A stretch of 64,000 nucleotides of DNA from Isosphaeraceae bacterium EP7 (GTDB lineage: Bacteria; Planctomycetota; Planctomycetia; Isosphaerales; Isosphaeraceae). The stretch covers positions 1,251,174 to 1,315,173 of the forward strand of contig CP151667.1 in assembly GCA_038400315.1 (NCBI GenBank), written 5' to 3'. Positions 1-64,000 of this stretch are shown here, one piece after another. Positions within the stretch are counted from its first letter, which is position 1. Every line of letters begins with the position of its first letter. The notes under the pieces were generated by a model. That model was not told the DNA's origin. It made no database searches and was given only the letters and a program-made list of their open reading frames with translations. A program made the translations under genes and the position numbers.

Positions 1-917
1 GGAGCTTCCCGTTGGGCAATTCGCTGAATGTTCAGGGGGACACCCCGGGAGACCTCGCCCTCTGGAATTCCTGGAGCACCCAGGGCATGCTGCTGAGCTA
101 CTTGGAGCAGACGCCGCTATACAACTCGATCAATTTCAACTTCGGGCCCTACCCCACCGGCCCATTTAGCAACCTTAATTCGACCTCCAGCAACACGGTC
201 CTGAACACCTTCCTCTGCCCCTCCGACCCGAACTCGGGCGCGGGCAAGGCCGGATCCGGCGGCAACATCAACAATTACGCCGCTTCCTTCGGCGCGACCA
301 CGACCAATGGCTCCGGCTGGGAGGACTCCGCAACGCCGCGTAATCACCAGACCGCCACGGGCAGCTCGGGCATGTTCACCTTCTCCCAAGCCTACGGGGT
401 GCAGGACTGCACCGACGGGACCTCGAACACGCTCGCCTTCGCCGAGTGGCTGGTGGGCGACGGACGCCAGTCGGCGGGGAGCAAGTATCGCGGCAACATG
501 GAGATGGGCGACACGTCGCCGGGCACCGGGTACCTCAACGCCCTCGGCAACCTCGTCCAGGTGCAGTCGAACATCGCGACCTGCCGCACCAAGTTCCAGA
601 ACGAGCCGAACACCGCCGACAGCACCATCTCCGATCTCAAGGGCTGGCGCTGGGCGCTGGGCTGCTACGGCTTCGGCTCGTTCAACACCGTCCAGATTCC
701 CAACGACACCGTCGGTGGCTGCCGGACCGGCTCGGGCCCGCAGGCGTGGGCTGACGGCGGATGGGCCGTCGGGGCGTCGAGCTCGCACCCGGGGGGCATC
801 AACACGCTGTTCGCCGACGGGAGCTGCAAATTTGTCAAGAGCACCATTAACCATGCGACCTGGATGTCGATCGGGACGAGGAGCGGTGGCGAGATCGTCA
901 GCTCCGACGCCTATTGA
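1..917 (+). CDS. DUF1559 family protein, C-terminal part (5' end outside window)
   Basis: The reading frame is already open at the left edge, so the N-terminus (normally a type IV pilin-like methylation helix) is missing. What remains, about 300 residues, is the DUF1559 C-terminal body found in large paralogous families in planctomycetes. The end carries the family's H-X9-DG signature: a His-Pro-Gly-Gly followed by FADGS near 783-825. Several conserved segments are visible, such as NTFLCPSDP and DGTSNTLAFAEW. These proteins are pilin-like exported or surface proteins whose precise role is not established. A strong palindromic terminator follows 38 bp after the stop. Family assignment is firm; function is not. 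Confidence 0.9.
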   Translation, partial: SFPLGNSLNVQGDTPGDLALWNSWSTQGMLLSYLEQTPLYNSINFNFGPYPTGPFSNLNSTSSNTVLNTFLCPSDPNSGAGKAGSGGNINNYAASFGATTTNGSGWEDSATPRNHQTATGSSGMFTFSQAYGVQDCTDGTSNTLAFAEWLVGDGRQSAGSKYRGNMEMGDTSPGTGYLNALGNLVQVQSNIATCRTKFQNEPNTADSTISDLKGWRWALGCYGFGSFNTVQIPNDTVGGCRTGSGPQAWADGGWAVGASSSHPGGINTLFADGSCKFVKSTINHATWMSIGTRSGGEIVSSDAY

Positions 918-954
918 TCCCCCCACGCGATCCTCCGCCGGATGATCGAAGAAG

Positions 955-996
955 AAGACCGCCGCCGATCGGGGTACCCCGATCGGCGGCGGTCTT
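955..996. terminator. 42-bp perfect palindrome, probable bidirectional terminator
   Basis: The 42 bases form a perfect palindrome (21 bp per arm, centre GGTACC). The folded RNA starts AAGACC and ends GGTCTT, so either strand ends in a short U-run. It lies between the rightward DUF1559 gene and a leftward membrane protein gene, as expected for a shared terminator. Confidence 0.8.
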
Positions 997-1018
997 TCGC
1001 GTCCCCCGGACGCCCCGA

Positions 1019-1879
1019 TCAGCCCGAAACCCCCGACTCCAGCCCGCCGTCTCGCGCGGGCGTCGGCCTGTCCCCGGCGCCGCGTTGCCCTGTCGACGAG
1101 GCGACCGACCCGGCGAGCCCGCCGACCAGGAGCCGGGCTATGAGCCGGGTGTACCAGGCCGAAGAGAGGGGGCTGGTCGTCCTGTCACTCGGGAACAGCA
1201 TGAGGCCTAGGATCTCGTAGAGGACGGCGCCGATCGCCGCCCCGATCAGGCCCCCCAGGGCGGCATTCACCAGGCGCGACCGGCCCGCCTCCAGGCCGAC
1301 CCCCAGCGCGATCCCGCCCGCGACCCCACAGGCCGACCAGATCCCGGCGTGGACCAGCATCGGAAGGATCACCGCGTGCGACATCTCCTCCGGGGATCGG
1401 CTCAGGGCCCGGTCGTAGGCCGGTAGGATCACCAGGGACGAACCGCCGCCGAGCACCAGGCCGAGCATCAGCCCCAGGGCCCCCGCCCGGATCCCCCCGC
1501 GGGTCGAGCCCCGGGCGAGCCCGCCCGCCACCCCCAGCGCCAGGCCGAGGGCCCCGCCGAGCAGGGCGAACGCCAGGGTCGCGTTCCTTGAATCCGCCAG
1601 GACCTGGTCCTCGAATTTCGCCTTGAGCAGGGTCTGACCCATCATCTCGTACTGGAAAAGCGGCGGCTTGAATGCGTACAGCACGCCCTCGCCTACGAGC
1701 CAGGAGGCGAACCCCGCGAGCAGGCCGGCCCCCAGGGCCATCGCGGCGAGCGGCAAGCTTCGCGGCGGCGGAGACCCCGGTTGGGCGGGCTCTAGTTGGC
1801 CCTCGAAACGTCCTCCCTCGGGGGCGCTGGTCGTGGCAGGCAATGCTTCCGGCTTCTTCGGATCGTCTGAAGATTCCAT
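1019..1879 (-). CDS. hypothetical multi-pass membrane protein
   Basis: The product is 286 residues, with a polar Pro/Glu-rich N-terminal 40 residues followed by about six hydrophobic Gly/Ala-rich segments (roughly residues 44-66, 102-122, 132-155, 174-198, 207-230 and 250-262). A periplasmic or cytoplasmic loop of about 35 residues separates the first two. I do not recognise a family; Gly-zipper-rich helices suggest packing inside the membrane rather than a transport pore, but this is inference. Third codon positions are strongly G/C, supporting a real gene. It converges on the DUF1559 gene across the palindromic terminator. Confidence 0.7.
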   Translation of the reverse strand: MESSDDPKKPEALPATTSAPEGGRFEGQLEPAQPGSPPPRSLPLAAMALGAGLLAGFASWLVGEGVLYAFKPPLFQYEMMGQTLLKAKFEDQVLADSRNATLAFALLGGALGLALGVAGGLARGSTRGGIRAGALGLMLGLVLGGGSSLVILPAYDRALSRSPEEMSHAVILPMLVHAGIWSACGVAGGIALGVGLEAGRSRLVNAALGGLIGAAIGAVLYEILGLMLFPSDRTTSPLSSAWYTRLIARLLVGGLAGSVASSTGQRGAGDRPTPARDGGLESGVSG

Positions 1880-2193
1880 GGATGCCCTCGCTAACCGCGC
1901 CGAAGCCTTCGCGATCGACGTCGGTCGGGGCCTCGATAAGATGTGAGTTGAAAGGATAATCCAGATTACACGCGATCTCCGCCGTTTGCCATTCCGATCG
2001 TCCCGGCCAGCGGGGCAAAATCAGGTCCAATTCCGCCCCGGTATGTCCATCTTCTCGGACATGCAAGGACTTGCAGGCAATCCGGGAATGATCCGAATGT
2101 CATTAAGGACCGGCTAGGAAACAACTTTCCGAAGTGGCGACCTGGCTTTACGATCGTAGTTCGAGACACTCGCCAGGCTACGGATCGGTGCTC
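1880..2193. other. intergenic region with no recognisable gene
   Basis: About 310 bp separates the membrane protein start from the ISAzo13 remnant. It is somewhat less GC-rich than its surroundings. It should contain the promoter of the leftward membrane protein gene, but I see no clear promoter, RNA or coding region. The left end of the mobile region could lie here. Confidence 0.4.
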
Positions 2194-2952
2194 ATGACAT
2201 TCGGCTTCGAGATCGCCCACTCGATGCGGATGTTCTACGACTCGCTCTCGGAGAAGGACCGCCGACGCTACGCCGCCATCGAGGCGGCCAAGCTCGGCTA
2301 CGGCGGCACCCAGGTCATCGCCGACCTCCTGGAGTGCGACCCGAAGACGATCCGCCAGGGCAAAGAAGACCTCGCCCATCTGCCTGACGACCTCGACGGT
2401 CGCATCCGGATATAGGGGGCGGTCGGAAGGCCGACCTCGATACGACGCCCGAGTTGAACGAGAACTTCCGGCAGTTCCTCGACGACCACACGGCGGGCGA
2501 CCCCATGCACGAGGACGTCCGCTGGACCGACCTCACCCAGGGGCGGGTCGCCGAGGGACTGGCCGAGGCCGGGACGCCCGTCAGCGTCCCGGTTGTCAAG
2601 CAGCTCCTCCACCGCCACGGCTTCCGCCGCCGCAAGGCGCAGAAGTCCACGGCGATGGGGCATCATCCGAGTGGCGCACTACCCGCCGTACTGCTCGAAA
2701 TACAACCCGATCGAGCACCGGCTGTTCCCGCACGTGAGCCGGGCGTGTCAGGGTGTGAACTTCGAGAGCGTCGGGTTGGTCAAGTCGTTGATCGAGCGAG
2801 TCGAGACGAAGTCGGGCCTCTGGGTATCGGTCGAGTTGCAGGTGAAGTATGACGAGATCAAGCGGAAGGTCGCCGAGGGTTTCAGGGAAGCGATGAAGAT
2901 CATCTTCGACCCGATCATGCCACGGTGGGATTATCATGTGAGCCAAGGCTGA
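2194..2952 (+). pseudogene. decayed ISAzo13-family transposase
   Basis: Three pieces in two frames read as one damaged ISAzo13-type transposase. Residues from 2194 (SLSEKDRRRYAAIEAAKLG, then LLECDPKTIRQG) match the family N-terminal HTH region. The frame changes between about 2412 and 2454, and the next part carries the LTQGRVAEGL and KQLLHRHGFRRRKAQKS stretches. At about 2655-2665 the sequence jumps to the family C-terminal motif RVAHYPPYCSKYNPIEHRL and on to a stop at 2952. The central catalytic segment of about 200 residues between those motifs is missing, so it cannot be an active transposase. No terminal repeats were identified. It is a fossil insertion. Confidence 0.85.
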
Positions 2953-2994
2953 TCACTCGATTCGGAAGGTTATTCTCTCGCCGATCATAAGCTA

Positions 2995-3242
2995 GTAATA
3001 CAGTTACACTTCGCGTTTTGACGCAAGTAATTCAGATCGTTCCGTTTGCGGCTCGGATTGGGTTGAGCCATCGCACTCGTCCCAAGTCGCTTCCCCCGGT
3101 CACGGAATTCACTTCCCTGCGGAATGCCCCGCCCGCTACTCCGCACGACCGGTCGGCCCCGGCCGGACGTGCGGGTGGGCGTGAATCGCAAATGAATGGC
3201 CTATCATCGCTTGGGGCAAAGTGCGAAGTGCAACTGTAGTAC
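2995..3242. mobile_element. MITE-like element with 26-28 bp inverted repeats
   Basis: A 248-bp stretch is bounded by imperfect inverted repeats: 2993-3020 and 3217-3244 match at 24 of 28 positions when one is reverse-complemented (outer sequence TAGTA-TACAGTT-CACTTCGC). The flanking TA on both sides (2993-2994, 3243-3244) fits a TA target duplication as in IS630/Tc1-type transposons. The interior encodes nothing convincing. This is the architecture of a non-autonomous MITE. No matching autonomous partner is seen in the window; the two IS630 elements here have different ends. Confidence 0.6.
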
Positions 3243-3244
3243 TA

Positions 3245-4198
3245 GGCTCTGTCGGAAAACCGTCATCCAGAGCACAGACGTAGATAGCGTTGGATGAATG
3301 CCATCTTGATCATGCCACCGAAGTTCTTCGCCGTCTTCTCGAACCGCGAGAACACTCGCCGACACTCCTTCAGCCGGCCGATCAGGTTCTCCACGATGCT
3401 CCGCCGCCGGTAGGCGTCCTTGTCGAACTCCACCGGGCGAGCCGAGCGGTCCTCGCCCTCCTTCGACGGGATCACCGGCGTGGTTCCCATCTCGATCAAG
3501 TACTCGTCGATCCAGTCGGCCCGATACCCCTTGTCGCCGGCCAGGGCGACCGGCCACGCGATCGGCTCGCCGTCGCCATCGACGACCCTCTCCTCGGCTC
3601 CCTCCAGGGGTGGGACCAGGCCGGTCGTCTCGTGGGCCTGCCCGGGCGTCAGATGGAAGTCCAAGGGATGGCCATGGCCGTCGCACAGCTGATGGATCTT
3701 GGTCGAGAACCCCCCTTGGGAACGCCCCAGGGCGTGATCGGCGGGCTCCTCGGGATCTTCGCCCTTGCCGCCCCCGCCGGCACATCGGGCGGCACGGATG
3801 ACGGTGCCGTCGATGCACCACGACTCGCGGTCGACCAGGCCCGCGTCGATGGCTGCCGATCGCAATCGGGAGAGAATCGCGTCGAGCGTCCCGTCGCCGT
3901 TCCGGGTGTCGAAGAGGTCCCAGACGTTCGCCCAAGGCCCGAGCTCCGTAGCCAGGTCGCGCCAGGGGGCTCCTGTGCGGAGGACCCAGAGGACTCCGTC
4001 GAGGATCTCGCGACGATCCCGCCTGGGACGGCCCGTGCGAGAGGGCGGGGGAAAGAGGTCCTGGACGAGCTCCCATTGTTGATCGTTGAGTCGGTGCCGC
4101 ACCATTTTGAAGCCGCCTCGTTGATGTGTGTCTCCGTACACACAATCCTGGGAGGCAGGTCAATCGTCGCGAGATAAGGGCGGTTTTCCGACATAGCC
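3245..4198 (-). mobile_element. IS5-family insertion sequence
   Basis: The element is about 954 bp with 18-bp terminal inverted repeats. The left end 3245-3262 begins GGCTCTGTCGGAAAACCG and the right end 4181-4198 is its complement with one mismatch. A TA is present on both sides (3243-3244 and 4199-4200), consistent with a short target duplication. The left TA coincides with the edge of the MITE-like element. It holds one transposase gene. Confidence 0.85.
3263..4105 (-). CDS. IS5-family transposase (DDE)
   Basis: The gene encodes a 280-residue DDE transposase from a start at 4105, which reads MVRHRLNDQQWELVQDLFP after GAGGCGG as ribosome binding site. A GTG at 4141 would add 12 residues. 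The N-terminal DUF4096-type domain (VLWVLRTGAPWRDL) is followed by the catalytic core: Asp in CIDGTVIRAA, Asp in LAGDKGYRADW, and Glu in the RSIVENLIGRLKECRRV signature. Unlike many IS427-group members, the whole protein is in one frame, so no frameshift is needed. It appears intact and possibly active. Its stop codon sits immediately inside the left inverted repeat. Confidence 0.9.
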   Translation of the reverse strand: MVRHRLNDQQWELVQDLFPPPSRTGRPRRDRREILDGVLWVLRTGAPWRDLATELGPWANVWDLFDTRNGDGTLDAILSRLRSAAIDAGLVDRESWCIDGTVIRAARCAGGGGKGEDPEEPADHALGRSQGGFSTKIHQLCDGHGHPLDFHLTPGQAHETTGLVPPLEGAEERVVDGDGEPIAWPVALAGDKGYRADWIDEYLIEMGTTPVIPSKEGEDRSARPVEFDKDAYRRRSIVENLIGRLKECRRVFSRFEKTAKNFGGMIKMAFIQRYLRLCSG

Positions 4199-4301
4199 TA
4201 GTCTGGTTCAATTCCGATAGCCCGGTCCGACGAGGCTTCCGACGTGTTAATTCTGCGACAGTACCTCGGCTCCCGAAAATTGACGATGGCTAAAGAAAAA
4301 G

Positions 4302-4333
4302 CCCCGGACCACGGCCGAAGCCGTGGCTCGGGG
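4302..4333 (-). terminator. rho-independent terminator for the small leftward genes
   Basis: Read leftward, a 14-bp stem with two mismatched positions and a TTCG tetraloop (CCCCGAGCCACGGC / GCCGTGGTCCGGGG) is followed by CTTTTTCTTT. This is a classical terminator. It lies 17 bp past the stop of the small membrane protein gene. Confidence 0.85.
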
Positions 4334-4349
4334 TCATCGCCGGCCTGAG

Positions 4350-4520
4350 TCATCGTCGCCGGCGTGCCGGTCGGATCTCGCCGCCGGCCAGGCAGGCGGC
4401 GAGCATCGCGACGAAGGCCAGCATGCCGATCCCCAAGCTCGAGGACATCAGGCCGATCAGCGATGACAGCAGGAGGCAGTCGTTGACGTAGGCGGCGTTC
4501 GGCTTGGTGCGGGCGCTCAC
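4350..4520 (-). CDS. small (56-residue) membrane protein of the mobile region
   Basis: A GTG start at 4520 is preceded by GGGAGGAAG at good spacing, and the frame encodes 56 residues ending at 4350. The N-terminal dozen residues are polar (SARTKPNAAYVNDC). The rest is largely one hydrophobic stretch (LLLSSLIGLMSSSLGIGML-AFVAMLAACLA) that could span the membrane once or twice, with a basic RRRR tail. A good terminator follows at once, supporting a real transcription unit. I do not recognise the family. The neighbour upstream on the same strand is a decayed gene, so both probably belong to the integrated element. The gene is too short for standard ORF cut-offs. Confidence 0.6.
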   Translation of the reverse strand: MSARTKPNAAYVNDCLLLSSLIGLMSSSLGIGMLAFVAMLAACLAGGEIRPARRRR

Positions 4521-4569
4521 GGTCTTCCTCCCGGTGCGAGGTGTGGCCGATGGATCGGGGTCGTGCCGC

Positions 4570-4995
4570 TCAGGAGGAGATCGCCGGCAGGGCCTGGAGC
4601 TCGTCGATCAGCCGGCCGGCCTCGGCGTGCGTGAGACCATCCGGCTCGTCGTCCCCCGACCAGTCGGCGACGAGCCGGCGGAGGTCGATTCTGCGACGGC
4701 CGCAGAGGACGCTCAGGGCGCGGAGCTAGGCGGGGGAAGTCGGGCGACGCGGGGGCGCCTCGTCTTCGTCCTGGCGAGTGATCCCGTCGTCAGGAGCGTC
4801 GGCCGGATCCGGTCGGCTGACGGTGGTGGTCGAGCTCCTCCGAGACGGCCCGCTCGCAGGCGGCGAACGCGGCGCGGGCCCGGCGGACTAGGTCGTCAGA
4901 TTCAAGGCCAGCGGAGAGCTCAAATTGGATTTCAGGGAGCCGTCGTTGGTCAGGCCGACCTTCTTGCTCAGGCCGACGGACTGGGTCGGGGGCAT
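4570..4995 (-). pseudogene. decayed gene of the integrated element
   Basis: From an ATG at 4995 with GGAG upstream, the frame reads MPPTQSVGLSKKVGLTNDGS, then is broken. A one-base shift near the Gly-Ser-Leu codons restores EIQFELSAGLESDDL-VRRARAAFAACERAVSEEL. A second shift near 4795 leads to an acidic linker, and an in-frame TAG near 4725 (one base from CAG, Gln) precedes LRALSVLCGRRRIDLRRLV and LTHAEAGRLIDELQ. The final part resembles the short helical motif at the C-terminus of several phage and plasmid recombination or ssDNA-handling proteins. At least two frameshifts and one nonsense change show it is inactive. I cannot assign an exact family. Confidence 0.65.
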
Positions 4996-5565
4996 GGCGA
5001 AACTCCGGGGTGTTCGATGGGTGAGGCAGGGGACTCGGAGATCAAGGGCGTGGCGGCCGGGACGGCACTCGAACCCCATGGCTCGGCTTCGCCGCGAAAT
5101 CGTGCAAAGGGCGTCGGCCCGCAGGCTGATCAAAACGGCCTCGTTTCCTTGCCGAAAGGAAGCTGGAGAGGGTGTAGTTTGGGGGCGGACGGGCCAAGAA
5201 GTTCCGGACCCGAATCCGCTGCCGATTGCCGGCAATCGGTGGAAACTTTGGGCTCGCCTGGAAACTAAGGTCGGTTACCGACCGGCGAAATCGGCTCGTG
5301 AGGCCGCGGGTTTGCCCGTGTAGCTCTCTCGACGAGGACAGCCTGCGGGGCAGGATCGGCGACGCGGCGATCGAGCCGGGATCGGGTCACGATCAGGTTC
5401 CTTGATAGTTGGGGATGCGACCCGACGCCTGGGAGCCCGGCGGCCCGGGTAGTCGCCGGGGCGGGTTACTTCGCGGATGGATCGCTGCGTCTTTTGACGA
5501 CGGGGCGGCCCGAGCGACCGCCGTTCGGGCCGCGGCAGGTGGCCCCCTGGCCGGGCGGATGGGAA
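4996..5565. other. 570-bp gap with no supported gene
   Basis: This holds the leader of the decayed gene, including its GGAG ribosome binding site just upstream of 4995. A 9-bp stem (5505-5513 with 5525-5533) lies downstream of the small protein gene ending at 5566. Short open frames here have no recognisable motif. I see no tRNA or other RNA; one T-loop-like string near 5065 lacks the rest of a tRNA. Confidence 0.4.
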
Positions 5566-5829
5566 TCATCCGCCGGCACCGATCCGGTGAGTTGAGAGCC
5601 GGGCAACCTCGGCCCTGATCGCCTCGCCACGGAGGATGAAGGGGACAAGGATCGGCCCGCGGTCGGCCGTCCAGGGGCCGGCGTCGTCGGGCTCGAGGCG
5701 GCTGGCACGGCGGATTTGCAGGGGGCCCAGGGCGGCCGGGTCGATCACCTCGGCGTAGATCGCCCGCACCGTGCCCGGCGACTTGCCGGCGGGGCGTGAG
5801 GCCCGTAGGCCGTTCGGGGGATGGATCAC
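5566..5829 (-). CDS. small conserved planctomycete protein (87 aa)
   Basis: A GTG start at 5829 follows GAGGA at 8 bases. The 87-residue product has a basic N-terminus, a VRAIYAEVIDPAALGPLQIRRASRLEPDD core, then GPWTADRGPILVPFILRGEAIRAEVARL. To my recollection this pattern (a short beta-strand segment, a W-A-D motif, then G-P-F and an A-L-A-E-V-A-W-L-like helix) recurs in small planctomycete proteins, often in variable regions; no function is known to me. It sits directly beside an IS630 element inside the mobile region. The codon pattern is typical of the genome. Confidence 0.6.
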   Translation of the reverse strand: MIHPPNGLRASRPAGKSPGTVRAIYAEVIDPAALGPLQIRRASRLEPDDAGPWTADRGPILVPFILRGEAIRAEVARLSTHRIGAGG

Positions 5830-5908
5830 GTGCGGGGTCCTCGAGCTTATTGATGTTCAGGTAGCCCGGTACTTGTCACGCCCGTCGGATCGACTGTCGC
5901 ATTCGGGG

Positions 5909-6951
5909 ATGAAACCCCGGGGATCCGCCGCCGAACTGGAAGCCCGACGCCGACTGGCCGTCACCCGCGTCAACGAGGGCTGGAAGCAGAAGGATGTCGC
6001 CGCGTTCCTGGGCGTCTCGCTCAAGGCCGTCGGCAAGTGGATGGCCGCCTATCGCGCCTCCGGCGACGGCGGCCTGGCGGGCAAACCCCACCCGGGGCCC
6101 AAGCCGAAGCGATCGGGCCGCCAAGAGGCGGTGGTCCTCTCCTGGCTGGCCGCCAGCCCCGAGGCCCTCGGCTTCAAGACCCGGCTCTGGACGACGCGGA
6201 GGCTGGCCGAGGTGATCGCCAAGCGGTACGGCGTCCGCTTCAACTCCAACGACCTGGCCGCGTGGCTGACGGCACGCGGCCAGTCACCGCAGAAGCCCGC
6301 GGTGGTGGCGGTGGAACGCGACAACCCGGCCATCGCCCGCTGGGCCGCCGAGGACTGGCCGCGCCTGGAAAAAAAGCCCGGGACGAGCACGCCCACCTCG
6401 TCCTGATCGACGAGAGCGGGTTCTTCATCAACCCCACGGTGCGCCGGACCTGGGCCCCGGTGGGGCGGACGCCGGTGCTCACCGGGTTCGGCCGGCACCG
6501 CGACAAGGTCTCGACGATCGCCGCCATCAGCGTCGCCCCGGTCCGGCGGCGGGTGGGGCTCTACTGGCGGACCGACCCGGCGCATTCCATCGACGCGGCG
6601 GCAGTCGTGGCATTCCTGGGGGGCCTGCTGCGACACCTGCGGGGGCGGGTCATCGTGGTCTGGGATGGTGGGAGCAATCACAAGGGCCCGCTGATCCGGG
6701 CGTTCCTGTCCCGCTATCCTCGCCTGCATCAGGGGCGGCTGCCGGCCTACGCCCCGGACCTCAACCCGGTGGAGTTCATCTGGGGGCACCTGAAGCACGG
6801 CCTGATGGCCAACTTCGTGCCCACAGACGTGCACGACCTGGATCGAGTCATCAACGGCCATCTGGAGCGACTCGGTGGCCAGCCCGCGATGATCCGGTCG
6901 CAGTCGAGGGGATCGAAACTCCCCCTCCTCGGCAAGAACCTGGCCACCTGA
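5909..6951 (+). CDS. IS630 transposase A, made by -1 frameshift
   Basis: The first frame starts at ATG 5909 (MKPRGSAAELEARRRLAVTR) and encodes the HTH half (WKQKDVAAFLGVSLKAVGKW) to a stop near 6406. The second frame, one base back, encodes the DDE half: Asp in LVLIDESGFF, Asp in VVWDGGSNHKG, and Glu in PDLNPVEFIWGHLK, ending at 6951. The frames join at seven A (6369-6375) reading GAA AAA AAG, the canonical slippery heptamer A-AAA-AAG. A stem of 7-8 bp (6380-6387 with 6397-6404) begins a few bases downstream. Fused, the protein is about 347 residues, full length for the family. The frameshift is therefore likely programmed rather than damage. Confidence 0.8.
6370..6404 (+). promoter_or_regulatory. 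-1 frameshift signal (slippery A-AAA-AAG plus stem-loop)
   Basis: The heptamer A-AAA-AAG spans 6370-6376 in the zero frame of the HTH half. After a 4-base spacer, GGACGAG (6381-6387) pairs with CTCGTCC (6397-6403), with an additional G-U pair and a 9-base loop. Arrangement and frames fit -1 recoding as in dnaX and many insertion sequences. Confidence 0.65.
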
Positions 6952-6972
6952 TTGTCAATAGGAACCCACCCT

Positions 6973-7002
6973 CGGGGCCGGACGGAAGGTCCGTCGGCCC
7001 CG
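6973..7002. terminator. hairpin beyond IS630 A, possible terminator
   Basis: CGGGGCCG and ACGG (6973-6985, one bulged G) pair with CCGT and CGGCCCCG (6991-7002) across a 5-base loop. No U-tract is present on either side. It could end leftward transcription of the gene at 7130, about 130 bp away. Low confidence. Confidence 0.35.
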
Positions 7003-7129
7003 GGATCGCGAGCGGAACGGTCATGGGCGGGCCGGGGCCCCCTCGTCGTCGAGGAACTGCGGCAGGCGGCGCCCCGCCGCCCGGACGGGCATGGTGGCCC
7101 CCGCGCGGAGGAGGACGGGTGCGCGTGGT

Positions 7130-7837
7130 TCATCGGGAGTCCTCGATCCGTTCGCCGTCGTCCCGGGCGGCCACGGCGGCGGGCGACGTCCAACCCGGGG
7201 AGCCGGGGAAGGGGGCCGTGCCGCCGGCCTCGACGGAATGGGCGTCGGCGACTAGGAGCCCCTGGGCCACGAAGTTACCCGCGCCGGCGACCCCCAGGTG
7301 GAAGACCAGGCAGTCCTCGTGCGGCGCCGGCGCGTACGGCCGCGCCGACTTGATCGCCGTCTCTTCGGGCCATCCCCCTCCGGGTCGCTCCAGGCCCGAC
7401 CACGCCTCGCCGCAGGCCTCGACCCGCAGCTTGTAGCCGAGCATCGGCGGCACGTGCGGGCGGATCAGCTCGGACCAGCGGGCCAGGTTGCCCTGGCCCT
7501 TGTTGTTCGGCGTGCCGTCGCCGTTGCCCAGCGTCAGGATCGGGTAGACCCCGTTCTGCAGGTAGCGTCGCCAGGGCAGACCCGAGAGCCTGGATAGCTC
7601 CGCGGCCAGGCGGTCTACCTCCTCGGGCGCGAAGGCGTTGGTGTGGAAGCGGAAGGCGGAGATCCTCCGGGCCGCGTTGCTGTAGATGCAGCCGCCGTCG
7701 TCGCCGAACCAGATGCCCAAGCCGGGCCAGCCGGCCCTAGCGACGATTCCCGCCGGGGGCCGCTTCACGCGGCCGCCGTAGAACTCGGCGGCGCGGGCGG
7801 AGACCCGCGGGTGCGCCCGCGTGGTGAAGCGGCTGGT
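7130..7837 (-). pseudogene. unknown gene, main part, split by IS630 B
   Basis: The frame is open from the IS630 B junction at about 7837 down to a stop at 7130, encoding about 235 residues with genome-like codon use. A GTG at 7768 gives a possible internal restart (212 residues). Visible features are GIWFGDDGGCIYSNAARR near the start of the conserved part, LPWRRYLQNGVYPILTLGNG, and a PHEDCLVFHLGVAGAGNF segment; no known domain is recognised. The same frame continues on the far side of the IS at 8857-8894, so the insertion removed the natural start and promoter. It is probably cargo of the integrated element. Confidence 0.55.
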
Positions 7838-7839
7838 TA

Positions 7840-8854
7840 GAGCAGTTCCCTATTGAACGTGGCGATATCCCGAATGATGAAACCATCCAAGGATATTGGC
7901 CGCTTTGTCTGACCTCAGGCCGTCTCCCATCGCGCCGATCAGGTCGTCCACGCTCCTCGCCTCGGCCGATCGCAGGGACTCCTTGAGCTTGCTGAACATC
8001 GCCTCGATCGGGTTCAGGGCGGGGCTGTAGGCCGGCAGGTAGCGGACCTCGGCGCCGGCGGCGGCGACCAAGCGGGCCACCTCGGCAGTCTTGTGGCATG
8101 AGAGGTTGTCCATCACCACGATGTCACAGGGCCTGAGTGTCGGGGCCAGGCACTCGCCGATGTCGGCCTCGAAGCAGGCGCTGTTCGTCGCCCCGTCGAA
8201 GGCCAGGCAGGCCCCGATGCCGCCGAGGCGGACCGCCGCGGTCAGGGTGAGCACCTTCCAGTGGCCGTGCGGCACCGCCGCGTCGACCCGCTTGCCGCGC
8301 GGGGACCGTGCGTACCGCCTGGTCATCGCGGTCGTCGCGCCGCTCTCGTCCAGGAAGACCAGGCGGGACGGGTCGACGCCGGCGAACTCGGCCCGCCAGG
8401 CCACCCTGGCCTCCTTCAAGTCGGGCCGGTCCTGCTCGGCGGCCCGGGTCGACTTTTTTTGCGCGTGATGCCCAGCCGTCTCAGCGCCCGGTCGGTGGCC
8501 GAGGTGCCGCGGGCCACGCCGGCGGCGGCCGCCAGTTGCCTGAGCGTGGCATCGGGATCGGCCGCGACGGCGTTGCAGAGCCGCTCGGCCGCCTCGCCGG
8601 AGAAGGCCGGGGCCCGGCCCCCGCCGTGCGGCCTCGGCGCGATCGAGCCGGTCTCCCGGCGCCTCTTGAGCAGCAGGCGGACCCAGGACTGGCTGACGGA
8701 GAATCGTTCGGCGACCTCGGCGCGCGTCTGAATCCCCTCATCGCAGGCGGCAATGACCCGCTCCCGCAGGTCCATCGAGTATGCGGCCATTCTCCGTGCC
8801 CTCCTATCACGGAGAATCGGAGAAAAGCACGCCACGTTCAATGGGGAACTGCTC
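7840..8854 (-). mobile_element. IS630-family insertion sequence B
   Basis: The element is 1,015 bp with 24-bp terminal inverted repeats, 7840-7863 and 8831-8854, matching at 23 of 24 positions (outer sequence GAGCAGTTCCC-ATTGAACG). A TA lies at both ends (7838-7839 and 8855-8856), the expected target duplication. The near-identical ends suggest a recent or still mobile copy. It interrupts a leftward gene. Confidence 0.92.
7850..8790 (-). CDS. IS630 transposase B, made by -1 frameshift
   Basis: ATG 8790 (MAAYSMDLRERVIAACDEG) follows AGGAGGG at good spacing. The first frame encodes the HTH half (AEVAERFSVSQSWVRLLLKR) and ends at 8416. The catalytic half lies one base back: Asp in LVFLDESGATT, Asp in VVMDNLSCHK, Glu in PALNPIEAMFSKLK, ending at 7850. 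The frames meet at seven A followed by G (8454-8460 on the other strand). A -1 shift there gives KKKSTRAAEQDRPDLKEARVAW, which is the normal continuous IS630 sequence. Zero-frame codons are CGC AAA AAA AGT, so slippage could be ribosomal or by the RNA polymerase on A7. The fused product is about 313 residues. Confidence 0.85.
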
Positions 8855-8856
8855 TA

Positions 8857-8896
8857 GATTCGCCGCCCCCTGAGCGACGACCCCCGGTGGCGGCAA
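8857..8896 (-). pseudogene. 5' remnant of the gene split by IS630 B
   Basis: Removing IS630 B and one TA copy makes the frame at 7130-7837 continue through AAN and VVAQG upstream to a possible TTG at 8896. The true start may lie here or further up, overlapping the divergent HTH gene. No ribosome binding site is evident. Confidence 0.35.
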
Positions 8897-8898
8897 CG

Positions 8899-9180
8899 AT
8901 GGACGAGATGTGCGAGCGTCTGGAGCGGATCGAGCTGATGCTGGCGAGACTACTGGAGCGCGAGACTATCAAGGACCATTACTCCACCGACGAGTTCGCC
9001 AGGCTCGTCGGCAAGGCCGAGTTCACCGTGCGCGAATGGTGCCGCCTGGGCCGGATTGAGGCGGAGAAGCGGCAATCGGGAAGGGGGGCTTACGCCGCGT
9101 GGGTGGTCAGCCATTCGGAGCTCCTGCGTTACCAACAGCATGGGCTGATGACGCGTCCGGCCGCTCCGAACCCTACTTGA
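8899..9180 (+). CDS. small HTH protein, possible excisionase
   Basis: The gene encodes 93 residues. An N-terminal amphipathic helix (MDEMCERLERIELMLARLLER) could dimerise. It is followed by a winged-helix excisionase/MerR-like domain: YSTDEFARLVGKAEFTVREWCRLGRIEAEKR, then a basic RGAYAAWVVS wing. The pattern of S-T-x-E-x-A at the first helix and V-R-x-W-x-x-x-G-R-I at recognition is typical of DNA-binding excisionase-like proteins. It converges on the integrase gene and their ends overlap by 8 bp, supporting a recombination directionality role. A second ATG at 8908 is possible. The partner assignment is inference. Confidence 0.7.
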   Translation: MDEMCERLERIELMLARLLERETIKDHYSTDEFARLVGKAEFTVREWCRLGRIEAEKRQSGRGAYAAWVVSHSELLRYQQHGLMTRPAAPNPT

Positions 9181-10504
9181 AGACCGACCGGATGGCGTCG
9201 CCGATGATCGCCGGGTAGAGGTGCCTGTATCGACGACGCTGCTCCTCAGACTGGTGGCCGACGACCTCTTCGATGATCCGCTGGTCGATCCCCGACGAGG
9301 CCAGGGCGGAGATGAAGCTGTGACGCAGCGCGTGGAGCCCTCGGACCATGGCCCACTCGCCGCCTGCTAGGGTTCGCTTGAAATGCCAGTGGACCTCGTC
9401 GTCCGTCAGGGGCAGCAGCCCGGGGCGTTCCCGCTCGGTGACCCCCCCCAGCCTCTCCACGAGCGTCCCGGGGCGATCCTTCTCCAGGTGGCCGGTCGTC
9501 AAGCTCCGCTTCTTGCTCCCCTGGACCTCCTCAGCATGGGCGAACAGGAGCGTACCGCCCGGGTGGACCTTGATCCATTCGGCCAGTGTGGCTGCAAGAG
9601 GCGCAGAGAGCGGCACCCGGCGGGTCGTGCGCCGCCCGTGCGCCCGCTTCCGCTCCTGAATACTGACCATCCCGCCCTCGAAATCCACGTCGCCGATCCG
9701 CATTTTCAGCAGCTCACCCTTGCGGGCGCCGGTGTGGGCGGCGGTCGCCACCAGGGGGTGGATCCAGGGATGGAGCGCATTCACGCGGACGTAGTCCAGC
9801 AGCTCCACTTCCGGTAAGGTGAGGTAGAGCGAATCCCAGAGGTCGGCGACCCTGGAGGGCGAGAGGCCCGGAATCTGGCGGCGTATCTCGGCATGTGTCT
9901 GGAACGGGGGCTTCTCGTCGGTCTTTCCATACCTCAGGCCGTCGCAAGGGTAACGGCCCGAGACGAGCTTCATGCGGACGCCCCAGTTCCAGGCGGTCCG
10001 GAGCGTGACGATTTCCTTCCTGATCGTGGAGGGGTTGTGCGGGCCTCGGCGGCCCTTAGCCTTGGCCCGCTTGTCCGCATAGCCCTGGAGGTCGGCCAAT
10101 GTTAGGTCGCGGATCGGGAACCGCTCGCCGAGCAGGCGGACGAAGTGCCGGAAATGGCGGTTGATGCCGCGTAGGGTCTGGGCCTCCAGCGTGCCGTTGC
10201 CGTGCGTCTCCAGATAACGGTCGCGCAGGTCGGCCAGCGTAAAAGTCCTGCTGGCCTCGACGGATCCTTCCTCGCCGGCGGACTTCGACGGCATGACGCC
10301 GTCGTTCCTGAGGAAGCTGACGATGTCTGCCTCATGAGGTAGGGCGTCGAATCCCTGTTCGATCCGCATCAACAGGTAGCCGACCTGATCGGCCTTGGCC
10401 TGGGCCTCATCTCGGGTCACTTTGCCGACGCCGAGGGCCTTTTGCTTCCCCTTGTAATTGAAGAGGATGCGAAAGCACTCGTTGCGCTCTTGCATTGCTG
10501 CCAT
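9173..10504 (-). CDS. tyrosine recombinase / integrase of the tRNA-Leu element
   Basis: This is a site-specific tyrosine integrase of 443 residues from the ATG at 10504 (MAAMQERNECFRILF, with GGGGGCG upstream); an in-frame ATG at 10558 would add 18. The N-terminal arm-binding part is followed by a SAM-like core-binding domain (LADLRDRYLETHG to KEIVTLRTAWNWG). The catalytic domain shows Arg in TGARKGELL (about 261), His-x-x-Arg in LHALRHSF (391, 394), His in VGHQSEEQ (417) and the nucleophile Tyr in RRYRHLYP (426 or 430). It lies about 100 bp from the 3' end of tRNA-Leu, a standard arrangement for an element integrated at a tRNA. It appears intact. Confidence 0.92.
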   Translation of the reverse strand: MAAMQERNECFRILFNYKGKQKALGVGKVTRDEAQAKADQVGYLLMRIEQGFDALPHEADIVSFLRNDGVMPSKSAGEEGSVEASRTFTLADLRDRYLETHGNGTLEAQTLRGINRHFRHFVRLLGERFPIRDLTLADLQGYADKRAKAKGRRGPHNPSTIRKEIVTLRTAWNWGVRMKLVSGRYPCDGLRYGKTDEKPPFQTHAEIRRQIPGLSPSRVADLWDSLYLTLPEVELLDYVRVNALHPWIHPLVATAAHTGARKGELLKMRIGDVDFEGGMVSIQERKRAHGRRTTRRVPLSAPLAATLAEWIKVHPGGTLLFAHAEEVQGSKKRSLTTGHLEKDRPGTLVERLGGVTERERPGLLPLTDDEVHWHFKRTLAGGEWAMVRGLHALRHSFISALASSGIDQRIIEEVVGHQSEEQRRRYRHLYPAIIGDAIRSVFK

Positions 10505-10601
10505 ATCGCCCCCACCAATTCCAGTCCAATGTGGCGAGGGCAATCTCACCAATTTCATACCAGGGCGTCGGTGCTCCTCCCTCCAAAATTCTCTAACTCA
10601 T

Positions 10602-10686
10602 TACCGGCGGTGGGATTCGAACCCACACGGGGGTTCCCCCCCGGGGGATTTTAAGTCCCCTGCGTCTGCCATTTCGCCACGCCGGC
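10602..10686 (-). tRNA. tRNA-Leu (anticodon UAA)
   Basis: The 85-base gene reads leftward from 10686. The acceptor stem GCCGGCG pairs with CGCCGGT (one G-U pair), followed by discriminator A at 10602. The anticodon arm GGGGA-CTTAAAA-TCCCC gives anticodon TAA. A long variable arm (CCGGGGGG...) and T-arm GTGGGTTCGAATCCCAC complete a class II tRNA. CCA is not encoded. Its 3' end faces the integrase gene and is the probable integration site. Confidence 0.95.
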
Positions 10687-10711
10687 TTGATCGGATATGT
10701 CGGTCTCTGTC

Positions 10712-11701
10712 TCACTTCCGCCTGGGCAGGGACCACCAGGCCGAGTCGAGTGCCGATTTGTCCTCTTCGGTCAGGGTCAGGGTTGTCGCCGCCAGGCTCT
10801 CGGCGAGTTGCTCGGGGCGACTGGCTCCGATGATGGCCGAGGTCAGGCCCGGCTGCTGGAGCACCCAGGCGACGCTCGCGGTGGCCAGGGAGATCTCTCG
10901 GGCCGCGAAGTGAGACTTCAGTGCTTCGACGGCGTCGAACTGCGCGGCGTGCCAGTAGCGGCTCCGATAGAGCTCGCCCGCCTCGCCCAGGGTGAAGCGG
11001 GTGCCGGGGCGGGGGGGCTCGCCGGGCTGGTATTTCCCGGTCAGGAGGCCTCCTGCCAGGGGGTTATAGGCAATCAGTCCGATCCCTCGGTCGCGGCAGA
11101 GGGGCATCAGCTCGGCTTCGATGTCGCGGATCAGGACATTGTACCTCGGCTGTGCGCAGTCGTAACGCGCCAGTCCCAGGCGATCAGCCGTGCCGTCGGC
11201 CAGGGCGAGCTGCCAGGCCGCGTAGTTCGAGCAGCCAACATACCGGACCTTGCCCGACCGGACCAGGTCGTCGAACGCCCTCAGGCTCTCCTCGATCGGC
11301 GTCTCGGGGTCGGGGCCATGGGCCTGATAGAGGTCGATGTAATCGGTCTTCAGCCTGCGCAGGCTCGCGTCGCAGGCCGCCATGATGTGCCGTCGCGACA
11401 GCCCCTGGTCGTTCGGCCCGTGACCGACCCTCATCCGGCACTTCGTCGCCAGCACGAATCGGTCCCGACGACCCCCCTCGGCGAGCCAGTCGCCCACCAC
11501 CTCCTCTGTCCGGCCGGCCGTCTCGGGGCTGACGGGCAGGGGGTAGCAGTCGGCCGTGTCGATGAAGTTGATCCCACCGGCGGCCGCCGCGTCCATGATC
11601 CGCTTGCCCGTCGCCGCGTCGCTCTGGCCGGCGAACGTCATCGTTCCCAGGCAAAGCTCCGAGACTTTCAGGCCCGTTCGCCCCATTCTTCGCTGCTGCA
11701 T
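10712..11701 (-). CDS. aldo/keto reductase
   Basis: The 329-residue product has the length and TIM-barrel motifs of NAD(P)H-dependent aldo/keto reductases. The catalytic tetrad is visible: Asp48 and Tyr53 in FIDTADCY, Lys87 in VLATKCRM, and His128 in DLYQAHGPD. The C-terminal cofactor segment [15 protein letters not shown] matches the family. The start at 11701 is supported by GGGAG nine bases upstream. It would reduce carbonyl substrates in the cytoplasm; the substrate cannot be told from sequence. It lies just beyond the tRNA-Leu gene, on the chromosomal side of the integrated element. Confidence 0.93.
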
Positions 11702-11828
11702 CGTCCAAACTCCCTTGTCTGCCCAGGGTTCGCAAAATCGCCCGTCATCCCAGGCCGCAATGTTTCTCGCGTGGTAAACTTAGACCAGTCCTCCGCCCGT
11801 CGGATCCACCCGCGCGAGTTGCTTTGCC

Positions 11829-12530
11829 ATGGATGACGCGAAGAATCCGCCGCTGACGCTGGCCGCATGGAAGGCCGACCAGGTCGCCCTCACGATGGCG
11901 TTCGCCTCGCGTAAGCGGTTGGGCCTGGCCTTCATGGCGATGGGTTGGGCACACCTCGGATGCTTCCTGTTGCTTCAGGCCCTCTATAACCGGGGGTTCC
12001 GCCAGCCACCATTGTACATCGGGATCTGGGTCGCGGAGCTTGGCGCTAACCTCTGGCTGATGCGCCAGTTCTCGGGGCCCGGCTGGGCGAAGTCGACGGC
12101 GATCCTCAGCCTGCTCGTCCGCATCTGGGGGACGTTCCTGCTGCTCTCGTTCACCCTGGTCTCGCTCAACCACCTGATGACGTTCTCGATGGAGTGGTAT
12201 CGCTCGGCCTGGACGACCCTGAGCACGTTCGGCTTCGCCATGACGGCCTACCTGACCACCCCCTGGTTCTTCGTCCCGGCCGTCCAGATGTACTTCACCG
12301 GCCTGCTCCTGGCCATGTATCCCCGGATTGGCTTCGTCGCGTACGGCGTCTCCTGGTGGGCCGCCCTGCAAGGCATCGGCCTGGTCCTGGAGTACAAGCG
12401 GGCGCGGTCGATGGCCCCTGAAGCGTCGACCGCCGGCCTGCTCCGCGCGGGTCGCCCTGGAATCGATCCGGACTCCACCCCCTCCCACGCCAAGGGCCGC
12501 TGGCCCGCCCATGCCGAGGGGCTGAGCTGA
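11829..12530 (+). CDS. hypothetical membrane protein
   Basis: The 233-residue protein has a short polar N-terminus, then about five hydrophobic helices (near residues 34-55, 60-78, 92-118, 133-150 and 157-180). It ends in a polar, low-complexity tail of about 45 residues rich in Ser, Arg and Pro. Trp and Tyr cluster at helix ends. No domain is recognised. Its start is divergent from the aldo/keto reductase, and its end lies only 27 bp from the convergent rhomboid gene. Confidence 0.75.
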   Translation: MDDAKNPPLTLAAWKADQVALTMAFASRKRLGLAFMAMGWAHLGCFLLLQALYNRGFRQPPLYIGIWVAELGANLWLMRQFSGPGWAKSTAILSLLVRIWGTFLLLSFTLVSLNHLMTFSMEWYRSAWTTLSTFGFAMTAYLTTPWFFVPAVQMYFTGLLLAMYPRIGFVAYGVSWWAALQGIGLVLEYKRARSMAPEASTAGLLRAGRPGIDPDSTPSHAKGRWPAHAEGLS

Positions 12531-12557
12531 GCCGAAGGGCTTCCCGTTTCGATCGGT

Positions 12558-13343
12558 TCAGACGCCCGGCAATGTCGGATCCCAGTCGTGGAAGTGGTTC
12601 CTGGCGATGATGGCCCGGGCCCTCTGTCGGAACAGGAGCGCGAAGGCGAGGCCCGCGCCGGCCCCCCCGACGTGGGCCAGGTAGGCCACGCCGCCGGTCT
12701 CGCCCGCCTCTTTCAGCGCGCCGTAGCCGCTCCAGAGTTGCAGCCCGATCCAGAGCCCGATGACGAACAGGGCGGGCATCTCGGTGACCATCCGGAACAT
12801 CAGGACGCGGATCCGGTGGTGCGGGAACCAGATCAGGTACATCCCCATCACCCCGGCGATCGCCGCCGACGCCCCGAGCGTGGGGATGAGTGAATTCGGA
12901 TTCGCCCCGATCTGAAGCGCCGAGCCCGCCAGCCCGCAGGCCAGGTACACCAGGACGTAACGGCCCGTCCCCAGCACTTCCTCGACGTTGTCGCCGAAGA
13001 TCCAGAGGTAGAGCATGTTCCCGGCCAGGTGCATCGGGCTGCCGTGCATAAACATCGCCGTCAGCAGCGTCATCCAGATGGGAATCGCGACCGGGGCCTG
13101 GGGCAGTTCCAGGGGAGGACGTTCGTCGTCGAGGTCGACGTTGCCCGCGCGGGTCGCCGCGACCGTCGGGCCCTGCAGGTCGATATTGTGCGTGATCTCG
13201 TAGGGAGTCGCCGCGTAGGCCACGGTGAACACCTCCCCGCGGTCGATCTGCACCATGTAAGCGATGACGTTCAGCGCGATGAGCACATACGTCGCGATCG
13301 GGAAGATGCTCGTCTTCTCGACATCCCCCAGCGGAAAGACCAT
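12558..13343 (-). CDS. rhomboid family intramembrane serine protease
   Basis: The 261-residue membrane protein carries the rhomboid catalytic dyad: Ser159 in GASAAIAGVMG and His224 in AHVGGAGAG. The supporting motif HGSPMHLAGNMLYLWIFG (His100, His105, Asn109) matches transmembrane segment 2 and the L1 region. A loop of about 55 residues between the first helix and the core (rich in Asp/Pro) is longer than in GlpG. The family cleaves transmembrane substrates within the bilayer; substrates here are unknown. The start is backed by GGAGCTGGG. It follows an Ldh_2-type gene on the same strand, 58 bp downstream. Confidence 0.92.
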   Translation of the reverse strand: MVFPLGDVEKTSIFPIATYVLIALNVIAYMVQIDRGEVFTVAYAATPYEITHNIDLQGPTVAATRAGNVDLDDERPPLELPQAPVAIPIWMTLLTAMFMHGSPMHLAGNMLYLWIFGDNVEEVLGTGRYVLVYLACGLAGSALQIGANPNSLIPTLGASAAIAGVMGMYLIWFPHHRIRVLMFRMVTEMPALFVIGLWIGLQLWSGYGALKEAGETGGVAYLAHVGGAGAGLAFALLFRQRARAIIARNHFHDWDPTLPGV

Positions 13344-13386
13344 CCCAGCTCCCTCTCTCGTTCGGGCACGGACCTCGGCCCATCCT

Positions 13387-13418
13387 CAGCCGCTCAGCCG
13401 CTCAGCCGCTCAGCCGCT
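13387..13418. repeat. four tandem copies of an 8-bp unit at a stop codon
   Basis: CAGCCGCT is repeated four times without interruption. Read leftward (AGCGGCTG) it overlaps the last codons and the stop of the Ldh_2-type gene. Because the unit is 8 bp, gain or loss of a copy would shift the frame of anything read across it. Confidence 0.8.
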
Positions 13419-14223
13419 CGGGCAGGGCCAGGCCCCGGCGAGTCGCCAGGTCAGCCAGTCGCTCGAGCGCGTTCGCCTCGACAACCACTCCTCGCTCGCG
13501 GACCAGGCGCCTGGACGCCTCCCAGGCCGCAGGGGCCAGCCGCCCTGGCGCCTTGGAAGACAATCCCGCGCCCCCGACTCGCCCGTGCAGGGCACCCAAG
13601 TCTTCGATGGCGTGCACCGACAGGGCGAGCACCAGCCAGCCTCCGTCGGGCACCAGGGCACCAATCCAGGGGGCGATCGGCCCGAGCCAGTCCGGCGCCC
13701 CACCTTCTTCCCCGTCCTTGTGCGCGAGTGCGGAGTCGAACACGGCGGGCAGACCCTCGCCGGCCGGCAGGGCCATCGTCCAGCTCGGCCCGGGGCCCAG
13801 CACCACGGCGATCGTCGGGCCCACCGCAAGCTCGGCGGCCACACCCGCGGCGGGCCCCGCGGGGCCCAGGTTCACCACCCGGACCAGGCCCATCCCCACC
13901 TCGCGGGCCTTCTCGCCGGCCACTTCGGCCGCACGGGACAGGATCAGGGGGGGGAGCCCATTCTGGCCATCGAACACACCCGTTGCGGCCTGCTCGCCCA
14001 GGAACCGGCCCCGGGCGTCGACATTCACGCGGCCTTGCTCGGCCCGCTCCAGCCAGTCGACCAGAGTCGACACCCCGAACCGCCCTGCGCCGGCCGAGTC
14101 GAACCAGAGAAGATGCGACACCAACCCCGCGGCATGCGCCGGCGGAACCCCCGAGCATTCGGCCAGATCCGTCGCGAAACGCCGCAACCCATCAAGGCTA
14201 AACCGAGCCTCATCCTTCGACAC
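13402..14223 (-). CDS. Ldh_2-type oxidoreductase, short form
   Basis: The 273-residue product resembles the malate/L-lactate/ureidoglycolate dehydrogenase family (Ldh_2). Its N-terminal helices (RRFATDLAECSGVPPAHAAGLVSHLL) and the following FGVSTLVDWLERAEQGRVN and ATGVFDGQNGLP segments match the family pattern. It also keeps GLVRVVNLGPAGPAAGVAAELA, corresponding to the nicotinamide-binding region. Family members are about 330-350 residues, so this one is about 60-70 residues short, mainly in the C-terminal half. Enzymatic activity is therefore uncertain. The start is a GTG with GAGGGGGG upstream. The stop overlaps the tandem 8-bp repeats. Confidence 0.65.
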   Translation of the reverse strand: MSKDEARFSLDGLRRFATDLAECSGVPPAHAAGLVSHLLWFDSAGAGRFGVSTLVDWLERAEQGRVNVDARGRFLGEQAATGVFDGQNGLPPLILSRAAEVAGEKAREVGMGLVRVVNLGPAGPAAGVAAELAVGPTIAVVLGPGPSWTMALPAGEGLPAVFDSALAHKDGEEGGAPDWLGPIAPWIGALVPDGGWLVLALSVHAIEDLGALHGRVGGAGLSSKAPGRLAPAAWEASRRLVRERGVVVEANALERLADLATRRGLALPERLSG

Positions 14224-14493
14224 CGACCCGCCCCCCTCGCCACTCGCGTTCCGATCCCCTCAACCCCCCAGATTGAACCACGAAGGACCCGCCCGCGGAT
14301 AGATCCGGGTGGCGTGCGACCGCGAAGGGTAAGCATGACCTTATTGGATGTCGACATCCCTGGCGTGCTCGCCGCTCGCCAGCACCAAATTCGCACACAA
14401 GGTCGAAACATTGTGTCGCGAATAAGTTCTTCTTACGCGATTCCGTGGGCGAATAGGGCGATGGTGGCGGCGAGTTGAGTGAGCGGTTTGCGT

Positions 14494-15030
14494 CTAGCTC
14501 GCCGACGCTGCGGCCGCCACCCCGGGCAACGTCCCGAAATCTGGGTGATCCGCCGCATGCCGCGGGACGTGCCTCCAGACGACCTTGGCCCCATCCAGCA
14601 CCAGGAACGCCGGCATCTGCATCACATCCCCGATCGGCTTGCTCCCCAGGTGCCCCTTGGCGATCGCCCGTATCCCGCACGCCCAGACCTTGGGCCCGAG
14701 CAACTGACCGAGCCCCGCCCTGGGCACGTCGAACGCCCGATACAGCCGCTGCTCCGGGTCCGAGACCACCCGAGCCCCCGGCCAGAGCCCTTCCGCGAAC
14801 GATTCCACCTCTGCCGGGTTTCCCATCGCCACGAACAAAACCGGAGGGAACCCAGCGTCCCCCTCGGCCCGTCCCTTCAAATCCGTCAGCAGCTCCCGGC
14901 TGAACGGGCACCCCAGGTGCCGCAAGAACACGACGAGAGTAGGCCGGCCATCGAGTTGATCCCCGAGCGAGCCCGGCCGCAGATTCACCCCGTCGACGGT
15001 GGTTTCAAGCGTGGTTGCAAGAGTCGTCAT
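14494..15030 (-). CDS. peroxiredoxin-like (AhpC/TSA_2) protein
   Basis: The 178-residue protein has a thioredoxin fold: a beta strand TLVVFLRHLGCPFSRELL with one Cys in the peroxidatic position, then FVAMGNPAEVESFAE and SDPEQRLYRAFDV. These are characteristic of the AhpC/TSA_2 (PRXL2-like) group. There is a second Cys later (VWACGIR), which might act as a resolving residue, but this is inference. It probably reduces peroxides or acts as a redox carrier in the cytoplasm. GGAGG seven bases before ATG 15030 fixes the start. A gap of 270 bp without a gene follows downstream. Confidence 0.8.
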   Translation of the reverse strand: MTTLATTLETTVDGVNLRPGSLGDQLDGRPTLVVFLRHLGCPFSRELLTDLKGRAEGDAGFPPVLFVAMGNPAEVESFAEGLWPGARVVSDPEQRLYRAFDVPRAGLGQLLGPKVWACGIRAIAKGHLGSKPIGDVMQMPAFLVLDGAKVVWRHVPRHAADHPDFGTLPGVAAAASAS

Positions 15031-15482
15031 GCGTGGACCTCCATGAAGAGCTTACCAAAAAAACAGGGGGGGCGTGCAGGTGCGAGGACGCCTCGATGTC
15101 CACCCATGCGATTCGATCCGAGTCGACATTGTGGTCGCACGCGTCAGAGGATGCCAGGATGCGTGGGTTCCGCTAAATCCAGCATGCTATGCGTGGGTTC
15201 CGCTAAATCCAGCATGCCTTGAGAATTAACTCTAAAGATTCGCATCCATGGAATCGACGTGGTTTATGTAAGGTAAGAATATAACAAAATAGGATTGGTG
15301 GAGAATTGACGTGGGTAATGTGGCTCAATAGGATGTGGCGACTCTGCGGATGATGTCGATTGTGGCGCAATCGGGACGCTGGCGGCGATCACACCAACGG
15401 CGTGGTCTGCGGGGGATGCGCTGCGCACCGAGATCTGGGGATGTGTCGCACGTCTTACGAGTCAAGCTGCTGGAGAATCATC
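15031..15482. other. 450-bp AT-richer intergenic region
   Basis: This divergent region should hold promoters of the peroxiredoxin-like gene and of the secreted protein at 15483. It includes the duplicated 29-bp repeat (15159-15217), then an AT-rich stretch at 15220-15320 (TTTATGTAAGG, ATATAACAAAATAGG) that stands out in this GC-rich genome and is the best place for a promoter. No coding frame is convincing. Confidence 0.5.
15159..15217. repeat. two tandem copies of a 29-bp hairpin repeat
   Basis: Copies at 15159-15187 and 15189-15217 are identical and separated by one T. Each begins ATGCGTGG and ends CCAGCATGC, so each can fold into a small hairpin with one bulged G. This resembles REP-type elements. 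No further copies were seen in the window. Confidence 0.85.
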
Positions 15483-16262
15483 ATGAAGCGATTCGGTTTA
15501 GGAATGGCCGGGCTGCTCGCTGCATTGCTGCTCGCCGGTACCGCACGCGAAGCCAAGGCGCAGAATTTCTTCGGCTCGGCATTGGTGAGCATGCAAGCTC
15601 CCGCACAGGCCAGCCCCCAGACTGAGGCCTGCTATCCGGCGGGATGCCATCCCCCGGCCTGCCTGCCGACCTTACCCGACCCCTCTCCCAATGCGATCGT
15701 CCCCCACCCCCATCCCGGGACGCCCGGCTCCAGCGACCAGCACTGCATCGTCATCGTGAACGGCTGCCCGGTGGTGGATAAGACGTATTGCGTGAACAAG
15801 TTCTACTACGTCTACTACAAGATCAAGAACGTTGACGTCAAGTACGACAAGATCGACGTGAAGTACTATCCCCTGCCCAAGGTCTGCTCCGTCGATCATC
15901 CCTGCCCCCCCTGCGTCGCCGCGGGCGGTTACGGCAAGGCGGATCATGCCGGCACGATCAAGGACGAGTCGGAGCTGGCCGCGATCCAGCAGACACTCCC
16001 GAGCCCGTCGGCCACCCCGGCGCCCGCCACCTCGGACCCGGCCGCGACTCTGGCCCCCGCGCCCCAGCCTCCCGTCGTGCAGGAGCCCGCCGCCGCCGCC
16101 ACGCCGACGGCCGCCGCCTCGCCCGCCAAGCAGTGGATCTGGCTCTCGGCCGAAGGTGTCTACGGCTACGGCTACCAGCGCACCGACGGCTATTGGGAGA
16201 TCGACGCCGGCAGCAGGTCGGCGACCTTGCCCCAGGCGACCACCGTCGCCGCTAACAAGTAA
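15483..16262 (+). CDS. secreted protein with Cys- and Tyr/Lys-rich core
   Basis: ATG 15483 follows a GGAGAA motif and begins a signal peptide (MKRFGLGMAGLLAALLLAG, cleavage after AKA). The mature part of about 230 residues has Cys pairs near ACYPAGCHPPACLP and CIVIVNGCPVVDKTYC. A tyrosine/lysine-rich beta-like stretch (NKFYYVYYKIKNVDVKYDK) follows, then CSVDHPCPPC and a long Ala/Pro/Thr linker. A C-terminal WIWLSAEGVYGYGYQRTDGYWEID segment looks like a small beta domain. Six or more Cys suggest disulphides outside the cytoplasm. The protein is probably structural or envelope-bound. No family recognised. Confidence 0.75.
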   Translation: MKRFGLGMAGLLAALLLAGTAREAKAQNFFGSALVSMQAPAQASPQTEACYPAGCHPPACLPTLPDPSPNAIVPHPHPGTPGSSDQHCIVIVNGCPVVDKTYCVNKFYYVYYKIKNVDVKYDKIDVKYYPLPKVCSVDHPCPPCVAAGGYGKADHAGTIKDESELAAIQQTLPSPSATPAPATSDPAATLAPAPQPPVVQEPAAAATPTAAASPAKQWIWLSAEGVYGYGYQRTDGYWEIDAGSRSATLPQATTVAANK

Positions 16263-16332
16263 TCGTCCACGCACGGCCCGGGCGGGCGATCCTCGCTCGG
16301 GCCGACTCCGGCGAGCGTCGAGAGGGACTCGC

Positions 16333-16965
16333 ATGAAGCGGCACGAAAACGCGCCCATCCCCTGTCCCATCGACGGAACGCACGCCGCCCCGCGAGTCGA
16401 GGGTGCCTGGTCGCGTCCCTCGATGGCCGCGGCCTCGGCGTTGATCGCCTTCCATTTCCTGGCCCTCCTCTCCGCCGAGCTGGCACCACCCCCATCGTCC
16501 TCGCTCGTCCGGGCCATCAACGACCGCTTCCGCCCTTATCTCAACCCGATCCACAGCAACTATGCGCACCGATTCTACTCGCATCTTGACCCTTCGGGTG
16601 ACCTGGGCGACTCCTCTCGCTGGTCGACCCCCATCATCATCGCCGAACTGGAGGGGGGAAAACTGACCGAGCCGACGACCCTCCGGTTCCCCGAGCCCGG
16701 CGCATGGCCGCACCTGAAGCTCCAGCGCCAGCTCGCATTGGCCTTCCATCTCGCGGCCGAGCCACGCTGGGGGGCATCCTACGCGCGGCACCTCTGCTCC
16801 TCGACCGGTTGCCGCCGGGTTCGCCTCTCCATCCGCGAGCACTCCATCCCGGGGCTTGCCACCGCTCGTGCTGCGGCCATGGAACATCGGCGTATCGCGG
16901 CCGACGACCCCTCCAACTTCTCTGAACCCAGGCTCATCGGGGACTTTCGGTGGGGAGAATTCTGA
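16333..16965 (+). CDS. hypothetical protein, partner of the HTTM protein
   Basis: The 210-residue protein starts at ATG 16333 after GAGAGGGA. One hydrophobic helix (about 30-48, MAAASALIAFHFLALLSAEL) is followed by a periplasmic or extracellular domain with HSNYAHRFYSHLDPSGDLGDSSRW and a C-terminal EHRRIAADDPSNFSEPRL. Its last 16 bases overlap the start of the HTTM gene in another frame, so the two are translationally coupled and probably form a functional pair. Similar small proteins precede HTTM genes in planctomycetes as far as I recall; the function is unknown. Confidence 0.7.
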   Translation: MKRHENAPIPCPIDGTHAAPRVEGAWSRPSMAAASALIAFHFLALLSAELAPPPSSSLVRAINDRFRPYLNPIHSNYAHRFYSHLDPSGDLGDSSRWSTPIIIAELEGGKLTEPTTLRFPEPGAWPHLKLQRQLALAFHLAAEPRWGASYARHLCSSTGCRRVRLSIREHSIPGLATARAAAMEHRRIAADDPSNFSEPRLIGDFRWGEF

Positions 16966-18011
16966 GCGACATCGGCTGCAACGTCGGCGCTCTCGCCGAG
17001 CGCCTGGCGCGAGCCTGGGCCCGTTTCTTCTTCAGCCCGGCCGACCCGACCTCGCTCGGGCTCATCCGCATCCTGGCCGGCTCGCTGTTGACCTGGCAGA
17101 TGGCCGTCGTCGGTCTCGACCTGAATGAGTCGCTCGGGTCGACGGGCTGGGTCGATCCTGGCGCCTCGGCGGAATATCTCCGAGCGATGACCCCGGGAGC
17201 ATGGACCTTCTGGCCCCATGTCCCCGACCGCCTCCTCGGGCCCGCCTGGGCCGCATGCATGCTGATCTGCGTCGCCTTCACGGTCGGCTACCGAGCCCGC
17301 TACGCCGCGCCGCTCGCCTGGGCCGTCGCGGTCTCCACGGCCAACCGATCCCCGGCCCTGACATTCGGATTCGACCAGATTCTGGCCACCCTCCTCCTCT
17401 ACCTCGCGGCGACCGGTGCGAGCGGTCAGGCCCTCTCTCTCGACTCGCATCGGGCCACGAGACGGGCGACCCGACCGACCGGCCCATCAATAAACGCGAC
17501 TGCACGTTTCGACTCGTGTCGGCCTACCGTCTCCGCGAACCTATCGCTCCGAATGATCCAGCTCCACCTCGCGTTAATTTATTTGGTGTCCGGACTGTAC
17601 AAGTTGCCGAGCCCTGAATGGCGGGATGGCTCGGCGATGGAGATGATCGTCCTGACGCCCGAGTTCGGGTTCTTCGACCTCTCCTGGCTGCTCGCCTACC
17701 CCACCTTGCTCCACCTCGCCGCCCAGTCCAGCGTCGTCCTCGAACTGTCTTACCCGTTCCTCATCTTCGTCCGGCGCTTGCGTTACCCGACTCTCGCCGG
17801 AATCGTGCTGCTGCATCTGGGAATCATCGCAACCCTCGGCCTCGTCGAGTTCGGCCTGACCATGATCGTCGCCAACCTCGCGTTCATCCCGGGTGGATCC
17901 CTGCGAGCCTTGTTCTCCGAACGGTGGCAAGGCTCCCGAATGCGGGGCATCGCAGGGGCCAACTCATCCTCGAGTCGCGAACGAACTCGGGCCTCCGCCC
18001 GAGCGTCATGA
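16950..18011 (+). CDS. HTTM-domain membrane protein
   Basis: The 353-residue product starts with a GTG inside the previous gene. It matches the HTTM domain (related to the membrane part of vitamin K-dependent gamma-carboxylase): ADPTSLGLIRILAGSLLTWQMAVV is the usual first helix, and LHLALIYLVSGLYKLPSPEWRDG is the conserved HxxL...YxxSGxxK motif. About seven transmembrane segments are apparent. Bacterial HTTM proteins have no settled function; some resemble lipid or peptide-modifying enzymes. The C-terminal 35 residues are Ser/Arg-rich and polar. Confidence 0.85.
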   Translation: MGRILSDIGCNVGALAERLARAWARFFFSPADPTSLGLIRILAGSLLTWQMAVVGLDLNESLGSTGWVDPGASAEYLRAMTPGAWTFWPHVPDRLLGPAWAACMLICVAFTVGYRARYAAPLAWAVAVSTANRSPALTFGFDQILATLLLYLAATGASGQALSLDSHRATRRATRPTGPSINATARFDSCRPTVSANLSLRMIQLHLALIYLVSGLYKLPSPEWRDGSAMEMIVLTPEFGFFDLSWLLAYPTLLHLAAQSSVVLELSYPFLIFVRRLRYPTLAGIVLLHLGIIATLGLVEFGLTMIVANLAFIPGGSLRALFSERWQGSRMRGIAGANSSSSRERTRASARAS

Positions 18012-18141
18012 GCGAGAGATCCTCCGGCGAGCCTCGACCGAGATAGCAAGGTTGACCGATCTTCCCGCCGGCTCTGCGTGCAGCGGCGTGCCATTGAGCG
18101 CTCGCCCTTTGATCGCGACTCGGCTCACGCCCGGGGCCGAA

Positions 18142-18678
18142 TCACCCTGCAAGCAGCGGCCCACGATGCGGCCGACCTTCGTGGCGTTCCCACTCCCGCC
18201 TGACCCGGGAGAGGCCGAAGGCGCAGAGTTCGAATTCGTCGCTGAGGCGTCTGAGGACGGGGGCACGCTCTCCGTCGAGGGTGCTGGCGACGTAGTAGGA
18301 ATGCTTGCCCTGGCGCTGGAAGTTGATCAGGCCGTCGACCGACCCGGGGGGTCTCTTGCGGGCGAGGGCCTCGGGGTAGACCCCGGTCCAGAAGAGGGCG
18401 TAGTCGCCGACGTGCTGGTGGCACTCGCGGCGGCGGTCGAGGTCGTCGGTGGACTCGGCCTCGAGCAGCATGTGGGCGACTTCGGTCAGGCGGGTGCCGC
18501 TGGCGTCGCGGATCGACCAGAGGGCGGAGGCGGCGACGAATCGGGCGAGGAGGCCGGAGACGTAGCCCACGAGGCCGGGGTCGCCGATGCCCAGCTCGTC
18601 GAGGAAGGTGGACTCGGTCAGTCCCCGGAACATCCGGTGGAGGGAATGGGATTCCGGCAGGCCCATGGCGACATCCAT
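18142..18678 (-). CDS. conserved hypothetical protein (178 aa)
   Basis: Start chosen at ATG 18678 (MDVAMGLPES) because AGGAG lies about nine bases upstream. A longer frame exists, but its extra 74 residues are low-complexity. The product is mainly alpha-helical, with a conserved-looking CHQHVGDYALFWTGVYPEAL motif and a C-terminal ELCAFGLSRVRREWE helix. Cys-x-x-His with nearby His and Asp might bind metal, but this is inference. No known domain. It ends convergently about 130 bp from the HTTM gene and starts divergently from the beta-CASP gene. Confidence 0.7.
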   Translation of the reverse strand: MDVAMGLPESHSLHRMFRGLTESTFLDELGIGDPGLVGYVSGLLARFVAASALWSIRDASGTRLTEVAHMLLEAESTDDLDRRRECHQHVGDYALFWTGVYPEALARKRPPGSVDGLINFQRQGKHSYYVASTLDGERAPVLRRLSDEFELCAFGLSRVRREWERHEGRPHRGPLLAG

Positions 18679-19064
18679 GTCGGGCGCTCCTGTCCCGGGC
18701 GGCCGCGGAGTGGTCGGGGTCTTCAGGCCAGGATGCTCGTTCAGCCTCGGCAGCGTCGCCCAGGGCAAATTACTCCGGGACTCACCCCCGAGCAAGCCGA
18801 AAATGGCCGGACTTCGATCGATCGGCGAGGCCGGACGACCCAAGCATGATGGCGCCGGGGGCGGGCGCTCCCTTGAAGTTAAGGCGAAAACACGACACAC
18901 TCTAATGATAGACGAACAGAGACAAGAGCGCCCGGGTCACGCCCTCGGAGCGCGAGCGATGTCGACGAGCTCACGTCCCGCCCGGTGCGGACGGCGCCGC
19001 GACCGACGTGCAGCCCCGGGACGGTCCGGGGCGATGCGTCGCAAGGTGGCGGGAGGACGGTCGT
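18679..19064. other. 385-bp divergent intergenic region
   Basis: This separates the leftward 178-residue protein gene and the rightward beta-CASP hydrolase gene and must contain both promoters. I see no clear -35/-10 pair, hairpin or small gene. The region keeps a coding-like composition that is explained by open frames running past the true starts. Confidence 0.4.
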
Positions 19065-20444
19065 TTGCGAATCACGTTCCATGGGGCGGCTCAGCAGGTC
19101 ACGGGTAGCGCTCATCTCCTCGAATTCGGCGACAAGAAGGTCCTGCTCGACTGCGGCCTGTTCGATTCCAACCGGATGGAGATGGACAGTCCCAACCGGC
19201 GGTTCACCTTCGATCCCCGTGAAATCGACGCCCTGGTCATCTCGCACGCCCACAATGACCACATCGGCCGGGTCCCGCTGCTCGTCCGCGAAGGCTTCCG
19301 CGGCCCCATCTACGTCCACCCCGCCACCGCCGACATTACCAGCGTGATGCTCCGCGACAGCGCCCGGATCCAGCGCGAGGACGCGCGAGGCGGCGGACCC
19401 CGCGACAAGGCGCCCGCCGAGCCCCTCTTCGAGATCCACGACGTCGAGTCGGTCGTCGACCAGTTCCAGAGGATCCCCTACGAGACGACCATCGAGCTCT
19501 TCGACGGCGTGAACCTGACCCTCCACGACGCCGGCCACATCCTCGGCTCGTCGATGGTGCAGCTCGACTACCGCGAGCACGGCCGCGACCGGAGGTTCCT
19601 CTTCACCGGCGACCTAGGCCGCCGCAACACCGGCTTGCTGCCCGACCCGACGATCGTTAAAGACGTCGATATCCTTGTAGCCGAGAGCACTTACGGCCAC
19701 AAAGAGCTCGATCCCAACGACAAGTTGATGAAGCAGCTGCACGCCATCGTGGCCCGCGCCACCAGGCTCGGCGGCAAGGTGATCATCCCCGCCTTCAGCC
19801 TGGGCCGGACCCAGCAGATGGCCTACTGCTTCCAGGAACTGTTCACCAACCACAACGTCCGGCCGATCCCGGTCTTCGTCGACAGCCCGCTCGCCTCCAG
19901 GCTCACCGACATCCACCGCGAGCACCCCGAGTCGTACACCCCCGAGGCCAGGGCCCTGATGGACCCCGACCCGATGTACTTCGGGTCCAAGTACGTCGAG
20001 TTCTGCCAGTCGTGGGACGACTCACGCCGCCTGAACTACCAGACGGGCCCGATGGTCGTCATCGCCTCGTCGGGCATGTGCGAGGCCGGCCGGATCCGCC
20101 ACCACCTGCGCCACGCCGTGACCGACCCCGACAACGCGATCGTCATCGTCAGCTATCAGGCCGACAAGACTCTCGGCCGCCAGCTCGCCGACGGCGTCGA
20201 GCGCATCACGATCATGGACCAGTGGCTCGACCTGAACGCCGCCGTTTACGTCCTGGACGGCTTCTCAGGCCACGCCGACCGCAATGACCTGGCCTGGTGG
20301 TTCGCCCAGACCGGAGGCCACATCGAGAAGGCCTTCCTCGTCCACGGCGAGACCCAGGCCCTCGAAGCCCTCAAGCCCGTCCTCCAGACCCAGGTCGACA
20401 GCGAGGTCATCGTCCCCTCGCTCCTCGACTCCTTCGAGGTCTGA
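19065..20444 (+). CDS. beta-CASP metallo-beta-lactamase fold RNase-like hydrolase
   Basis: Starting at TTG 19065, seven bases after GGGAGGA, the 459-residue product opens with ITFHGAAQQVTGSAHLLEF. Metal-ligand motifs follow: SHAHNDHIGR (motif II, with Asn where many have Ile or Leu), HDAGHILGSS, and FTGDLGR. The beta-CASP region carries the GKVIIPAFSLGRTQQ segment, IASSGMCEAGR, and the C-terminal GFSGHADRNDL RNA-specificity motif. This arrangement matches YSH1/CPSF-73-like exonucleases (RMMBL domain), which process RNA in the cytoplasm. It is full length. A 14-bp hairpin lies downstream. Confidence 0.9.
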   Translation: MRITFHGAAQQVTGSAHLLEFGDKKVLLDCGLFDSNRMEMDSPNRRFTFDPREIDALVISHAHNDHIGRVPLLVREGFRGPIYVHPATADITSVMLRDSARIQREDARGGGPRDKAPAEPLFEIHDVESVVDQFQRIPYETTIELFDGVNLTLHDAGHILGSSMVQLDYREHGRDRRFLFTGDLGRRNTGLLPDPTIVKDVDILVAESTYGHKELDPNDKLMKQLHAIVARATRLGGKVIIPAFSLGRTQQMAYCFQELFTNHNVRPIPVFVDSPLASRLTDIHREHPESYTPEARALMDPDPMYFGSKYVEFCQSWDDSRRLNYQTGPMVVIASSGMCEAGRIRHHLRHAVTDPDNAIVIVSYQADKTLGRQLADGVERITIMDQWLDLNAAVYVLDGFSGHADRNDLAWWFAQTGGHIEKAFLVHGETQALEALKPVLQTQVDSEVIVPSLLDSFEV

Positions 20445-20478
20445 CCGAGCGGAACTCAAGTCTCTAGTGAACATATGT

Positions 20479-20512
20479 GAGTCGCATGGTGCAGCCCGGC
20501 ACCATGCGACTC
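20479..20512. terminator. hairpin between convergent genes
   Basis: GAGTCGCATGGTGC (20479-20492) is perfectly complementary to GCACCATGCGACTC (20499-20512) with a 6-base loop. It lies between the stops of the beta-CASP gene and trpA, so it may terminate either direction. There is no long U-tract. Confidence 0.7.
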
Positions 20513-20545
20513 GGCATTTCGAAACGAACCCGGCGTGCCGCAACC

Positions 20546-21361
20546 TCAGTCCAGTGCGCGGGCTAGCTCGCCGACGAACTTGGCGATCCCGTCGACCATC
20601 GCCTTGGGACGGACGTCGGGCTCGCCCAGCCGGCGGACCAGGGCGCTGCCGACGATCAGGCCATCGGCCAGCGGGGCGAGGGTCCTGATGTGCTCGGGCG
20701 TGGAGATGCCGAAGCCGATGCAGATCGGCAAGTGGGTCTGCTCTCGGAGCCAGGCCACGTCGCGGGCCAGCTCGGGCGGGAAGGCCTTCCGCTCGCCGGT
20801 AATCCCCTCGACCGAGACGTAGTAGATGAACCCGGTGGTCGACCGGGCGATCTTGAGGATCCGCTCCCTGGGGGTCGTCGGTGTGACGAGCTGGATCAGG
20901 CTCAGATTGCGGGCCGTGGCCAGCTTCGAGAGGGCCTCGGCCTCTTCGACCGGTAGGTCGGGCACGATCAGGCCGTCGACCCCGCTCTCGGCCGCCTTGT
21001 CGAGGTACGACTCGGGCCCGGTCCGGTGGATGATGGCGTAGGAGCACATCGTCACGATCGGCGCGACGCTGACCGGGCCGTCGTAGGTCTCGGCGCGTAA
21101 AGTCCGCAAGGTCTCGAAGATATGGCTCAGCCTGACCCCGCTCGTCAGGGCCCTGTGGTAGCTGGCCGCGATGACGGGCCCGTCGGCGATGGGGTCGGAA
21201 TAGGGGATGCCCACCTCGACCATGTGTGCCCCATGCTTGACCATGGCGGTGATCAGGGCGGCCGTCGTGGCCAGGTCGGGGTCGCCCGCGGTGATGAACG
21301 GCATCAGGGCCTTTCGGCCCTCGCCCTTGAGGCGGGAGAATAGCGCGTCGATCCGGTTCAT
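20546..21361 (-). CDS. trpA: tryptophan synthase alpha subunit
   Basis: The 271-residue TIM-barrel protein cleaves indole-3-glycerol phosphate to indole and glyceraldehyde 3-phosphate, passing indole to TrpB. The catalytic Glu49 (HMVEVGIPYSDP) and Asp60 (PIADGPVI) fall at the canonical positions. Phosphate-binding motifs GFGIST and GLIVGSALV are present. It follows trpB on the same strand after 63 bp, so the two are very likely cotranscribed and form the alpha2-beta2 complex. No other trp genes occur nearby. Confidence 0.97.
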   Translation of the reverse strand: MNRIDALFSRLKGEGRKALMPFITAGDPDLATTAALITAMVKHGAHMVEVGIPYSDPIADGPVIAASYHRALTSGVRLSHIFETLRTLRAETYDGPVSVAPIVTMCSYAIIHRTGPESYLDKAAESGVDGLIVPDLPVEEAEALSKLATARNLSLIQLVTPTTPRERILKIARSTTGFIYYVSVEGITGERKAFPPELARDVAWLREQTHLPICIGFGISTPEHIRTLAPLADGLIVGSALVRRLGEPDVRPKAMVDGIAKFVGELARALD

Positions 21362-21424
21362 CTCGGTCTCTTTGTCATGCGTCAGAGGCCAGCGGCGGGA
21401 CGGGGGAGTCGGCTTGGCGGGGGC

Positions 21425-22672
21425 TCAGATCGCCTCGCCGCGGAGGCGGGCCACCTCGAATGCATCCTTGTCCCCGCGCCCGGACAGACAGACGATCAAC
21501 ACCTTGCCGGCCCCCAGATTCGGGGCCTCCTTGATGGCCTGGGCCACGGCGTGGCTCGATTCCAGGGCGGGCAGGATCCCCTCAAGGCGGGCGAGCGTCT
21601 GATAGGCGTCCATCGCCTCGGCGTCGGTCACGCTCTCGTAACGGACTCGGCCCGCGTCTTTCCAGTAGCTGTGCTCGGGTCCCACGCCGGGATAATCCAG
21701 GCCCGCCGAGATCGAGTGCACCACGTCGGTCTGGCCGTCGTCGTCCTGGAGCACATAGCTGAAGCTGCCGTGCAGCACGCCGGGCCGCCCCTGCGTCAGG
21801 CTCGACGCGTGATCGCCGGTCAGAGGGCCCCGACCACCGGCCTCGGCCCCGACCATCGCGACGGTCTTATCCTCGACGAACGGGTAGAACATCCCGGCCG
21901 CGTTGGAACCCCCGCCCACGCAGGCGACCAGCATGTCGGGCAGGTTGCCCGTCTTCTCAAGGCACTGGCGGCGGGTCTCACGCCCGATGATGGCCTGAAA
22001 GTCGCGGACGATCATTGGGAACGGGTGGGGGCCCACCACGCTGCCGATGGTGTAGTGGGTCTGCCTGGAGGTCGCCATCCAGTCCCGCATCGCCTCGTTG
22101 GTCGCGTCCCGCAAGGTGCGCGAGCCCGACGTGACGGGCACAACCGTCGCGCCCATCGTCTTCATGTTGAAGACGTTGAGCTTCTGGCGGCGGATGTCCT
22201 CCTCGCCCATGTAGACCGTGCATTCCAGGCCGGTCAGGGCGCAGGCGGTCGCCGTGGCCACGCCGTGTTGCCCGGCGCCGGTCTCGGCGATCACGCGGGT
22301 CTTGCCCATCCGCTTGGCTAGCAAGACCTGACCGAGGGCATTGTTGATCTTGTGGGCGCCGGTATGGTTCAGGTCTTCCCGCTTCAGGTAAATCGACGCC
22401 CCTCCCGCCAGCTTCGTCAGCCTTGAGGCCAGATAGAGTGGGGAAGGGCGGCCGACGTAGTCGGTCAGAAGCAACGAGAGCTCGGCCTGGAACTCCGGAT
22501 CCGCCTTCGACTTCTCGTAAGCGGCGGCCACCTGATGGAGGGCGTCCATCAGGGTCTCGGGCACGAACCGGCCACCGTATGCGCCGAACCGACCGAGCGC
22601 GTCGGGGAGTTGAACCTTGACCGATTCGGCGGCGTCGGCTGCAGACATGGAGGGCTCGCTCTCTGAGATCAT
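21425..22672 (-). CDS. trpB: tryptophan synthase beta subunit
   Basis: The PLP-dependent subunit condenses indole with serine to give tryptophan. Its Schiff-base Lys lies in [11 protein letters not shown] (Lys108 of the long form), the phosphate-binding loop is [10 protein letters not shown], and [12 protein letters not shown] is present. Length (407-415 residues) is normal. The first ATG at 22672 lacks a good ribosome binding site; an ATG eight codons later (22648, MSAADAAES) is an equally plausible start. It lies upstream of trpA in a two-gene unit and diverges from the double-thioredoxin gene. Confidence 0.97.
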
Positions 22673-22820
22673 CGTGCGGGGACTGGGCCGTTATTGTCGG
22701 CCGTCGAGGAGGCCAGGGTCAAGGGGCGATCGGCCGCCACCGAGCATCTTGGAATCGACGGTCGGGTGCCCGATACTGGCGCCGAGACCCATCCCCGATT
22801 CGAATCGCGGAGGACCGGCA

Positions 22821-23924
22821 ATGCGAAGCGTCCTGGCCATCCTGTCCCTACTGACACTCGCCGCCCCGGCCGTGTTCGCCCACGACCCGGTGCCGCTTGC
22901 GATCGGTTCGAAGGCCCCCGACTTCCGCCTCCCGGGCGTCGACGACAAGGACCACGCCCTGGCAGACTACGCCTCAGCCAAGGTCCTGGTCGTCTATTTC
23001 ACCTGCAACCACTGCCCGACCGCCCAGGCCTATCAGACGCGAATCGCCAAGCTGCACGATGACTACAAAGCCAGAGGGGTGGCCGTCGTCGCCATCTCGC
23101 CGAACGACCCCAAGGCCCTCACCCTCGATGAGCTCGCCTATTCCGACCTGGGCGACACGTTCGAAGAGATGAAGATCCGCGCCCGGGACGCTCACTTCTC
23201 CTATCCTTACCTCTACGACGGCGAAACCCAGGAAACCGCCAAGGCTTACGGCGTCCTCGCCACGCCCCACGTCTTCATCTTCGATGAAGGCCGGACGCTC
23301 CGCTATCAAGGCCGGTTCGACGACGGCGAGTTCAAGGCTCCCACCACGCACGAGGCGATCGACGCCGTGGAGGCGCTGCTCGCAGGGAAGCCGGTCAAGG
23401 TGGCCACCACCCGCGTGCCGGGCTGCTCGACCAAGTGGTCTGACAAGCGGGCCAACGTTGCCAAGGTAAACGCCCGCTGGGATGCCGAACCTGTTGAACT
23501 TGGGCAAATCGACGAGGTTTCCGTCGCCGAACTCGTCAAGAACGACACCCAGAAGTACCGGCTCATCAACCTCTGGGCGACCTGGTGCGGCCCCTGCGTC
23601 GAGGAGCTTGACGATCTGGTCTCGATGAACCGGATGTATCGCGGCCCCAAGTTCGAGATGATCACGATCAGCCTGGACGAGCCCGAGAAGCGTGACGAGG
23701 CGCTCGGGGTCCTCCGCGAACATCACGCGTCGACCAGGAACTTCCTGATCCATGCGGAGAACCGCGACAAGTTCGCCGATGCCCTGGATAAAGACTGGCC
23801 GGGTCCGGTTCCTTACACCATGCTCGTCGCGCCCGGCGGCCGGGTGGTCTACCGCAAGTCGGGCGCCTTCGACTCTTTGGAGCTGAAGCGGGCGATCGTC
23901 AAGGCGTTGGGCCGGACTTACTGA
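22821..23924 (+). CDS. secreted protein with two thioredoxin-like domains
   Basis: ATG 22821 follows a strong GGAGG. A signal peptide (MRSVLAILSLLTLAAPAVFA) leads into a peroxiredoxin/AhpC-TSA domain with a CxxC-like CNHCP (Cys62, Cys65) and the family ATPHVFIFD segment. A linker around residues 190-230 joins a second TlpA/ResA-like thioredoxin domain with WCGPC (Cys256, Cys259) and GPVPYTMLV. The protein is 367 residues. It is probably an extracytoplasmic disulphide reductase, for example keeping haem-binding cysteines of exported cytochromes reduced, but that role is inferred. Two redox centres in one chain suggest electron transfer between them. Confidence 0.85.
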   Translation: MRSVLAILSLLTLAAPAVFAHDPVPLAIGSKAPDFRLPGVDDKDHALADYASAKVLVVYFTCNHCPTAQAYQTRIAKLHDDYKARGVAVVAISPNDPKALTLDELAYSDLGDTFEEMKIRARDAHFSYPYLYDGETQETAKAYGVLATPHVFIFDEGRTLRYQGRFDDGEFKAPTTHEAIDAVEALLAGKPVKVATTRVPGCSTKWSDKRANVAKVNARWDAEPVELGQIDEVSVAELVKNDTQKYRLINLWATWCGPCVEELDDLVSMNRMYRGPKFEMITISLDEPEKRDEALGVLREHHASTRNFLIHAENRDKFADALDKDWPGPVPYTMLVAPGGRVVYRKSGAFDSLELKRAIVKALGRTY

Positions 23925-23936
23925 GCCGGCCCGGGG

Positions 23937-24380
23937 TCAGTCCTGCTCCATCGACGAGAGCGCCGATTCCTCGATCTCGTTGGTATAGAAGTCGAAGAAG
24001 TGCTGGCCCGCGAAGTAGTCGGTCATCGCCCGCCGGAGCGCCTTCTGCTGCTCCAGGAAGTGCGAGTACTGCGAGATCAGCTTGCGCCTCTGCTCGGGCT
24101 CGAGCTGGGCGATGTCGTGATAGGCACGCTCGCCATTGCCGCGGTCTCGCAGGCTCCAGAGCCGCTTGACCTTCGCGCCGGTCTCGTCGTCCTCATACAT
24201 CAGCATCCGGGCGAACTGACGAGCCTTCATCTTCTTGGCGAAGGAGATCAGCTCGAAGTCGGACTCGTATCCCCCCTGGCGATCGATCCAGGTGACGATC
24301 TGGCTCGTGTTGAGCCTCGGACCGACCTCCTCGCAGAGTTCCTTCAGGCTCATCACGATCTCTGCGGGTCCCATCGGCAT
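23937..24380 (-). CDS. conserved hypothetical protein (147 aa)
   Basis: The start at 24380 (MPMGPAEIVMSLKELC) is preferred because AAGGGGA precedes it; the open frame extends 27 codons further without conservation signs. The protein is largely helical and charged: LNTSQIVTWIDRQGGYESDFELI, then AKKMKARQFARMLMYEDDE and AQLEPEQRRKLISQYSHFLEQQ. It is likely cytoplasmic. No known domain. It converges on the thioredoxin gene with a 12-bp gap, so no room for a separate terminator. Confidence 0.7.
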   Translation of the reverse strand: MPMGPAEIVMSLKELCEEVGPRLNTSQIVTWIDRQGGYESDFELISFAKKMKARQFARMLMYEDDETGAKVKRLWSLRDRGNGERAYHDIAQLEPEQRRKLISQYSHFLEQQKALRRAMTDYFAGQHFFDFYTNEIEESALSSMEQD

Positions 24381-24634
24381 GGCATTCCCCTTCGCATGCA
24401 GGTCCAGGGCGCAACCTCGGCCGGTCGCCCATGTCTCGCCCGATTGCCGAAGTTTAGCCAACGAAATGGCCTCTGTCGATGGACCTCCGTTCAGAAGGCC
24501 AGAATTCCACCCCTGGCAACCCTTTCACGTGATACAACCGTTCTTTTTCAGCAGCCGGATCTCGCCCTGACCTTGCCCTACCGAGTACAACGGAATGGGA
24601 TCGATGATCGAATAGGATGCGGGGAGCGGCGGCC

Positions 24635-26011
24635 ATGCGGCGACTCGGACTTCAGCAGAAGTGGTTCGCGATCGGCTTCTGCTTCCTGTTTCTGGTTGAG
24701 GGCCCTTCGATCGCCGCCGACGTCAAGAACCCTCCGCTCGACACGGCCGCGGTCGAGCGTGGCCGCGATGCGCTGCTCAACCACGGCTATCTCAAATCGG
24801 CCTGGGGCGATGACGCCTATCGCCGCGTCGGCAAGGTCGCCTGGGGCCCCGACGCCCCCGATCCCGACCGCGAGCCCGAGGCCTACGCCGCCGAGTTCGC
24901 CCGCCGTTATGGCCTGCACACCGCCCCCTATCCCAACGACGGCCTGCCGATGGGCCTTCGCAAAGGGAAGGGGCCCCAGGGGACCAAGCTGGGGATCCAG
25001 ATCGACTGCATGGCCTGCCACGGCGGCTCGATCGGTGGCCAGACACTTCCCTATCTGGGGAATAGCACCCTCGACCTGAGGCGACTTTTTACCGACCTGA
25101 CCCGTGCCGATGGCCGCGTGATGCCCCCCACGTTCTTCACCATCAACTCGTCGCGCGGGACCGTCAACGCCGGGATGTTCTCGGTGGTCCTCCTCTCCCT
25201 GCGCAACACCGACCTCACAAAGCGCATCTTCCCTGTCGTCACGGGCGCCTCGTTGCCCGAACTCGACACCCCCGCCTGGTGGCACCTCAAGCGCAAGGCG
25301 ACCATGTATCAGGACGGCCGGACCGACGCCCGTTCCGTCCGGACCAACATGCAATTCATGCTCGGCGAGCTAACCGCCCAGGAATTCCGCGACCTGGAAC
25401 CGACCTTCCGTGACATCCGAGACTATCTCCTCAGCCTGGAAGCCCCCAAATATCCGTTCCCGATTGACCAGTCCCGCGCCGCCCGGGGCTCGGCAATCTT
25501 CCAGGCCAGCTGCGTCAAGTGCCACGGCACTTACGGGCCCGACGGCAAGTACCCCAGCAAGATCGTCGCCCTCGACGTCGTCGGCACCGACCCCGCCCGC
25601 GCCAAAGGTCTTAGCGACCGCTTCGTCGCCCACTACAACGCGACCTGGTTCGGCGAAGACTACCCCGTCAACGAACTCGCCGAAGGCTACCAGGCCCCGC
25701 CCCTCGACGGCCTCTGGGCCACTGCCCCCTACCTGCACAATGGCTCGATCCCCAACATTGAGCTCCTCCTCAAATCCACCGACCGCCCCGCCAAATTCCG
25801 CCGCCCGCCTTCGACCGATTTCGTCCATTTCGACCAGCAACGCCTCGGCTGGAAGGCCGAACCCGCCCCGACAGCCGAGGCCAAGACCGTCGACGACCCG
25901 TTCCTCGTCGATACGTCGCGCTTCGGCATGGGCAATGGCGGTCATACCTTCGGCGATAAACTGACCGACGGCGAGAGGCAGGATCTCATCGAATATCTGA
26001 AGACGCTTTGA
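24635..26011 (+). CDS. exported di-haem cytochrome c
   Basis: ATG 24635 after GGGGAG begins a signal-like segment (KWFAIGFCFLFLVEGPSIAA). The 458-residue protein contains two haem c attachment motifs: CMACH at 125 and CVKCH at about 293, the latter inside a typical cytochrome c fold (GSAIFQASCVKCHGTYGPDG). A Met-bearing region near GMGNGGHTF may give an axial ligand. The layout, with PLDGLWATAPYLHNGSIPNIELLL, resembles the RoxA/di-haem peroxidase-related group found in planctomycetes. It acts in the periplasm as electron carrier or oxidase. No haem maturation genes are nearby. Confidence 0.88.
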   Translation: MRRLGLQQKWFAIGFCFLFLVEGPSIAADVKNPPLDTAAVERGRDALLNHGYLKSAWGDDAYRRVGKVAWGPDAPDPDREPEAYAAEFARRYGLHTAPYPNDGLPMGLRKGKGPQGTKLGIQIDCMACHGGSIGGQTLPYLGNSTLDLRRLFTDLTRADGRVMPPTFFTINSSRGTVNAGMFSVVLLSLRNTDLTKRIFPVVTGASLPELDTPAWWHLKRKATMYQDGRTDARSVRTNMQFMLGELTAQEFRDLEPTFRDIRDYLLSLEAPKYPFPIDQSRAARGSAIFQASCVKCHGTYGPDGKYPSKIVALDVVGTDPARAKGLSDRFVAHYNATWFGEDYPVNELAEGYQAPPLDGLWATAPYLHNGSIPNIELLLKSTDRPAKFRRPPSTDFVHFDQQRLGWKAEPAPTAEAKTVDDPFLVDTSRFGMGNGGHTFGDKLTDGERQDLIEYLKTL

Positions 26012-26089
26012 TCGTGGGGCCCTTGGCAATCCGGTCCGACGACCCATCGTCCATTCGGACGCGGGCCAAGACTCACCTTACGAACGGCC

Positions 26090-26686
26090 ATGGTCGCCGC
26101 CGCGATGATGGGCGTTACACTCGGGATACCGACTCATATCAAACGCGTCATCAAAGTCGAGGAAGATTTCGATGCATCAAATAAGGTAAGAGGCGTTGTT
26201 TCGATGAATGATGATACGAATAGCCCGGCCACTGATGCGGACCTAGCGGACCAGTGGGCTGCCGAACGCTGCCCCCTGATCGACGGCATCGTGTTCGGCG
26301 ACGGGCGCGTCAAGCATGTGCTAGCGGCATGGAAGAAACAAGAGAACGGCAGGCTTGGGCTGGTTGTCGAGACGGGTGAATGGACGACACTGAAGGATTT
26401 CCGTCGGAAGGGCTCGTTAGACTGGACCGAGATCATGGAGCTCTGTACCACCGAGGACCCCGCCAGGGGCATTCGGATCCTGGGCGGTGCAGGCGGGCTA
26501 GGGGGGGACGGATTTGTGGCGGCCCTCCGTACCGATAGCGGAGAGATCAGCTGGATCGCATTCTTCACGGCCAGCAACCCGTTCGAGGTCGTTCAGATAC
26601 GCGGGGACTTCGTGATGGCGAGGACCAACCTGGGGATGTGGTGGCGATTTCCGCTCGATGCCCCCGATCGAGTCACCCTCCAGTAG
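26090..26686 (+). CDS. hypothetical protein (198 aa)
   Basis: This frame runs from ATG 26090 to 26686. Codon use is less GC-rich than neighbouring genes, especially in the first 40 codons, so the gene may start later (an ATG at 26204, MNDDTNSPATD, is possible) or be acquired. The body shows a beta-rich pattern: HVLAAWKKQENGRLGLVVETGEW and GFVAALRTDSGEISWIAFFTASNPFE, reminiscent of small repeat domains. No family is recognised. It lies 79 bp behind the cytochrome gene but without clear operon signs. Confidence 0.5.
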   Translation: MVAAAMMGVTLGIPTHIKRVIKVEEDFDASNKVRGVVSMNDDTNSPATDADLADQWAAERCPLIDGIVFGDGRVKHVLAAWKKQENGRLGLVVETGEWTTLKDFRRKGSLDWTEIMELCTTEDPARGIRILGGAGGLGGDGFVAALRTDSGEISWIAFFTASNPFEVVQIRGDFVMARTNLGMWWRFPLDAPDRVTLQ

Positions 26687-27022
26687 GGACACCACAGTTC
26701 GAGCCACGATCCGCCGCCCTGACTCTGGAAGCATTCGCAGCGACGACTTTGCTTGCGATCATGCTGATCATTCGATTGATCCGCCGCCTCTTACGTGACG
26801 ATCGCGATCACGCAATTCGGCTGAGTCACAACGATGTTCCGACTCGATGCCCCTGGATTCCGGATGGGGCCGATTCGCCAGATTCGGTGCCATCCAATTG
26901 TGCGCACTGATTTCGGTTGAGACAGGGTGATTTCCCCCGGACTTGTCTCTGAGCGATCATCCGAGAAGCTTTCGATTCAGATATGAGGGCCGCCCCTGCG
27001 GGACGACCCTCAAGCGGGCTCA
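26687..27022. other. 336-bp region, possible tiny membrane protein
   Basis: A frame ending at 26910 contains a hydrophobic helix (FAATTLLAIMLIIRLIRRLL) followed by a polar tail. It has no good start or ribosome binding site, so I do not call it a gene. The rest includes the terminator of the M19 peptidase gene at 26985-27011. Confidence 0.3.
26985..27011 (-). terminator. hairpin downstream of the M19 peptidase gene
   Basis: GAGGGCCGCCCC (26985-26996) pairs with GGGACGACCCTC (27000-27011) with a 3-base loop and two mismatches that become G-U pairs in the leftward RNA. It lies 12 bp past the stop at 27023. Confidence 0.6.
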
Positions 27023-28270
27023 TTACTCCTTAGCATCCTTCAACTGATCCACCTCAGGCTTGGTCGTCCGCTTCAGCTCTTCGGCCACCTCGCCCGCCTT
27101 GCGGAAGGCACGCAGGACGTTGCCGCCGTTGATCTTGAGGATGTCAGCCTCGGAATAGCCCCGCTTCAACAGCTCGTCAGTGAGCCTGGGGTAGCAGGAG
27201 ACGTCTTCGAGGCCGACCGGCCAGCGGGTGATGCCGTCGAAGTCGGAGCCGATGCCGACGTGGTCGATGCCGGCAACCTTGACAAGGTGGTCGACGTGGT
27301 TGGCCACGTCCGAGATTGTCCCGCGCGGGGCGGGGTTGGCGTTGGACCAGTCTTCGACCGCCTTGTTGTAGGCCTTGGGGTCGTTGGGGAACTCGGCGCG
27401 GAACCGCTTGCGGGCTTCGGCCCCGGCTTTGGCGGCTCCGGGAACGATGAAGCCCGAGTAGAAGTTGACCATGATCACGCCGCCGTTGGCGGACATCTGC
27501 TTGAGGATGTCGTCGGGCACGTTGCGTGGGTGGGGCGCGATGGCGAAGGCGCTCGAATGGCTGGCGATGATCGGGGCCTTGCTCACTCGCAGGACGTCGG
27601 CCATGGTCGCGGGCGAGACGTGCGAGATGTCGACGAACATGCCCAGCCGGTTCATCTCGCGCACGACACGCTCGCCGAACGGAGTGAGCCCGTCGTGCAA
27701 GGGCTTGCCGGTGGCGGCGTCGGCCCAGTCGAGGGTGACGTTGTGGGTCAGCGTCATGTACCGGGCACCCTGTCGCGCAAACCCCCTGAGCTGCGCCAGA
27801 TCGTCCTCGATGGCAACGCCCCCCTCAATGCCGATCAATGAGGCGATCTTGCCCGCCTTCACGATCCGCTCGACATCGTCGGCCGTCAGGGCCAGCTCCA
27901 GGTCATCGGGATAACGCTCGATCATCCGGTGCACGATGTCGATCTGCTGCGTGACGGTTCGCGCGGGGTTGGCGTGCTCGCTGGGGATGTACACCGACCA
28001 GAACTGCGCCTTCAGGCCCCCCTCGCGGGCCCGGGGAATGTCGGTCTGCCCCGAGTCGAGCCGCTTCGACAGGTCGAGCGTCTCGAAGGTGACATCCCCG
28101 TCGGCCCGCAGCCGCCAGGGGAGGTCATTGTGGCCGTCGAAGACCATGCCCGAGGCGTGGATCTTCTTCGCCCTGTCGGAGATCGGCGGCAGGTCGTCGG
28201 CCGCGAACAGGGACGGGGCGATCAGGCCGGTCAGAGCGACGACGATGGATGGGAGTCTGCGGGCGATCAT
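27023..28270 (-). CDS. secreted membrane dipeptidase-like peptidase (M19)
   Basis: The 415-residue product starts with a signal peptide (MIARRLPSIVVALTGLIAPSLFA). It has the M19 renal-dipeptidase metal ligands: His-x-Asp in DGHNDLPWRL, Glu in LIGIEGGVAIEDD, His in VDISHVSP, and His in IASHSSAFAI. Catalytic or substrate residues near DHVGIGSDFDG and the ING-GN-LR end are also conserved. It would hydrolyse dipeptides at the cell surface or in the periplasm with two Zn ions. The ribosome binding site GAGGACC precedes ATG 28270. Confidence 0.93.
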   Translation of the reverse strand: MIARRLPSIVVALTGLIAPSLFAADDLPPISDRAKKIHASGMVFDGHNDLPWRLRADGDVTFETLDLSKRLDSGQTDIPRAREGGLKAQFWSVYIPSEHANPARTVTQQIDIVHRMIERYPDDLELALTADDVERIVKAGKIASLIGIEGGVAIEDDLAQLRGFARQGARYMTLTHNVTLDWADAATGKPLHDGLTPFGERVVREMNRLGMFVDISHVSPATMADVLRVSKAPIIASHSSAFAIAPHPRNVPDDILKQMSANGGVIMVNFYSGFIVPGAAKAGAEARKRFRAEFPNDPKAYNKAVEDWSNANPAPRGTISDVANHVDHLVKVAGIDHVGIGSDFDGITRWPVGLEDVSCYPRLTDELLKRGYSEADILKINGGNVLRAFRKAGEVAEELKRTTKPEVDQLKDAKE

Positions 28271-28414
28271 CTCAGGTCCTCGGGTCGGCTCGGGGCGACA
28301 GGGGAGAGGCCCGTCGACTTGGACGTCAGGGCCTCATTGTGAACAAGACCCCGCGTCCGAACAACGTCCAGGTGGATGTCCCTCTCTGCCCACGCCTTGC
28401 CCCGCGAGTTGGAA

Positions 28415-28777
28415 TCAGCGAGACCCATACTTGAGCATCCAGGCGGCATACGCGGATGCCCAGGGTAGGTAGATCAGGCCAAGCAAGGCGATCAGCGTGA
28501 GCACTCCCTTCCAGCCACGGGATCGGATCGCGTACCAGGCGATCGAAACCGGAAAAAAGACGGCCGTCAGGAACCCGAAATCGTAGCAAGGGGTGATTCG
28601 CCGACTCTGTGCGTCGGCGACCACCCAGAGTACCAGCGATAACGACAGCCCCAATTCCGTGAGTCGCAAGGCTTCCGCCGAAGGAGCCGTGCCTGCGATG
28701 ACATGGAGAGTCTGGCTGACGGCGAACGCGACGGTGGCGGCGAGGAAGATTCCGAGCGGGCCTGGTCGTCTGATCAT
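28415..28777 (-). CDS. small membrane protein (120 aa)
   Basis: I place the start at ATG 28777 (MIRRPGPLGIFLAATVAF); the open frame extends further but the upstream part is polar and uncharacteristic. Four hydrophobic helices are visible: about 7-27, 35-54, 62-82 and 89-115. The third follows an AQSRRITPCYDFGF loop. The pattern with SRGWKGVLTLIALLGLIYLPW recalls small hypothetical integral membrane proteins, with no function known. No strong ribosome binding site is seen. Confidence 0.6.
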   Translation of the reverse strand: MIRRPGPLGIFLAATVAFAVSQTLHVIAGTAPSAEALRLTELGLSLSLVLWVVADAQSRRITPCYDFGFLTAVFFPVSIAWYAIRSRGWKGVLTLIALLGLIYLPWASAYAAWMLKYGSR

Positions 28778-29436
28778 TTCTGCATCCGCCAAATCGAGGT
28801 AGTCAAGAGGACGAACGCATCGGTGCCGTCCGGGAGCCGTTACGGGGAAGGGAGGCGCGAGGAATTCGAGCTCGACACTCGATCTCCTCGCCCCATTCGA
28901 TTCATGAGCGACGCGCTGGAATGGCCTCAATCGACGATCGTGTCCCGGGACGTCCCCGATCAAAGTTGGCAGCCAAGCCCCGACGGCATTGCCGCATCGC
29001 GGGAGGGTCGGCTCACACGCCAGTCGTCCGATCATCTTGCCTCAGCGTTATTCAACGTTCGGGGTTCCGACCCTGGATTGGAGTAGGAAGTTCGGGATCT
29101 CGTCGTTGGCATCCAGCACGATGTTCGCCGCAAGGACGTGTGTTTGCAACAACTGTTGCATGCGATCGAGAAGCCGCTCGCATTGCCCGAATGTCCCGGT
29201 TGTTCGATGTATGGCGGATCTGAACCGCTTCGCGCTCACCCGACGAATGAGAGCCCGGGGCCAGCGATGAGTTCGGCCACCCTGGCCGAACTCGACCCTG
29301 CCAGGCGGACCTGCCGTCCGGCCCCCGCGGCTTCGTGGCGAACTGGAATCCGACTCGAAAAGCCGGTTAGACTGAGTTCCCGACGCGCCGAGATTGCGCG
29401 CACTCCCAAGGACTATCACCCGGACGAGGGCCTTCG
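28778..29436. other. 660-bp gap with no supported gene
   Basis: Short frames on both strands lack starts, ribosome binding sites and third-position GC bias. One leftward segment (29048-29220) encodes a helix-like ERLLDRMQQLLQTHVLAANI, but its upstream part is low complexity, so I treat it as a possible remnant at most. Promoters for the oligopeptidase gene should lie toward 29350-29430. Confidence 0.4.
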
Positions 29437-31593
29437 ATGAGCACGAGCCGGATTGCCGCCACGCTGGCAGGAGCTTTGATCGCGATGAGTCAATCGCCGA
29501 ACGCCGACGCGGGCCCGCCCGCCGATGCACCTTCGAAGTCCCTGGCGTACCCCAAGGCCGCCAAGGGGGGAACCGTCGAGGATTATCACGGGACGAAGAT
29601 CGCCGATCCATTCCGCTGGCTGGAAGACCCCGACTCGGCCGAGACGCGCGCCTGGGTCGAGGCCGAGAACAAGGTGACGTTCGCGTTCCTGGAGTCGATC
29701 CCCGAGCGGGCGGCGATCAAGACACGGCTGACCAAGCTTTGGGATTATGAGAAGTACGGCGTCCCCAGCCTCGATGGAGGCCGCTACTTCTTCTCCAAGA
29801 ATGACGGGCTGCAGAACCAAGGGGTGCTGTACTGGGCCGCCTCGCTCGATGATGCGCCCAAGGTCCTGCTCGACCCAAACACCCTGTCCGCGGACGGCAC
29901 CGTCGCGCTCTCGGGCACGTCGGTGAGCGACGACGGCAAGCTCATCGCCTATGGGCTGGCCGCCGCGGGGTCGGACTGGGTTGACTGGAAGGTGCGGGAC
30001 GTCGAGACCGGCAAGGATCTGGACGACCTGATCAAGTGGGTCAAGTTCTCGGGAGCCACCTGGACCAAGGACAACAAGGGGTTCTTCTACGGCCGGTTCC
30101 CCCAGCCCGAGCCGGGGGCCGACCTGAAGGGGGCCAACTACTTCCAGAAGCTCTATTACCACAAGGTGGGAACCCCTCAGTCGGCCGATGCCCTCGTCTG
30201 GGAAGACAAGGAGCACAAGGACTGGCGGGCCGATGCCACCGTCAGCGAGGACGGGACCTATCTCGTGCTGACGCTGGGCAAGGGGACCGACGACAAGTAT
30301 CGGGTCCTCTACCGCAAGCTGGCCGAGACCGCCGCTGCGCCAGTGCACCTCGTCGGCGACTTCGACGCCGAGTACACGTTCCTCGATAACGAAGGCCCGG
30401 TCTTCTACTTCAAGACGAACAAGGACGCACCCAAGGGGAAGGTCGTCGCCATCGACACCCGCTCGCCCGAGCCGGCCAAGTGGACGACCCTGATCCCCGA
30501 GGTCGCCGAAACGTTGGACTCGGTCAGCCTGGTGGGCAATCGCTTCATCGCGTCGTACCTGAAGGACGCCCACACGCAGGTCCGCGTCTTCGGTCTCGAC
30601 GGCAAGGCGATCGGCGAGGTGGAGTTTCCCGGTCTGGGGACGGCCGCGGGGTTTGGCGGGAAGCGGACGGACGAGGAAACCTTCTACGCCTACACCTCAT
30701 ACACCACGCCCACGACCATCTATCGCTACGACGTCGGGGCGGGCAAGAGCACCGTCTACAAGGCGCCCAAGCTGACCTTCGACCCGGCCGAGTACGTGAC
30801 CACGCAGGCCTTCTACGCCAGCAAGGACGGCACCAAGGTGCCGATCTTCCTCAGTCACAAGAAGGGCCTGAAGAAGGACGGGCAGAACCCGACCCTGCTG
30901 TACGGATACGGCGGATTCAACATCAGCCTGACCCCCTCGTTCTCGCCGTCGAACCTGGCCTGGATGGAGCTGGGCGGCCTGCTGGCAATTCCCAACCTTC
31001 GTGGAGGCGGCGAGTACGGCGAAGACTGGCACCAGGGGGGGACCAAGCTCAACAAGCAGAACGTCTTCGACGACTTCATCGCCGCCGCCGAATACCTGAT
31101 CGCCGAAAAGTACACCAGCACCCCAAAGCTGGCCATCAGCGGCGGATCGAACGGCGGACTGCTGGTCGGTGCCTGCATGACCCAGCGGCCCGACCTCTTC
31201 GGCGCGGCCCTGCCGGCCGTCGGCGTGCTGGACATGCTCCGGTTCCACAAGTTCACCATCGGCTGGGCCTGGATCGACGACTACGGGTCGTCCGACGACG
31301 CCGGCCAGTTCAAGGCGATCCACGCCTATTCGCCGCTGCACAACCTCAAGCCCGGCACCGCCTATCCGCCGACCCTGGTGACCACCGCCGACCACGATGA
31401 CCGGGTCGTCCCGGCGCACTCGTTCAAGTTCGCCGCGACTCTCCAGGAAGCGCATTCAGGCGACGCCCCCGTCCTGATCCGAATCGAGACCCGCGCCGGC
31501 CATGGCGCGGGTAAGCCGACCACCAAGCAGATCGAGGAAGCCGCGGACAAGATCGCCTTCCTCGTGAAGGTGCTCGGCGTCTCCCCACACTAA
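29437..31593 (+). CDS. secreted prolyl oligopeptidase (S9A)
   Basis: The 718-residue enzyme cleaves proline-containing oligopeptides. A short hydrophobic N-terminus (IAATLAGALIAMSQSPNADA) could direct export. After AYPKAAKGGTVEDYHGTKIADPFRWLED comes the seven-bladed propeller, then the alpha/beta-hydrolase domain with nucleophile Ser571 in SGGSNGGLLV, Asp near 654 in DHDDRVVPAHSFK, and His689 in RAGHGAGKPT. The oxyanion region YGYGGFNISLTPSF is conserved. Length is normal for S9A. It may work with the M19 dipeptidase encoded about 1.2 kb away, but they are divergent genes. Confidence 0.95.
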   Translation: MSTSRIAATLAGALIAMSQSPNADAGPPADAPSKSLAYPKAAKGGTVEDYHGTKIADPFRWLEDPDSAETRAWVEAENKVTFAFLESIPERAAIKTRLTKLWDYEKYGVPSLDGGRYFFSKNDGLQNQGVLYWAASLDDAPKVLLDPNTLSADGTVALSGTSVSDDGKLIAYGLAAAGSDWVDWKVRDVETGKDLDDLIKWVKFSGATWTKDNKGFFYGRFPQPEPGADLKGANYFQKLYYHKVGTPQSADALVWEDKEHKDWRADATVSEDGTYLVLTLGKGTDDKYRVLYRKLAETAAAPVHLVGDFDAEYTFLDNEGPVFYFKTNKDAPKGKVVAIDTRSPEPAKWTTLIPEVAETLDSVSLVGNRFIASYLKDAHTQVRVFGLDGKAIGEVEFPGLGTAAGFGGKRTDEETFYAYTSYTTPTTIYRYDVGAGKSTVYKAPKLTFDPAEYVTTQAFYASKDGTKVPIFLSHKKGLKKDGQNPTLLYGYGGFNISLTPSFSPSNLAWMELGGLLAIPNLRGGGEYGEDWHQGGTKLNKQNVFDDFIAAAEYLIAEKYTSTPKLAISGGSNGGLLVGACMTQRPDLFGAALPAVGVLDMLRFHKFTIGWAWIDDYGSSDDAGQFKAIHAYSPLHNLKPGTAYPPTLVTTADHDDRVVPAHSFKFAATLQEAHSGDAPVLIRIETRAGHGAGKPTTKQIEEAADKIAFLVKVLGVSPH

Positions 31594-32342
31594 AGGCACG
31601 CCCGGGGCCGCCCCTCGCCGAAGTTCCTGCGAGCGGCGGCCCTCGATGTGCAGGTTGAATCACCCGGACCCGAGGGCAAACTTGGCGACTTTGTCAATCT
31701 CGTGACTTATTGTCAATTAAGCTCGGACGGGCTGCTTAAACGCGATTTGGGGATTTAGGCGAGATAGCCACCTGGTGGAGGCATTCATGAACTATGAAGG
31801 CTGCGTGAACCGCTCGAGGTCATGATTGCGTTTTCCTCGAGACTTCAAGGTCGATTCGATCTCCCGACACCACTCGAAATTTTGTCACTCCGGTCAAAAG
31901 AGATCCTTTCGGAAATCGAGCTAAACAGTTGATTTTCAGGGGGTTAGTCGAAGTTCTTGACCGATTGTCCAATCTTTTTTCGGTCATTTTAAGAAAACCA
32001 CTGTCCGTGTCTCTAAAACACACCGTAATGCATGCTGGAAGGGGCAGGGTCGAGGATTCACGATCGTTCGGCACGCGGTTTATTCAGGAGGCGAGGCACG
32101 ATGGGCCTTCCGAATATCGGGTCTTCGAGATGAATCGAACTCATCCCGCATTGGCGAACGAACCAATCCAAAACGATCCATTTCGGGTAATTCTCGCCTC
32201 GATTAGAGAATCCGTCCGATGGAGCAGGAAGAGCACGTTCGTTCGGCCCTTGGATCGGGATAAACTCTCGGGAACGTCTCTCGACGATTCCGGAGGCCCC
32301 CCGAGGCCGACCAGACAGGGTCTTAGAGGCTCGGTTTGCGTC
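31594..32342. other. 750-bp AT-richer gap upstream of the XerC-like gene
   Basis: The composition drops clearly in GC between about 31,690 and 32,340. It includes runs such as CAATCTTTTTTCGGTCATTTTAAG (31,968-31,991). A frame joined to the recombinase gene is open through part of this region, but it uses no genome-like codons. TTGACC at 31,959 followed by an AT-rich stretch could be a promoter. I see no RNA gene or repeat. Confidence 0.4.
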
Positions 32343-33284
32343 ATGCATCCATCCATTGCTGCCTTCCTGAACTATCTCCGTCGCGAGCGTCAAGCGTCGC
32401 CGCACACGCTCCGGTCGTATGAAGACGACCTGGCCGTATTCCAGCGATTCCTCGGCGAGACCAATGCGAAGGGGGAGCGGACGGATGCCGGGGTCGATGA
32501 GGAGTCGGCCGCGAATCCGACGGAGGCCGACCCGCGGCGACTCAGGCGCTATGCGGCCTGGCTGTCAAGCCAGGGTTATGCCCCGAGCACGGTCGCACGC
32601 CGGCTGGCAAGCCTCCGGTCGTTCTTCCGCTACCAGCGTCGGCAGGGCGTCGTGTCGGCCGATCCGTCGGGCGGCCTGCGGAACCCGAGGCAGCCGAAGC
32701 GGCTGCCCAAGCTGCTCGGGGTCGACGACGTCATCCGCCTGCTCGACGCGATCGAGACCGGCACCGACCTGGGTCTGCGGGACCGCGCGATGTTCGAGAC
32801 CCTTTACGGCGGCGGCCTGCGGGTCGGCGAGTTGGTGGGCCTGAATCTCGACGACCTCGACGAGGATCGCGGCCTGGTCCGGGTCCGCGGCAAGGGGCGA
32901 CGAGAGCGGCTCAGCCCGATCGGCAAGACAGCCCTGGCCTGGATCGTCCGCTGGAGGTCCGCCCGCCGCCCCGAGCGTCTCGACGAGCCGGCCCTGTTCC
33001 TCAATCGATACGGCAAGCGGCTCTCCAGCCGGAGTGTCGGCCGCCTTCTGGAAGACCACACCCTGAGAGTGGGGCTCGACCCCGCCTCCAGCCCGCACAC
33101 GCTCAGGCACAGCTTCGCCACCCACCTGCTCGACCGCGGCGCCGACCTGAGGAGCGTCCAGGAGCTGCTCGGTCATCGGAGCCTTGCCACCACCCAGATC
33201 TACACCCACGTGACCCGCGAACGACTGCTCGAAGCCTACCGAGGAGCGCACCCGCACGCCCAATCCGCCACCCAGGAGCCCTGA
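32343..33284 (+). CDS. xerC: XerC-like tyrosine recombinase
   Basis: ATG 32343 gives a 313-residue protein of standard XerC/XerD size, starting MHPSIAAFLNYLRRERQASP, the usual SAM-like N-terminal domain. It has a 20-residue acidic insert near residues 42-62. Catalytic residues are Arg160 (GGGLRVGEL), Lys184 (VRGKGRRERL), His252 and Arg255 (PHTLRHSFATHLL), His278 (LGHRSLATTQIYTHV) and Tyr287. It probably resolves chromosome dimers at dif with a XerD partner. Whether it is XerC or XerD cannot be settled without comparison. It has no good ribosome binding site. Confidence 0.88.
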   Translation: MHPSIAAFLNYLRRERQASPHTLRSYEDDLAVFQRFLGETNAKGERTDAGVDEESAANPTEADPRRLRRYAAWLSSQGYAPSTVARRLASLRSFFRYQRRQGVVSADPSGGLRNPRQPKRLPKLLGVDDVIRLLDAIETGTDLGLRDRAMFETLYGGGLRVGELVGLNLDDLDEDRGLVRVRGKGRRERLSPIGKTALAWIVRWRSARRPERLDEPALFLNRYGKRLSSRSVGRLLEDHTLRVGLDPASSPHTLRHSFATHLLDRGADLRSVQELLGHRSLATTQIYTHVTRERLLEAYRGAHPHAQSATQEP

Positions 33285-33567
33285 TCACGGTCCCAAGCTG
33301 GCCGAGACCGCGCGAGTGGGAATCGGCCCCGACGTGTCTTCATGCGTGAAAATTGACGACACGCCACCCGCGATGTATATCCCCATCGTTGCACCCACTT
33401 CGAGCTTGCATCCAATGCGACCGAAGGGCATGCGGCCTGGGTCGATGAAGACCCCGTAGTCGCCCTTTCGACCGCTTTACCGAGGGTCGTCCGCGACAGC
33501 TCATTCCTCATGGATGACACCTCGGCCCACGTGTGCATCACGCCGGGCGCCATCGAGAGAGACTGAC

Positions 33568-35094
33568 ATGAAAGCCCGCATCCTTATCGTTCTCCCCGAG
33601 CCGAGCGTGCACGCATTGCTGGACTCCATGCTGCGTGCCCTCGGACATGAGATCGAACAGGCCCCGAACGACCGCGTCGCCGTCCGGCGCGTCGAGCGGG
33701 GCGGGGTCGACCTGGTGGTGGCCTGGGCTGATCCGGACGAACCCGACGCCCTGGAGCTGCTGAACTTCGTGCGTCGCAAGTTCGCCAGGATCCCCGTGAT
33801 CTTGATGTTCCCGAAGCTCAACCCCGAACGGACTCGCGAAGCCGTCCGCTACGGCGCCTCGGCGGTCCTCCGCTATCCCCTGTCGGCCGTCGAGCTGCGT
33901 GCCGCGGTGACCCAGGCGCTCGAGTCCTTCGGCGATTCGACGGACGAGCCGGCGGCCGTTTCCCGCCCGCCGGTCGTCCAGGCGAGGCCCGAGGCGCTCC
34001 CCCCCCTGGTGGCCGACTTCGCCAAGCACTTCGCCCAGGCCCAGCCGGCCCCCGCGCCGATGACGTTGGAATCGCCCCGTCCCGACGGCTCATCGCTGGT
34101 GGGCGAGGACGCGAGCTTCCGCCAGGCGGTCGAGCTGGCATCGTCCATGGCATCGTCCCGCAACCCCCTGCTCATCGTGGGCGAGCGGGGCGTGGGCAAG
34201 AGCAGGCTCGCCCGGAAGGTCCACGAACTAGGTCCCTGGAAGGATCGAGCCTTCATCGAGCTCGGCTGCGGTTCCCTCGGCTCTGCCCAGCTGGAACGCG
34301 AGCTGCTCGGGCACAAGACGGGCGGCAACGGCCTGGACAACGGGGTCTACCGCCCGGGCGCCCTCTCCCTGGCCCAGGGGGGGACGATCTTCCTCGACGA
34401 GGTGGCCAGCCTCTCGCCCCATCTCCAGTTCCAGCTCCTCAGGGTCATTCGCGATTCCGAGTTCGAGCCGGTCGGGTCGACGAAGGCGGTCCGGGCCGAC
34501 GTCCGGATCATCATGTCCAATCGGGAAGACCTCAGCGTCCTCGTCGAGCAGAACCTGTTCCGGCAGGACCTCTACTATCGCCTGGGCGGCTGCCTGCGGC
34601 TCCCCCCCCTGCGTCACCGAGGCTTCGACGTCGAGCGCCTGGCCGAGGCCTTCCTCGCCAGGATCTCCGAAACGGCCGGCAAGCGGATCGTCGGCTTCAC
34701 GCCCGACGCCCTCGACCGGCTCCGTCATCACGACTGGCCCGGCAACGTCCAGGAGCTCGAGTCCCTGGTCCAGCGTGCGGTCAACGCCTGCCAGGGTGGG
34801 CGAATCACCCTGAACGACCTCGGACTGACACAGCCGATTCGCGACATCTTGCCCCCCCAGACCACGGCCACGCTCGTTCCCTCGGCCTTCCCCGCCGCGA
34901 AGCAGCAGGAACGGATCAGGCCCCTGAAGGAAGCCCTCGAAGAGCCCGAGAAGCAGCTCATCATCCAGGCCCTCACCGCCCTGAGTTGGAACCGTCAGGA
35001 GACCGCCCGCGTCCTGGACATCAACCGGACGACGCTTTACAAGAAGATGAAGAAGTACGGGCTCCTCATTGACGAGCCCGCCTGGGTGAACTGA
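33568..35094 (+). CDS. NtrC-like AAA+ regulator with degenerate receiver, no GAFTGA
   Basis: The 508-residue protein has three parts. Residues 1-120 have a receiver fold, but the acidic pair is replaced by Leu-Pro (ILIVLPEPS), the acceptor position is Trp53 in LVVAWADP, and the conserved Lys is lost. The AAA+ domain (175-400) keeps Walker A GERGVGKS (205-212), Walker B GGTIFLDEV (271-279) and arginine fingers in FRQDLYYRLGG. Where sigma-54 activators have GAFTGA it reads HKTGGNGLDNGVYRPG. A C-terminal Fis-type HTH (460-498, RQETARVLDINRTTLYKKMKKYGLL) binds DNA. It therefore probably binds DNA but may not contact sigma-54 in the usual way. The start follows GAGAGAGA. Confidence 0.88.
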   Translation: MKARILIVLPEPSVHALLDSMLRALGHEIEQAPNDRVAVRRVERGGVDLVVAWADPDEPDALELLNFVRRKFARIPVILMFPKLNPERTREAVRYGASAVLRYPLSAVELRAAVTQALESFGDSTDEPAAVSRPPVVQARPEALPPLVADFAKHFAQAQPAPAPMTLESPRPDGSSLVGEDASFRQAVELASSMASSRNPLLIVGERGVGKSRLARKVHELGPWKDRAFIELGCGSLGSAQLERELLGHKTGGNGLDNGVYRPGALSLAQGGTIFLDEVASLSPHLQFQLLRVIRDSEFEPVGSTKAVRADVRIIMSNREDLSVLVEQNLFRQDLYYRLGGCLRLPPLRHRGFDVERLAEAFLARISETAGKRIVGFTPDALDRLRHHDWPGNVQELESLVQRAVNACQGGRITLNDLGLTQPIRDILPPQTTATLVPSAFPAAKQQERIRPLKEALEEPEKQLIIQALTALSWNRQETARVLDINRTTLYKKMKKYGLLIDEPAWVN

Positions 35095-35111
35095 GTCAGC
35101 TCAGTTCACCC
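35084..35111. terminator. 12-bp stem hairpin over the regulator stop codon
   Basis: GGGTGAACTGAG (35084-35095) pairs perfectly with CTCAGTTCACCC (35100-35111) around TCAG. It contains the stop codon of the AAA+ regulator. It is the first of two hairpins between this gene and ilvB. Confidence 0.55.
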
Positions 35112-35130
35112 GGGCAAACGCGAGACGACG

Positions 35131-35173
35131 AAGGCCCCCGGCCATCGAACCTGGTTCGATGGCCGGGGGCCTT
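35131..35173. terminator. 20-bp perfect hairpin between convergent genes
   Basis: AAGGCCCCCGGCCATCGAAC (35131-35150) is exactly complementary to 35154-35173, with a 3-base loop. The arms end in AA/TT, so both RNAs end with only two U. It is placed between the AAA+ regulator and ilvB and probably ends both. Confidence 0.8.
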
Positions 35174-35248
35174 CCGCATTTGCAACGCGGCGAAATCTCC
35201 CGGGGACCGCGTTCGTCCGCGGGAGAGTTCGCGTCGGTCGGTGGGCGT

Positions 35249-37018
35249 TCAGCTCTTGATGATGTCGCGGTAGGTGCCGCCGGAGGGGATCATCGGCAGG
35301 ACGTGCTCCTGATAAGGGACGAGCACCTCCAGGATGTAGGGCCCCTTGGACGCGATCATCTCGGCCAGCGCGCCGACGACGTCCGCCTTCTTGCGGACCT
35401 GGCGGGCCGGGACGCCGAAGCCCTTGGCGATGGCGACGAAGTCGGGATAGGTCACCTCGGGAAGCTCGCCGCTACCCTGGCCGGTCGCCTCGGGGTGGTC
35501 AACCGGGCCGAGGTAGGTGTGGCCGCGGTTGCCGGCGTGGAACCGGTCTTCCCACTGCACGACCATGCCGAGGTGCTGGTTGTTCAGCAGGATCACCTTC
35601 ACCGGCAGGCTCTCGCAGAAGACGGTGGCCAGCTCCTGGATGTTCATCACCAGGCTGCCGTCGCCGTCGACGTCCACGACCAGGGCGTCGGGGAAGGCGG
35701 CCTGAGCACCCATGGCGGCGGGGAGGCCGAAGCCCATCGAGCCGAGGCCGCCGGAGGTGATCCAGCTCCTCGGGTTGACGAACTTGGTCCACTGCGCGGC
35801 CCACATCTGGTGCTGGCCCACGCCGGTGCTCATCAGGAACTGGCCCTTGGTCAGCTCGCTGAACTTCTCCATCACATACTGGGGCAGAATGGCGTCGTCG
35901 CGGTCGGCGTAGCTCATCGCCTCCGTCTCGCGCCAGTGGTCGATCTGCTGGTGCCAGGGGCGCCAGTCGCCCTTCTCGACGAGCGGGTTGATCGCCGTGA
36001 GGAACTGCTTCACGTCGGTGTTCAGCGAGATCTGGGCCGCCTTGTTCTTGTTGATCTCCGACGCGTCCACGTCCACGTGCACGATCCGGCCGTGCTTGGC
36101 GAACTCGGACAGCTTGCCCGTCACCCGGTCGTCGAACCGGACGCCGAGGGCCAGCAGTAGGTCGGCCTCGTTCACCGCGTTGTTGGCGTAGACGGTCCCG
36201 TGCATCCCCAGCATGTCCAGCGACAGGTAATGGTCGCTAGGAATCGAGCCAAGGCCTTGGAGGGTCATGGCGACGGGGATGCCGGTGGCCTCGGCGAACC
36301 GCCTCAGCTCGGCCGCCGCGTCGGCACCGATCACGCCGCCGCCGCAATAGATGATGGGCCGCTCGCAGGCGCGGAGCGCCGCCAGGACGGCCTGGAGCTT
36401 CTCGGCGGCCGGCGGGCCGGGCAGCAGGTACCCGGGCAGGTCCATCGCCACGTCGTAGTCGGGGTTCGGCACCAGGGTGTTCTGCACGTCCTTGGGCATG
36501 TCGATCAGGACGGGCCCGGGGCGGCCGGTGCCGGCGATGTGGAACGCCTCCTTCACCACCCGCGCGATGTCCTTGGCCGACTGCACCAGGTAGTGGTGCT
36601 TGGTGATGGCCCGGCAGACCTCCACCATCGGCGTTTCCTGGAACGCGTCGGTGCCGATGACATGGGTGGGCACCTGGCCGGTGATCGCCACGATCGGCAG
36701 GCTGTCCAGCTTGGCGTCAGCAAGGCCGGTCACCAGGTTCAAGGCGCCGGGGCCGCTGGTGGCCATCACGACGCCCGGCCTGCCGGTGACGCGAGCGTAG
36801 CCCTCGGCGGCGAAGATCCCGCCCTGCTCGTGGCGGGGGAGGATCGTTCGAATCAGGTTTCGCTGTCGGGTCAGCGCCTGATGCATCGGCATGCTGGCGC
36901 CGCCGGGGTAGGCGAAGACGACATCGACGCCATGCCGCACCAACGATTCGACCAAGACGTCGGCCCCGGTCGTCGGTGTGCGTTGGGTGGTCGTCTGGCG
37001 ATCGTCGATGGTGGCCAC
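35249..37018 (-). CDS. ilvB: acetolactate synthase large subunit
   Basis: This ThDP-dependent enzyme makes 2-acetolactate or 2-aceto-2-hydroxybutyrate for branched-chain amino acids. A GTG start at 37018 follows GAGGAAATTCC; the open frame continues far upstream but is antisense to another gene. The 589 residues contain the ThDP catalytic Glu in [20 protein letters not shown]-related segments, and the Mg/ThDP motif [23 protein letters not shown] and [16 protein letters not shown] match AHAS. No small regulatory subunit gene (ilvN) or ilvC follows within the window, so the regulator must be encoded elsewhere. Confidence 0.95.
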
Positions 37019-37168
37019 GGAATTTCCTCGCCTCTGCGCAACTCGCCCCCGGCATTTGCAGGTTGCCGGACGGGCCGTCCTAGTGTACGGAATGGACGAG
37101 CGGGCAACAACCCGATGCGCCACTTCGCCCCGATCCGACACCCCGCATGCCCCGGAAGTTCGCCCCGC

Positions 37169-37981
37169 ATGAACGATCAACCGCCCCGGTTCGCCCTCGT
37201 CACGGGCGCCTCCTCCGGGCTCGGCCGCGAACTCGCCCGACAGCTCGTCCTCGAGCGGGGTTACGTCGTGCTGGCCACCGCCCGCCGCCGCGACCGCCTC
37301 GACGAACTGGCCGCCGGCCTCCCCGCGGGGAGGGTCAGGGTGCTCGACGGCGACCTCGCTCTCCCCGGGTTCCGGGGCCAGCTCTGGGAATGGGCCGACG
37401 CGGAGTCGGGCGGGCTCGACCTCCTCGTCAATAATGCGGGGCTCGGCCATTACGCTCCGCTGGCCGACGAAGATCCCGCCATGATTGGCCAGATCATCGA
37501 GGTCAATCTCGTGGCGGTCGTCGACCTGACCCGGCGTGCCGTCGGGCACATGCTCGGCCGCGGGCGGGGCCAGGTCGTCCAGGTCTCGTCGGTCCTGGGC
37601 TCGATCGGCATGCCCTACTCGGCCACCTATGTGGCGACCAAGCACGCGGTCGACGGGCTCGTCAAGAGCCTGCGGTACGAGCTGGTCGGGACGAACGTCC
37701 GCGTCTGGGCGGCGCAGCCGGGCCGCACCGAGAGTGAATTCCACTCCACGGCGCTCGGGCAAGGATCCTCGAACCAGGGCCGCACGCCCCACGCCGCGGC
37801 TGCAGGGCGTGTAGCCAGGGCGATCCTCCGCGGGCTGGATCGCGACGTCGCGATCCTCGCCCCGACCTGGGCCGCCTGGGGAACCCTGGCCGCGGCCCGC
37901 CTGTTCCCGCGGACGTTCGATCGGGCGATGTCTCGTTGGGCAGCCGGCTACTTCGGCCGCGAGATCGACCGGGCCCGTTGA
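37169..37981 (+). CDS. short-chain dehydrogenase/reductase
   Basis: The 270-residue SDR has the classical nucleotide-binding TGASSGLG at residues 13-20, NNAG, and the active site Ser (VQVSSVLGS), Tyr and Lys in [12 protein letters not shown]. The C-terminal half ([17 protein letters not shown]) resembles the SDR branch related to DltE/YqjQ-like oxidoreductases. The cofactor is probably NADP given RRRDR after the second strand. Substrate unknown. It starts about 150 bp from the divergent ilvB start, so the two may share a regulatory region. Confidence 0.9.
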
Positions 37982-38003
37982 TCGACCCACGACGTGTTCA
38001 GGA

Positions 38004-38306
38004 TTAGAGCATCTCCTGCTTCACCTGACGGACGAAGTGCTCACCTTTGCCCCGGGCTTTCAGGGCCTTGGCGGCGGCCTCCGCGTCGGCTTTCTGCGGG
38101 AAGTCGAAGGTGACGATCGTGCGCCCGCCAATGTCGCAGACCGCCCAGACGATCTTCATCCGGGTCGATGACGAGGATTTGGGCCGGCTCTCCGTCGACG
38201 GCGATCGCGGAGACCTCGGGCGCGTCTCCGCGGGCATCATGCCTCGCGCCTCGGCGGCCTCGACCTCCGCCCGCAATTCAAGCCGGTTCCTGGGACGCTT
38301 ACCCAT
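38004..38306 (-). CDS. small conserved protein (100 aa)
   Basis: The product has a basic N-terminal half ([21 protein letters not shown]) and an Arg/Ser/Pro linker. A compact C-terminal beta-alpha domain follows: [20 protein letters not shown], then [24 protein letters not shown]. That pattern looks like a small nucleic-acid or protein interaction fold and, as I recall, recurs in planctomycetes; no function is known to me. GAGG precedes the ATG at 38306. It converges on the SDR gene over a 22-bp gap. Confidence 0.7.
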
Positions 38307-38444
38307 GATCGCCTCGGTGGACTGGCCGCGAAACCGGCGACTTCGACATCCGGCCCCCCATCGCGGGAGGAGCGTGGCCGAGTCTCGTGAATCATAGCGA
38401 CGATCGGTCCCCGCCTCCAGATCACTCGGGCCGCGCGGCGAGGC

Positions 38445-38485
38445 GCGACCCTGGGAACTCCGGGACCGGGAGTTCCCAGGGTCGC
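38445..38485. terminator. 17-bp perfect hairpin downstream of the fasciclin gene
   Basis: GCGACCCTGGGAACTCC (38445-38461) is exactly complementary to 38469-38485 with a 7-base loop. It lies 11 bp past the stop of the leftward fasciclin-like gene. No U-tract is evident. Confidence 0.7.
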
Positions 38486-38496
38486 TGCCAGTCGGC

Positions 38497-38979
38497 TCAC
38501 TCGGCGGGGGGCAGCAACACCGTGTCGATGATGTGAATGACGCCGTTGGACGTCTCGACGTCGGTGGCGATGACCTTGGCCTTGTTGATCATGACGTCGT
38601 CGCCGTGGACCTTGATCGTGACCGAAGGGCCGGCGACCGTCTTGACCTTCTTGCCGTCGAGCTTGGCCACGTCGGCCTTCAGCGCCTTCGACGGGATAAC
38701 ATGGTAGGTGAGAATTTTGACGAGCTTGTCCTTGTTCTCCGGCTTCAGCAGCGACTCGACGGTTCCCTCGGGGAGCTTGTCGAAGGCGGCGTCCGTCGGC
38801 GCCAGGACGGTGAACGGGCCTTCGCCCTTGAGGGTGTCGACCAGGCCGGCGGCCTTCACCGCGGCGACGAGGGTCTTGAACTTGCCGGCGGCCACGGCCG
38901 TGTCGACGATGTCCTTCTCGGCGGAGAAGGCGGGGGTGGCGAAGGCGACGGCGGCTGCGAGTCCGAGCAGGTAACGCAT
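38497..38979 (-). CDS. secreted fasciclin-domain protein
   Basis: Starting at ATG 38979, a signal peptide ([20 protein letters not shown]) is followed by one FAS1 domain: [25 protein letters not shown], then [25 protein letters not shown] (FAS1 H1) and the H2 region [13 protein letters not shown]. At 160 residues it is one complete domain. FAS1 proteins mediate adhesion or bind extracellular ligands; this one is exported and soluble or surface-bound. A longer GTG start at 39012 would spoil the signal peptide. Confidence 0.93.
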
Positions 38980-39476
38980 CGTGAGAGCCCTTCGAGGAGA
39001 ATTCGTGCGCAAAAAAGGGTGCGAAGATCTTCACATCTGAGATGAGAGTGATCTTCATTCCTTGCCAGGCCGATTGTAGGCGCGCCCGGCGGGCCGTCCA
39101 GGATCGCATCGGGAAAATTCGCGGGCCCATCGGTGCCCCGAGGATTCGGCCCTCGCGGGGGCGGAAAGGCCCGCGCGGAAACGTCCGGGTCGGCCTCGGC
39201 CACCCCACGGCGCGAATCCGCGAATTTTTCGGGAAACCATGACCGGTTTTCCGGCGCGATTCCAACTATCAGGCCGGGAAGCCCCGCGATGCCGGCGAGG
39301 CCCGACCCTCCGCCCGATCTCGTCCGGGCGGGGTGGCCCGTCGTCGCCGGCCTCGAGCGAGACGGACGGCCCAACGTCACTCCGGAGGTCCCGGGCCGGA
39401 ACCCCGAAGCGTCTGATTTCAAGTGCGCATTTGTTCCAATGCTTGGTGGGCGTCATTTAACGATCTGGGGGCAGGC
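38980..39476. other. 500-bp divergent intergenic region
   Basis: This lies between the fasciclin gene and the PAS/GAF sensor. An AT-richer patch with GATCTTCACATCTGAGATGA (39028-39047) just upstream of the fasciclin gene contains a short inverted repeat, which may be an operator or promoter element. The remaining 350 bp are GC-rich, with no gene I can support. Confidence 0.4.
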
Positions 39477-41210
39477 ATGTCGTGGCCATCGCAGGGATCA
39501 GGTCCTTTCTCGGTGCCGCCGCGTGGCGAGGCGTCGAGGCTCGAGGAGAGCGGGAGGCTTGCGCTGGTGGCCCGGCACACCGACAACGCCGTGCTCATCA
39601 CCGACCGAGATCGGCGTATCGAGTGGTGCAACGACGCCTTCACCAGGCTCTCGGGCTATACCCTCGACGAGATCCTCGGGCGGACGCCCGGCTCGTTCCT
39701 CCAGGGGACCTCGACCGACCCCGAGATCGTCAACGCCATGCGAACCCGGCTCGGGCAGGGGCTAGGTTTCCGAGTCGAGCTCGTCAACACCCGGAAGCAG
39801 GGCGGCTCCTACTGGGTGGAGCTGGAGGTCGAGCCGGCCCGGGGCGCCACCGGCGAGGTGACCCACTTCATCGCCATCCAGCGCGACATCAGCGGCCGCA
39901 AGCACAAGGAGCGGCGTGACGAGGTGCGGCACGAATGCCTGCGCGTGCTCTCCGGCCCCGTCGCCGCCGACGGGGCGCTCCCACGCCTGCTGGATGTGAT
40001 CGGCGAGGGCCTCGGCCTTTTCCGCGGCGAGTACTGGGAGGTCGACGGGGCCGCCAACGTCCTCCGCCTGGCTCGCGGATGGTCGTCCAACGGACTCGCC
40101 GCCCAGCTCGGCTCATCGACCACTTCGGCCATGCTCCTGCCGCTCGGGAAGGGCCTTCCGGGCGAGGCCTGGGCAGGTTCCCGCTTCGTCCGCCACGCCG
40201 TCACGCCACGGGCTCTCGCCGCGGACGGTGACCCCGAGCCCGGGACGGGCACCCCCATCGAGCCTTCCTTCGCGTTCCCCGTCCGCGGCGAGGGCCCGGT
40301 CATGGGCGTCATGCGCTTCTTCGGCCGGCCCGCGATCGAGGACGACGCGAACCTCGTCGAGCTCGTCGGCCGCCTCGGCCGCAAGATCGGCTACTTCCTG
40401 GAGCGAATCAAGGCCGAGCAACGCCTCCGTGAAGCCGAGGAGCGTTCGCGCGTGATCCTCGAGACCTCCGTCGATGGGATCCTCACCCTGAACATGCTCG
40501 GCCGGATCGAGACGGCCAACCCGTCGGCCCTCGCCCTCTTCGGCTACGAGGCCGCGGAATTGCTCGGCCGCGAGGTCGGCATGCTCATCCCGGGCCTGCC
40601 CTGGTTCGGGTCGTCTCCCGAGTCGGCCCAGGGCGAGGCCGGGCAGTGGGGCGTCCGCCGGTTCCAGGCCAGGCGCAAGGATGGCACCGAAATTCAGATC
40701 GAGCTGTCGGTCAGCAAGTTTCGCCTGGCCGGCCGGTCGATGTTCACCTACATGATCCGCGACGTCCGGAAGTGCCATTGGGCCGCGTCGCCCCTCGGGA
40801 ACATCGAGGAATGCTTCCAGGCCTTCATGGCTCGGATGTCGGTGGCCGCCTGGATCTGCGATCTTGAGGGCAACCTCGCCTTCCGCAGCCCGTCGATCGA
40901 GCGGGCCGGCGGGCCCGATTTCCCCGCGGGGGTCGGCGAGAACATCCTCGATGCTTCGCCCGTTCGGTTCTCAGAGGCCTACGCCGAGAGCATCCTGAGG
41001 GCCTCCCGGTCGGACGGGGCGGACCGGATCGTCGAGGATGCCCCAAGGCTGGACGGCTCCTCGGGCCGATTCGTTCTTGAGACCTTCGCCCTCCCCCACG
41101 AGCAATTCCGGCCTCCCATGGTCGGCACGATCGTCGTCGCCCTTTCCGACCGCGCACCTCAGGGGGTGTCGACCGAGCCTGCACGCTGCGCCGCCTTGTC
41201 GATCAACTGA
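39477..41210 (+). CDS. PAS-GAF-PAS-PAS sensory protein without output domain
   Basis: Starting at ATG 39477 after GGGGGCAGG, the 577-residue protein has a first PAS domain (about 30-150) with a LOV-like GRTPGSFLQGTSTDPEIV segment. The flavin-binding Cys of LOV proteins (NCRFLQ) is absent. A GAF-like domain (about 165-320) follows with LPLGKGLPGEAWAGSRFV. Two more PAS domains lie at about 330-430 (ILTLNMLGRIETANPSALALFGYEAAELLG) and 445-570. There is no histidine kinase, GGDEF, methyl-accepting or DNA-binding domain, so any signal must be passed to a partner by binding. The gene ends convergently before a 22-bp terminator hairpin. Confidence 0.85.
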   Translation: MSWPSQGSGPFSVPPRGEASRLEESGRLALVARHTDNAVLITDRDRRIEWCNDAFTRLSGYTLDEILGRTPGSFLQGTSTDPEIVNAMRTRLGQGLGFRVELVNTRKQGGSYWVELEVEPARGATGEVTHFIAIQRDISGRKHKERRDEVRHECLRVLSGPVAADGALPRLLDVIGEGLGLFRGEYWEVDGAANVLRLARGWSSNGLAAQLGSSTTSAMLLPLGKGLPGEAWAGSRFVRHAVTPRALAADGDPEPGTGTPIEPSFAFPVRGEGPVMGVMRFFGRPAIEDDANLVELVGRLGRKIGYFLERIKAEQRLREAEERSRVILETSVDGILTLNMLGRIETANPSALALFGYEAAELLGREVGMLIPGLPWFGSSPESAQGEAGQWGVRRFQARRKDGTEIQIELSVSKFRLAGRSMFTYMIRDVRKCHWAASPLGNIEECFQAFMARMSVAAWICDLEGNLAFRSPSIERAGGPDFPAGVGENILDASPVRFSEAYAESILRASRSDGADRIVEDAPRLDGSSGRFVLETFALPHEQFRPPMVGTIVVALSDRAPQGVSTEPARCAALSIN

Positions 41211-41237
41211 CCGGTCGGAGCGGCCACGATCTCAGAC

Positions 41238-41285
41238 ACGACCTCGCCCCCTTCGATCCGCCAGGATCGAAGGGGGCGAGGTCGT
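41238..41285. terminator. 22-bp perfect hairpin between convergent genes
   Basis: Arms at 41238-41259 and 41264-41285 are perfectly complementary (outer ACGACCTCGCCCCCTT) with a 4-base loop. It lies between the PAS/GAF gene and the DUF4112 gene. Confidence 0.8.
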
Positions 41286-41308
41286 TCGGCCGTTTCGTTG
41301 CGCGGGCC

Positions 41309-41869
41309 TCAGGAAATCAGCCAGCGCACCAGCGTCACGAATCCGAGCAGGGACAGCCCGACCGCCCCCAGCAACACGACTGCGATCGGCACGATCAGCT
41401 TCCAGGAGGTCCCCCGACGCCGGGGTGCCGCCGGCGCGCCCAGGGAACCCCGCGGATGGCCGGAGCCGAGGACTTCGGCATGCGCATCGATCGTCCGGTA
41501 CGGTTCCAGGAGTCTGAGGTTCCTGGTGTTCGCCTTGAACACAACGTCGAAGAGGTCGCCCGCGAACGGAATGGCCCCGATGCCGATGTCCAGCAGCACA
41601 TTGCCCGCCATCCGCGCGGCGACCGTCTTGGGGACGTGATAATGACGCAGGGCCACCAGCACCAAGGCCGCCTGGATGAAGCCGGTGAACACGTCTCCAC
41701 CCACCGGCAGCAGGCCCAGGAATGCATCGAGCCCGACCCTGTACTTCGTGCCGGGCACGGCGACGGCCCGGTCCATCAGCCAGGCGACCTTCTCCAGGAA
41801 CAGCAGGACCGCGTCCTCGTGGCTCAGCTTGGGACCGGCGGAGTCCACGGGCGGGCGTATGCGACTCAT
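41309..41869 (-). CDS. DUF4112 membrane protein
   Basis: The 186-residue product from ATG 41869 matches DUF4112. Its core reads VAWLMDRAVAVPGTKYRVGLDAFLGLLPVGGDV, then KTVAARMAGNVLLDIGIGAIPFAGDLFDVVFKANTRNLRLL. The Leu-Pro-x-x-G-Asp and Pro-F-x-G-Asp-x-F-D signatures are both present. A C-terminal transmembrane helix (LIVPIAVVLLGAVGLSLLGFV) follows a proline-rich linker. The biochemical role of this family is unknown. A TTG at 41899 is less likely as the start. Confidence 0.88.
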   Translation of the reverse strand: MSRIRPPVDSAGPKLSHEDAVLLFLEKVAWLMDRAVAVPGTKYRVGLDAFLGLLPVGGDVFTGFIQAALVLVALRHYHVPKTVAARMAGNVLLDIGIGAIPFAGDLFDVVFKANTRNLRLLEPYRTIDAHAEVLGSGHPRGSLGAPAAPRRRGTSWKLIVPIAVVLLGAVGLSLLGFVTLVRWLIS

Positions 41870-42015
41870 CAGCGAACCCCAATCCAAGGATGCGGCCAAT
41901 CCGGACCGGTCACCGCGCTGGGACCGGTCGAACCCACCGCAACCCAGGAAATTTCGTGCCGCCCGCGAAACGAAACGAACCCGGGAACGCTCGCAGGCGG
42001 CGGGGAATGCCCGGA

Positions 42016-43575
42016 TCAGACCGCCCCGCCGATCGCCCGCCGGAGCAGGTTGTGGGTGATCGTCTGAACGCGGTCGTCGGGCCCGTGCGGCCTGGTCCAG
42101 TGGGTCCAGGGCAGGGTGTGGCCGGGGGGCGAGCTGAGCCCCTGCGCCCAGAAGATGGTCGCCGCGTTGAAGACGAAGTTCCCCTTGGGCCCCGGGTAGA
42201 TCGTCGACGTCCAGCGCTGGGGTGTGACCCCGCCGACATAGGCGATCCCTTCGCCCACGATCTCCAGCCCTGGGATGTCGGCCGGCGGGTCGCCGTGGTA
42301 CTCCCAGCCGATCAAGCCGGGGATGTGCTCGCCCCGCTTCATGCCCGTGCCGGCGAAGATCCAGTGGTCGGGCTTCGTGCAGATCCAGTCGCCGCCGCCG
42401 TTGACCGGCTCGACGTTGCGTGCCCCGATCAGGTAGCCCTCGTCGGGCCCTCGGTGCGGGAACGGCCCGTGGAGGCGCTCGCGGAGCACGGCGTGGTCGT
42501 GCTCGCCGCCGTAAGGGCCGCCGCGGAACATGACGCGGGCGGGTCGTCCGTCGCTGGAGGGGGTCAGCGGCGTCACCCAGCAGACCGAATTGCCCGACAG
42601 GAACAGCAGATTGACCCCGGCGTCGCGCATGGCCAGAACGCTGTTGTACTGGCGGATATCCCAGTACTCATCGTGGCCTACGCTGATGAACGCCTTGCAG
42701 CGCAGGCCGCGGTCGGGCGTGATCATATCGCTGTTGCAGCAATAGCTGACGTCGTAGCCGTGCTGCTCCAGGAAGTAGGCCAGCGGGAACTCAAACGGCA
42801 GGAACTCGCCCGAGCCGACGGTCAAGGGGTCGCTGACCACCGACTCGTACTGCGCCTCCTTGCCGTAAGGTCGGTCGAAGCTGACCTTCGACCAGGGGCC
42901 CTGGGTATCCTTGGGATTGGTGTAGACCGAGTAATGGGTCGGCCAGCGGTTGTAGGCCTGCCAGGTGTTGTCGGAGCACTGGACCAGGATGTCGGCCGGC
43001 CGTTCGTCCCGGACGACGAAGACGACGTAGCTCTGCCAGGGGACGCCCACCTCATCGGCGACGACCAGCGAGAGCCGGCCGAGATAGACCCCACTCGGCC
43101 AGTCGTCGGGGATGGTCAACTCGGCGGTCGTCTCCCAGCGGCACTCGTGCAGGTCGTCGGGCCCCGGCTGCGGGGTGGGCTGGGTCTTCCCTTGGAACGG
43201 TCCGAGGGTGGTCATCAGGCGTGCCCCCCGGCCGTCGTAATAGCCCATCCGGAAGACTTCGATGCCGAACCGCCCGGGCGGGTTGGTCGAGACCTTCAGC
43301 TCGATCGACTCGCCGGCCTTCACGCTCTGCTTCGAGCAGTAGCCCTCGATGAACGGGCTGCGGTAGCCGGTTGGCGAGTCGAGCCTGAGCCGGGTGAGCT
43401 GCCAGTCCCTGGCCCCTTCACGCTCGTTCTCGCGGGGAATGAGCGTCGGGTCGGCCTGCGGCCCGGCTTCGGGGTCGGCCGCTGCCGCCGCCTGGGCGCG
43501 GAGTTCGCTCGCGAGGAGCCCGATCGCGCCAACCTCGAGCATCCAGGCCCTTCGTGTCGATTCATGCTCGTTCAT
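42016..43575 (-). CDS. N,N-dimethylformamidase beta-subunit-like protein
   Basis: The 519-residue product resembles the large subunit of N,N-dimethylformamidase: IEVFRMGYYDGRGARLM, WQSYVVFVVRDERPADILVQCSDNTWQAYNRW, and SVGHDEYWDIRQYNSV are hallmark segments. An N-terminal hydrophobic helix (TRRAWMLEVGAIGLLASEL) suggests export, possibly through Tat given the RR. No small (alpha) subunit gene is adjacent. It may be a distant hydrolase acting on other amides, because the family is much broader than the characterised enzyme. GGAGA supports ATG 43575. Confidence 0.85.
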   Translation of the reverse strand: MNEHESTRRAWMLEVGAIGLLASELRAQAAAAADPEAGPQADPTLIPRENEREGARDWQLTRLRLDSPTGYRSPFIEGYCSKQSVKAGESIELKVSTNPPGRFGIEVFRMGYYDGRGARLMTTLGPFQGKTQPTPQPGPDDLHECRWETTAELTIPDDWPSGVYLGRLSLVVADEVGVPWQSYVVFVVRDERPADILVQCSDNTWQAYNRWPTHYSVYTNPKDTQGPWSKVSFDRPYGKEAQYESVVSDPLTVGSGEFLPFEFPLAYFLEQHGYDVSYCCNSDMITPDRGLRCKAFISVGHDEYWDIRQYNSVLAMRDAGVNLLFLSGNSVCWVTPLTPSSDGRPARVMFRGGPYGGEHDHAVLRERLHGPFPHRGPDEGYLIGARNVEPVNGGGDWICTKPDHWIFAGTGMKRGEHIPGLIGWEYHGDPPADIPGLEIVGEGIAYVGGVTPQRWTSTIYPGPKGNFVFNAATIFWAQGLSSPPGHTLPWTHWTRPHGPDDRVQTITHNLLRRAIGGAV

Positions 43576-43762
43576 GGGGTGTCTCCGCGGTCGGGTGGGA
43601 CGGGTGGCTCGGCCCGGGCAACTCTAGCAGACGGGCCTGCGCGATGCACCGACGCACCCTCCGACCCGAATGGGGAGGCACGCCGGGCGGTCGACTCGAT
43701 AGAATCGGCGACTTGCCGTTGGCTCGACGATCCGAGGCGAGGCGAGTCCGAGGACGCTTCCG

Positions 43763-44848
43763 ATGAGTTCCGTGCTGAATTTCAACGCCGGCCCCGCCAT
43801 GCTCCCCCCCTCCGTGCTGGAGCAGGTCCAGTCCGAACTCCGCGACTACAAAGGTCGCGGGATGTCGATCATGGAGATGAGCCACCGCTCCAAGGAGTTC
43901 GAGGCCATCGACGCCCGCGCCGAGGCGACCCTGAAGCGGCTGCTCGGCGTCGGCGACGGCTATCGGGCCATCTTCGTCCAGGGGGGCGCCTCGACCCAGT
44001 TCGCCACCCTGCCGATGAACTTCCTGCCCCAAGGGGGGACGGCCGACTACATCGTCACAGGCTCCTGGGGCGAGAAGGCGGTCGAGGAAGTTGGCCTCTT
44101 CGGCGAGGCCCACATCGCCGCGACCACCAAGGCGTCCAACTACGCCAGGGTGCCCAACGCCGACGAGATCAAGCTCTCGGCCACCCCTGCCTACGTCCAC
44201 TACACCACCAACGAGACCATCCAGGGGGTGCAGTTCCAGTCCGTCCCCGACGTGGGTGGCCGCCACCTGGTCGCCGACATGAGCAGCGACATCCTGTCGA
44301 GGCCCATCGACGCATCGAAGTTCTCGCTCCTCTACGCCGGAGCCCAGAAGAACCTCGGCCCGTCGGGCGTGACCGTCGTTGTCCTCCGCGAAGACTGGCT
44401 GAAGCAGGCCAACGCGAAGGTCCCGACGATGCTCAGGTACTCGACCCACGTGAAGAACAACTCGCTGTACAACACCCCGCCCAGCTTCGGCATCTACGTC
44501 CTCGACCTCGTCCTCCAGTGGATCGACGGCCTGGGCGGCTTGGAAGGCGTGGCCGCACGCAACGCGACCAAGTCCGGCTCGCTGTACGCGACGATCGACG
44601 GCAGCGGCGGCTACTACAAGGGGCACGCCGAGGCCGGCTCACGCTCGTCGATGAACGTGACCTTCCGCCTGCCGACCGAGGCCCTGGAGAAGCAGTTCAT
44701 CGCCGAGTCCCAGGCCGCCGGCATGGTCGGACTGGCCGGTCATCGCTCCGTCGGCGGCATCCGCGCGTCGATCTACAACGCGATCGGCGAGGACGCTTGC
44801 AAGAGCTTGAGCGCGTTCATGACCGAATTCGCCCGCAAGAACGGCTGA
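43763..44848 (+). CDS. serC: phosphoserine aminotransferase
   Basis: The 361-residue PLP enzyme converts 3-phosphohydroxypyruvate and glutamate to phosphoserine in serine synthesis. The N-terminus VLNFNAGPAMLPPSVLEQVQ is the SerC signature. The PLP Lys is in YAGAQKNLGPSGVTVV, and HRSVGGIRASIYNA near the C-terminus is conserved. GAGGA lies upstream. It is a single gene diverging from the DMFase-like gene. A 14-bp hairpin terminates it. Confidence 0.96.
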   Translation: MSSVLNFNAGPAMLPPSVLEQVQSELRDYKGRGMSIMEMSHRSKEFEAIDARAEATLKRLLGVGDGYRAIFVQGGASTQFATLPMNFLPQGGTADYIVTGSWGEKAVEEVGLFGEAHIAATTKASNYARVPNADEIKLSATPAYVHYTTNETIQGVQFQSVPDVGGRHLVADMSSDILSRPIDASKFSLLYAGAQKNLGPSGVTVVVLREDWLKQANAKVPTMLRYSTHVKNNSLYNTPPSFGIYVLDLVLQWIDGLGGLEGVAARNATKSGSLYATIDGSGGYYKGHAEAGSRSSMNVTFRLPTEALEKQFIAESQAAGMVGLAGHRSVGGIRASIYNAIGEDACKSLSAFMTEFARKNG

Positions 44849-44855
44849 TTCGGGG

Positions 44856-44889
44856 GGTGGAGCGATGCCGATTGGGGCATCGCTCCACC
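44856..44889. terminator. 14-bp hairpin between serC and ThuA genes
   Basis: GGTGGAGCGATGCC (44856-44869) is complementary to GGCATCGCTCCACC (44876-44889) with a 6-base loop. It separates the convergent serC and ThuA genes and is probably bidirectional. Confidence 0.75.
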
Positions 44890-44898
44890 GGTTCGGTG

Positions 44899-45816
44899 TC
44901 AGTGGGCCGCGGCCGGCCGGACCTTCACGGCCTCGGCGGGGAAGTCGGCCGCCAGCGGGAGGGTCACCTTCCCGGTGGCCGCCCATTCCGCGCCGCGGGA
45001 CAGCAGCGACTGGAAGCCGACGCAGCGGATCGCCGTGGTGTCGTCGCCGTTGACGTGGCCCAGGACCGTGGTGAAGACGCGGCCCTTGCCGACCGGGATC
45101 GTCCAGGCCATCGGTTCGTTAGTCCCGGTCCCGCCCTTCGCCTTGTCGGAGTAGGCGGTCGCCAGGATGTGCATATGCTCGACCGGCCCGCGCTGGCCGT
45201 GGTAGAGCTCGTCGGTGGGATGGGCCCATCGGGCGGGCATCCCTTTGGTGATCGGATGGTCGGCGTCGCGCACGACGACCGGATAGGCATGCGCCGGGCC
45301 GTGTCCTGCCCCGGGGCCCTCGCCCTTGGCCGACTTGACCACCTTGCCCGAGTCGTCGACCGTCAGCCGCTCGCCGAACTTGCTGTCGCGCCAGCCCATG
45401 CCGATCATCTCGTTCCAGGCGGGCCACTCGGCGAAGGCGTTGTTGGCGGCGTGAACCACGACCAGCCCTCCGCCCCCGGAGACGTACTTCTCCAGCGAGG
45501 TCTTCAACGGCTCGGGCCAGGCCTCGCCGTTGTAGTTGCTGACCACGGCGGCGTACTTGGAGAAGTCGGGTCGGAACGAGTCCCATGCCGAGGCGGGCGA
45601 CTTCGGCGGCGGGGTCGTCGCAACGTCGACGTCGAACCTGCCGGTGGAGGTGAGGGCGTCGACCAGAACGGGCTGCATCGCCTTCCAGTTGTGGTTGTTC
45701 TGCCCGTCGATGAGCAGCACCTTCAGCCGATCGGCGGCGTCCGCGGTCGCGGCGAGGCCGGCGACGAGCAGGGCGGCCAGGGGCAACGTTCGCCAAACGC
45801 GATTTCGAGCCTGCAT
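44899..45816 (-). CDS. secreted ThuA-like protein
   Basis: Starting at ATG 45816 after AGGAGTG, a signal peptide (RTLPLAALLVAGLAATADA) precedes a ThuA (trehalose utilisation, glutamine-amidotransferase-like) domain: LKVLLIDGQNNHNWKAMQPVLVDAL, then AVVSNYNGEAWPEP and VVVHAANNAFAEWPAWNEMIG. In planctomycetes these are exported and commonly accompany carbohydrate-related DUF1501/PSD1 genes. The protein is 305 residues. It follows the sialate O-acetylesterase gene by 65 bp on the same strand, suggesting one operon. Confidence 0.92.
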   Translation of the reverse strand: MQARNRVWRTLPLAALLVAGLAATADAADRLKVLLIDGQNNHNWKAMQPVLVDALTSTGRFDVDVATTPPPKSPASAWDSFRPDFSKYAAVVSNYNGEAWPEPLKTSLEKYVSGGGGLVVVHAANNAFAEWPAWNEMIGMGWRDSKFGERLTVDDSGKVVKSAKGEGPGAGHGPAHAYPVVVRDADHPITKGMPARWAHPTDELYHGQRGPVEHMHILATAYSDKAKGGTGTNEPMAWTIPVGKGRVFTTVLGHVNGDDTTAIRCVGFQSLLSRGAEWAATGKVTLPLAADFPAEAVKVRPAAAH

Positions 45817-45881
45817 CAGATCACTCCTGGAGTTGGGCGGGGGCCCGAACATGCCGGACCCCCTCTCTGCCTGGGGCAGGC

Positions 45882-47432
45882 TCAGTGACTGTTGGCGGTC
45901 ACGCCCGGCCAGTCGTCGGTGCGGAAAGGGTTGACGGGTAGGCCATTCTGGCCGTAGACGTTGCAGATGGGGTTGTCGGCCCAGGCGTATCGGACTGAGG
46001 CCGGATCGCTGATCTCATCGGACCAGACCTCGACCTTGTTGGGCCCGATGATCTTGGCCTTGGCCGCGACGAACCTGCGGTCGGAGCCGGCGATCGAGAA
46101 CCCGATCGGTTCGGCCACGTCGAACGTCTTCAGGCCAGGTTCGGCATGGTCGAGGGTCAGGACGACCTTGTTCCCTTGCTTCTCCATCGACTTGTAGGTC
46201 GGGCTCTGGCAGGCGATCGGGATGCCGTAATCCTTGGCCAGTGCCCAGCGGGCCAGGCGCTTGGCGACGTCCTGCTTGTTGGTCGGGTGGATGTCCTTGG
46301 CTTCGCCCAGGTCGATGATGACGGCCTCGCCGGTCTTGGGCAGCTTGAGGGTCAGCGTCTGGGCTTCGCGAAGCTCGGCCCAGGAGCTGTCGCCGGGCTC
46401 GGGCTTCTCGGGCAGGAAGTCGGCGAGCTGGACCCAGTAGAACGGGAAGTCGCCGATCTTCCACTCGTCGCGCCAGCTCTGGATCATCAAGGGGAAGAGG
46501 TCGCGGTACTGGTAGGCCCGGCTGGCGTTGCTCTCGCCCTGGTACCAGATCGCGCCCCGGATGCCGTAGCCGATCGTCGGCTTGAGCACGCCGTTATAGA
46601 TGTTGCCCGGGCGTGCGTTGCCGTTCATCAGGCCGTCGGGGTTGGCCAGAGGCTTGAGCTTGGGGTCGGCCTTGGCGGCCTCGACCGACTTGTCGTACTC
46701 GGCCTTCTTCGCCGGGTAGTCAGCCTCGATCTTCTCCCAACGCGCCATCAGCTCGGCATACTTGGGGTCGGCTTTGAGGATGTCGCGGCGGACCCAGGCC
46801 TCGCAGGCCGAGCCCCCCCAGGCGTCGTCGATCAGGCCGATGGGCACGTCGAGCGTCTGGGCGAGCTGGCGGCCGAAGAAGTAGCCGACCGCCGAGAAGC
46901 TCTTGACCGTCTCGGGCGTGCAAGCGGTCCATTCACCCTTGAAATCCGTCTTCAGCTCCTGCGTGCCGACCTGCGGCACCGAGATGAAGCGGATGTTGGG
47001 GAACTTGGCCGTCAGGCTCTCGAGGTCGGGGTCATTGGCCCGAGCGACTTCCCACTGCATGTTGGACTGGCCCGAGCAGACCCAGACCTCGCCGACGAGA
47101 ACATCATCGAACGTGACCGTGTTCTTCCCCTTGACCGTCAGGGTCAGGGGGCTTCCCCCCGACTTGAGCGGGTCGAGGTTCAGGGCCCAATGACCCTTGT
47201 CGTCGGCTTTGGTGGTCTTGGTCTGGTCGGCGATGGTGACCGTGACCGCCTCGCCCGGCTCGGCCCAGCCCCAGACCTTGTCGGGAAGGTCGCGCTGCAG
47301 GACCATGTGGCTGCCGAAGATGGCCGGCAGCTTGACATCGGCGAGGGCGGCTTGGCCCCCGCCCAGACAGGCCAGCGCGGCGATGGCCGTGCGGGCCAGG
47401 CCGAGACGATCGATCGACGTTGCTTTGCGCAC
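45882..47432 (-). CDS. secreted sialate O-acetylesterase (SASA/SGNH)
   Basis: The 516-residue enzyme has a signal peptide, then an N-terminal beta domain ([24 protein letters not shown]). The SGNH esterase part has nucleophile Ser123 in [11 protein letters not shown] and the catalytic Asp/His pair in [36 protein letters not shown] is the hallmark of sialate/glycan 9-O-acetylesterases. It removes acetyl groups from glycans in the periplasm or outside. The start is a GTG. It lies between DUF1501 and ThuA on the same strand. Confidence 0.95.
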
Positions 47433-47548
47433 GTTAGAGCACCCCGTGAGTTGCCGCTTCTGGAATCGAGCCTCGCGCGAAGGCCGATAGTCTAGCGGCG
47501 CCCTCGGGGTGAATCTACGCCCGGGTCCAACCCTTGTTGGATCTCCGG

Positions 47549-49015
47549 TCAGGCAAGCAGCTCGGTCCGCACCTTCGCCTCACCCTCGGGGCCGATCAGG
47601 CGATTCTGCAACCCCTGGAACGGATAGGTGAACTTCCAGGGGTCCAGGCCCATCAGGTGGAGAACCGTGGCCTGCAAGTCATGGACGGTCATCGGGCTGT
47701 CGACGATCCGCGTCCCCAGGTCATCGGTCGCGCCCAGGTCGGTCCCCGGCTTGATCCCGGCCCCGGCCATCCAGATCGTGAAGCATTGCGGATGATGGTC
47801 GCGGCCCAGGAACTTCGATCCGTCCCGCGCCTCGTTCATCGACGTCCGACCGAACTCACCCCCCCAGATCACCAGCGTCTCGTCCAGCAGCCCGGTCCGC
47901 TTCAGGTCGGCCAGCAGGGCGGCGATCGGGCGGTCGACCTCCTTACACTTCGCCGGAAGATGCGTGACGATGTCGTTGCTGGCCGCGGTGCCGTGGGTGT
48001 CCCAGCCCCAGTCATAAAGCTGGACGTACCGGACGCCGCGCTCGACCAGCCGGCGGGCCAGCAGGCAGTTGTTGGCAAAGGATGACGCGCCAGGCTGGGC
48101 CCCGTACTCTTCCTGCACGCGGGCCGGCTCCTGGCGGATGTCCATCACCTCGGGCACCGACATCTGCATCCGGAAGGCGAGCTCGTATTGGCTGATCCGC
48201 GTCAGTGTCTCCGGGTCGCCGTAGCGCTCCAGCTCGGTCTCGTTGAGCGCCCGGAGCGCGTCCAGGCTCCGGCGACGGGCTTCGCGGTCCATCCCCTTCG
48301 GGTTCGACACATACAGGATCGGGTCGCCCGACGTCCGGCACTGCACCCCCTGGTAGACCGAGGGGAGAAATCCGGTGCTCCAGAGCGCCTTGCCCCCGGT
48401 CGGGTCGGTCCCGCCGCTGATCAGGACGACGAACCCAGGCAGGTTGTCGTTCTCGCTGCCCAGCCCGTAAGTCACCCACGACCCCATCGCCGCGCCGCCG
48501 TTGCGGGCGCTGCCGGTATACAGGAACAGCTCGGCCGGGCCATGGTTGAACTGGTCGGTGTGCATCGACCGGATGATGGCGAGCTCGTCGGCGTGGTCGG
48601 CCAGCTTCGGCAGCAGTTCGCTCATCCAGGTGCCGCACTGGCCCCTGCGTTCGAATTTATAGGGGGAGCCCAACAGGACGGGGTGACCCTTGATGAAGGC
48701 GAACTTCTGCCCCTTCAGCAGCTCGTCGGGGCAGGGCTTCAGGTGATGCTTGACCAGCTCGGGCTTGTACTCGAAGAGGTCTTGCTGCGGCGGGGCGCCG
48801 GACATATGCAGGTAGATGACCCGCTTCGCTTTCGCCGGGAACTGAGGCGGACGGGGCGACATCGGGTCGCCGGTGGAAGGCCTCGGCGCGAGATCGGCGG
48901 CGCGGCCGAGCTTGCCGGACAGCGCCGCCAGGGCGAAGGCGCCCAGGCCCGCCTGTGAATCGACGAGGAACTGGCGTCGGGTGGCGGCGCGGGCTCGCTG
49001 GAGCGGGAATTCCAT
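47549..49015 (-). CDS. DUF1501 protein
   Basis: The 488-residue product has a Tat-like N-terminus ([22 protein letters not shown]) and DUF1501 features: [22 protein letters not shown], then [31 protein letters not shown] and [30 protein letters not shown]. These match the alkaline-phosphatase/sulfatase-like fold, with the conserved Asp/His ligands (GWDTHG, FGRT). It starts four bp after the stop of the PSD1 gene, with its ribosome binding site inside that gene. The pair is a hallmark of planctomycetes and acts outside the cytoplasm, substrate unknown. Confidence 0.96.
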
Positions 49016-49019
49016 CGGA

Positions 49020-51578
49020 TCAGCCTCGGGTCAGGACGCCGTCGAGGTTCAAGAGCACGTTGGCGATCGTGGTCCAGGCCGCCAGCTCGTCGGCCGCCAT
49101 CCCCTCGGGGAGAGGGCCAAGCGGCTCGGTGGCCAGTGCCTTCGCGTCCTCAGAGTGGGACCGATAGTGGTCCCGCTCGCCGCGATAGAGTTGCTCGATC
49201 CGGTCGACCTGATCGTCGGTGGCGGGCCGACCGAGGCAAAGCTCAAGCCCGAACCGGGCGCGCGACCGATCGTCGGAACCCCCTTCGCGGACCATTCGAC
49301 GGGCGAGCGCCTGCGACGCCTCGACGTAGACTGGGTCGTTCATGGTGACGAACGCCTGCAAGGGGGTGTTCGTCCTGATCCGCCTGATCGCGCAGGTCTC
49401 GCGGCTAGGGGCATCGAAGGCGGTCATCGACGGGTAGGGGGTCGTCCGCCGCCAGAACGTGTAGAGGCCGCGGCGATGCCGGTCCTCGCCGTCGCTGGTT
49501 GCCCAGGTCCGCTCACCATTGAACGCGGCCTGCCAGAGCCCGCCGGGTTGGTACGGGAAGACCGACGGGCCGTTCATCTTGCGGCTGAGCAGGCCGCTGA
49601 GGCTGAGGGCCTGGTCTCGCACCGTCTCGGCCTCGAGCCGATAGCGGGGCGCCCGCGCCAGCAGCCGGTTTTTGGGGTCGCGGGCGATCAGTTCCGGGTT
49701 CACCTTCGATGACTGCCGATAGGTGGACGACGTCACGATGGTCCGGATCAGCGCCTTGGTATCCCAGTCGAGCCCGATCAATTCCAGGGCCAGCCAGTCG
49801 AGCAGCTCGGGATGGCTCGGCAGCTCTCCCTGGGTGCCAAAGTCTTCCTCGGTCTCAACCAGGCCGGCGCCGAACAACTCGCCCCAAATTCGATTCACCT
49901 CGACACGCGCGGTCAACGGATTCCTGGAATCCACCAGCCAGCGGGCCAGCCCCATCCGGTCGGCCGCATCGCCGGGATTGAGCGGGTGGAATGCACCCGG
50001 GACACCCGGCTCGACCTTGTGGCCTGGGTCGAGGTGGTTGCCCTTGACCATCAGGTGAGTGGTCCGGCGCGTGGCCGAGGGCAATTCCGCCAGGATCGGC
50101 AGCGTAGGGACGGCAGGCCTGGATGCTTCCAGGCGAGCGATCTCGCCACGAATGGACTTCGTCTCAGGGGCGATCGTCCGGAAATAGGTAAACAGGCGAT
50201 CGACCTGGGCCGGGCTCCGATCCGCCGGGGCGAGGTCCGCCGCCGCCAGCACGTCGGCCGGCGTCGCGACGCGACTGCCGGGGTCTGGCTCCGCGCCTTC
50301 CGCGAGCACGAGCGTCCGTTCCCAGCGGTCCTGCGAGGCGGCAAGCTCCGGTGTGCGGGCGGCGAGCATCGCTTTCTGCTCGCCGATCTTCGCGTCGAGT
50401 TCCCGGATTCTGTCGAGAAGGGCGGGGGAGGGCGCCGGGATGGTCGGGGCTTCGTTGGGCTGATCGTTGTCCTGGGTCTGGTTGAAGACCGCGTAGGTCC
50501 GATAGTAATCGTCGTGAGTGATCGGGTCATACTTGTGCGTGTGGCACTTGGCACAGCCCATCGTCAGGCCCATCCAGACCTGAAGGGTCGTGTCCACGCG
50601 GTCCTTGACGGCGGCGACGCGGAATTCCTCGTCGTCGGTCCCTCCCTCGGTATTGGTCATCGTGTTCCGGTGGAACGCCGTGGCCATCGTCTGAGAGAGC
50701 GTGGGGGCGGGCCGCAGGTCGCCGGCGATCTGGTCGATCGTGAACTCGTTATACGGCTGATTCCCGTTAAAGGCGTCGATGACCCAGTCGCGATAACGCC
50801 AGATCGTCCGGAGCGGGTCGGAACCAAAGCCCGACGAGTCGGCGTAGCGTGCCAGGTCGAGCCAGTGGCGCGCCCGGCGCTCGCCAAAGGCGGGATCCTG
50901 GATCAGGCGGTCGACCGCACGCTCGTAGGCATCCGGCGCATCGTCGCGGGCGAAGTCGGCCACCTCGGCGGGAGTCGGCGGGAGCCCCCGGAGGTCGAGG
51001 CTCAGGCGGCGGAGCAGGGCGAAGCGATCGGCCTCGGGCGACGGGGCGAGCCCTTCGCGTTCCAGCCGACCGAGGATCCAGGCATCCACTCCGTTCCTGG
51101 GCCAGTCCGCGCGTTTGACCGCGGGGAGCGGCCGGGCGACGGGGGCGGTGAACGACCAGTGCTCGGCGAAAGTCGCCCCCTGCTCGATCCAACGCCTGAG
51201 GGTTTCGACCTCCGCTGTGGCCAGGCGATCGCCCGACTTCTTGGGCGGCATCCGCGACGTCTCGTCCTCGTCGACGATCCGGGCGAGCAACTCGCTTTCG
51301 TCTGGCTCTCCCGGGACGATGGCGCGGGCGCCGCTCTTGAGTTCCTTCGTCGCGTCGGCCAGGTGGTCGAGCCTGAGCCCACGGGCCCGCTGGGCGTCGT
51401 CCTGACCGTGGCAGGCGAAGCAATGCCTGGAGAGGATCGGCCTGACGTCTCGGTTGAAGTCGACCGCCCTCGCTGGCTCGGCAGCGTGCGCGGGGCTGTC
51501 CGCGCCGATCCTGAGCGTGGCGATCAGGGCGAACGTGACCAGGAGCCGGCCGAATTTCGGACTTCGAGCCTCTGCCAT
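49020..51578 (-). CDS. PSD1/PSCyt protein (DUF1549, DUF1553, cytochrome)
   Basis: The 852-residue product from ATG 51578 has a signal peptide ([23 protein letters not shown]) and then a planctomycete cytochrome domain with CFACH at 53-57. DUF1549 follows ([23 protein letters not shown], and a second motif [18 protein letters not shown]), and DUF1553 forms the C-terminal half ([41 protein letters not shown]). These exported proteins are coupled with a DUF1501 partner in the same operon. Their redox function is inferred from haem motifs; no substrate is known. Length is normal for the family. Confidence 0.96.
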
Positions 51579-51709
51579 CGGGGGACCCCACGCGGCCTGT
51601 CCGGTTCGGCCGGAAGCCGGGATTGCTCCCCGACCCGACGGACGCTCAACAACAATTGTACCATTCCCGCCCGTCAAGCATACGACCCAGCCCCGTGGCC
51701 CGGCGGCGC

Positions 51710-52222
51710 TCAACGAGGCATCCGCCACTCCAGGCTCCTGAGGAGGAGTTGTGCGAGGCGGAGTCGGTCGTCGTCGTCGTCGTTCGATTCCTCGATCATG
51801 GCGAGGATCGTCTTCCGGCTGCCATCTCGCATGATGACGAAGGGCGAGACTTCGTGAATCGGCAGGTAGCCGATCGGCCTGCGCAGAAGGTCCTCGTACT
51901 CGCCGGCGACCCGGCGGAATCGCGCCAGGGCCGGCTGGTTGTCATCGCCGCCCAGACTTCGCGCGGCTGCGAGCAGGATCCGGGCGGCATCGACCCCGAT
52001 CTGCATGTCCGGCCGAGTCTCGGGAGAGGGAGACAAACTCGGGTCCGTTGATCCATCGTTGTCGGTCATGAGGAAGCCAGGAGCCATCGGCGCGAGTTCG
52101 TGGTAGGAAGGGCTCTCGCGAAGCGCTGGGAGAGGCTCGAGAGTTGTCATGACTCTAACTTGCGGACGAAATGCAGCCAGGGAGAGGTCGGGAATTTTGG
52201 TCATGTTTTTTCGATTCATCAT
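51710..52222 (-). CDS. hypothetical protein (up to 170 aa)
   Basis: The start is uncertain: ATG codons at 52222, 52150 and 52069 all lack a good ribosome binding site. The conserved-looking part is the C-terminal 95 residues: DMQIGVDAARILLAAARSL, RFRRVAGEYEDLLRRPIGYLPIHEVSPFV and an acidic run of five Asp before RLRLAQLLLRSLEWRMPR. Codon use is genome-like. No family is recognised. It is transcribed away from the RND pump. Confidence 0.55.
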   Translation of the reverse strand: MMNRKNMTKIPDLSLAAFRPQVRVMTTLEPLPALRESPSYHELAPMAPGFLMTDNDGSTDPSLSPSPETRPDMQIGVDAARILLAAARSLGGDDNQPALARFRRVAGEYEDLLRRPIGYLPIHEVSPFVIMRDGSRKTILAMIEESNDDDDDRLRLAQLLLRSLEWRMPR

Positions 52223-52645
52223 CCGAGTCGCTCGCGGCGTCGCTCAACCTGTCCCAGGCGGACTGAATTGTAACCCATGGCATTCATCCGGCTTGCGGCG
52301 AAGACTCGCGAGCCGCTGGAGAGAGATTCACCCATTTCCCCGAGCGCACGCATGAACCTCCCACATGTGGTCTACGGACAATGACGTCAGGAAATGTCGC
52401 AAATCTTTCAGTTAAGCCTAATCGACTCATCTGAGCCAGGGGCCATCCGGCGTCCCAGGGTATGACCAGCCTGCCCTCAGACGGCAATGCGGCCGCGACC
52501 GAATCGGATCGACCGACAGAATTAAGAGATGACGCATGCGCGATGTCGGCCGAAAATGCCCTCGACTTGCGGTGCGGATCGGCTACCCTGAGATCGGGCA
52601 ACTCGACGAGCGAAGTTGCGCGCGGCGGTCGGGGAGATGGGTCGA
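52223..52645. other. 420-bp gap with no supported gene
   Basis: This divergent region contains only short frames without starts. An AT-rich patch near 52200-52215 (TTTTTTCG) and another at 52390-52440 could hold promoters for the neighbouring genes. No hairpin or repeat stands out. Confidence 0.35.
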
Positions 52646-53011
52646 ATGACCGCGAATCGCCGAATCGCCCTGATCGTCTGTTTGATCGGCTCCCTGCTCC
52701 CGGGAGGTCGTCCTTGCGTCGACTTCCTGCGGCCGAGCGTCGAGACGCCGGCATTCCGCGAGATCACTTCGGTTTGCCACGTCCGAGCCTCGCGTCCGGC
52801 TAAGTTCCCACTGATGCCGCAGTTCGACGCGAGCGAGCTCGGAGATGAGGTTCCGGACCCCGAGGATGGGGACGGCCACGAGGTCAACGCCCTTCGCGTC
52901 GGATCCCGGTTCGTCGCGAGACTTCACGACTCCGACCTGGCCCACGACCTCCGAACAGGGGGCGTGATTCATCGGCGCAATTGGTTGATCACGAACCACT
53001 TGCGTTGTTGA
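52646..53011 (+). CDS. small exported protein candidate (121 aa)
   Basis: ATG 52646 follows GGGGAG at nine bases. The product opens with a signal-like stretch (MTANRRIALIVCLIGSLLPG) and has a Gly/Asp/Glu-rich middle (DASELGDEVPDPEDGDGHEV). Four Cys, including the C-terminal one, suggest an extracytoplasmic fold. GC3 is moderately high, which supports coding. No family is recognised. It precedes the RND pump gene by about 180 bp on the same strand, a position where an adaptor might be expected, but it is far too small and unlike CusB. Confidence 0.4.
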   Translation: MTANRRIALIVCLIGSLLPGGRPCVDFLRPSVETPAFREITSVCHVRASRPAKFPLMPQFDASELGDEVPDPEDGDGHEVNALRVGSRFVARLHDSDLAHDLRTGGVIHRRNWLITNHLRC

Positions 53012-53193
53012 AGTTGGTCCGTTCTGTGTTCGTCCTCGACGGCGTATTCCTCACGACCCTCGCGCGTTTGCGGGGGGTCGGTCTGGTCAACGGTCTGCGA
53101 TCAATCCCCTTGCTCGGGGCTTGATCCGCGACGTTCGGCTTTCCATCCTCGGTGCTCCTCCCCATCTCCCTCGCTGCAAGGGACTTCGCGCCC

Positions 53194-56100
53194 ATGGTTC
53201 GTGCCATTATCTCGTGGGCCTTGCACAATCGCCTGATCGTGCTATTGGCCGTCTTCGCCCTCATCGGCGCGGGGATCCACTCGGCGATCAATCTCAACGT
53301 CGAAGCTTACCCCGACCCGACCCCGCCGCTGGTCGAGATCATCACCCAGAATCCCGGGGCAAGCCCCGAGGAGATGGAGCGTCTGATCGGCATTCCGCTG
53401 GAGACGGCGCTCAACGGGATGCCCAACCTGGAGGACATGCGAAGCACCTCCGTGGCCGGCCTCAACGACATCAAATGCCAGTTCGCCTACGGGTCCGACT
53501 ACTACGCGGCCCGTCAGGAGGTCATCAACCGGATCGGCGCGCTCGACAGCCTGCCCAGGGGGGTCATCCCCGTCCTGTCGCCCTGGAGCCCGACCGGCGA
53601 GATTGTCCGCTACGTCCTGGAAGGCCCCGCTTACACCACGAACCAGCTCAAGGCCGTTCAGGACTGGGTGCTCAACCGGTCGCTGAAGCAGGTCCCCGGC
53701 GTGATGGACGTGACCGGCTACGGCGGGACGATCAAGCAGTATCAGGTGCTCGTCGACGTCCGCCTGATGAAGCGGTATGGCGTGACCTTGAATCAGGTTG
53801 AGGACGCCATCGCGCAGTCCAACGCCAACGTCGGCGGCGACGTCCTGAGCCTGGGCGTCCAGTCGCACAACGTCCGGGTCATCGGCCTGCTCGGCGGCGG
53901 CGTCGACCCGCTCGACCCAGCGCTCTCCGATCGGGCGGCCGAGATCGAGAACCGCAAGCTCGAAGACATCGGCAACGTCGTGGTCGACTCCAACGCCGGT
54001 GTGCCGATCTACGTCAAACAGGTGGCCCAGGTCGTGGTCGGCAATCGCCCGAGGCTCGGCATCGTCGGACGTAACGCCGAGAATGACGTGATCGAGGGCA
54101 TCGTCCTGATGCGGAAGTACGGCAACTCGCTGGCGACCGCCGAGGCCGTCTCCACCAAGATCAAGCAGATCCAGTCGGGCGGGATGCTCCCCAAAGGGAT
54201 GCGGATCAAGGTCTTCAACCAGCGGACCGACCTGGTTCACGTCACCACCCACAACGTGCTGCACAACCTCGTCGTGGGGATGATCCTGGTCGTGGTGGTG
54301 CTGCTCGTCTTCCTGGGCGACTTGGCCAGCGCCGGGATCGTCGCCATCATGATCCCGCTGGCGCTCTTGTTTTCGGTGACGGTGCTCTACCTCCAGGGGA
54401 AGAGCGCCAACCTGCTGTCGATCGGCGCGGTCGACTTCGGGATCATCGTGGACAGCTCGGTCATCATCGTCGAAAACATCTTCCGCCACATCACGTCGCA
54501 CTCGGCCGACCGCTCCAAATCGCTCATCCAGCGCATCACCGAGGCGTCCCACGAGATCGAGCGGGCGCTCTTCTTCTCGACGGCGATCATCGTCTGCGCG
54601 TTCCTGCCGCTCTTCGCCATGACCGGACCGGAGGGGGCGCTCTTCGGCCCGATGGCCAACACGTACGCCTTCGCCATCTTCGGCGCCTTGCTGCTGGCGC
54701 TCACGCTGGCCCCGGTGCTCTGCTCGTTCTTCTTCAAGAACAAGACCGAAGAGAAAGAGACGTTCGTCGACATCTTGATGAAGCGGGGCTACCTGAAGCA
54801 GCTCAACCGGATCCTCAACCACCGATGGCTGACGCTCGCCGTCATGATGGGGCTGCTCATTTTCACGATGACCCTGGTCCCGACGCTGGGCGGCGAGTTC
54901 ATGCCCGAGCTCGAAGAGGGCAACCTCTGGATCAGGGCCATTCTCCCGCGCACCGTCTCGCTGGAAGAGGCCGCGCGAATGGCGCCCCGCCTCCGTCGGG
55001 TGATCGCCGAGACTCCCGAAATCCGCGGTGTGATGTCGCACGTCGGCCGGCCCGACGACGGCACCGACGTGACCAGCTTCTTCAACCTGGAGTTCAACGC
55101 GCCCCTCTTGCCCATGGAGCACTGGCGCAAGAAGCCGTACATCGTGATGGGCCGCCACCTCTGGGATCGGCCGATCACACGGCAGGAAATCGAAGAGGAG
55201 ATGACCAAGCGGTTCGCCGAGTTCCCAGGCGTCGACTTCAACTTCTCCCAGCTCATCCGCGACAACGTCGAGGAGGCCCTCTCGGGCGTGAAGGGGGCCA
55301 ACTCCGTCAAGCTCTTCGGCAACGACCTCCAGACTCTGGAGGCCTCCGGCCAGCGGGTCGCCAACGTCCTCCGGAAGGTGCCGGGCATCACCAATGTGGG
55401 CCTTTTCCACATCCTCGGCCAGCCGAACCTGGAGATCCACATCGACCGCGCGGCGTGTGCCCGCTACGGGATCAACGTCGACGACGTCGAGGCGGCGGCT
55501 CAGGTAGCAATCGGTGGCCGTGCGTTCTCGCGGATGGTCGAGGGGGAGAAGCTCTACGACATCGTCCTGCGCCTGCCCGAAGACCTGCGAAACGACCCCA
55601 ACATGATCGGCCGGATTCCGATCGATGTGCCGACCACGAAGGGGAAGACTCAGGCCTCGCTCCCGCTGGCGCAACTCGCCCGAATCGAGCCGCATACGCC
55701 GGGGGCCTCTTATATCTACCGCGAGAACAACCAGCGCTACATCCCGATCAAGTTCGCCGTCAACGGCCGCGACCTGGCCTCGGCCATCGACGAGGCCCGG
55801 ATCAAGGTCGACGATCCTAAGACCGGTGCGAAGCTCCCGCAAGGCTACCGCATCGAGTGGTCGGGCGAGTTCGCCCAGATGCAGGAGGCCAATGCCCGCT
55901 TGATGTGGATCGTCCCTCTGTCGATCGTCCTGATCATGGTGCTGCTGTACACCGCGTTCAACTCGATGAAGGATGCGCTCCTGGTCATGGCCAACGTGCT
56001 GGCCGCGACGATGGGAGGGATCTGGGCCCTGAAGTTGACGGGCACGCCGTTCTCGATCTCGGCTGCGGTCGGGTTCATCTCAATCTTCGGCGTCGCGGTG

Positions 56101-56499
56101 CAGGACGGGGTGCTGCTCATCTCCTACTTCAATCAGATGCGAGCCGCCGGACTTCCCGTGCGCGAGGCCGTGATGCGAGGAGCCGAGCTGCGTGTTCGGC
56201 CCGTCGTCATGACTAGCCTGACTGCCGCGCTCGGGCTGCTGCCGGCGGCCGTCGCCAACTCGATCGGCTCGCAGGCCCAGAAGCCGCTGGCCATCGTGGT
56301 CGTCGGCGGCATGCTCGTGACCCTGGGCCTGACCCGATACCTGATGCCCGTCCTCTACAGCTTCTTCCCAGCCCCGAAGGGCGAGGGAGGGAACCTGGCC
56401 GACCTCGTCGCGGGCTCCCATTTTACCGACGGCATCCTGGGCATCCACCGTGATGTCCACGCCGACTCGCCGGCCGATGAAGGCGGCGGGATCAGCTGA
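53194..56499 (+). CDS. CusA/CzcA-type (HME-RND) efflux pump
   Basis: The 1,101-residue RND transporter has twelve expected transmembrane helices in the usual 1 + 5 pattern repeated. The TM4 signature GAVDFGIIVDSSVIIVENIFRHI, with Asp residues for proton coupling, is of the heavy-metal efflux (HME) branch. Two large periplasmic loops (residues about 40-330 and 570-850) include NLNVEAYPDPTPPLVEIITQ and the second-repeat segment TLGGEFMPELEEGNLWIR. The start is ATG 53194 (MVRAIISWALHN). It would export metal cations with periplasmic adaptor and outer-membrane proteins, but none is adjacent. A 27-bp hairpin follows the gene. Confidence 0.93.
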   Translation: MVRAIISWALHNRLIVLLAVFALIGAGIHSAINLNVEAYPDPTPPLVEIITQNPGASPEEMERLIGIPLETALNGMPNLEDMRSTSVAGLNDIKCQFAYGSDYYAARQEVINRIGALDSLPRGVIPVLSPWSPTGEIVRYVLEGPAYTTNQLKAVQDWVLNRSLKQVPGVMDVTGYGGTIKQYQVLVDVRLMKRYGVTLNQVEDAIAQSNANVGGDVLSLGVQSHNVRVIGLLGGGVDPLDPALSDRAAEIENRKLEDIGNVVVDSNAGVPIYVKQVAQVVVGNRPRLGIVGRNAENDVIEGIVLMRKYGNSLATAEAVSTKIKQIQSGGMLPKGMRIKVFNQRTDLVHVTTHNVLHNLVVGMILVVVVLLVFLGDLASAGIVAIMIPLALLFSVTVLYLQGKSANLLSIGAVDFGIIVDSSVIIVENIFRHITSHSADRSKSLIQRITEASHEIERALFFSTAIIVCAFLPLFAMTGPEGALFGPMANTYAFAIFGALLLALTLAPVLCSFFFKNKTEEKETFVDILMKRGYLKQLNRILNHRWLTLAVMMGLLIFTMTLVPTLGGEFMPELEEGNLWIRAILPRTVSLEEAARMAPRLRRVIAETPEIRGVMSHVGRPDDGTDVTSFFNLEFNAPLLPMEHWRKKPYIVMGRHLWDRPITRQEIEEEMTKRFAEFPGVDFNFSQLIRDNVEEALSGVKGANSVKLFGNDLQTLEASGQRVANVLRKVPGITNVGLFHILGQPNLEIHIDRAACARYGINVDDVEAAAQVAIGGRAFSRMVEGEKLYDIVLRLPEDLRNDPNMIGRIPIDVPTTKGKTQASLPLAQLARIEPHTPGASYIYRENNQRYIPIKFAVNGRDLASAIDEARIKVDDPKTGAKLPQGYRIEWSGEFAQMQEANARLMWIVPLSIVLIMVLLYTAFNSMKDALLVMANVLAATMGGIWALKLTGTPFSISAAVGFISIFGVAVQDGVLLISYFNQMRAAGLPVREAVMRGAELRVRPVVMTSLTAALGLLPAAVANSIGSQAQKPLAIVVVGGMLVTLGLTRYLMPVLYSFFPAPKGEGGNLADLVAGSHFTDGILGIHRDVHADSPADEGGGIS

Positions 56500-56508
56500 G
56501 CCAACCGA

Positions 56509-56567
56509 GCGTTCGAATCGAACCCGCCCCGCGGAAATGCTCCGCGGGGCGGGTTCGATTCGAACGC
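56509..56567. terminator. 27-bp perfect hairpin between convergent genes
   Basis: Arms at 56509-56535 and 56541-56567 are perfectly complementary with a 5-base loop (AATGC). The arms begin GCGTTCGAATCGAACC. It follows the RND pump and precedes the ABC permease gene end. This is the longest perfect stem in the window. Confidence 0.8.
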
Positions 56568-56582
56568 ATTCCCGGTCATCGA

Positions 56583-59500
56583 TCAAGGGTTGGCAGCTTC
56601 GTCCGGCGTCGATGGCTGCGTGCGGATGACACGGGGCAGGACCAGGATCAGGTCCTCTGGCTGTCCTGCCGAGGCGTTCATCGTCCCCTGGTTCCATTGT
56701 CGATCCGGGCCGAATCCGATGATGAGCGGGTAGCCCGGCTTCAGAGGTTGAAGTAGCTTCCGCGCATCGGGATACCTTTGCTCGAAGAAACGGCCTGGAG
56801 GCGGATATTGGGAAGGCAGCAAGGGGGGCATCGCCTGACCGGGATTCGATTTGTCGGACTCGGGAATTCGATCGAGTGGGCCGAGCGTTCCGTTGCTCAG
56901 GAAGACCCGATACGGTTCGCCCGAGAATGGATCGATGGACAGATCGGGGAGGCATCCGGGCACAAGCAGGTCCAGCGACGAAGGCATCGTCCCATCGTGT
57001 CCGAGTCGCCAGGCCTGGATCGCCATCGCCATCGTGAGCATCCGGCGCCGGTTCAACTCGAGATCGCAGCGATCGATGATCCAGGATTCGTTAATCCGCA
57101 AGTATTGGAGTAGGGGAGTACTCATGAGGGCCCACTGGAGCGTTTTCCAGTCGGGCTGTCCGGGCATCGTCGGGGGCGGAATCGGACCCCCTAGCCAATT
57201 CTGATTCTCCCATGCGGAGTGGCTGTTTCTTCGATATGGTTCGACCGCTGCGACCGCGACGTAGGCGGTGTTCTGGAGCCGCATGGCCCGCCTTGCCCTC
57301 TCTCGTTCCCACGGAAATGAAAGTGCCGGCAACTGGATGGTGCTCTCGAATGAGCCCCGATTCTTCAGATCCCCGAAATAGCCGCTGGACACGAGGAGAT
57401 CTTTGAACTCCTCCTTCGGCAGGCCGAGGAAGAGGTCCTGGGAGGCTGCCTGCGATTCAAGGGCGATCACGGCGGAAGGCGGCGCGGGAAGCGATTCGAG
57501 TTCCTTCAATTTGCCCTGGAGTCGCTCCTCCGTCTGATCCGGGGCGAGCGTCCAGTCGAGCGCCGCCTGACAGGCGACTGCATGGATCTCCGCGGCTTCG
57601 AGGGTCTGATAGAACTGAGGCGTGGTCTGCCCGAGATGATTGGCCATCCTGAATAGCGTCATGACATCGTTCCAGGCCGCACCCAGATCTTTGCGTTCGA
57701 GATGGGTCTTGAATTCGTTTTCAATCAGGGCCTGGAGCTGCTGCATCGGGATTCGATCGGGATTCCCCTCGAAGATGCGGGGCGAGACCTTACCGAACTG
57801 GGAAAGCGGCATGGCCGCCGCTTCGCGAATGAGCCCGAGAACATTCGAATGCCGCCGGATCCCTTCGGCATCCGGTGGTTGGGCCTCGTTCTCCGCCTTG
57901 GTCTCGACGACCGATTCATCCTCGGGAGCCGCCATGCCCATCATGGAATTCATGCCACCCGGGAGGTTCGCTCCGGAGTCGGCGATCAGGGCAAGGTACG
58001 CGGCGCGGTAGACCTCGGCGGCGTTAGCCTCGGGCGGGAGATTCGTGGAGACCAGAGCAGCCGTGGTCGGCAGCGGGCCGATGTCTGGTACGCCCGTCGC
58101 CCGGTCGATCGTATAGATCACGCAGAGACTGACTGTGGGAACCAGGACAAGGGCCGCGAGCTTCGACCAGGACCGGATTCCTCTCCGTCCTTCCACCCAG
58201 TCGCGGCTCCAGGCCAGGCTTGCACCGAAGAAGACGAGCGGGATGAGCGGGAGCATCCACCCCGACATCAGCCGGCCAACAATCAAGGCGATCGGGAACG
58301 CGACGAAGGGGATCAGCAGCAGCAACGCGCAGAGCCACGCGGTGATCCCACGGGGAATCACCATCGCCAGCAGTTGGCCGATCGAGAACGTGATGAGCCC
58401 TACGAGCACCGGCGAGAGGAGATACAAGAGCACCATCAACGGGAACCAGATCGGCTGGCTCTGAATGATCTGGAGGAGAATCGGCAACGCTTTCCCGGCG
58501 GGAGGCGAGCCCCAAATCCATCCGGAGAACAGGAAGCCGTAGAGCAGGAGGAATGCTCCGAAGGCCGTCAGGGGAAGCAGCCAGAACCTCAGCTTGTTGA
58601 ACCAGATCCACCAGGGCCGGACCCCATGATGGGCCAGGAATCGATAGGTCCGGCCGCGATTCTCCGGCTCGAAGGTGGCGATGCCTGTGCTCAGCGAGGC
58701 GATCATCCAGGGGAGGAGGAGGACGATCCAGAGGTCGTTCGTCCTCCAGTCGACGTAGAAATGCAGCAGCGGGACGCAGAAGGCCAGCACGACCAACCCG
58801 AGAAGAGTCCTCCTGCCTTCTTGCCACGACTGCCAGCGGATCGACCGGGCCGTCGCTTTCCAGCGTGACGATTTCTCCATCGGGTAGGACGCCAGCCTGG
58901 CGCCGCCGATGGACTCGTCCGAAGAGAACATCGTCAACTTATCGGTGGCCCGACGGTTCATCAGATACCATGAGAGGCCCAGTGTCAGCAGCGAGATGCC
59001 CACCCGAATGAAGAACGTCGTCCCATGGAAGAGGTCCAGTGAGTTGTTCAGGAATTGTTGGTCGAGGGCGGTGATCTTGCCCTGGATTGTCAGCGTGGCG
59101 GAAAGGCTCACGATCGTCCCCAACGCGGCGCGGAGCGCGGTTGAGCAGAGGGCCGACCAGAACAATCCCCAGCAGATGGCCTCGACGAGCATGAAGGCGA
59201 CGCCCCCGACGAGCCCCCAGCTCAGCTTGTCGAGGGTGTCCGGATGGCTGCCCAGGGCGGCGAATCCGAGCAGTGCCTGAGCAAGCACGATGGTGCTGGC
59301 GACCGAGAACAGCAGCTTGCCCGTCCAGAGATGCGGGCGGTCGACGCCCATCGCGTCGAGCAGGCTGAGCGTTTGCACCTCGCGTTCGGCGGCGAAGGCG
59401 GCCGCCGCGGCCGTGCAGGCATAGATGACCGAGGAGAGGATGGCCAGCCAGTAGAGTCCGCCATGCCTGATCTGCTCGTTGCCGAGGTAGAGCATGAAAC

Positions 59501-59585
59501 ATTCGAGCACGCAGACCGCCAGGAGCACGGTCGCCCAGAGTGGCCCGATGGTGCGCCACTCCTTCCAGATGAGTCGCTTGAGCAT
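56583..59585 (-). CDS. ABC transporter permease fused to a large soluble domain
   Basis: The 1,000-residue protein from ATG 59585 has about twelve transmembrane helices in residues 1-520: a first ABC2-type block opening MLKRLIWKEWRTIGPLWATV, then a second starting near 320. The C-terminal 450 residues are soluble: LPPEANAAEVYRAAYLALIADS, helical repeats, and an ending DPFSGEPYRVFLS...GYPLIIGFGPDRQWNQG...DLILVLP. That ending resembles a motif found in other planctomycete hypothetical proteins. Such a large fused domain is unusual for an ABC permease. The gene follows its ATPase by 35 bp. Confidence 0.85.
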   Translation of the reverse strand: MLKRLIWKEWRTIGPLWATVLLAVCVLECFMLYLGNEQIRHGGLYWLAILSSVIYACTAAAAAFAAEREVQTLSLLDAMGVDRPHLWTGKLLFSVASTIVLAQALLGFAALGSHPDTLDKLSWGLVGGVAFMLVEAICWGLFWSALCSTALRAALGTIVSLSATLTIQGKITALDQQFLNNSLDLFHGTTFFIRVGISLLTLGLSWYLMNRRATDKLTMFSSDESIGGARLASYPMEKSSRWKATARSIRWQSWQEGRRTLLGLVVLAFCVPLLHFYVDWRTNDLWIVLLLPWMIASLSTGIATFEPENRGRTYRFLAHHGVRPWWIWFNKLRFWLLPLTAFGAFLLLYGFLFSGWIWGSPPAGKALPILLQIIQSQPIWFPLMVLLYLLSPVLVGLITFSIGQLLAMVIPRGITAWLCALLLLIPFVAFPIALIVGRLMSGWMLPLIPLVFFGASLAWSRDWVEGRRGIRSWSKLAALVLVPTVSLCVIYTIDRATGVPDIGPLPTTAALVSTNLPPEANAAEVYRAAYLALIADSGANLPGGMNSMMGMAAPEDESVVETKAENEAQPPDAEGIRRHSNVLGLIREAAAMPLSQFGKVSPRIFEGNPDRIPMQQLQALIENEFKTHLERKDLGAAWNDVMTLFRMANHLGQTTPQFYQTLEAAEIHAVACQAALDWTLAPDQTEERLQGKLKELESLPAPPSAVIALESQAASQDLFLGLPKEEFKDLLVSSGYFGDLKNRGSFESTIQLPALSFPWERERARRAMRLQNTAYVAVAAVEPYRRNSHSAWENQNWLGGPIPPPTMPGQPDWKTLQWALMSTPLLQYLRINESWIIDRCDLELNRRRMLTMAMAIQAWRLGHDGTMPSSLDLLVPGCLPDLSIDPFSGEPYRVFLSNGTLGPLDRIPESDKSNPGQAMPPLLPSQYPPPGRFFEQRYPDARKLLQPLKPGYPLIIGFGPDRQWNQGTMNASAGQPEDLILVLPRVIRTQPSTPDEAANP

Positions 59586-59620
59586 CGGCCTTGTCCCCGA
59601 TTTGGAGTGTTCTGGAAGCG

Positions 59621-60616
59621 TCAGGCGACGTGGACGGCCAGGGAGGGGCGCGGGCCTTGATTGGCCTCGTTCCGACCTCTCATGTACGCAATGTAGATGT
59701 CTTCCAGCGTGGGCATCTTGATCTCCAGGCCGATCACGCTGGGGATGCTCCGCAAGGCTTCGCACGCGGCGCGACTCGGGGCGTGGACCAGCCATCGAGC
59801 CTGCCTCGGCTCGTCGTCGGCGTCCACCAGTTCCAGGGGAGAGTTGGGCGGGGGGGAGAGCGGGTGATCGCGGTCGGCGAAGCTCAGTTCCAGCAGGAAC
59901 GTGCGAGCACGCAGCTCGTCGAGGGGCTCGGCGAGGATGAGCTTCCCCTTATGCATCAGCGCGACGTGGCTGGCGACGCGCTCAACCTCGCCGATCTGAT
60001 GGCTGGAGAGGAGCACCGTGCGGCCCGCGCCGGCCAGCTCCACCATGCTCTGGAGGAAGTCGCGACGGACGAGAGCGTCGAGCCCCGAGGTCGGCTCATC
60101 GAGGATCAAGAGGCCCGGCTCGCCCGCCAGGGCCAACGAGAGGGAAACCTTCGCCTTCATTCCCTTCGAGAGGGCGCGAATCTTGCGGTTTCCGGGGAGG
60201 CCGAACCCAGCCGCCAGTTCGTTGAACCGCGTCTGGTAGCCGTAGACGCCCCCGGGGCATTCGGGGTGGAAGCCGGCGGCGAACCAGCCGATCTCGCCGA
60301 CGGACATCCACTCATAAAGCGCCGGCTGCTCGGGCACGTAGCCGATGCGCCGCCGGACCTCGATGCCTTGCCTGGTGGAATCGATGCCCAGGACGCTGAT
60401 CGAGCCGAAGTCGGGGGTGACCAGGCCAATCAGGCTGCGGATGGTCGTTGTCTTGCCTGCGCCGTTCTCGCCGAGGAGGCCGAAGACCGAGCCGGCGGGG
60501 ACGACCAGGTCGAGGCGGTCGACGGCCACGTTCCCGCGGTAGATCTTGGTCATCCCCCGGATGACGATTGCGTCGTCGGCCGGCCTGCCGATGGCCATGC
60601 TATTCATGCGCGTCAT
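59621..60616 (-). CDS. ABC transporter ATP-binding protein
   Basis: The 331-residue ATPase has Walker A GENGAGKT (49-56), Q-loop VPEQPALY, the signature LSKGMKAKVSL (149 onward, KGM rather than SGGQ), Walker B LLILDEP (169-175), and a H-loop in LLSSHQIGEVERV. It powers the adjacent permease. ATG 60616 overlaps the TGA of the GntR gene (ATGA), showing translational coupling. The C-terminal part (residues about 230-331) is an extra domain with LRARTFLLELSFADR, often seen in ABC-2 exporters. Confidence 0.95.
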   Translation of the reverse strand: MTRMNSMAIGRPADDAIVIRGMTKIYRGNVAVDRLDLVVPAGSVFGLLGENGAGKTTTIRSLIGLVTPDFGSISVLGIDSTRQGIEVRRRIGYVPEQPALYEWMSVGEIGWFAAGFHPECPGGVYGYQTRFNELAAGFGLPGNRKIRALSKGMKAKVSLSLALAGEPGLLILDEPTSGLDALVRRDFLQSMVELAGAGRTVLLSSHQIGEVERVASHVALMHKGKLILAEPLDELRARTFLLELSFADRDHPLSPPPNSPLELVDADDEPRQARWLVHAPSRAACEALRSIPSVIGLEIKMPTLEDIYIAYMRGRNEANQGPRPSLAVHVA

Positions 60617-61050
60617 CGCCGCGTCCCCCCCTGGTTGTTGGCCGTCGCCGCGTCGGCGTCGTCCCGGTTGATCTGTTCGTAGCGTGCCCATTCCTCGCGC
60701 CAGACGGCGTCGATCTCGCCCGCGTCCAGGCCGCTGCGCCTGGCTTCGTCAATGGCGGCACGCAGCCGCCCGCGGACGAAATCGATCCTCTCCTCCAGGC
60801 AATGCGCCAGGGCATCGGCCGCCACCTGAAGGCCGGTCCCGCGCACCGGCGAGAGGACCTCCTCGACCTGCAAGTCGCGGTAGGCCCGCGCCACCGTGTT
60901 CGGGTTGACCACGAGCTGCTTGGCGACCTCGCGCACCGAGGGGACCAGGTCCCCCGGCCGCAAGATGCCCGCAGCGATCGCATATTTGACCTGGGCCGCG
61001 ATCTGCGCGTAGAACGGCCGCCCGTCTCCCGCCTCAATGTGGAAGAGCAT
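60613..61050 (-). CDS. GntR-family (YtrA-type) regulator of the ABC operon
   Basis: The 145-residue protein starts at ATG 61050 (MLFHIEAGDGRPFYAQI). Its winged HTH (AQVKYAIAAGILRPGDLVPSVREVAKQLVVNPNTVARAYRDL) matches the GntR family, and the short C-terminal helix is typical of the YtrA subfamily, which regulates linked ABC transporter genes. The gene is first in the operon with overlap to the ATPase gene, so it probably represses its own operon in response to cell-envelope stress or a drug. It has no large effector domain, as in YtrA. Confidence 0.93.
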   Translation of the reverse strand: MLFHIEAGDGRPFYAQIAAQVKYAIAAGILRPGDLVPSVREVAKQLVVNPNTVARAYRDLQVEEVLSPVRGTGLQVAADALAHCLEERIDFVRGRLRAAIDEARRSGLDAGEIDAVWREEWARYEQINRDDADAATANNQGGTRR

Positions 61051-61065
61051 GGTAGAGCCCTGTCT

Positions 61066-61089
61066 ACTGTGTTGGTTGACTGATACAGT
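61066..61089. promoter_or_regulatory. candidate operator for the GntR regulator
   Basis: ACTGT (61066-61070) and ACAGT (61085-61089) form an imperfect inverted repeat 16 bp upstream of the GntR start. YtrA-type regulators often bind such spaced dyads just upstream of their own gene. The dyad arms are short, so this is tentative. Confidence 0.4.
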
Positions 61090-61296
61090 GTCCCGGTCAG
61101 TTGTCGGATCGTCAAGTGCCATCCGGCGATTTTTGCGGGCGGCGGGGGATGGATCGTCGGACGTTGATGTGAACGGGTGTCGGGCGGAGGTTGCGGCGTG
61201 GGGCCCCCATCTTGTACGGTCGTGGGATTGGGGCGGCGTCACGGGAGGTCCCGGGGGGTCGCTGCGGGCAGCTTCTTGCGGACGTCGAGGCCATCG

Positions 61297-64000
61297 GATG
61301 TTGTTGCGACCTGGGCAGCGATCGGGCGGGATGTTGTTCGTGGTCTTGGGGCTCCTGCTCGGCGGGATCGACGCCGAGGCCGCCCCGCCCGAGCCGCCTG
61401 GCGAGGTGGGCAAGGCGAAGGTCGGGGCGGGGCGGGTCGTAGGCGCCTCGGATGAGGGGATCAAGGCCCTTCGCACGATCCGCGTGCCCGAGGGCCTGAA
61501 GGCCGAACTGGTCGCCGCCGAGCCGCTGCTGGCGAATCCGGTGGCGTTCACCATCGACGAGGCCGGCAAGATCTACGTCGCCGAGACGTTCCGGCACACC
61601 GACGGCGTCACCGACACGCGTAGCCACATGAACTGGCTCGATGCCGACCTCGCATCCAGATCCGTCGAAGAGCGCGACGCGATGTTCTTCAAATATCTCT
61701 CCAAGGAGGTCCTTGATGGCTTCCAGGTCGAGAGCGAACGCGTCAGCCTGCTGGTCGACACCGACGGCGACGGCAAGATGGACCGCTCGACCGTCTTCGC
61801 CGACGGCTTCGGCAAGCTGGCCGACGGCATCGGTGCCGGCGTCCTGGCTCGTAAGGGGGATGTCTTCTATACGTGCATTCCGTCGCTCTGGAAGCTGCGG
61901 GACACGAATGGAGACGGCGTCGCCGACGTCCGTACTCCGCTCCAGACCGGCTACGGCGTGCATGTCGCGTTCCTGGGCCATGACCTCCACGGCCTGAGAT
62001 TCGGCCCCGACGGGCTGCTCTACTTCAGCGTGGGCGACCGCGGCATGAACGTGAAGACGCCCGATGGCAAGTCGGTCATACGCACCGACACCGGGGTTGT
62101 CCTGCGATGTAACCCCGACGGCACGAACCTGGAGATCTTCGCCACCGGCCTGCGCAACCCTCAGGAGCTGGCCTTCGACGAGTTCGGCAACCTCTTCACC
62201 GGCGACAACAACAGTGACTCGGGCGACAAGGCCCGCTGGGTCTACCTGGTCGAGGGCTCCGACAGCGGCTGGCGCATCGGATATCAGTACATCGAGGTCC
62301 CGAATAGCCGCGGTCCGTGGAACTCCGAGAAGCTCTGGTATCCCCAGTTCCAGGGGCAGGCCGCCTACCTCGTGCCCCCCATCGCCAACCTGGCCGACGG
62401 GCCCTCGGGCCTGACCTATCACCCGGGCACCTCGCGGTTGGGCGAATCGGCCCGTGGTAAGTTCTTCATGGCCGACTTTCGCGGCGCGAGCGGCCAGAGC
62501 GGCGTGCGTTCCTTCGGCGTGAAGCCCAAGGGAGCCGGCTTCGAACTGGTCGACAGCAAGCAATATGTCTGGTCGATCCTGGCGACCGACGTCGATTTCG
62601 GCCCCGACGGGGCCCTCTACATCAGCGATTGGGTGCAGGGGTGGAGCAAGCCCGGCAAAGGCCGAATCTATCGGATTTCCGAGACCTCAACCGTCGCCGA
62701 GGCCGAGGTCAGGGAAGTTCAGACCCTCATCCGCGAAGGATTCGACGGCAAGTCCGCCGCGGAGTTGGTGACGCTGCTCGGCCACGCCGATATGCGAGTG
62801 CGTCAGGAAGCCCAGTTCTCCCTCGCCTCGCGTGCGAATGAGGCGATTCCCGCTTTCGCCGGCGCCCTGGCCGGAGATCGTCGGATGGCCCGCGTCCATG
62901 CGGTCTGGGGCCTGGGACAGGTCGGCCGAGAGAAGCCCGAAGCCCTGAAGCCCGTCGTCGAGGTGCTCAAGGATGCCGATCCGGAGATCCGAGCCCAGGC
63001 GGCCCGCGTCGTCGGCGATGCCCACCTCGGCGACGCGACCGATCCGTTGATTTCTCTGCTCGCCGACCCGAGCGACCGCGTCCGCTCGCTCGCGGCGATC
63101 GCGCTGGGCAAGCTCGGCGGTGACCATCGGGTCATCGCTCCCGTCCTCTCCATGTTGAAGGTGAATGGCGACAAGGATCCGGTCCTCAGGCACGCGGGTG
63201 TCATGGCCCTGGCCGGCGTCTCCCAGGCCGATGCACTCGCAGAGGCCGAGGCTGATCCGTCGGCCTCCGCACGGATGGGCGTCTTGCTCTCCTATCGGAG
63301 GAGCGGGAATCCCAGGATCGCAGCCTTCCTCGGCGACAGCGACCTGTTGCTCGTCCTTGAAGCCGCCCGCGCTATCAATGACGTGCCGATCCCGGGGGCC
63401 ACCGCACCGCTGGCCGCCCTCGCGGCGCGGCCGACGAACTTCGAGCTGGCTTCCCGTCGGGTCGTCAACGCGAACCTGATGCCCATCACTCCCGAGACGG
63501 ACCTCGCCCGCGAAGCGCTTTTCCGCCGGGTCGTCAACGCGAACCTGACGCTCGGAACCAGCGAGGCGGCCCTTGCCCTAGTCGCCCTGGCTGCGCACAT
63601 CGGGACGCCCGAGTCGATCCGGATCGACGCCATCGAGGCGCTCGGCGTGTGGGCCAAACCTTCGGGCCGAGACCGGGTCACTGGCCTCTGGCGTCCGATT
63701 GCCGAGCGGTCGGCCGAACCTGCGTCCAAGGCCCTGGCGTCGAGTGCGGCCGACCTGCTCCGTGACCGCTCTTCGAAGGTCGTTCGTGCGACGGCCGAGG
63801 CCATCGGCCGCCTGAAGATCCGCGGTAAGTCGTCCGCGCTCGCGTCCCTGGTGACCTCCGGGAAACCGCCTGCCGCATCGGACGAGGTCCGCGCCACGGC
63901 TTTGCGGGCACTGGCGGAACTCGACGGCCCTGATCTTGGTGCCGCCGTCGCATTCGCGGTCGCCGACCCTTCGGACGTTGTCCGATCTGAAGGGATCGCG
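61297..64000 (+). CDS. PVC-type dehydrogenase with HEAT repeats (3' end outside window)
   Basis: The frame from ATG 61297 stays open to the window end, giving at least 901 residues. A signal peptide (MLFVVLGLLLGGIDAEA) is followed by the PSCyt3-type propeller (LRTIRVPEGLKAELVAAEPLLANP, SLWKLRDTNGDGVADVR, RFGPDGLLYFSVGDRG, ATGLRNPQELAFDEFGNLF). HEAT repeats come next (from about residue 480; VRQEAQFSLASRA, IRAQAARVVGDAH, VRSLAAIALGKLG). A C-terminal haem-binding cytochrome is usual in this family but would lie beyond the window. It is exported. The ribosome binding site is a GAGG. A 250-bp divergent region separates it from the ABC operon. Confidence 0.9.

Follow-up and report, generated by a model that had tools for sequence, protein, structure and literature searches.

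An NtrC-type regulator without GAFTGA and receiver chemistry throughout the Isosphaeraceae

Isosphaeraceae bacterium EP7 encodes an NtrC-like regulator in which both the receiver chemistry and the GAFTGA loop have gone, and the same is true of all 43 orthologues found in its family. The apparent loss of sigma-54 coupling and of phospho-signalling dates to the ancestor of the family and was one event. The best explanation, which we regard as quite probable, is that a planctomycete NtrC-type regulator lost both couplings once and survived as a DNA-binding transcription factor that works at sigma-70-type promoters. Most likely it would now be an ordinary DNA-binding factor used with the standard RNA polymerase. 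That the regulator would be independent of phosphorylation and of sigma-54 follows strongly from the sequences compared below.

The gene lies in a stretch of 64,000 nucleotides of contig CP151667.1 (the window; features in Table 1) as an open reading frame of 508 uninterrupted codons. The ATG at 33568 is the correct start and coincides with the starts of the orthologues; an alternative in-frame ATG at 33514 finds no support in these starts. The domain order is receiver-like, Sigma54_activat AAA+, lid and Fis-type HTH. Pfam detected Sigma54_activat (PF00158, 1.2e-42), and AAA_lid_14 and HTH_8 also exceeded their cut-offs, while the receiver stayed below threshold (26.3 bits vs a cut-off of 30.2). 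AlphaFold, with 38 Isosphaeraceae family sequences as input, gave confident receiver and AAA+ folds and a reasonably confident HTH (mean pLDDT 83.9); the stretches of about 126-175 and 425-451 come out as disordered linkers. The closest solved structures in Foldseek were NtrX, NtrC1, NtrC4, LuxO, and FleQ, and the AAA+ domains of PspF, NtrC1, and FleQ were matched.

Table 1 Features of the regulator gene and its upstream region, in window positions
Feature	Position	Strand	Remark
XerC/D-type recombinase ORF, syntenic neighbour	31929..33284	+	true start probably further in
Putative sigma-70-like promoter TTGACG-N17-TATATC, upstream of regulator gene	33353..33381	+	
GAFTGA-less, receiver-dead NtrC-like regulator, 508 aa	33568..35094	+	
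Pseudo-receiver domain, residues 1-120	33568..33927	+	
L9-P10-E11 vs D-D-D in relatives; acidic pair gone	33592..33600	+	
W53, phospho-acceptor position	33724..33726	+	
F81, conserved Thr/Ser position	33808..33810	+	
Y103, conserved Lys position	33874..33876	+	
Pro/Ala-rich disordered linker, residues 124-175	33937..34092	+	AlphaFold pLDDT mostly <50
Walker A GERGVGKS	34180..34203	+	
Loop 1 HKTGGNGLDNGVYR instead of GAFTGA	34312..34353	+	
Walker B TIFLDE	34384..34401	+	
Sensor I region DVRIIMSNRED, Asn of 'ATN' gone	34498..34530	+	
Arginine fingers R332 and R338	34561..34581	+	
AAA+ lid domain	34603..34827	+	Pfam, AlphaFold
Fis-type HTH, near-invariant in Isosphaeraceae	34924..35073	+	

An earlier note on this DNA had described a receiver without the acidic pair, the acceptor Asp, and the conserved Lys, and the alignment bears this out (L9/P10, W53, and Y103). 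The positions of CheY D12/D13 correspond to L9/P10, and the acid at position 11 (E) stands outside the pair. Thus, the residues expected of a phosphorylated response regulator (acidic pair, acceptor Asp, Thr/Ser, and Lys) are absent from the protein, while the receiver fold is confidently predicted, which makes the domain a pseudo-receiver, or atypical response regulator, as defined previously (PMC12632262). The acceptor position of the 43 Isosphaeraceae copies is occupied by G (25), S (9), L (3), W (2), A (2), or C (2). The comparison of homologues proposed in that note supports its reading: the loop and the acceptor Asp are missing from 43/43 copies. The Trp itself is not conserved. Other residues have become conserved in the pseudo-receiver, namely S20, M21, D35, R36, R40, E43, R44, P56, E63, R69, R70, K71, F81, R111, A112, and Q116, and many of these gains are basic (R36, R40, R44, R69, R70, K71, and R111). 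Where normal orthologues have a signalling helix that joins receiver and AAA+ domain, the Isosphaeraceae copies have a variable Pro/Ala-rich stretch.

The AAA+ domain is of the Sigma54_activat type, as in bEBPs, and is without GAFTGA, here and in all 43 family orthologues. The loop region GHKTGGNGLDNGVYRPG aligns where relatives read GHVAGAFTGA...G, so that the reported replacement of the sigma-54 contact loop, by HKTGGNGLDNGVYR, is confirmed. Walker A (GERGVGKS), Walker B (in the context IFLDEV), and both arginine fingers (R332/R338) had likewise been read correctly as retained. The sensor I Asn is absent from the window copy, 'ATN' having become 'SNR', and Gln substitutes the conserved Arg of 'GNVREL'. 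Since Walker A, Walker B, and the arginine fingers are retained, this copy may still hydrolyse ATP.

A single-copy orthologue was found in 43/45 Isosphaeraceae genomes, the two others being incomplete assemblies (68% and 77% complete); the nearest named carriers include Singulisphaera acidiphila, Tautonia sociabilis, Aquisphaera insulae, and Paludisphaera soli. Neither the acceptor Asp nor GAFTGA nor the sensor I Asn occurs in any of them (0/43 each). The orthologues from other families of Planctomycetia, and those from Phycisphaerae, have GAFTGA-type loops and normal receivers. These have the same domain order, a related HTH, a position in sister clades and, at several loci, the XerC-type neighbour; they differ in having the acceptor Asp, the Lys, GAFTGA, the sensor I Asn, and the signalling helix. 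In the listed genomes of two family groups of the same class, f3 and f4, no close orthologue (E <1e-63) was found; most other families of the class, unlike these two, do carry one.

In a tree built by a quick method and containing one long-branched member (L016), the Isosphaeraceae copies form one clade with a support of 100 and a long stem, which adjoins the normal orthologues and is separate from the other bEBPs of the genome; the tree, like the rates given below, draws in many cases on metagenome-assembled genomes. Orthology with the normal regulators is based on this position and on the common XerC-type neighbour. A single loss of GAFTGA suffices on the tree, while Walker B requires at least 8 state changes. 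As the loss is common to 43/43 orthologues, sequencing damage or chance is excluded. The suspicion that the EP7 copy is simply damaged is refuted, homologues with GAFTGA and the acceptor being found only outside the family and one loss accounting for the pattern.

The domains have fared differently since. The mean pairwise identity within the family, compared with that among normal orthologues, is.58 vs.54 for the receiver,.18 vs.79 for the loop,.46 vs.74 for the stretch from Walker B to the sensor,.59 vs.58 for the lid, and.89 vs.69 for the HTH. An identical 27-residue HTH core is shared by 29/42 copies. In close pairs, and with some of the underlying dS values saturated, dN/dS amounts to 0-0.1 in the HTH and 0.04-0.18 in the receiver; it reaches 0.37 in parts of the AAA+ domain and spans 0.03-0.6 (mostly 0.12-0.6) in the loop and 0.15-1.2 in the linker. 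Purifying selection thus acts on the pseudo-receiver, in which new positions have become conserved. Loop 1 is different in each family member, is wholly missing in one, and keeps the Phe-Thr pair in none; the loop drifted freely after the loss of GAFTGA. Of the 43 copies, 42 have the Walker A Lys and 37 have both arginine fingers, while the Walker B 'DE', present in only 17, was lost repeatedly. This pattern of constraint argues that what selection maintains is DNA binding together with a conserved pseudo-receiver, and not a sigma-54 machine. The earlier proposal of a regulator working without phosphorylation, and perhaps without sigma-54, is supported to the extent that sequences can speak to it, by a loss that is family-wide and by a receiver and HTH with dN/dS far below 1.

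Sigma-54 itself has not left these bacteria. The EP7 genome has one intact rpoN and 12 other bEBPs with GAFTGA-type loops, and rpoN was detected in 43/45 genomes of the family (41 exceeding the family cut-off).

How the regulator might work can be outlined from these observations. The unchanged Fis-type HTH would bind specific DNA, and sigma-70-type promoters would be activated or repressed through contact or occlusion; the regulator would carry out no ATP-driven remodelling of the sigma-54 polymerase. The AAA+ domain would most likely serve oligomerisation, and ATP might be held in it as a ligand with a structural or gating role. Nucleotide binding without hydrolysis is suggested by Walker A being kept almost everywhere when the hydrolysis residues are not, and Rhodobacter capsulatus NtrC and VpsR serve as models for this step (PMC10274813). 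The pseudo-receiver would be a conserved interaction or ligand module, responding to a signal other than Asp phosphorylation. The complete picture, in which a sigma-54 activator turned a single time into a sigma-70-type factor conserved across the family, its pseudo-receiver offers a conserved surface of its own for a non-phosphate signal, and its AAA+ ring still binds nucleotide but has repeatedly dropped hydrolysis, is put forward tentatively, with somewhat less than an even chance of holding in all its parts.

Other explanations were considered. The regulator could be an antagonist that occupies the enhancer sites of a bEBP of the same specificity or forms mixed dead hexamers with it, as its HTH has remained similar to the one in GAFTGA-bearing orthologues from other families and the AlphaFold model retains the AAA+ fold. 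However, the ancestral form was replaced rather than duplicated, and no paralogue with a similar HTH was found in the EP7 genome (the next best are 35-47% identical, with E 1e-5 or worse), which makes such a role improbable. Activation of sigma-54 through an unusual loop 1 appears very unlikely. It would draw on the nearly normal length of the loop in the window copy and on the main ATPase motifs, all present except sensor I, but it would have to accommodate a loop that varies throughout the family and lacks the Phe-Thr pair everywhere, the absence of Walker B from most members, and the reported essential role of GAFTGA in sigma-54 activation (PMC3162934).

We give hardly any credence to a decaying relic with little function left: the AAA+ motifs are indeed repeatedly eroded in the family, but an HTH with dN/dS near 0, a constrained receiver, a nearly universal single-copy gene, and a conserved promoter-like element upstream all speak against decay. 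It is also improbable that the protein is mainly a nucleoid- or chromosome-associated DNA-binding protein of the Fis kind, with gene regulation as a secondary task. The near-invariant Fis-type HTH and the XerC-type recombinase conserved alongside would fit; yet the XerC-type neighbour also flanks normal sigma-54 regulators in several other families, so this adjacency is older than the change.

The reading that we prefer, a sigma-70-type factor derived from a sigma-54 activator, has precedents. GAFTGA-less bEBPs acting at sigma-70 promoters include Caulobacter and R. capsulatus NtrC as well as VpsR (PMC10274813; PMC3162934). ATP binding is needed by R. capsulatus NtrC, but not hydrolysis, and VpsR requires neither phosphorylation nor ATP (PMC10274813). 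VpsR of Vibrio cholerae, a sigma-70 regulator matched by Foldseek (7v2b, E 3.9e-23), resembles the present protein in combining a receiver, an AAA+ domain without GAFTGA, and a Fis HTH; it differs in having a conserved phosphate-sensing Asp, found in 0/43 copies of the present family. VpsR also binds c-di-GMP. We infer an origin independent of VpsR from the grouping of the clade with normal planctomycete orthologues, in a tree from which VpsR is absent. The NtrC proteins of R. capsulatus and Caulobacter share the loss of GAFTGA from loop 1 and use sigma-70 promoters, but their receivers are phosphorylated, whereas the present protein has lost its receiver chemistry as well, and most of its relatives have an eroded Walker B. 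The best explanation would be that the regulator works like VpsR or like Rhodobacter and Caulobacter NtrC and arose separately.

The top structural match is NtrX of Brucella abortus (5m7p, E 5.7e-35), whose aligned loop 1 is also without GAFTGA; it is likened to the present clade by structure and loop, and orthology is not implied. NtrX is the phosphorylated receiver of the NtrYX pair. TyrR and DhaR, which have other sensor domains, and HupR, which has a receiver, are likened to the clade by the lost GAFTGA, without membership in it being implied. These three are relatives of sigma-54 activators that have lost GAFTGA and use sigma-70, and a survey of 2011 counted them, with VpsR and YplP, among the proteins that lost sigma-54 contact through GAFTGA changes (PMC3162934). 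The comparison with TyrR-like proteins made in the earlier note is sound as regards GAFTGA and sigma-70, but VpsR, R. capsulatus and Caulobacter NtrC, and NtrX are closer.

NtrC-like regulators without GAFTGA had been isolated cases (VpsR, TyrR, and the NtrC proteins of R. capsulatus and Caulobacter). In the Isosphaeraceae, a single basal loss can be traced through 43 species, with normal orthologues outside the family. Once contact with sigma-54 is lost, selection keeps the HTH, the pseudo-receiver, and Walker A, and releases loop 1, sensor I, Walker B, and the coupling helix. The on/off switching of pseudo-receivers has been called a mystery (PMC12632262), and the conserved pseudo-receiver residues of the Isosphaeraceae family are defined test points for it. 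A literature search for papers naming Isosphaeraceae together with sigma-54 found none, and a sigma-54 survey of 2025 that included Planctomycetia retained GAFTGA-bearing proteins only (PMC12316311). Counts of PF00158 proteins overestimate the sigma-54 activators of planctomycetes.

The XerC-type recombinase gene precedes the regulator gene in Isosphaeraceae and at several loci of GAFTGA-bearing orthologues. At four of the latter (L066, L070, L074, and L079), a NarL-type response regulator sits between xerC and the NtrC-type gene; none was seen at that place in the compared Isosphaeraceae loci. An element related to the putative sigma-70-like promoter occurs in about 30 family members, 180-280 bases 5' of the gene. 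It has the form TTTGACG-N17-TAnnnn, with a conserved spacer that reads TTGCATCC.TGACATA in many members. A k-mer search upstream of the gene found this promoter-like element and no clear operator, and palindromic dyads in an operator search of the same region were not above shuffles. With 3 mismatches allowed, the element pattern matched no more than once in any genome of the family, almost always before the regulator gene, and pointed to no regulon. Upstream of the GAFTGA-bearing orthologues, neither a match to a sigma-54 promoter nor a strong common motif was seen.

Two further bEBP-like proteins of EP7 are of note. One (L204, G000:C1:4090390-4091778) is a second GAFTGA-less protein, with a degenerate Walker B and an architecture of PAS-like, AAA+, and Fis HTH domains, the PAS label being a reading of the sequence and not a Pfam result. 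Its orthologues occur in 37/45 Isosphaeraceae genomes, and the loop is missing in all twelve that were read. The Isosphaeraceae thus appear to hold two sigma-54-uncoupled regulators that differ in layout. The other (L096, G000:C1:2157340-2158635) keeps GAFTGA and has a receiver-like domain seemingly without phosphorylation residues.
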